From a virus: a stretch of DNA of 21,871 nt. Position numbers and translations under genes: made by a program. Positions within the stretch are counted from its first letter, which is position 1. Every line of letters begins with the position of its first letter. Positions 1 to 21,871 of the stretch are shown here, one piece after another. The notes beneath the pieces are model-generated. The model was not told the origin of the DNA and did not search any database. It saw only the letters and a list, made by a program, of their open reading frames with translations. The stretch lies in IMG/VR virus record IMGVR_UViG_3300018414_000016, positions 1 through 21,871 of that record; one strand, 5' to 3'.

Positions 1-1380
1 AGCTGTTCCATTTACTAGTGGTGTTGAAGTTGATATTTGCAAAATACCTGCAACAGATGTACTTCCTGCTGGAGTTATCAGAGTCCATTGAGAAGGAGTC
101 CAAGCTGCTGGAGTTACTGCTGTGTTAGCATAATAAGCTGCGCCATTATATAAACAACATTCCCCATTAAAATAAGATTTTGTATTATTGAATGCTGTTA
201 AGTATGCGTTGTAATCTCCCGCTACTGGAGTAATAGCACCAGTACGAGTATTGAACGATTGTACAGCTCCTACAGTAGAGCCACCGTCAGTCCAATTAGC
301 AAGAACAGAAGGGTCTGTATTAGCATTAAGATAATAGATGTGCTGATTGTCGGTTCTTGTGCAAATAGACAAGTTAGCAATTTTAGGAAGTGCCAACATA
401 TTTGCTTGACTGCTAACTACATAATAAGTAGCAGCACCAATCTTTGAGGATATCTTACCATTAGCATCAATACTCAAAGTTGAACTATCAACTGAAACAA
501 CACCTTTACTGGAATATGATGCTGGAGGAACTGTAATAGCACCGCTACTATTTGTAATAACTGTACCATCAGGAGAGACAATACCATTTTGTGTGCTTGT
601 AGCAACAGGTAAAGCATTAGGTCTCACTGTAAAGCCGGTAGATAGATTTGCAGGAGTTCCTGAGATTGTTGCAGTGCAGATAAGCTCATCACCAACATTA
701 AATGTGAGTCCACCAATACTACCTGCTGTTGCAGCTTCCCAAGTAGAGTTCTTTATCGCATTTGAAAATTGACTTAAACTACCTGCGAAGTTTATTGTAC
801 CAACATACCCACCAGTAGTAATATTACCGATATTAAGTAACTGTGTAGCATCTACTTGAGTAGGGTTTACAGTAAGATTACCTGTACCGTCTACATTTAA
901 GCCGTTACCTGCTTTTACTACACCTGTGGCTGAAGAAGTTGCAACTGTAATATTTGCAGAACTATACTGAAATCTTACAGGAGGAGTCCAAGAGTTACCT
1001 CCATCAATACTCCAACGCCAAAAATAATGTATTGCTGTGTTGATTGTTGTAGTCCATCCTGAGCTGCCATCTGGAGAGTATTGTACAGTGACACTTTGTC
1101 CAGCAACACCTTGTATACCTTGAACACCTTGCAATCCTTGGATACCTTGTATACCCTGAGCACCTTGAGCACCGACAATTGCAACACCCATATTCACCCA
1201 AGATGTGTTTACATATTGCTCTAAAACATTATTAGAACTACAAAAAAGATTTTGAGAAAGCTGTGCAGGATTTGCTGTAAAGTAAGCATCACGAGCTGTA
1301 TTATTTGCAAAGATTAAATTGGAAGGTACGGTGAGAGCACCTCCACCATTTCCATTACCACCCCACCATGGAGCCGTCAT
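1..1380 (-). CDS. Tail fibre / virion appendage protein with collagen-like repeats, 3' end outside window
   Basis: An uninterrupted minus-strand frame runs from an ATG at 1380 to the window edge (460 codons, no stop seen). The start is preceded by AAGGA about five bases upstream. After a Gly/Asn-rich N-terminus (about residues 7-14), residues 70-95 form roughly nine Gly-X-X triplets (GAQ, GIQ, GLQ, GVQ type), which can form a short collagen-like triple helix, a known element in phage fibres. The rest is rich in Ser, Thr, Asn, Gly and Val, with short beta-type segments such as DGTGNLTV that are typical of trimeric fibres. It lies downstream of the small neck-type genes, where tail or head fibres are common. 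Whether it is a receptor-binding tail fibre or a head fibre cannot be told because the C-terminus is missing. The structural assignment rests on composition and repeats, not on a recognised family. Confidence 0.75.
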   Translation of the reverse strand, partial: MTAPWWGGNGNGGGALTVPSNLIFANNTARDAYFTANPAQLSQNLFCSSNNVLEQYVNTSWVNMGVAIVGAQGAQGIQGIQGLQGVQGIQGVAGQSVTVQYSPDGSSGWTTTINTAIHYFWRWSIDGGNSWTPPVRFQYSSANITVATSSATGVVKAGNGLNVDGTGNLTVNPTQVDATQLLNIGNITTGGYVGTINFAGSLSQFSNAIKNSTWEAATAGSIGGLTFNVGDELICTATISGTPANLSTGFTVRPNALPVATSTQNGIVSPDGTVITNSSGAITVPPASYSSKGVVSVDSSTLSIDANGKISSKIGAATYYVVSSQANMLALPKIANLSICTRTDNQHIYYLNANTDPSVLANWTDGGSTVGAVQSFNTRTGAITPVAGDYNAYLTAFNNTKSYFNGECCLYNGAAYYANTAVTPAAWTPSQWTLITPAGSTSVAGILQISTSTPLVNGTA

Positions 1381-1389
1381 AGTTTTCCT

Positions 1390-1680
1390 TTAGTTTTGTA
1401 CAAGAACTGTGCCATTCTGATATGGCTGATAAGCCCACAGTCCCGAGGCACCAGAAGGTACTGAGAGAGAGGCTGTCGGAGTATTATACTGATATACGGG
1501 TATTCCGAAAGTAGGGCTTGGAGATGTTGGAGCGGAAGCGCTAATAGCTACATAGAAAGGTTGTGAGCCTTTATTATAAAGCGTCACTGCCGTACCTACA
1601 GTAATCCCAGATGCTGTATATAAATTAACCCAGGTTGATTGTGTAAGAGTCACATCAGGTAGTGTGTTTGCTGTTGCCAT
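1390..1680 (-). CDS. Small virion-type protein, 96 aa, unknown
   Basis: This is a 96-residue protein with ATG at 1680 and a stop nine bases before the fibre start. AAAGAA precedes the start. It is rich in Thr, Ser, Pro, Val and aromatic residues, has almost no charged residues, and shows alternating hydrophobic segments (VNLYTASGITVGTAVTLYN) that suggest an all-beta fold. There is no signal peptide or membrane helix. Lying between the neck-type gene and the fibre gene in the same transcript, it is most likely a small structural or fibre-attachment protein. That role is inferred from position and composition only; I do not recognise the family. Confidence 0.7.
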   Translation of the reverse strand: MATANTLPDVTLTQSTWVNLYTASGITVGTAVTLYNKGSQPFYVAISASAPTSPSPTFGIPVYQYNTPTASLSVPSGASGLWAYQPYQNGTVLVQN

Positions 1681-1703
1681 ATTATTCTTTCTTTATGAAT
1701 TTC

Positions 1704-2102
1704 TTAGTTACCACGAATATACATTTCATACAGCACAGAATTAGTTCCAGATGGATTCAAATCTTTATATGTTATAATTTTGTATATTGCGTTACCGATT
1801 TGAATTTTATCCTTGTTTGGCTGTATTGGAGCTTGTTGAGGGTTGCCAGCTTTCTCAGGAGGTTGTATAAGGCAACGCTTATCCCCCTCTTGAACGAGGG
1901 TGTCCCTAATTTCTCCCAAACCATCCTTCTTATTTGTGAAGTCTAGCAATACAACTCTGACGGGGTAAGAATAATCATTTGAGACATAATCTGAAGCGTT
2001 CGGGTCATACGTTCCTGCGCCTTCTACAAGAATTGTGGCATCACCAGCAAACTTGTTAAACATTCGCATCACAGATGCATCAAATTGACTGAGATAGCCC
2101 AT
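1704..2102 (-). CDS. Putative head-tail completion or neck protein, 132 aa
   Basis: The frame is open from 2222, but the supported start is the ATG at 2102 (protein MGYLSQFDASVMRMF...). It has an AGGA-type ribosome site, and the longer version would be an implausible hydrophobic read-through of the upstream gene. The 132-residue product overlaps the end of the preceding gene by 23 bases, which suggests translational coupling. It contains beta-type segments (YPVRVVLLDF, IQIGNAIYKIITY) and a Pro/Gln-rich loop (QPPEKAGNPQQAP). Size, position after the capsid and connector genes, and a predicted beta-rich fold fit a head closure or tail completion protein. The specific family was not identified, so the role is inferred from context. 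Confidence 0.65.
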   Translation of the reverse strand: MGYLSQFDASVMRMFNKFAGDATILVEGAGTYDPNASDYVSNDYSYPVRVVLLDFTNKKDGLGEIRDTLVQEGDKRCLIQPPEKAGNPQQAPIQPNKDKIQIGNAIYKIITYKDLNPSGTNSVLYEMYIRGN

Positions 2103-2520
2103 AAGTATATCCTGTAGCTTGTTCGTGTAAAAGTTCGCTCTGAGTTCCTGTGATATAGCAATTATTCCAATCAGAAATAAACTGTATGAGTGGATGTGTT
2201 GTGTTATCACTGCTAGAACCATATGGAATCATAGCTTGATCTGAGAACGAAGGATTGAGAACTATTTGTTGTAAATATTTAGAATAATTCTCAAAAGCTT
2301 CACTTCCCCATATTTCAATCTGGTATAGTTTCTCATGAGAATTAAATGCCAGAGTAGCTAATATATAAGATGCACAAGTTTTTGTAGCAAGTTGCAAATT
2401 GTTATTTGTATCAGATAATACTTGTGTATAAACTAAGTCTGATAAAAATGGCATATCAGAAGTATCACCACAGCGTAAACGACACTTTCCAAGATTTGAA
2501 CTTGGGTCGATGATCGGCAT
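2080..2520 (-). CDS. Putative head-tail connector (adaptor) protein, 146 aa
   Basis: ATG at 2520 is preceded by AGGAGAAATAT, a good ribosome site. The 146-residue protein starts MPIIDPSSNLGKCRLRCGD and appears largely helical in the middle (LSDLVYTQVLSDTNN; LATKTCASYILATLAF). It is the first gene after the major capsid gene and its terminator, the usual position for the adaptor that binds the portal ring in lambda-type and HK97-type heads. I see no diagnostic motif; the connector call rests on gene order, size and helical character. Its end overlaps the next gene. Confidence 0.6.
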   Translation of the reverse strand: MPIIDPSSNLGKCRLRCGDTSDMPFLSDLVYTQVLSDTNNNLQLATKTCASYILATLAFNSHEKLYQIEIWGSEAFENYSKYLQQIVLNPSFSDQAMIPYGSSSDNTTHPLIQFISDWNNCYITGTQSELLHEQATGYTYGLSQSI

Positions 2521-2535
2521 ATATTTCTCCTATTG

Positions 2536-2605
2536 TTATTTATAAACATTTTATGGTAAGAGCCTTCTCTATAGACAGGATACGATAAGAAATGTTTATA
2601 AATAA
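2536..2605. repeat. 16-bp perfect inverted repeat between capsid and connector genes
   Basis: TTATTTATAAACATTT (2536-2551) is exactly complementary to AAATGTTTATAAATAA (2590-2605), enclosing a 38-base loop. The right arm touches the capsid terminator hairpin and the left arm ends just before the ribosome site of the connector gene, so in minus-strand RNA the tail of the terminator could pair with the connector leader. Confidence 0.85.
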
Positions 2606-2623
2606 GCCCTCCAAAGGAGGGCT
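2598..2623 (-). terminator. Rho-independent-type terminator after the major capsid gene
   Basis: AGCCCTCC (2605-2612), AAA, GGAGGGCT (2616-2623) form a perfect 8-bp GC-rich hairpin. Read on the minus strand it follows the capsid stop codon at 2633 by about ten bases and is followed by the T-rich TTATTTATAA. It probably attenuates rather than stops transcription, since the next minus-strand gene has no obvious promoter of its own. Confidence 0.75.
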
Positions 2624-2632
2624 GTTTGCTAA

Positions 2633-3676
2633 TTAGTTGCTTGTAATTGCATTAACAACTACGGCAGGTTTTTGCATGAAATTCAAGAAGTTGGATTCTG
2701 TTTCAATGTCAATCGAAGTGCCTTGTGGGTTTGCGAATTCAAACATGTAGAGTTCCATGCCAAGAGTGTTTACCAAACCAAAACGCTCGGCAGGCGCGAA
2801 ATAACTGCGGAAGAATTCTGTGCCAGTTGGCATAAATACTGCTGTTTGGTCAGGAATCAATTGAACAACGTTACCGTTTACATCTTTGTATTTATCACGC
2901 ATTTCGATGAATTGAACACCACCGAAATCAAAGATACGATGCAAACTTGTTGCCGAACCGCCCGGTGCCAACCGTTCACGCAATGGCTGTGCTGCACCAG
3001 AAGTTGTGTAGTATTGATAAGCTGTAGACAACAAAGGATGTGCAATCAGTTTAGCAAAGAATGTAGGAGAACACAGAGCAACAACACCAGAGATGGTAAT
3101 CAAACCAGCATTATCTTGAATAGCTGCAATACATTTTTCAATGTTTGCAATGACGTTTGCTGTGCCTGTGCTCAGTGTGAAATCTACGGTAGTCTGAGTA
3201 ACACCCATTTCAGTAAATGCCGAACCGCTGATTGTACCATTAGGAGCGTAATATGTGCCAGCAGTCAGCAATTGAGCACGGGCGCGTTCCAGAGTTGCTG
3301 CGTGGGAATTACGGATACGTTCCATACGACGCATACGCACACCATCCAAAGTCTCAGCTTCGCTCAAGTTTGTGTACGAGGATTTACCTTGTACGTCTTT
3401 AGGCAAGATTTGGTCTTGCAGTGGGAAGTGAGGAATAGGCAACGAGTGGATTTTACGAGTGTAATCAGTGCTTACGTTAGAGCGATCACCACGTACACGG
3501 TCAACGATCAAACCAAACGATTTTTGAACTTCTTGGAACACAACAGATTGCTCTGCAACAGGCTCATTTGTAAAAATTCCCAGATTGTTAATTGTACCCC
3601 ACAAATTTGGAATCATGTTTACTTCTTTTGTCCAATCGGTTACATTGAACGGATTCCCGAAATCTCTAACTATCAT
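2633..3676 (-). CDS. Major capsid protein, lambda gpE family
   Basis: The protein has 347 residues, close to lambda gpE (341). ATG at 3676 follows AAAGGAAAATAT. The N-terminus MIVRDFGNPFNVTDWTKEVN, a segment predicted to resemble the long helix of gpE-type proteins (GVRMRRMERIRNSHAATLER, about residues 112-131), and a C-terminal part with GTEFFRSYFAPAERFG followed by the late strand ELYMFEFANPQGTSIDIET fit the gpE family of HK97-fold capsid proteins. It directly follows the gpD-like decoration gene, the same D-E pairing as in lambda. The product would assemble the icosahedral shell around the scaffold and be stabilised by the decoration protein. A long frame exists on the opposite strand here, but it is a shadow without a start signal. 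Confidence 0.92.
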   Translation of the reverse strand: MIVRDFGNPFNVTDWTKEVNMIPNLWGTINNLGIFTNEPVAEQSVVFQEVQKSFGLIVDRVRGDRSNVSTDYTRKIHSLPIPHFPLQDQILPKDVQGKSSYTNLSEAETLDGVRMRRMERIRNSHAATLERARAQLLTAGTYYAPNGTISGSAFTEMGVTQTTVDFTLSTGTANVIANIEKCIAAIQDNAGLITISGVVALCSPTFFAKLIAHPLLSTAYQYYTTSGAAQPLRERLAPGGSATSLHRIFDFGGVQFIEMRDKYKDVNGNVVQLIPDQTAVFMPTGTEFFRSYFAPAERFGLVNTLGMELYMFEFANPQGTSIDIETESNFLNFMQKPAVVVNAITSN

Positions 3677-3713
3677 ATATTTTCCTTTACTTTAAATATT
3701 CTTGTTGTTATAA

Positions 3714-4136
3714 TTAGTTTGTAGTGTTTACCATGATGCCAGACGCTTTCAGCGAAGCATAAGCAGCCGCAATTTGAGCACCAGAACTAAACGATGCATC
3801 AAGAGCAAGGGCATTAGCAGATACAACTACTTTACCGCGTGTAAGCGCAAGAACAGGTGTATCAGTAGTGGCAGCAATCGCCAAACTGTCAGCTTGACCT
3901 TGAGAGTTGCCAATATAGATAGCTGCTGGATTCTGAGAACCATCGGAAGCAGCTTGCTTAGAGATGATGTATTTACCAGAGGCAGTGATTTTACCGAGAA
4001 CTGTACCAACTGTGTATGTAACAGCAGAAGCTTCATTTACTGTGACAACATCATTAAATAGTTCAGGATTATTGGGTGCGTCATACAGCTTAATCAGATT
4101 ACCAAGCCGCTGTGCTTCAGTTGCAATAACAGACAT
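3714..4136 (-). CDS. Head decoration protein, lambda gpD-like
   Basis: The 140-residue protein starts at ATG 4136, preceded by AAAGGAAATAATA. Sequence features of the gpD family are visible: a central region with GTVLGKITASGKYIIS and a later AIYIGNSQ, alternating small-residue beta strands, and an Ala/Ser-rich C-terminus. gpD trimers sit on the outside of the capsid and stabilise it against DNA pressure. The gene lies immediately upstream of the gpE-like capsid gene and downstream of protease and scaffold, as in lambda-like modules. The family call is from recognisable sequence character plus order. Confidence 0.82.
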   Translation of the reverse strand: MSVIATEAQRLGNLIKLYDAPNNPELFNDVVTVNEASAVTYTVGTVLGKITASGKYIISKQAASDGSQNPAAIYIGNSQGQADSLAIAATTDTPVLALTRGKVVVSANALALDASFSSGAQIAAAYASLKASGIMVNTTN

Positions 4137-4185
4137 TATTATTTCCTTTATTATATTGAGGGAGGTTTATTTGCGACTTGGCAAA

Positions 4186-4734
4186 TTATTTAGATTCTTG
4201 TTGAGCGTATTTGGCTCGGAGTTTTGCTTCAATTGTGCTTTGTTCAGCCTCAGCAACAACTTTAGAAGCATCTGCACTGTGACCTACACCTTGTTCTGTG
4301 AAAGCTGGAGAAGCTGCTTCTTTATCAATGTTTGCAGACATAGCACCAACTACAGCTTCAAACTGCTCATCTGCAAGGGATTCTGTAGCAGTGAACAATG
4401 CTTCAGATTTGTCAGTACCTACAGCAGCTACAATCTTCTCTTTACGAGCAGACATTTTAGCGCTTTTGGCATCAGCTTCCATTTTCTCTTTAGCAGCTTT
4501 TACTGTAGCAAGCTCTGCCGAAACTGCTGCAAATTGTGCTTGAAGTTCTGCAAGAACACCGGCTTGTGTAGCCAGAGTTGCTTCAGCAGCTTGCAGATTT
4601 GCAAGAATTTCTGTTGCATTGAATTGAGCAGCTTGCTCTACGGGTTTAGTCATTTCAGGTTCCTTTTGAATTTCAGCAGCATTTACTTTACCGCTGACAA
4701 GATTGTTAAATTCTTTACGAATTTTATTCAGCAT
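4186..4734 (-). CDS. Putative capsid scaffold protein, coiled coil
   Basis: The frame is open from an ATG at 4746, but GGAGG lies five bases before the second ATG at 4734, so the 182-residue version starting MLNKIRKEFNNLV is preferred. The centre (about residues 50-105) is Ala/Glu/Gln/Leu-rich with heptad-like spacing and looks like a long coiled coil (ILANLQAAEATLATQAG, LAELQAQFAAVSAELATV). The C-terminus is charged (IEAKLRAKYAQQESK), as in scaffolds whose tail contacts the capsid protein. The start overlaps the end of the protease gene by 11 bases, so the two are likely coupled. In lambda the scaffold is a nested product of the protease gene; here it is a separate frame. Function is inferred from position and coiled-coil character. 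Confidence 0.72.
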   Translation of the reverse strand: MLNKIRKEFNNLVSGKVNAAEIQKEPEMTKPVEQAAQFNATEILANLQAAEATLATQAGVLAELQAQFAAVSAELATVKAAKEKMEADAKSAKMSARKEKIVAAVGTDKSEALFTATESLADEQFEAVVGAMSANIDKEAASPAFTEQGVGHSADASKVVAEAEQSTIEAKLRAKYAQQESK

Positions 4735-5605
4735 CACTGCCTCCATTGTTTTTGTTTATTAAATAAGACACAAATTCACGGTTTGTCATAACTCCTGTGA
4801 TTAAGTTCTTTTCAAGAGCTTCATCTGCATCAAAAGATGCAGCCTCAAATCCTCGAATTATTTTAGCGTCAATACCTGTGTGGCTTGATACATACTCTAC
4901 AAACTGATTGCCGAGTTTATCTACAGCAGCTTGGACGTCTTCCAAGAAACTCTTTTTGAAAGTTCCGTCGTCATCAAAAGGAACTTTAGCCGTCCCAGAG
5001 GTCAGATATACCCGCTTCAAACCTGCTTGTTCCATTGCTTTACTGGTATCACACAAGGCAACGACACAGCCTATAGAACCGACACAAGCAGATGGGTTTG
5101 CATACAGTTCATCACAACAGACAGCTATTGCGTAGCAAGCACTACACGATGTTTCCTGAACGTAGCCTACAAGTTTTACATTAGCTTCATCACACATCTG
5201 CCTAATGTTTTGGCACATTTCAAACAAATGGGAAGCAGAACCACCTCCGCTATCGAATTCCATTAGAATTGTGTTGCAGCCAGCTTCAATAGCGTCTTCT
5301 ACCTGTTCTTCTATCTGAGAATAAGCCATACCTACTTGACCACAAGCAGAAAATACCGGAAACGGCGTGAGACTTCCAGACACTTTAATTACGGCAATGC
5401 CAAGATCAGCGTCTATAAGATCATCAATATCATCAGGGTCTTCTTGTTCATTATCATCTTGTATATCAGCTTGATCTTGAGGGAGTAGTAGATCAAAATT
5501 ACGAGAGTCAATATAAGATAGAATCTTTTCAAATTCTGATGGTATAATAAGATGAGGAGTATTGTAGATGGTCGAAGCCAATCTAAATAATTTATGGTTT
5601 GACAT
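4724..5605 (-). CDS. Head maturation protease, S49 (SppA/lambda gpC-like) family
   Basis: The 293-residue protein has ATG at 5605 after AAAGGAAAATAG. After an acidic segment (about residues 43-65, Asp/Glu-rich) comes a ClpP/crotonase-type fold: IAVIKVSGSLTP, then MEFDSGGGSASHLFEMC (oxyanion glycine region), then SCSACYAIAVCCDELYANP, where the serine before ACY aligns with the S49 nucleophile, followed by VGSIGCVV. The lysine of SppA-type dyads cannot be assigned by eye. Between portal and scaffold genes this is the prohead protease that trims scaffold and capsid proteins. The unusually high number of cysteines around the active site is noteworthy. Confidence in the family is high. Confidence 0.87.
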   Translation of the reverse strand: MSNHKLFRLASTIYNTPHLIIPSEFEKILSYIDSRNFDLLLPQDQADIQDDNEQEDPDDIDDLIDADLGIAVIKVSGSLTPFPVFSACGQVGMAYSQIEEQVEDAIEAGCNTILMEFDSGGGSASHLFEMCQNIRQMCDEANVKLVGYVQETSCSACYAIAVCCDELYANPSACVGSIGCVVALCDTSKAMEQAGLKRVYLTSGTAKVPFDDDGTFKKSFLEDVQAAVDKLGNQFVEYVSSHTGIDAKIIRGFEAASFDADEALEKNLITGVMTNREFVSYLINKNNGGSDAE

Positions 5606-5619
5606 CTATTTTCCTTTTA

Positions 5620-7140
5620 TCACGGAGCATTCTCCTTATTAGCTATAGAAGCACTTTCACCAGAAGACTTACCACCAATTTTAGCAGTGCCGCTATTAGA
5701 AGCATTACCTACTTCAAGACCACTTCCTGATTTAGAAGATACTCCAGCCATGTTTGTAGAAAGACTCTCTTTGTCTATTGGCTCATCGGCAGGCTTTTCT
5801 TCCCAACCCATAACTCGTGCAGTGCGGTTGAATACATCTCGTGTTATTTCAACACCTCCAGTAGCAGAGATACGTTGCCATGCAGCAGAGTAATCATTCA
5901 TATCCACATCTTCAATATCAGAATAAGTGAACTTAGCCATGTTTGTCATATCCCAACCATTATAGCGATACAAGTCTCGCATCAAGTCTTGGTTGAGAAC
6001 GTTTTGAATTTCTTTAAGTTTGGAATCAATTGCAAGTGCCAGAACAGATGTTTTAGCCTCTGCAAGAGAGAAACTACCACCCCCATCAGCACCTAAACGA
6101 AGAATGTCAACGTTTAAAGCTGTCAGAATGTCTTGTTGATATGCTTTGATAATAGCTGCTGTGTCATACTTGGAGTTACCTTTACTCTCCATCAGAGAAT
6201 AAGAGAATTTATTCTGCTTGGTAACTTCATCTATGAATGAAGGAACTAATAAACCTCGTTGTGTACCAGCGTTGTAGTTATCAATAATGTTCTGGAATGC
6301 AGCCATAGAAGCTAAGATATTCGCAGAAGCATTGGGGTCGAAGTATTCTACAGGAGCTTCAATTTTCAAGATGCCTTGCACATCTTTAGCAATACCTACA
6401 AGCTGTTGTTCTTGCAGCAATGTAAGCTGCTTATAAGCCAAGTAGATATTCTTGAGGATACTGTTACCCTCTGGATTATTCTTTGTAGCGTTTGTAGTAA
6501 ATAGGAGAAACTTATCTCTGTCAATCTCAATGAAACCTTGGTCATTCACTCTATCCATGTAGAGATAACCATATTCCATGTTCTTCAGTGTTTGCTGACA
6601 AGCAACAATCTCGGAATGATCTTGATTGAATCGCCAACCCCATATAGTATCTTGACTACGAGTGGCAAGTCTTCGCAAGCCTACAAGTCCATCATTGTAC
6701 TTAGAGCCATTACGCTTTAGACGCCTACGAAATACTTTCTCGTTAATAGCGAAGCCATATTCTAGGTAAGGAATAACTGTGCTAATGAAATCATCCCAAG
6801 AATGGTCCATGTCATCCATCATAGAGGCTATGAGTTTTGCACGTTCTTTTTCTATTGGAGTGGCATCAACAGATGCTTCAACTTTCCATCGAACACGGGT
6901 CATGAAGAATCTATATACATTCAAAGCTGCGCCCACTGTAGGGTTATTTCGCATTTCATTGATTGTACGGATAAAGGCGGGATAGCGAAAAGCTAATTGT
7001 GTATCTTCTAAGATGTGTCGATTTGACACGCGCAAACCAACAAAACCTTGTTCTTGCATAGTGACGCGAGGAATTACAGCGTCTTTGTCAGGCTTCATGG
7101 CAGCGTCTAATGCGCCTTCTGGCGCTTTAGCTTCTGACAT
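5620..7140 (-). CDS. Portal protein, DUF935/Mu gp29-like
   Basis: The 506-residue protein has ATG at 7140 and a strong ribosome site (AAAGGAG) upstream. Features typical of this portal type are TINEMRNNPTVGAALNVYRFF near residue 60, the clip/stem region with YGFAINEKVFRRR (about 130), later FLLFTTNATKNNPEGNSIL, and a C-terminal acidic Ser/Gly tail. The portal forms the dodecameric ring at the unique vertex through which TerL pumps DNA. It lies downstream of terL and upstream of the protease, the canonical order. A full-consensus sigma-70 promoter lies between terL and this gene, so the capsid module can be transcribed independently of terL. Confidence 0.9.
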   Translation of the reverse strand: MSEAKAPEGALDAAMKPDKDAVIPRVTMQEQGFVGLRVSNRHILEDTQLAFRYPAFIRTINEMRNNPTVGAALNVYRFFMTRVRWKVEASVDATPIEKERAKLIASMMDDMDHSWDDFISTVIPYLEYGFAINEKVFRRRLKRNGSKYNDGLVGLRRLATRSQDTIWGWRFNQDHSEIVACQQTLKNMEYGYLYMDRVNDQGFIEIDRDKFLLFTTNATKNNPEGNSILKNIYLAYKQLTLLQEQQLVGIAKDVQGILKIEAPVEYFDPNASANILASMAAFQNIIDNYNAGTQRGLLVPSFIDEVTKQNKFSYSLMESKGNSKYDTAAIIKAYQQDILTALNVDILRLGADGGGSFSLAEAKTSVLALAIDSKLKEIQNVLNQDLMRDLYRYNGWDMTNMAKFTYSDIEDVDMNDYSAAWQRISATGGVEITRDVFNRTARVMGWEEKPADEPIDKESLSTNMAGVSSKSGSGLEVGNASNSGTAKIGGKSSGESASIANKENAP

Positions 7141-7169
7141 ATTTACTACTCCTTTGTAATTTAGTGGGA

Positions 7170-7198
7170 ATTATACCACAGATCATGCTACTTGTCAA
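7170..7198 (-). promoter_or_regulatory. Consensus sigma-70 promoter for the portal-capsid operon
   Basis: On the minus strand TTGACA (7198-7193), a 17-base spacer and TATAAT (7175-7170) match the consensus at all twelve positions, about 30 bases upstream of the portal ATG. An inverted repeat CACAGAT (7177-7183) / ATCTGTG (7205-7211) flanks the -35 box and could be an operator. Confidence 0.85.
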
Positions 7199-7271
7199 TA
7201 GGTAATCTGTGATATTTATCATTATTTCGTATAATTTAGAAGATATTTGTTGAAAATAGCTTTAAAATATG

Positions 7272-9250
7272 CTAAATAGATGGTACAGGAGATGCTTGTG
7301 TGAGATTTGGGATTACAAACTCTGGTACTGCGCGTTGACGGGCTAACAACATAAATGCGTCAGATGTGGCATCCACTTGGTCATCCCACTTACCGACTTT
7401 GGAACGTTCTCCATCAAAGTATTTAAGTTCGTTAATGAATTCTTCATTCCAGTCGCCTTTAACAATTTTAACATTGCCATTTTCACAAAGAACTGTAAAC
7501 GGTTTAAATCTTGTTAATTTGCTCTTATGGGGATTTGGCGGAATAGTTCTTACATATACTCCGTCTTCGGCAAGAATCTTAGCATAAAATTGGGCAGCTA
7601 CTTTTCCAGATGAGCCTGCGTCAATAGGAATCGCAACAGTGACATTATCTAAGCCATCTCGATATGCTGTGCTGACAATTTCTTTCAACACCCCATCTGG
7701 ACGTTTTTGGAACCTAACTACATCTTCTATATAGTATGTTCCAAGTTTGTCCCTAGACATTTTTACACCTACTGTCCAGTCAGGGCAATAGCTTTCAGTT
7801 CTTTCACCGGCAGCTAAGTCGTAAGCCCTCACTGTAGCTACAGGATTAACAGGAGGATGTTCTACAATTTCACACCATTCTGGCTTCCAGTAAGTAGCTC
7901 CATCGTCTGTTACATGCCAAGAACCTAAATACAAACGATCACGCTCAGATTTTTTCAAGTTTTCCAACCTGTCCACGTATGAAGGATTCAATTGCTTCAT
8001 AATAGGGTTATCAGCAATTGTTGCAGCAATGTAGGTATACGTCTGTGGTTTACACCTGTCTCCAAACAATGATACAAGTTCCTCTTTCGTAGCTGCTGTA
8101 TGAGTTTTACCTTCCATTGTTGCATACCAACGTTCTACTGCAAACATTTCTTTACGAGGAATTCCTGTTTCCATATCAAGATAGGGTTGCACAAACTGAT
8201 ATAAATAAGAGGTTCGTGAAGGGTTAGCTGTACATATCAATTGATGTGGGGCTTTTGCTTTAGAACGAATACGGGATTCTAGGTATTTGATTTGTACTTC
8301 AGAATGCCATTGTGCCTCATCGAAGCAAACGAAGCTGAATTGTCCGCCGTCGAAATTGTTAACGTCCTTGTCTGAGAGGCAGTATTTAAACTGGACTTCA
8401 GCACCAGATGGGAATTTTGCTGTCATCTGAGGATGAGATTTGAATTTTGCACCAAACTGCCTCCACATGGCCTGCGCTTCTTGAAAAAGTCCCGTTATGT
8501 TCAAATAGAGTCGCTACTTTCTATCCCGCTTATTAAGCTGCTTACTATCCCTAGTAAGTCCAGATCATATCATAATCTTTATGATAAAGATTCTCACCGC
8601 TTCCGCCTGCTTAGGCGTACTCCATTTCTGGATGATCGTTTGACGTTCCCACAATTGTTGTGGGCTTCGCTCAGGATTACGTGTTCTACGCTTCCCCTGA
8701 ATTCAATGAGTTATTCGATAGACATCACTGCCTAAAGGGGCTGATTAACTACCCGCTTGACTTAATTGTGTAGAAGTTTGACGAATAAATACTCCTCTAA
8801 AATGAGGGTCATTTACATATTTTAAAATAAGCATTAAAGCTTGGTGAGATTTTCCAGACCCAGCCAATCTCTGGAATCTTCAGAAACAGTCGTTAATTGT
8901 TTCCCGCTAATTAAAGCTGCTATATATCGCTATATAGATGAGGTCATGTCTTCCAGTATTTCTACCTGATTCCCGTTTCCCACCCACTAGGGTAGTACGC
9001 TATTATAGCTGACCGTCACACGTTCCTATTTCTAGGCTTCGCTCGATGTTGTCTCAAAGAGAGTTCCGTCGAATTAGAGAATTGTTTTTAAAGCGGAGGC
9101 ACTGTTTTTACCACCGCCGAATATCACGAAATTACTTTTGCAATTAAGAAAAACCCTATGGGCTTCGCTAGAAGGTGCAAGCACTTTCTTTTCAGCTTTC
9201 GGGGTTTTTCTGATTTTACGTTCTGTTACTGTTTTCTTTTTAAATGGCAT
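7272..9250 (-). CDS. terL: Terminase large subunit, three exons separated by two introns
   Basis: Join of 9250-9110, 8864-8751 and 8492-7272 (47, 38 and 406 codons). The spliced 491-residue protein has the normal TerL length. ATG 9250 follows AAGGAGAATTT. Exon 1 ends FVIFGGG and exon 2 starts AGSGKSHQAL, which together give the Walker A motif GGGAGSGKS (residues 45-53). Exon 2 ends RQTSTQLSQAG and exon 3 continues GLFQEAQAMW. Exon 3 carries Walker B FVCFDEAQ (D143, E144), the coupling-type TANPS, and RNase H-like nuclease residues in AYDLAAGE, DAGSSGK and the late DDQVDATSDAF. TerL is the motor that cuts and packages DNA into the prohead. Without splicing, exon 1 runs into a stop soon after the 5' splice site, and the longest single frame (from a TTG at 8504) lacks the P-loop. 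Splice sites are inferred from protein continuity and intron-end rules. Confidence 0.9.
8493..8750 (-). ncRNA. Group I-like intron 2 of terL, 258 nt, no ORF
   Basis: The upstream exon ends in T (8751, ...GCGGGT) and the intron ends in G (8493), the group I boundary rule. Just inside the intron GCCCCTTT can pair with exon AAGCGGGT, with one C-C mismatch and a U.G pair at the splice site, as expected of P1 and the internal guide. Removal joins QAG to GLFQ in frame. Hairpins visible on the minus strand are CCCACAA-CAA-TTGTGGG (8664-8648), flanked by GAGCGAAG and AACGT; CTTACTA-GGGA-TAGTAAG (8558-8541), a 7-bp stem with a GNRA loop; GCTT-AAT-AAGC; and GATAG/CTATT (8525-8504) closing a loop that ends in GCGACT. 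The full catalytic core was not folded here. Confidence 0.8.
8865..9109 (-). ncRNA. Group I-like intron 1 of terL, 245 nt, no ORF, inside the P-loop codons
   Basis: Exon 1 ends in T (9110, ...GCGGTGGT) and the intron ends in G (8865). Intron bases GCCTCCGC (9100-9093) pair with exon GCGGTGGT with one U-U mismatch and a U.G at the cut. Removal restores GGG-AGSGKS in frame. Hairpins are CCTA-GAAA-TAGG (9036-9025), again between GAGCGAAG and AACGT; CTATATA-GCGA-TATATAG (8937-8920), GNRA loop; GCTTTAATTAGC; and GAAAC/GTTTC (8903-8883) closing a loop ending in ACGACT. These occupy the same relative positions as in intron 2. The intron class is inferred from ends and guide pairing; a covariance-model search would settle it. 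Confidence 0.82.
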
Positions 9251-9267
9251 AAATTCTCCTTAAATAC

Positions 9268-9296
9268 TTTACTTCCCATTGATTGTGATATACAAT
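9268..9296 (+). promoter_or_regulatory. Likely sigma-70 promoter of the HNH gene at 9322
   Basis: TTTACT (9268-9273), 17 bases, TACAAT (9291-9296), about 26 bases before the ATG. Nine of twelve consensus positions match. It overlaps the leader of terL on the other strand. Confidence 0.5.
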
Positions 9297-9321
9297 TAAC
9301 TTTTATCATGAAGGAGGTAAT

Positions 9322-10035
9322 ATGGGAAGTCCATTACAATTAGCTGGACAAAAATTTGGTAGATTACTAGTTATTGAAAGAGGCCAAAAGAAAAATGGAG
9401 CTTACTTATGGCTCTGTCAATGTGATTGTGGAAATATAAAATACATACTTGGTAGCAGTATTAAAGCTGGAACTTCTAAATCTTGTGGATGTTTGCAAAT
9501 CGAAGTGGCTAGAAGCTACAAGAAAGAAAACGCCAGAGGTACTCATCCTTTATACGAGATATATTCAGGAATCAAAGGTCGCTGTTTAAATACAAAAGAC
9601 GACGTATATAATAGATATGGTGGTCGAGGTATCACAATATCTAAAGAATGGCTTGATTCTTTTGAACAATTTGTAGAAGATGTTGGTGAACGCCCTGATA
9701 GCACATACTCTTTAGACAGAATTGATAATAACGGAAATTATTGTAAAGGCAATACTAGATGGGTTAAAGCTGACAAGCAAGCAAGAAACCAAAGAAAATA
9801 CAAGAATAATTCATCAGGAGTAACAGGTGTTAATCTTTTAAAAACTAAACACGGAAATTACTGGACTGCACGAGTCTCTCATCCATTACATGATTATGAA
9901 ATAACAAAATCATTCTCTATAAAGAAATTAGGAAATGATGAAGCTTTTAAACTTGCTTGTGAGCACCGCGAGTATTTAATTAAAATGCTTAACCAAGAAT
10001 TTGACGCGGGTTACTCAGATTCACACGGTAAATAA
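9322..10035 (+). CDS. HNH-type homing endonuclease with zinc ribbon and AP2 domain
   Basis: The 237-residue protein has ATG 9322 behind a full Shine-Dalgarno (AAGGAGGT). An N-terminal zinc ribbon (CQCDCG near residue 33 and SCGCLQ near 55) is followed by YSLDRIDNNGNYCKGNTRWV (about 129-148), the HNH-like core in which the first His of the classical motif is replaced by Arg, then by RNQRKYKNNSSGVTGVNLLK and an AP2-type DNA-binding domain (WTARVSH...KSFSIKKLGNDEAFKLACEHRE). It is a free-standing endonuclease, probably selfish, cutting intron- or gene-less alleles to promote its own spread. It is the immediate neighbour of the intron-split terL on the opposite strand, so it may mobilise those introns; that link is inference. 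Confidence 0.87.
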   Translation: MGSPLQLAGQKFGRLLVIERGQKKNGAYLWLCQCDCGNIKYILGSSIKAGTSKSCGCLQIEVARSYKKENARGTHPLYEIYSGIKGRCLNTKDDVYNRYGGRGITISKEWLDSFEQFVEDVGERPDSTYSLDRIDNNGNYCKGNTRWVKADKQARNQRKYKNNSSGVTGVNLLKTKHGNYWTARVSHPLHDYEITKSFSIKKLGNDEAFKLACEHREYLIKMLNQEFDAGYSDSHGK

Positions 10036-10042
10036 TAAAATA

Positions 10043-10105
10043 GTTTTATATCAGAAGCACTAAAGATTCTGTAGGGTTGTCCTCAATAATGTCCTGATAT
10101 AAAAC
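10043..10105. repeat. 12-bp perfect inverted repeat downstream of the HNH gene
   Basis: GTTTTATATCAG (10043-10054) and CTGATATAAAAC (10094-10105) are exact complements around a 39-base loop, starting eight bases after the HNH stop codon. No T-run follows on either side, so it is not an ordinary terminator; it may protect the 3' end of the transcript or mark an element boundary. Confidence 0.8.
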
Positions 10106-10114
10106 CACTCCAAA

Positions 10115-10147
10115 CAGAAAAGCCCGCGAAGCATAGCTTCACGAGCC
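10115..10147 (-). terminator. Terminator of the small-terminase / tRNA unit
   Basis: GCCCGCGAAGC (10122-10132), ATA, GCTTCACGAGC (10136-10146) form an 11-bp stem with two mismatches. Read on the minus strand it ends GGGCTTTTCTG, giving the T-run expected of an intrinsic terminator for the unit that starts at 11011. Confidence 0.65.
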
Positions 10148-10261
10148 TCCTAAATGATTGCTGCCACACTACACAGGAAGTTTCTTTACACTCCCTGCTA
10201 CCTTGCTCACAATCGTGATAGACACATATCTACCTTCTCCACAAACAACTCGCGCAACAAC

Positions 10262-10459
10262 CTATAACTCAGCCAAGGAGAGAGAGAGGAATGCCTTGTT
10301 ATAAGGTGCGCGAAACTTAATTGTAGTTGCTCTCCACTGGAGATTTAATTCAGCTAATAGATTCTTCCTACGGTTTGGATTTGTGAAATCCTTAGAGAAC
10401 ACAATACCGTCTGCTGACACATTTAATGGACTGTAAGGCAGATTTAGATTATATCTCAT
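10262..10459 (-). CDS. Small ORF, 65 aa, unknown
   Basis: The ATG at 10459 opens a 65-residue frame between the tRNA and the terminator. The product is basic, with a segment NPNRRKNLLAELNLQWRATT. There is no convincing Shine-Dalgarno before the start, which lowers confidence. It lies in the same minus-strand unit as the candidate small terminase. I do not recognise it. The 110 bases between its end and the terminator hold no further frame or tRNA that I can see. Confidence 0.4.
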   Translation of the reverse strand: MRYNLNLPYSPLNVSADGIVFSKDFTNPNRRKNLLAELNLQWRATTIKFRAPYNKAFLSLSLAEL

Positions 10460-10506
10460 CGGACACTTACACTTTTACCGGAAATTCCGCAACCAACTAC
10501 AAAACT

Positions 10507-10582
10507 TGGCTGAATAGGGTGGGTTTGAACCACCGACCTGATGATTAACAGTCATCTGCTCTGCCAACTGAGCTACTATTCA
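10507..10582 (-). tRNA. tRNA-Asn (anticodon GTT), CCA encoded
   Basis: A complete cloverleaf is read on the minus strand: acceptor TGAATAG/CTATTCA (7 bp); D stem GCTC/GAGC around AGTTGGCA; anticodon stem GATGA/TCATC with loop CTGTTAA, giving anticodon GTT; variable loop AGGTC; T stem GGTGG/CCACC with loop TTCAAAC; discriminator G; then CCA encoded at 10509-10507. It lies ten bases behind the stop codon of the candidate small terminase, so it is probably cut out of that transcript. A complete arm set with no mismatches suggests it is functional. Confidence 0.95.
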
Positions 10583-10592
10583 TTAAAACTAT

Positions 10593-10952
10593 TTACGACA
10601 CATCAATAACTTCATCAAAATTAACTAGAGGCGTATCATCATAATCGTCTCCAGCAGTAGAAAACTCCCCGTCATTATCACTTTTACCCATCAGCCTAAT
10701 CTGCTTCTCAAGACGGCTAATCTTATCATTATTCTTTTCTTTCATCAAGGACATATGCACGTCTATCAGCTTCTTAGCAGCTTCTACTTTAAGCTTTTCA
10801 TCCTTGCTTTCTTTGTTCTTCATTGTTGCTTCTAGGAAATCTATTGCAGCAGGAGTTACCTTCTGCACCCTTCGCAGCATTGCATCGAAAGGGGTTTTCT
10901 TCTGCAAGAAGCCATGTCCTGTCTGGACACTTTGTACTACTTCATTTGCCAT
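10593..10952 (-). CDS. Putative terminase small subunit, 119 aa
   Basis: ATG 10952 follows AAGGACACAGAA and a full-consensus promoter. The protein is mostly helical and charged: VQKVTPAAIDFLEATMKNKE (about 29-48), KLKVEAAKKLIDVHMSLMKE (53-72), then ISRLEKQIRLMGK (about 78-90), and an acidic tail (DDYDDTPLVNFDEVIDVS). The pattern 'AAIDFLxxTMxxxxxxxKLKVEAAKxLID' is typical of short phage proteins annotated as small terminases, and the gene is the first minus-strand head gene upstream of terL, with the HNH gene and tRNA between them. TerS would recognise the packaging site and load TerL. No DNA-binding motif is obvious, so the call is moderate. Confidence 0.5.
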   Translation of the reverse strand: MANEVVQSVQTGHGFLQKKTPFDAMLRRVQKVTPAAIDFLEATMKNKESKDEKLKVEAAKKLIDVHMSLMKEKNNDKISRLEKQIRLMGKSDNDGEFSTAGDDYDDTPLVNFDEVIDVS

Positions 10953-10982
10953 TTCTGTGTCCTTGTTTATTTAATTATTTGA

Positions 10983-11011
10983 ATTATACACCAAAACTCT
11001 TCATTTGTCAA
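10983..11011 (-). promoter_or_regulatory. Consensus sigma-70 promoter of the small-terminase unit
   Basis: Minus strand TTGACA (11011-11006), 17 bases, TATAAT (10988-10983): twelve of twelve consensus positions, about 30 bases before the ATG at 10952. Divergent with the plus-strand promoter at 11050; 38 bases separate the two -35 boxes. Confidence 0.85.
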
Positions 11012-11049
11012 GAACTATTTTAAGAACGTTTGTCATCTACAGATAACTA

Positions 11050-11078
11050 TTGACAAATCCGAGTTTGTGTGCTACAAT
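11050..11078 (+). promoter_or_regulatory. Sigma-70 promoter of the PhoH/ClpP operon
   Basis: TTGACA (11050-11055), 17 bases, TACAAT (11073-11078), about 30 bases upstream of the ATG at 11108. Eleven of twelve consensus positions. The -35 and following bases (TTGACAAAT) match those of the divergent promoter. Confidence 0.82.
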
Positions 11079-11107
11079 CCAATTTTAACAAACTATAAGG
11101 AAATTGA

Positions 11108-11338
11108 ATGAAAGCACCTATTAACAAACTTTACCCTTCTGTATTTGAGATGATATTCGATGTAGAGAAGCTTGTCAAGGAAGGTTTTAAAATCAATGAA
11201 CAAGACATACCTCGTGCTCATGGTTGGATGTTCTCTGTAACCTATGATGTACCAGAACCTAAAGCTGAAGCGCCGAAGGAACCAAAAGAAACTGAAGTAG
11301 CTAAGCCTGCAAAAGCATCTACTGGCAAAGGTAAATAA
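11108..11338 (+). CDS. Small protein with Lys/Pro/Glu-rich tail, 76 aa
   Basis: ATG 11108 follows AAGGAAATTGA. Residues 1-48 look folded (LYPSVFEMIFDVEKLVKEGF; GWMFSVTYDVPEP), while residues 49-76 are a low-complexity Lys/Glu/Pro/Ala tail ending in STGKGK. It is the first gene of the operon that includes PhoH and ClpP-like genes. The next ATG begins two bases after its end region, with a ribosome site inside this gene's last codons, so the two are coupled. I do not recognise the family. Confidence 0.75.
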   Translation: MKAPINKLYPSVFEMIFDVEKLVKEGFKINEQDIPRAHGWMFSVTYDVPEPKAEAPKEPKETEVAKPAKASTGKGK

Positions 11339-11339
11339 T

Positions 11340-11627
11340 ATGAGTAATCCGTATGGCTATCGAGAAGGAGGTAATGGGTTGACAAAACCTGTAGAATATC
11401 CAAAGCGGTTTACAGCAAGGAATGAAGTTACAGGGGATGCTATCCGATCTGGCTATAGTGATCTATACGCTGAAAATCTTGTAAAAATTAAGAAACAAAG
11501 GCTTGAAGAATCTCTTCCTAACGATTATACTCAAGATAAATATGCTGTGCTGTCTGAGTGTGAAGACTGCGGAGTAGTATTTAAAGGCAATCCTTCTAGG
11601 GGAATTTGCTTTTGTTGTAGCAAGTAG
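11340..11627 (+). CDS. Small zinc-ribbon protein, 95 aa
   Basis: ATG 11340 sits directly behind the preceding stop codon. The N-terminal 70 residues are basic and Tyr-rich (MSNPYGYREGGNGLTKPVEY). The C-terminus has CEDCG and then CFCC, four or more cysteines spaced like a compact zinc ribbon. A nucleic-acid or protein-binding role is possible but not shown. Located second in the PhoH operon; unknown function. Confidence 0.72.
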   Translation: MSNPYGYREGGNGLTKPVEYPKRFTARNEVTGDAIRSGYSDLYAENLVKIKKQRLEESLPNDYTQDKYAVLSECEDCGVVFKGNPSRGICFCCSK

Positions 11628-11666
11628 GGTAGATGTAGGTTAATTTTAACAAACTGGAGGTGAACA

Positions 11667-12413
11667 ATGGCAAGTAGTCGAAATGACAGAAAACCACGCA
11701 GAGATCGTCTTGCTGCGCCAATTACAAAAGAAAAATTTAACGAAGAGAAAGAAAGTCGTTTAAAGCTGTTCAATCCAACACAAAGTCAAAAGACTTTATT
11801 GAATGTTATCAGAAATAATACAATCACATTCGTAGATTCACCAGCAGGAACAGGGAAATCCTCCAGTGTTCTTTGGCATTTCTGCAAAGAGTATCTACAA
11901 GATATTACTAAACAGATTATAGTTGTTCGCACACCCGTAGAGTTTTGTGATGATAAGATTGGATTTCTTCCAAACACACTTGAAGCAAAACTTGAACCTC
12001 ACTTTGCTCCAGCAAAAATGATTCTTGAGGATTTCTTAGGTAAAGGTAGACTTCAAGCTGATATGGGACTTCGTGTGCATTTCAAGATTCCTAATTACAT
12101 GCTTGGCTCTACATTAAAGAATAGCCTTGTTTTGATTGATGAAGCACAACAGCTTTCTCCTCAGATTTTGAAGCTTCTTCTTGAGCGCATTGGAGAAGGC
12201 TCTAGAGTTGTAGTAGCAGGAGATTCTAATCAGTTATTTGATGCAAAAGGTAAGCGTAATGGCCTTGCAGATGCAATTGATAGATTCTTTGATGAAGATT
12301 CAGAAGGTTATTTGATTTCGAAATATCCTGATATTGGCTTCCATGAATTTGATGTTGATGAAATCATGAGGGCAGATATTGTAAAAACAGTTGTAACAGC
12401 TTATAGAGAATAA
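11667..12413 (+). CDS. PhoH-like ATPase
   Basis: The 248-residue protein has ATG 11667 behind GGAGGTGA, one of the best ribosome sites in the window. Residues 35-45 (LFNPTQSQKTL) lead to Walker A DSPAGTGKSS (about 57-66), then IIVVRTPVE (RNA-helicase-like motif), Walker B LVLIDEAQQLSP (about 154-165) and motif VVAGDSNQLF. This is the PhoH family, a P-loop ATPase related to the N-terminal part of superfamily 1 helicases and found in many phages. Its role is unsettled; RNA metabolism or stress functions are proposed for the family. The adjacent ClpP-like gene ten bases downstream is a pairing seen in other phage operons. Confidence 0.9.
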   Translation: MASSRNDRKPRRDRLAAPITKEKFNEEKESRLKLFNPTQSQKTLLNVIRNNTITFVDSPAGTGKSSSVLWHFCKEYLQDITKQIIVVRTPVEFCDDKIGFLPNTLEAKLEPHFAPAKMILEDFLGKGRLQADMGLRVHFKIPNYMLGSTLKNSLVLIDEAQQLSPQILKLLLERIGEGSRVVVAGDSNQLFDAKGKRNGLADAIDRFFDEDSEGYLISKYPDIGFHEFDVDEIMRADIVKTVVTAYRE

Positions 12414-12422
12414 GGAGAATAA

Positions 12423-13148
12423 ATGAAAGCACCAGTAAAATTCACAAACACAAATAACAAGCCTAAATCAGAAATGTCATATGGCTACTACACTGCTCCA
12501 GAAGCTCCTGTGACTTATCAGCGCAGAGAAGGTGGAACATTTGTTGCAAATATCTTTGGCTATATTGAAGAACCTGCACAATATGCTGATCTTATGTCTG
12601 CACTAGAGATGATGGAAGAACATGACGATATGGTTATTAATCTTCAATCTGGAGGAGGATGTGTGAGCACTACAGATATGCTTGTGCATTCTCTGCGTAA
12701 GACTAAAGGGCATGTTCATTTCATCGCTACAGGTCAAATTGCTTCAGCAGCTACCATCCTTCTACTAGAAGCGCATAGTTTTGAACTCTCTGAGAACTTC
12801 GCCGCCATGTGCCACTGCGGCAGCACAGGAGCACATGGAACTCTTAGCGAATTCAGGCAAGCTGCACCTTTCCAAGCTAAATATATGGAAAAGCTTATTA
12901 GAAACACTTACAAAGGGTTTCTAACGGATGCAGAAATTGAGTCTATGATAGATGGTAAGGATGTTTATCTAGACGCAGAGCAGTGGCTAGATCGTTCAGA
13001 AAAGCGTAATGAATATTACAAAGCAGAGACAGAAAAGCTCGTAGAAGCTATGAACAAAGCAGCAGAACGGGAAGCAACACCTGAAAAGCCTGCACCTAAG
13101 AAGCGTGTAGTTAAAGCTGCAACAAAGCCAAAAGTAGAAGTTAAATAA
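12423..13148 (+). CDS. ClpP-like serine protease
   Basis: The 241-residue protein has ATG 12423 after AAGGAGAATAA. The ClpP fold is visible: FVANIFGYIEEPAQYADLMSAL, the oxyanion loop MVINLQSGGGCVSTTD (about 70-85), the nucleophile region TGQIASAATILLL (Ser near residue 105), and the His region AAMCHCGSTGAHG (about 125-137). A Lys/Ala/Pro-rich basic tail (PAPKKRVVKAATKPKVEVK) ends the protein. ClpP normally degrades proteins with a Clp ATPase; phage copies have no assigned partner and might act on host or phage proteins. It is separate from the S49 capsid protease in the head module and is expressed with PhoH, so it is probably not a capsid enzyme. Confidence 0.85.
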   Translation: MKAPVKFTNTNNKPKSEMSYGYYTAPEAPVTYQRREGGTFVANIFGYIEEPAQYADLMSALEMMEEHDDMVINLQSGGGCVSTTDMLVHSLRKTKGHVHFIATGQIASAATILLLEAHSFELSENFAAMCHCGSTGAHGTLSEFRQAAPFQAKYMEKLIRNTYKGFLTDAEIESMIDGKDVYLDAEQWLDRSEKRNEYYKAETEKLVEAMNKAAEREATPEKPAPKKRVVKAATKPKVEVK

Positions 13149-13153
13149 TAGCA

Positions 13154-13189
13154 AGCCCTTGTGTAGAAATACATGAGGGCTTTAATTTT
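13154..13189 (+). terminator. Intrinsic terminator after the ClpP-like gene
   Basis: AGCCCTTGTGT (13154-13164) pairs with ACATGAGGGCT (13171-13181) through an 11-bp imperfect stem, followed by TTAATTTTA. It closes the operon starting at 11050, though the next small gene has no visible promoter, so some read-through is likely. Confidence 0.8.
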
Positions 13190-13204
13190 ATGTGAAGGAA
13201 TATT

Positions 13205-13477
13205 ATGACAGAACTAGAACAAACAATACTGGCATCAATACAAGGAGGAACTTGGACAACTGTGACAAATCCTCTCAACAAAGATTTTATTGTGTCAATT
13301 ATTAAAGACGATGTTGTATTAACAATTGATTATACAAGAGAAAGGTTGTTTGTGGCTGGAAGCTATGTTAAGCTTGATATTTTCAATGAAGTTATTTCTT
13401 ACTATAATGCCGCACAAGAGACTTTGAGAACACAACATGAAGTTGATTTATTGGCTAAGATTAAATTGATGGGATAA
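13205..13477 (+). CDS. Unknown protein, 90 aa
   Basis: ATG 13205 follows GAAGGAATATT. The 90-residue product has predicted beta strands (FIVSIIKDDVVLTIDY; LFVAGSYVKLDIF) and a C-terminal helix (AAQETLRTQHEVDLLAKIKLM). It lies between two hairpins (13154-13189 and 13500-13524) and is probably expressed by read-through of the first. Family not recognised. Confidence 0.65.
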   Translation: MTELEQTILASIQGGTWTTVTNPLNKDFIVSIIKDDVVLTIDYTRERLFVAGSYVKLDIFNEVISYYNAAQETLRTQHEVDLLAKIKLMG

Positions 13478-13489
13478 AACTTGAACTCG

Positions 13490-13524
13490 TAATGAGAAAC
13501 CCGCCTATCCTTTCGGAGGGCGGG
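13490..13524 (-). terminator. Terminator of the HNH / small-protein unit, possibly bidirectional
   Basis: CCCGCC (13500-13505) and GGCGGG (13519-13524) form a GC-rich stem with further CC/GG pairing around a TTTC loop. On the minus strand it is followed by TTTCTCATT. It also sits 23 bases after the plus-strand gene ending at 13477, where it may stop convergent transcription. Confidence 0.65.
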
Positions 13525-13581
13525 AACATTCAGTACATATCTATAATGTATGTTACATTTGTTTTTGAACACAAACTTATC

Positions 13582-13848
13582 TTATGTGCTCTTTTTATTA
13601 TCTTCCACGTATTCTTCAAAAGCATCTAGTAGCATTCCAATATATTCTTTGCCATCGGGTGATTGCAGGAAGCTATTGACACTTTGTATATTATTAGAAA
13701 GAAATAACTGCTGTTGTTGTGACATTGCTGCTCCGAATGACCTGAATGTTTCAAACTTCTGGAGTGTGTTCACAACTAAATACGGATTTTTACGGATACT
13801 GTCAGCTATAATTTCTGGCGATAATTGTTGTATTATGTTATTTAGCAT
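13582..13848 (-). CDS. Small helical protein, 88 aa, unknown
   Basis: The frame extends to a TTG at 13878, but the ATG at 13848 is preceded by AAGGTG at suitable spacing and gives an 88-residue protein MLNNIIQQLSPEIIADSI. It appears entirely helical, with Gln-rich AAMSQQQQLFLSNNIQ and an acidic C-terminus (MLLDAFEEYVEDNKK). Its ribosome site overlaps the stop codon of the HNH gene upstream (TAAGGTG), so the HNH gene appears to have been inserted between this gene and its original leader. No family recognised; helical content is reminiscent of small phage assembly or chaperone proteins but that is only an impression. Confidence 0.68.
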   Translation of the reverse strand: MLNNIIQQLSPEIIADSIRKNPYLVVNTLQKFETFRSFGAAMSQQQQLFLSNNIQSVNSFLQSPDGKEYIGMLLDAFEEYVEDNKKST

Positions 13849-13861
13849 GTTATAATTCACC

Positions 13862-14350
13862 TTATCCGTGATTTGCAAATTCTTTGTGGAGTTCTTCGCG
13901 CTTGGCGCGTACAGCTTCGGCTGCTTGTTCTTTTACACAAAATGAACCTAAATAGTACTGGATACCATTACAGCTTATTTGTGCAACCCATCTGTTATTC
14001 ACTTCGTTGAAATAAACGCCTTTGTATCCTGATTTGTTAGTACTAGGAGTCCTAGTATTTCGAGTATTCTCAAACCTTGTTGCCTCTCTTAAATTAGATA
14101 TACGATTATCTTCTGTATTGTTATTGATATGATCTAACTCATTTTGTGGAAATTCTCCATACACATATAACCATGCAAGCCTATGTGCTTTATAAAGCTT
14201 TCCTTTAGCTAAAATTTCTATATATCTCCTACCCGTTCTCATTTTAGGTGACTTTCCAACCCAGCCATATCTATCAGATTTTATCCAAGTGAATATTCCT
14301 GTGTCTGGATTATAATTTAAAATTTCTTTTAATTCTTCTTGAGTAATCAT
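13862..14350 (-). CDS. HNH endonuclease with AP2 domain
   Basis: The 162-residue protein has ATG 14350 after AAAGGAAACTAA. The N-terminal part (LNYNPDTGIFTWIKS) is the usual start of this family. The HNH core is AHRLAWLYVYGEFPQNELDHINNNTEDNRISNLRE in outline: H near 55, the DH pair near 74, and NNN and NLR following. The linker NKSGYKGVYFNE leads into a short AP2-type domain (RWVAQISCNGIQYYLGSF). It is intact with all classical HNH residues, unlike the homologue at 9322. Likely a free-standing homing endonuclease driven by its own operator-bearing promoter. Confidence 0.9.
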   Translation of the reverse strand: MITQEELKEILNYNPDTGIFTWIKSDRYGWVGKSPKMRTGRRYIEILAKGKLYKAHRLAWLYVYGEFPQNELDHINNNTEDNRISNLREATRFENTRNTRTPSTNKSGYKGVYFNEVNNRWVAQISCNGIQYYLGSFCVKEQAAEAVRAKREELHKEFANHG

Positions 14351-14436
14351 TTAGTTTCCTTTATCATCAGTTATCGAGAGAAATACAGGGAAAGCGGTGA
14401 TAAGTCGCCTTTCGGATGCCTCCTATCCCTATATTG
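14351..14436 (-). promoter_or_regulatory. Structured leader of the HNH gene at 13862
   Basis: The roughly 86-base leader can form an outer stem AGGGA/TCCCT (from ATAGGGAT and TTCCCTGTAT), an inner GATA/TATC and a small CC-GAAA-GG hairpin. A Shine-Dalgarno-like TAGGAGG inside it has no start codon nearby. A regulatory fold is possible; evidence is only complementarity by eye. Confidence 0.35.
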
Positions 14437-14443
14437 AAACACA

Positions 14444-14472
14444 ATTATAACACAGTATTTCTACTGTGTCAA
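14444..14472 (-). promoter_or_regulatory. Consensus sigma-70 promoter containing a perfect palindrome
   Basis: Minus strand TTGACA (14472-14467), 17 bases, TATAAT (14449-14444), a twelve of twelve match. The spacer is nearly filled by ACACAGTA (14450-14457), TTTC, TACTGTGT (14462-14469), a perfect 8-bp dyad overlapping the -35 box, placed where a repressor would block RNA polymerase. Confidence 0.85.
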
Positions 14473-14488
14473 GTACTCTTGTGCTTTA

Positions 14489-15718
14489 TTAGCTGTTTAC
14501 ACGAGTATTAGCACTTGTAGGGTTACCAGAGCCTGTCATTGTGCCGAGATTGACAATACCATTACTGATATGTTGATTTTGAGCAACTAAAGTTGCAAGT
14601 GCATTTGCCAAAGTCTGATATTGTTGCTGTGCTTGAAGTTGCATTTGTTGCTGGTTAACATTTTGTGTAACATTCACAGCCACACCGTTTGTAGCAGCAG
14701 TCAATTTTTGATCTCCACGCAACTCAATAATTTCATTAGCTTGGGTTGTGATAATACGATCAAGATTTGCTTGATTAATAGACTGAATCAAAGAACGAGT
14801 GCGGTCACCATCATTATTAATTGCTTGAGTGATAGCCCAAGAATTTTGAAGACCAGATGATGCCAGATTAGCAAATCCAAGAGCATTTGCAGCCTGCAAT
14901 GTATCTATTTTATCTGCTGTAGCAACTTCAGTTGCAATAATCTGTGCAGTTGTGTCAGAAACATTTTTATTGATTGCAAATTGACCTTGCAAATTAGCCA
15001 CATTAGCTGCATTAATCAAGTTAGTTATGTCAGATTGAGCACCAGCCAAAGCCAATTGACTCTGACCTTCTGCATAAGGGATGGAACCCTTAATATCTCC
15101 CAATGTCTGCAACACTGCATTGTTTTGCTGAGTTTCTACAACGCCAGCTAAGCCTGCTTGCAATTGTGTAGGAGTGACACAACCATCTCCATTAATGCCG
15201 TTGCGATTACCAAATGCACCATTACCAAAAAGTGCGCCTGCCAAAATACCACCTAAAACACCAGCGCCTAAACCGGCACCGGCCCCTGCCATACCACCTG
15301 TAGATGGAGCAGTGAATAAATTCAAACCAGATGTATCCATTTCAGTTCCTTTATGTACATGGCTGTGTTCGCCATGCGAATGTTTATGTTTGTGCTTTTT
15401 ATGTTTCTTTTTGGATTGTGTAGCATGAGCTACAGCAGCGACTTGCGAGACAGGAGCCTCTTGAGGAATTACATTTAAGTCGTGCTTTGCACCGTTGTAT
15501 GTCACAGACACAGTGCTTGGGATAGAACCTGTATGGCTCTTTAATTGAAACTTAACTTTATCGCCTTGAGCAACGTTAAAGTTGTGGATGGGTACTTCAG
15601 AGTTGTTAACAAAAGCCCTAATGTCAGTGTGCTCAGGAAAAATAACACCAACATTGCCAGCCGTAGGCATATCAACTTCATTTGTGAAAGCTCCTATAGA
15701 GCCTGAGTGTGTCCACAT
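14489..15718 (-). CDS. Modular protein with His/Lys-rich linker and internal start, 409 aa
   Basis: ATG 15718 follows AAGGATAATT. Residues 1-88 look like a beta-sandwich domain (GNVGVIFPEHTDIRAFVN; DKVKFQLKSH; STVSVTYNGAKHDLNVI). Residues about 101-124 are an extreme Lys/His run (KKKHKKHKHKHSHGEHSH) able to bind metal or polyanions. Residues about 139-170 are Gly/Ala-rich and hydrophobic (GAGAGLGAGVLGGILAGALF). The rest is a long helical region with Asn/Gln-rich segments. An in-frame ATG at 15340 (Met127) is preceded by AAAGGAACTGAA, a ribosome site as good as those of real genes here, so a second 283-residue product is likely. The gene has its own promoter. It could be a virion structural or DNA-associated protein; I do not recognise the family. 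Confidence 0.78.
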   Translation of the reverse strand: MWTHSGSIGAFTNEVDMPTAGNVGVIFPEHTDIRAFVNNSEVPIHNFNVAQGDKVKFQLKSHTGSIPSTVSVTYNGAKHDLNVIPQEAPVSQVAAVAHATQSKKKHKKHKHKHSHGEHSHVHKGTEMDTSGLNLFTAPSTGGMAGAGAGLGAGVLGGILAGALFGNGAFGNRNGINGDGCVTPTQLQAGLAGVVETQQNNAVLQTLGDIKGSIPYAEGQSQLALAGAQSDITNLINAANVANLQGQFAINKNVSDTTAQIIATEVATADKIDTLQAANALGFANLASSGLQNSWAITQAINNDGDRTRSLIQSINQANLDRIITTQANEIIELRGDQKLTAATNGVAVNVTQNVNQQQMQLQAQQQYQTLANALATLVAQNQHISNGIVNLGTMTGSGNPTSANTRVNS

Positions 15719-15813
15719 AATTATCCTTCGTTATGTGTGCCAGAGGAATTCCTTGTGAGAATTCCCGCTATCGGGAGATAGCTTTCCAAGAGAAGCTTGT
15801 ATGTCTCTCAGAT
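15719..15813 (-). promoter_or_regulatory. Hairpin-rich leader of the gene at 14489
   Basis: About 95 bases between the predicted transcript start and the ATG contain GCTATC-TCCC-GATAGC, an AGCTT/AAGCT hairpin and the GGAATTC/GAATTCC inverted repeat, in series. They may stabilise the mRNA; this is inference. Confidence 0.4.
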
Positions 15814-15819
15814 GTCGTT

Positions 15820-15848
15820 ATTATACATGCAATACCTCTAGAAGTCAA
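15820..15848 (-). promoter_or_regulatory. Sigma-70 promoter of the gene at 14489
   Basis: Minus strand TTGACT (15848-15843), 17 bases, TATAAT (15825-15820), eleven of twelve consensus positions, about 100 bases upstream of the ATG. Confidence 0.8.
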
Positions 15849-15914
15849 TAGATAATTAGTAAAAGGACAATACGTTACAAGACACATGTGTAAGCAGATT
15901 ATTACAATTTAAGC

Positions 15915-15943
15915 TTGCATAATTATTTTGTGTGGGATATACT
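15915..15943 (+). promoter_or_regulatory. Probable promoter of the RNA-repair operon
   Basis: TTGCAT (15915-15920), 17 bases, TATACT (15938-15943), 32 bases before the ATG at 15976. The -35 box is weak, so activation or early-gene factors may be needed. Confidence 0.5.
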
Positions 15944-15975
15944 GCGTTTGTAATTAATTTTTAAAGGAGAAAAAG

Positions 15976-17088
15976 ATGCATGTATTAGAATATTTGAAAA
16001 CATATAGTCTTGCAGAACTTACAAATGAGTTCTACATTAAAGTAAAAGATTACCCAGAACACAATCTAGTTGTCTTGAACTACGATCAGATTGAAAGTCC
16101 TAAAGCGCACCCTATTGTCATGGAATGTAGAGGGCTTATTCTTGGTAATGGTGGAGATGGATATTATGTAGTATCTCGAAGCTTTGACCGTTTCTTCAAT
16201 TATGGAGAACAACCTGACACACAAACACACATTGATTTCAGGAAAGCTGCTTGTTATGAGAAGATTGACGGAAGCTTGATTCGTATCTATAATCACAAAG
16301 GTGTTTGGTTTGTAGCCACACGAGGAACAGCTTTTGCTGAGAGTGATGTAAATGGATTTGATATTACTTTTAAGGAATTAGTGTTTAAAGCTTTGGGTGT
16401 ATTTACAGAAGGAGAATTCCAACACAAATGTTATAGTCATTTAGATATGGGTGTGACTTATATTTGTGAGATTGTTTCTCTGGAAAATAGAGTAGTGAAG
16501 CGTTATTCTGGGTACAAACTATATTTTCTAGCAGCAAGGGATAACACAGATTACTCCTTTGTTACAGATCATGAGTACTTTAGTGCTAGAAAGATCGGCA
16601 TGTATTCACCAGATGCTTTCTCATTTGGTTCTGTAGAAGACTGCTTAGAAACTGCAAAACACCTAAAAGACTTAGATGAAGGGTATGTTGTGTATCAAGA
16701 TGGAATTCCTGTATGTAAGATTAAGAGTCCTGCCTATGTTTTAGTCCACGCCATACGTGGAGAAGGATTGAATCCTAAGCGTATTATGCAGATCGTCTTG
16801 ACAGGAGAAACTCCTGAATATTTGACATACTTTCCTGAAGATGAACCGATGTTTACTCCTTATGAGGAAGCTTTAGAACTGCTGAAGCTTGATATAGGTA
16901 ATAAATATTCTGAAACAAAAGAGATTGAAGATCAGAAAACATTCGCTCTATCTGTAAAAGACTATTGCTATTCAAGTGTACTATTCCAGTGCAAAAAGAA
17001 TGGCACACAACCTATGCCAACATTTGAAGCTCAAACAGAACTTTCTAAAATGCGTATGTTGGAACATTATTTAAATAAAGGAGACTGA
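15976..17088 (+). CDS. RNA ligase, T4 Rnl1 family
   Basis: The 370-residue protein (T4 Rnl1 has 374) has ATG 15976 after AAAGGAGAAAAAG. Nucleotidyltransferase motifs are in order: ECRGLIL upstream (about 50-56), motif I EKIDGSLIRIY with the adenylated Lys96, motif III-like YICEIVSLENRVV (about 160), motif IV DEGYVVY (about 236) and motif V VCKIKSPAYV (about 246). It joins 5'-phosphate and 3'-OH RNA ends using ATP. In T4 it works with polynucleotide kinase to repair tRNA cut by host anticodon nucleases; the kinase homologue lies two genes downstream. All key residues are present, so it should be active. Confidence 0.9.
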   Translation: MHVLEYLKTYSLAELTNEFYIKVKDYPEHNLVVLNYDQIESPKAHPIVMECRGLILGNGGDGYYVVSRSFDRFFNYGEQPDTQTHIDFRKAACYEKIDGSLIRIYNHKGVWFVATRGTAFAESDVNGFDITFKELVFKALGVFTEGEFQHKCYSHLDMGVTYICEIVSLENRVVKRYSGYKLYFLAARDNTDYSFVTDHEYFSARKIGMYSPDAFSFGSVEDCLETAKHLKDLDEGYVVYQDGIPVCKIKSPAYVLVHAIRGEGLNPKRIMQIVLTGETPEYLTYFPEDEPMFTPYEEALELLKLDIGNKYSETKEIEDQKTFALSVKDYCYSSVLFQCKKNGTQPMPTFEAQTELSKMRMLEHYLNKGD

Positions 17089-17090
17089 TA

Positions 17091-17804
17091 ATGAAATATA
17101 TGGGAAGTAAGTCAAGACATGCTAAAGAATTACTGTCAATAATTCTAGCTAATAGGGTAGATGGTCAGTGGTATGTAGAACCATTTGTAGGTGGTGCTAA
17201 CATGATTGATAAGGTAGATGGTAATCGGATTGGTGCAGACTGTAATGAATATCTTATTAGTTTTTTAATTGCTCTACAAAAAGGTTATAAACCTCCTGAA
17301 AATATGAATCTTCAAATGTATGAAGATATTCGTGACAATAAACAAAAATATGATATGGCTACAGTTGGTTGTGTAGGTTTCTGTTTCACTTATGCTGCAA
17401 AGTGGTTTGGAGGGTTCATTGGCAACTCTAAAGATGTTGTTTGTGCAGGTCGTGACAGGATAGGTGAGAGTTATAGGAGTGTAGAGAAAGCTCGTAAGCA
17501 AGTAGAAGGTATTAACCTTTTTGTGTGTAAGTACAACGAGCTTGCAATTCCTGACAACTCGATTATCTACTGTGACCCACCTTACAAGGGTACAACAAAA
17601 TATAAAGATAGTTTTGATCACGAACCTTTTTATGAATGGTGTCGTCAGAAGCATAGAGAAGGTCATCAAATATTTGTTTCAGAGTATCAGATGCCTGATG
17701 ATTTTATTTGTGTTTGGTCTAAAGAGGTAAACAATAGCCTTACAAAAAATACAGGAAGTAAAAAAGGTATTGAAAAACTTTTTACTTTAAATAAAGGAGA
17801 ATAA
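17091..17804 (+). CDS. DNA N6-adenine methyltransferase, D12 (Dam-like) class
   Basis: The 237-residue protein has ATG 17091, with its ribosome site AAAGGAG inside the end of the RNA ligase gene and the start two bases after that stop. KYMGSKSRHAKEL at the N-terminus and YVEPFVGGANM (about 29-39) form the SAM-binding motif. IIYCDPPYKGTTKY (about 158-171) holds the catalytic DPPY of group alpha (D12) enzymes. The C-terminus has IFVSEYQMPDDF. The target sequence is not given by the protein. In phages such enzymes protect DNA from restriction or mark it. It shares an operon with RNA-repair genes, with no evident mechanistic link. Confidence 0.9.
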   Translation: MKYMGSKSRHAKELLSIILANRVDGQWYVEPFVGGANMIDKVDGNRIGADCNEYLISFLIALQKGYKPPENMNLQMYEDIRDNKQKYDMATVGCVGFCFTYAAKWFGGFIGNSKDVVCAGRDRIGESYRSVEKARKQVEGINLFVCKYNELAIPDNSIIYCDPPYKGTTKYKDSFDHEPFYEWCRQKHREGHQIFVSEYQMPDDFICVWSKEVNNSLTKNTGSKKGIEKLFTLNKGE

Positions 17805-17805
17805 A

Positions 17806-18681
17806 TTGAAAGCAATATTGACAATCGGAATATCAGGCTCTGGAAAATCCACATGGGCAAGCTTACAATATAATGAGTTTGATTATGAAATTATCAACAG
17901 GGACAACCTTAGATGGCAAATCTCAGGAACAACTGGTTGGAAAGACTATAAATTTAATAAGAAAATTGAGAAAGCTGTAACTGAAGCTCAAGAAGCTCTT
18001 ATTGTAGAGTGTGCTAAATATGGAAATAACATCATCATAGCTGACACAAACTTGAACCCTGCAACTCGTGAACGTCTTATTAAATTGTGTGAATCTCTAG
18101 GCTTTGAAGTAGAGATTAAAGAGTTTCCAATCACATTGGAAGAAGCTTGGAAGCGAGATCAGTTCAGAGGAGTGTTTAGTGTAGGACGTGATGTTATTTA
18201 CAAGCAGTGGCAACAATGGCTTGATTACAAAGGAGAACGTTATGTACCAGACTTGTCTAAGCCTAAAGCTGCTATATTTGATATTGATGGTACATTAGCG
18301 CACATGGATGGAAAGCGAGGAGCTTTTGAATGGAGTAAAGTTGGAGGAGATTCTTTAGACGCTAATGTACTCCGTATATTGGACGCTTATTTCTCTAGTG
18401 GTTATAAAATTCTAATTGTCTCAGGGAGGGATAACATTTGTAGGGAAGAAACTAAACAATGGCTTTTGGATAAAGATGTAATATATCATCAACTAAATAT
18501 GCGCTCTAAAGGTGACATGCGCAAAGACACAATCGTCAAGAAGGAAATATTTGACATAGACATTGCACCACACTATAATGTTGAAGTTGTGTTTGATGAC
18601 AGACCATCTGTTGTAAGAGGATGGTTGTCGATAGGTATCCCAAAAGTTATATGTGTAGGAGACCCTTATCTTGAATTCTAG
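17806..18681 (+). CDS. Polynucleotide kinase / 3'-phosphatase, T4 Pnk-like
   Basis: The 291-residue protein (T4 Pnk 301) starts with TTG at 17806 behind AAAGGAGAATAAA; no ATG is nearby. The N-terminal kinase has P-loop ILTIGISGSGKSTWA (residues 5-19), IINRDNLRW (about 30-38) and ADTNLNPATRERL (substrate-binding). The C-terminal HAD phosphatase starts at AAIFDIDGTLAHM (about 158-170) with the DxDGT nucleophile, followed by ILIVSGRD and VVFDDRPSVVRGW. It phosphorylates RNA or DNA 5'-OH and removes 3' or 2',3'-cyclic phosphates, preparing ends for the ligase two genes upstream. All signature motifs are intact. The stop is overlapped by the HNH start. Confidence 0.92.
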   Translation: MKAILTIGISGSGKSTWASLQYNEFDYEIINRDNLRWQISGTTGWKDYKFNKKIEKAVTEAQEALIVECAKYGNNIIIADTNLNPATRERLIKLCESLGFEVEIKEFPITLEEAWKRDQFRGVFSVGRDVIYKQWQQWLDYKGERYVPDLSKPKAAIFDIDGTLAHMDGKRGAFEWSKVGGDSLDANVLRILDAYFSSGYKILIVSGRDNICREETKQWLLDKDVIYHQLNMRSKGDMRKDTIVKKEIFDIDIAPHYNVEVVFDDRPSVVRGWLSIGIPKVICVGDPYLEF

Positions 18682-19255
18682 AACTATATATTTCAATGTT
18701 GTAAATGATCTTTTCTATATTGATAATTCAAGTCCAACACTACTAAGATGGAAACAAGACAGATTCGGTAGTAGAAAGATGTGTAGAGTTATAAGGCACA
18801 AAGGAGATATTGCAGGAGGTGTTCAAGATGATGGTTATCATAAAGTACTTGTAAATGGTAAATATCACTCGAATCATAGAGTCTTATATTGTCTCTATAA
18901 TTCTGTTGATTTGGAGTCAAAAGACGTCATAGACCATGTAGATGGTGATACTTTTAATAACGCATCAGATAATCTAAGAATTGTTGATAGAAAACTAAAT
19001 TCTAGAAATAGGGTAATGCCTTCAAATAATGTATCAGGAGTTGTCGGTGTTCATTGGCAATACTCTGGTACGAATAAATATGCTGTAGCTAGTTGGTATG
19101 TTGATAACGTACTATGTAGGAAGAGGTTTTCAGTGACAAAACTTGGAGAAGACGAAGCATTTAGATTAGCTTGTGAATGTCGATATAAAATGGTTACTGA
19201 AATTGGAAGTTACACGGATAGGCACGGAAAGGAGAAGAATTTATGCACAAACTGA
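18671..19255 (+). CDS. HNH endonuclease with AP2 domain, wedged in the RNA-repair operon
   Basis: The 194-residue protein starts with TTG at 18671, nine bases after AGGAG, inside the last codons of the kinase; the next Met would remove the conserved N-terminus (LFYIDNSSPTLLRWK). The HNH core is NHRVLYCLYN (about 68-77), then DVIDHVDGDTFNNASDNLRI (about 84-103), with DH, N and NLR residues in place. An AP2-type domain follows (NNVSGVVGVHWQ...WYVDNVLCRKRFSVTKLGEDEAFRLACE). Its tail ...HGKEKN contains the ribosome site of the next gene. It is clearly a homologue of the proteins at 9322 and 13862 and probably invaded the operon between kinase and nucleotidyltransferase genes. Confidence 0.87.
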   Translation: MNSRTIYFNVVNDLFYIDNSSPTLLRWKQDRFGSRKMCRVIRHKGDIAGGVQDDGYHKVLVNGKYHSNHRVLYCLYNSVDLESKDVIDHVDGDTFNNASDNLRIVDRKLNSRNRVMPSNNVSGVVGVHWQYSGTNKYAVASWYVDNVLCRKRFSVTKLGEDEAFRLACECRYKMVTEIGSYTDRHGKEKNLCTN

Positions 19256-19716
19256 TTGAAGATTTTGCAACATTCATTATTCCAGTTGGAAGTAGAGTAA
19301 CATGCAATCCTGCACCAACAGACACAGATCAAGACTATCTTGTAAAATCTGCTTGTGAACTAGATCAAGAGAATATTGAAGAAACACTACATAAGGATGG
19401 ATATGTATTCTGTGGGAATGAAGAATATGATAGTTTTGGAGAAGACTCAACTTTTACAGCTTGGAGAAAAGGAGATATTAATTATATTGTAACAAACGAT
19501 GAGGGATTCTTCTTAAAGTTTTTAGAAGCAACAGCAATTGCTAAGAAATATAATCTATTAGAAAAGCAAGAAAGGGTTGACTTATTTCAATGGATGCTCT
19601 ATGATGAATTTTATCCAGCATTAGATAATTATTTAGACAGTATTGGCATAAACTATCCTCCTAGTGTTGATGAAGTTATTATGGCTATTAGGAAATACAA
19701 TAAGCAAGCTTTTTAA
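19243..19716 (+). CDS. Putative nucleotidyltransferase-fold protein, 157 aa
   Basis: ATG 19243 follows AAGGAGAAGAATTT, which lies within the HNH gene, giving a 13-base overlap. Residues 15-35 (PVGSRVTCNPAP then TDTDQDYLV) fit the polymerase-beta-type nucleotidyltransferase signature: GS, about eleven residues, then D-x-D. The rest has FTAWRKGDINYIVTNDEGFF (a possible third strand) and a helical C-terminus (ERVDLFQWMLYDEF). Small phage proteins of this type are known as minimal nucleotidyltransferases with no fixed substrate. Standing downstream of RNA ligase and kinase, it could add nucleotides to RNA ends during repair; this is inference from motif and location. Confidence 0.65.
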   Translation: MHKLIEDFATFIIPVGSRVTCNPAPTDTDQDYLVKSACELDQENIEETLHKDGYVFCGNEEYDSFGEDSTFTAWRKGDINYIVTNDEGFFLKFLEATAIAKKYNLLEKQERVDLFQWMLYDEFYPALDNYLDSIGINYPPSVDEVIMAIRKYNKQAF

Positions 19717-20054
19717 GTTAGTATGTCTGCAATTTACAACAAAATATTAACACCAATAATATTAGTAAACTTGAAACATAGTGGGTTTCTAAGCTGAAAG
19801 AAGCATCACAAAATAGCAACACAATTTAAGCGTAATATTTCTCCCTCTTGAGCTTTTAAGTTCTTGTGGGAGAACCTCTCATTTCTTCATTTTTACCCTC
19901 TAATTCTTCAATTTCCTTCCTAAAACAATTCTGTTTATAAAGCTTTCCCTTTAGTATTGTTCAAAATCATATATGTTTCTGGTACACAATTCTGTGTATT
20001 TCTTGCCATATAGCCTAAAATATCGTTAATACTCTATTAACTTTATAGCCTCTT
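19717..20054. other. AT-rich intergenic region without recognised gene
   Basis: About 340 bases with no supported frame. CTCCC (19841-19845) and GGGAG (19868-19872) bracket an imperfect hairpin with AGCTT/AAGTT inside, followed by T-rich sequence, which may end the RNA-repair operon; the plus strand is strongly T- and C-rich from 19840 to 20090. No promoter of consensus quality is seen. Confidence 0.5.
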
Positions 20055-20357
20055 TTAGCTCTCTATTTTACCCTTCTCATCTCGCTTTACAGCATAACAA
20101 TTGTGTTGTGTGGGATGTACAAACACGTCTATTTGTTGTTCAAAATAGGGCGATATTTGAGGTTGTAAATTTGGATATAAAATTTTTATGAGGGTCATAT
20201 CTGTTCCAGATATTGATAATTTTGTGGTAGAAAATATCTGAAAGGGAGAGTTTTCAGGATGCTGGGAAGTGTTGTGTGTAAGTGACATTTGGAAAGGTTG
20301 TGAGAGGCATATTGGCGGTTTAACGCGGCTTTGGGAGGGGCTTGTAGTATCCTTCAC
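20055..20357 (-). CDS. Doubtful ORF, up to 100 aa
   Basis: The frame opens with GTG at 20357, but the N-terminal half is low-complexity Ser/Pro/Gln/Thr sequence unlike a folded protein. An internal ATG at 20198 preceded by GGAACAG gives 47 residues (MTLIKILYPNLQPQISPYFE..., ending KRDEKGKIES) that look more plausible. No promoter or terminator is attached. It may be a small gene, a remnant of a longer one, or chance. Confidence 0.25.
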   Translation of the reverse strand: MKDTTSPSQSRVKPPICLSQPFQMSLTHNTSQHPENSPFQIFSTTKLSISGTDMTLIKILYPNLQPQISPYFEQQIDVFVHPTQHNCYAVKRDEKGKIES

Positions 20358-20951
20358 GATTATAAAATATCTTTAAAATCAAGGACTTACGACACGTTGG
20401 CAGACAACAAGAAGCAAACAACTGTTTGAGTGTTATCACGTCTACAACAGTAGAAGCGATTAGAAGCCTTTAGAGACGTTATAACCAATCTTGGTAGGGT
20501 TATAGCTTCGTGGTGATTTAAAGCGCTCTGGCGTTGATCTGATGCGATCTGAGAGGGTTTGGATGTGGATGCTACTCACTATGTGCTAACTTATTGCAAT
20601 AACTGGTTATTTGGCTGTTACTGACTATCGAGTCATTTAATAATTTTCAAGGTTCTTTGTTAATGACTAAGAAGTCATTAAGGCATTCTTCCAAGTGCCA
20701 CCACAAATTTACCTTCAGAAATCCTAAAACTGTATAGGCACTCCTACCAGCACACTTCAGGAATTACAAACAGTACACTCTAATCAACCTTACAGCCATC
20801 GTGCAAGCCACACTACCAACGTCACTCTCACACCTGCCACGCTTCGAGCCAGCACAAGCTAAGCCACGTTGCCAACATCACAGCAAGCGAAACAATAAGC
20901 ATTTGTAATTTATGTTAAATTAATTGAACATTTTGTATAAATGCTTTGCAC
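20358..20951. other. Long non-coding region with palindromes and diverged repeats
   Basis: About 590 bases without a supported gene. It contains the palindrome TTATTGCAATAA (20591-20602), ATAACTGGTTAT next to it, two TGACT-N4-AGTCA dyads (20622-20635 and 20661-20680), a pair of 21-bp repeats (20805-20825 and 20861-20881), and an AT-rich stretch (about 20895-20945) with AGCATTT/AAATGCT arms. Candidates are a regulatory hub, a packaging site or an origin; none is proven. Confidence 0.55.
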
Positions 20952-20979
20952 AAATGACAAAGCCGCCCTTCGAGGCGGC
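20952..20979 (-). terminator. Intrinsic terminator of the small-protein operon
   Basis: GCCGCC (20962-20967), loop CTTCGA, GGCGGC (20974-20979): a perfect 6-bp GC stem. Read on the minus strand it is followed by TTTGTCATTTG and lies about 30 bases past the stop of the 45-residue gene. Confidence 0.8.
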
Positions 20980-21010
20980 CTGTAAGAACTCTGGATAATT
21001 TTAAATAGTG

Positions 21011-21148
21011 TTAAAACAAATAATCAACAACACACAATCCCAGCAAGGTTGCCATGAAAGCTAAATGACAAGCCATCCTGTCAGCGCCATATTCATCTAT
21101 TGTAAGCGCCAGAGCAGAGCGAAGCCGTTCTATAAGTGATGTTTTCAT
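21011..21148 (-). CDS. Small putative membrane protein, 45 aa
   Basis: ATG at 21148 is preceded by AAGGAATGATAATC, a good ribosome site that overlaps the stop codon of the preceding gene. The protein has a basic/charged N-terminus (MKTSLIERLRSALALTIDE), then a hydrophobic C-terminal segment (LAFMATLLGLCVVDYLF) long enough for one membrane helix. The terminator at 20952-20979 follows. Compact operon position and ribosome site support a real gene. Function unknown; small inner-membrane proteins of phages often affect host physiology or lysis, but nothing here decides. Confidence 0.65.
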   Translation of the reverse strand: MKTSLIERLRSALALTIDEYGADRMACHLAFMATLLGLCVVDYLF

Positions 21149-21153
21149 GATTA

Positions 21154-21276
21154 TCATTCCTTGACAATACTTTTATATAAATAACATACCTCTCTAACTG
21201 ACCTTGCACCAAAAACTGTGTCTCCTGTAGTCAGCCACCACAAACCTCTACTGTACCAGATATAAACATTACTCAT
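21154..21276 (-). CDS. Small protein, 40 aa, coupled to upstream gene
   Basis: The ATG at 21276 overlaps the TGA of the upstream zinc-binding gene (ATGA), with AAGGGA upstream, implying translational coupling. The product MSNVYIWYSRGLWWLTTGDT continues to ...VCYLYKSIVKE. It is aromatic-rich with a basic second half. Its stop lies six bases before the next start. Too small for family recognition; the tight arrangement is the evidence that it is translated. Confidence 0.55.
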   Translation of the reverse strand: MSNVYIWYSRGLWWLTTGDTVFGARSVREVCYLYKSIVKE

Positions 21277-21593
21277 TTTACGATAATCCCTTGTTCAGAA
21301 TAGTGTGCAATCATTTCTAAAACACTAATACCAAGTTTACGCAACAATTCAATAGTGTTTTGAGCATCTTTAACAGCTTGCAATTTCTTGTTTTGTTCCT
21401 CGACAGCTAATAGACGTTCCCCACATCCTTCGGCACATTGTAATTTCCAGTGAGTGCGAGTGTATTGCTTACCAGACCATTCGCCATGACCAACACTTGT
21501 ATGCGAGTGCAATTGTACCTTGTCACCAACATTTATAGGCGCTTTGCAGAGCCAGCATTTGCAAGCTTTCTTAGCTACTATTAACTTTCCCAT
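21273..21593 (-). CDS. Small zinc-finger-like protein, 106 aa
   Basis: The frame is open from an ATG at 21626, but the ATG at 21593 is preceded by TTGGAGAAAATC and gives MGKLIVAKKACKCWLCKAPI, a sensible start. Cys/His residues CKCWLC (about 11-16), HSH near 29-31 and CAEGC near 53-57 could bind one zinc ion in a treble-clef or PARP-type arrangement (CWLCKAPINVGDKV resembles such fingers). A helical C-terminal half follows (LLAVEEQNKKLQAVKDAQN). Likely nucleic-acid binding; the specific role is unknown. First complete gene of the minus-strand operon at the right edge. Confidence 0.72.
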   Translation of the reverse strand: MGKLIVAKKACKCWLCKAPINVGDKVQLHSHTSVGHGEWSGKQYTRTHWKLQCAEGCGERLLAVEEQNKKLQAVKDAQNTIELLRKLGISVLEMIAHYSEQGIIVK

Positions 21594-21647
21594 GATTTTC
21601 TCCAAAATTTGACAGCCTGAACACATTGTAATTGATTGACCTGATAA

Positions 21648-21871
21648 TTAGTGTTTAAACCTATAGGAACGGTTAGAAATAAGCCATTGTTTCAACGCTC
21701 TGGACTTATAAGTGCAACCTTGCAAAAATTCTGCTCTTTCTTGTAATTCATCGTTTTTCTCAGCAGACAAAGCTTTGAAAATGCTGACAGTCCACATATC
21801 TAGCCATTGGTATGAGTAAGTACCATTTTCACGAAGGATTTTTCTTGCTGCCAGATATTCAATTTTGTTCA
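21648..21871 (-). CDS. Unknown helical protein, start at or beyond the window edge
   Basis: A minus-strand frame enters at the right edge and stops at TAA 21648. The first bases read TG-AAC-AAA-ATT, so an ATG straddling the edge is possible, giving a protein of about 74 residues (NKIEYLAARKILRENGTYSY...). It is basic and aromatic (RALKQWLISNRSYRFKH at the end). The next gene's ribosome site is 40 to 50 bases downstream. It is likely part of the same operon as the small proteins to its left. No family recognised. Confidence 0.6.
   Translation of the reverse strand, partial: NKIEYLAARKILRENGTYSYQWLDMWTVSIFKALSAEKNDELQERAEFLQGCTYKSRALKQWLISNRSYRFKH

Follow-up and report, generated by a model that had tools for sequence, protein, structure and literature searches.

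The terL Gene and Its Predicted Spliced Product

The window analysed here, 21,871 bases long, is the whole of one IMG/VR virus record, which is probably a genome fragment. Its large terminase gene, terL, lies on the minus strand from 9250 to 7272 in three pieces separated by two inserts, one at 9109-8865 (245 nt) and the other at 8750-8493 (258 nt). Exon 1 (9110..9250, minus strand) has 47 codons and ends with the GGG of the Walker A motif GGG/AGSGKS, where the slash marks the point of insertion. Exon 2 (8751..8864, minus strand) is 114 nt long, and its 38 codons run from AGSGKSHQ to SQAG. Exon 3 (7272..8492, minus strand) supplies 406 codons and the stop, and holds the Walker B motif FDEA at about 8316-8330 and the nuclease motif DDQVDAT at about 7368-7385, both on the minus strand. 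At the first joint, the reading frame passes from ...TTC GGC GGT GGT to GCT GGG TCT GGA AAA TCT, and at the second from CAA GCG GGT to GGA CTT TTT.

When both inserts are removed, the result is a 491-aa TerL with GGGAGSGKS and SQAGGLFQEAQ in frame. This protein matches PHROG 979 (TerL) with E = 1e-156 and also matches Pfam Terminase_6N/6C. Against a 473-position TerL profile built from 194 sequences, the spliced TerL of the window among them, it scores 581.9 bits in one stretch that is gap-free at both joints; the unspliced pieces score 496, 43 and 13 bits. A relative with 55% identity (L003) encodes an uninterrupted TerL, reading GGGAGCGKTHQ and TSTQLSQAGGLFQEAQ with no inserts at either place. 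By the profile match and by this relative, the coordinates, the junctions and the 491-aa length proposed in the earlier note are exact to the base.

Identification of the Inserts as Group I Introns

Intron 1 (8865..9109, minus strand, 245 nt) has the sequence limits AAAAACAGTG...GAGATTG and is located inside the Walker A codons in phase 0. Intron 2 (8493..8750, minus strand, 258 nt) has the limits AGTTAATC...ATAACG and falls between the two Gly codons of SQAG/GLFQ, also in phase 0. Neither contains an ORF. Both have stops in all frames, so that neither is the in-frame open insert that an intein would be, and the unspliced message runs into a stop 11 codons into intron 1.

The earlier note read the inserts as ORF-less introns and suggested searching them with the Rfam group I models. 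In that search, RF00028 gave 52.1 bits for intron 2, above the 50-bit cut-off, and 29.8 bits for intron 1 (E 1.5e-5 in 851 nt), below it. A second covariance model, R1, was built from 15 other Walker A introns with the window sequences left out. R1 has exactly two matches in the window, and these are the two inserts: intron 1 with 120.7 bits (E 5.1e-37, match at 9109-8891) and intron 2 with 84.2 bits (E 1.5e-25, match at 8735-8513). Since R1 matches both, we consider their group I identity settled. Judged from their sequences, they are almost certainly ORF-less group I introns and are predicted to be self-splicing. The original reading is therefore upheld by Rfam for intron 2, more weakly by Rfam for intron 1, and by R1 for both.

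The core pairing was assessed in an alignment of 18 introns, comprising 16 others and the window's two. Of its pair cells, 94.2% are standard, against 34-45% when the partners are slid, and both-sided changes occur in 38 of the 42 pairs. The P3 and P7 pseudoknot is paired in all 18 introns, with both-sided compensatory changes. In intron 1, the 5' strand of P3, ATTCTC (9077..9082, minus strand), pairs with GGGAAT at 8969-8974, and the 5' strand of P7, GGTCA (9010..9014, minus strand), pairs with TGACC at 8942-8946 to form the pseudoknot with P3. In intron 2, the 5' strand of P7 is GATCA (8633..8637, minus strand), pairing with TGATC at 8563-8567. Throughout the aligned set, the 5' strand of P7 is separated from the 3' strand of P3 by two hairpins (helices 6 and 7). 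Such a pair of hairpins is the mark of subgroup IA, and both window introns fit that subgroup by layout.

The splice sites also have the expected form. Each intron follows a U and ends in G, and each has an internal guide with a U.G at the cut, all of which the earlier note had picked out. The guide of intron 1, GCCTCCGCT (9092..9100, minus strand), forms P1 with the end of exon 1 at 9110-9118, pairing at 8 of 9 positions with one U-U mismatch, and this P1 is also the local minimum-energy fold. The CAGU at 9101..9104 (minus strand), read from the sequence, pairs with GCUG of the 3' exon at 8861-8864 as P10. The guide of intron 2, GCCCCTTT (8734..8741, minus strand), forms P1 with the end of exon 2 at 8751-8758, pairing at 7 of 8 positions with one C-C mismatch. 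On folding a 71-nt piece, this P1 is not favoured, and the P10 of intron 2 is weak.

In the pre-mRNA, each intron would fold into a P3-P9 ribozyme core. The internal guide would then pair with the last bases of the 5' exon, placing the U.G at the cut, and free guanosine would attack, after which the exons would be joined into a single mRNA for the 491-aa terminase. We infer splicing from the in-frame restoration, the core pairing and the homology, together with the demonstration in ICP1 of splicing at the same boundary (PMC10448857).

A different account would have terL decaying or naturally split, with the inserts retained and the pieces made separately or never. There is an in-frame TTG for exon 3 just inside intron 2 (8504), and an unspliced insertion has a precedent in NrdA of phage Aeh1, according to a passage of PMC7344957 that cites the Aeh1 work. 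Set against this, the 38-codon exon 2 holds the Walker A lysine, and separate subunits could form no P-loop. In addition, no stop or frameshift occurs in any of the three exons, the catalytic motifs are intact, and the core pairing is complete in both introns. The earlier note pointed out that a full-length terL elsewhere in the genome would make this copy a pseudogene; the TerL profile finds no second TerL in the 21.9-kb record, itself probably a genome fragment. We regard a split or decaying gene as very improbable and treat the locus as a terL predicted to be spliced from three exons.

Walker A Introns and Inteins in Other terL Genes

More than 200 TerL loci were collected in four scans of viral contigs and a phage collection, and their interruptions were located by a profile census. 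The interruptions cluster at Walker A, at Walker B, at a motif near profile position 233 and at the nuclease motif near 440. Besides the window's, there are 18 distinct Walker A introns. Sixteen are ORF-less with exact boundaries and are 212-268 nt long; one (L045) is 775 nt with an HNH gene inside; and one (L125) is placed by the covariance model only, so that its boundary is not set. They are distributed over four adjacent codon boundaries: GG/AAG, GGA/AG or GGG/AG, GGAA/G, and GGAAG/S. Intron 1 belongs with this group, being at a codon boundary of GG[AG]AGxGK[ST] in a TerL of the same family, and intron 2 lies elsewhere. At the intron 2 site (profile position 71/72), the window's terL is the only one of the set of more than 200 to be interrupted.

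A splice-site search requiring U before the intron and G at its end found an in-frame solution for each Walker A intron, and in all of them the guide makes at least 5 base pairs, with G opposite the cut-site U. In codons for Gly and Ala, U can occur only at the third position, so the final U would be expected to force phase 0 in Walker A. The U-ending Gly and Ala codons (GGU, GCU) also present a conserved, G-rich guide target, which may account for the location of intron 1 in the Walker A codons.

The phase bears on another possible outcome of splicing. If the 5' site of intron 1 were joined to the 3' site of intron 2, the 38 codons of exon 2 would be skipped, giving an in-frame terminase without a P-loop, possibly a regulator. 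The 114-nt length of exon 2 and the phase 0 of both introns would permit this, and exon skipping yields the dominant variant of the split terL of SIOphi (PMC11878797). Phase 0 is, however, explained by the U-ending Gly codons. We think such skipping unlikely, if less so than retention of the inserts, and keep to the 491-aa terminase as the expected product.

The survey also turned up Walker A introns that are absent from annotation or missed by searching. In the Rheinheimera Barba phages, terL has an unannotated Walker A intron (L017 1680-2034); the annotated gene begins inside exon 2, the short first exon having been missed. More than 100 Rheinheimera phage records in the phage collection match this TerL. 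At E 0.1, RF00028 gives no match to the ICP1 or Barba introns (L018 1739-2000 and L017 1764-2000). Two further observations concern other records. The terL of the SP6-like phages K1E and phD2B (L307, L308), which belongs to a different TerL family, is interrupted by an insert containing an endonuclease gene, and in DNA sequence a portion of this insert is similar to the intron 1 core. Several records labelled "UNVERIFIED Campylobacter phage" (L020, L024 and others) have a terL typical of Escherichia Justusliebigvirus and Vequintavirus, and their host label looks doubtful.

Inteins in the P-loop of TerL are well described (Kelley et al. 2016, PMC5050341). They resemble the Walker A introns in being self-splicing parasites of the same nine terL codons, but they are excised from the protein rather than the RNA and are unrelated to group I introns. 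Our loci include Walker A inteins in L002 (185-2305), L015, L125, L127, L145-L147, L149, L150 and L156. L002 has a small intein at GK/T, the arall type has small inteins before SGKS, and the larger ones at GK/S have an endonuclease domain. In L125 (3571-5050; IMG/VR 3300010218_000006), the Walker A motif apparently carries a group I intron, with 78.4 bits against R1, and a full LAGLIDADG-type intein sits a few codons beyond it in the same motif.

Origins of the Two Introns

A phylogeny of 51 introns pairs intron 1 with L123's Walker A intron as its sister (support 100/96) and places intron 2 in a group with the introns found in a DNA polymerase gene (L009) and a primase-helicase gene (L010), with support 97/94. 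The L123 intron (IMG/VR contig 3300046821_000062) is the nearest to intron 1, with 75% identity and the same Walker A boundary; in that terL, the intron 2 site is empty. The best explanation is that the window's two introns were acquired independently of each other. Descent as tandem copies was considered and set aside, the best tree separating the two, with the AU test of the pair as sisters not rejecting that arrangement (p 0.10). Also dropped was the idea that the kin of intron 2 in the JSF38 primase-helicase might likewise be in a Walker A motif, which is absent from the translated flanks.

The Walker A introns as a whole make up several lineages on the best tree, with five changes, of which the supported branches force at least three; a single clade of all Walker A introns is not rejected by the AU test (p 0.12). 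Mapped on the TerL tree, which has 146 rows, the presence of a Walker A intron requires 11 changes, and we therefore take these introns to have been gained or lost often.

The Adjoining HNH Gene and Possible Intron Mobility

A free-standing HNH endonuclease gene (9322..10035, plus strand; PHROG 374, E 1.3e-67) is next to exon 1. It is divergent from terL, with the two start codons 71 bp apart, and belongs to a common family, with 415 candidate homologues in viral contigs. The window thus has a free-standing homing endonuclease gene adjoining an intron-bearing terL, an arrangement that suggests collaborative homing, of which psbA in cyanophage is an example. The same process has been proposed for terL of ICP1 (Barth et al. 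2023, PMC10448857).

Beside terL, both T5orf172 and HNH endonucleases occur, the latter in at least three kinds. Directly upstream of terL, a T5orf172 gene is present in ICP1, L226, L105 and L151, a PHROG 374 HNH in L047 (and in L049 and L111, where the assignment is made from resemblance to the HNH of the window), a PHROG 99 HNH in L108 and another HNH in L107. These genes run with terL, whereas the window's HNH is divergent. An endonuclease gene within 600 nt upstream of terL is seen in 10 of 17 intron clusters versus 8 of the 99 clusters that have no intron (Fisher p 6e-6); the upstream screen missed the endonuclease of L107, and counting it brings the intron clusters to 11. When relatedness is taken into account, the independent pairs number 3.7 for the link between endonuclease and intron and 1.5 against it, with a median p of 0.63. 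Since the tree-aware pairs do not uphold the link, we keep it as an inference.

Alternatively, both introns may be immobile remnants passed down together with terL, the HNH gene having some other target. Consistent with this, both are without an ORF, the tree-aware test is not significant, and endonuclease genes also lie beside terL genes that are intron-less (L048, L051, L055, L100-L102). On the other hand, the 11 changes on the TerL tree and the location of the nearest kin of intron 2 in other genes speak against simple inheritance. We hold immobility to be a serious possibility, somewhat short of probable. Collaborative homing is in our view the most plausible route for intron 1, which probably spreads into intron-less terL by homing, with the neighbouring HNH cutting in trans. 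The HNH gene is accordingly named only as a candidate mobiliser, and that this particular enzyme does the homing is a suggestion we make tentatively.

Several other genes of the window deserve mention. Two further HNH/AP2 endonuclease genes (PHROG 99) are at 13862-14350 (minus strand) and 18671-19255 (plus strand), making three in 22 kb. A T4-type RNA ligase (15976-17088, plus strand) and a polynucleotide kinase/phosphatase (17806-18681, plus strand) lie close together as an RNA repair pair. Between terL and genes on the opposite strand there is a tRNA-Asn (GTT) at 10507-10582 (minus strand).

Comparison with Known Systems

That phages carry introns in terL, as the earlier note stated, is already on record (PMC10448857, PMC3606486, PMC11878797). 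The closest published parallel to intron 1 is in Vibrio phage ICP1, where splicing was established by RNA-seq and RT-PCR and an endonuclease gene is adjacent (PMC10448857). The ICP1 intron is also ORF-less and at the same Walker A boundary (GGA/AGGGKS versus GGG/AGSGKS in the window), has the group I core pairing in our alignment and a P10 identical to that of intron 1, and has its endonuclease gene outside the intron, next to exon 1. It differs in being the single intron of its terL, in having a T5orf172 endonuclease on the same strand as terL, and in falling on another branch of the intron tree.

Other phages have split terL genes with the interruptions elsewhere. The terL of rV5 is in three segments (PMC3606486), and splicing of the terL intron has been shown in CB7 (PMC7344957). 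The TerL proteins of rV5 (V5) and other Vequintavirus, CB7 and phiTE are homologous to that of the window and match the same profile, and V5 likewise has two introns; their insertions, however, fall at Walker B (about profile position 130) and at a motif farther along (about 233), and some of the introns have an internal HNH or endonuclease VII gene. In the Bastillevirinae, terL can have two or three group I introns, for which self-splicing has been shown, along with the exon skipping in SIOphi (PMC11878797). These resemble the window in having terL split by multiple group I introns, but their TerL is of another family (PHROG 675), and four listed terL introns contain a nuclease gene.

The earlier note called it unusual to find two introns so close together in terL, one of them in the P-loop codons. 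Part of this holds: the 114-nt exon between the introns is uncommon, as is the intron 2 site, which is unseen in the other terL genes examined. The remainder has precedent in the 18 further Walker A introns, in the ICP1 intron at the same boundary, and in published terL genes with multiple introns.

Implications

The window introns are well supported as a new example of a known parasite, since the same kind of element is found at the same spot in other phages, and they extend a known phenomenon by one clean case with two introns. On the practical side, the short first exon is overlooked by annotators, as happened in the Barba phages, and some Walker A introns escape the Rfam model. We offer as a working view, which we think somewhat less likely than not, that the Walker A codons may be a standing entry point for unrelated introns, at four boundaries, and for inteins, that free-standing endonucleases beside terL may move the ORF-less introns, and that the divergent HNH may drive intron 1. 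Together with the 18 further introns, the locus marks the ATP-binding codons of the terminase as a repeated target of both RNA and protein parasites. It provides a natural test bed for deciding whether endonuclease targets or the guide needs of the ribozyme determine where introns are located.
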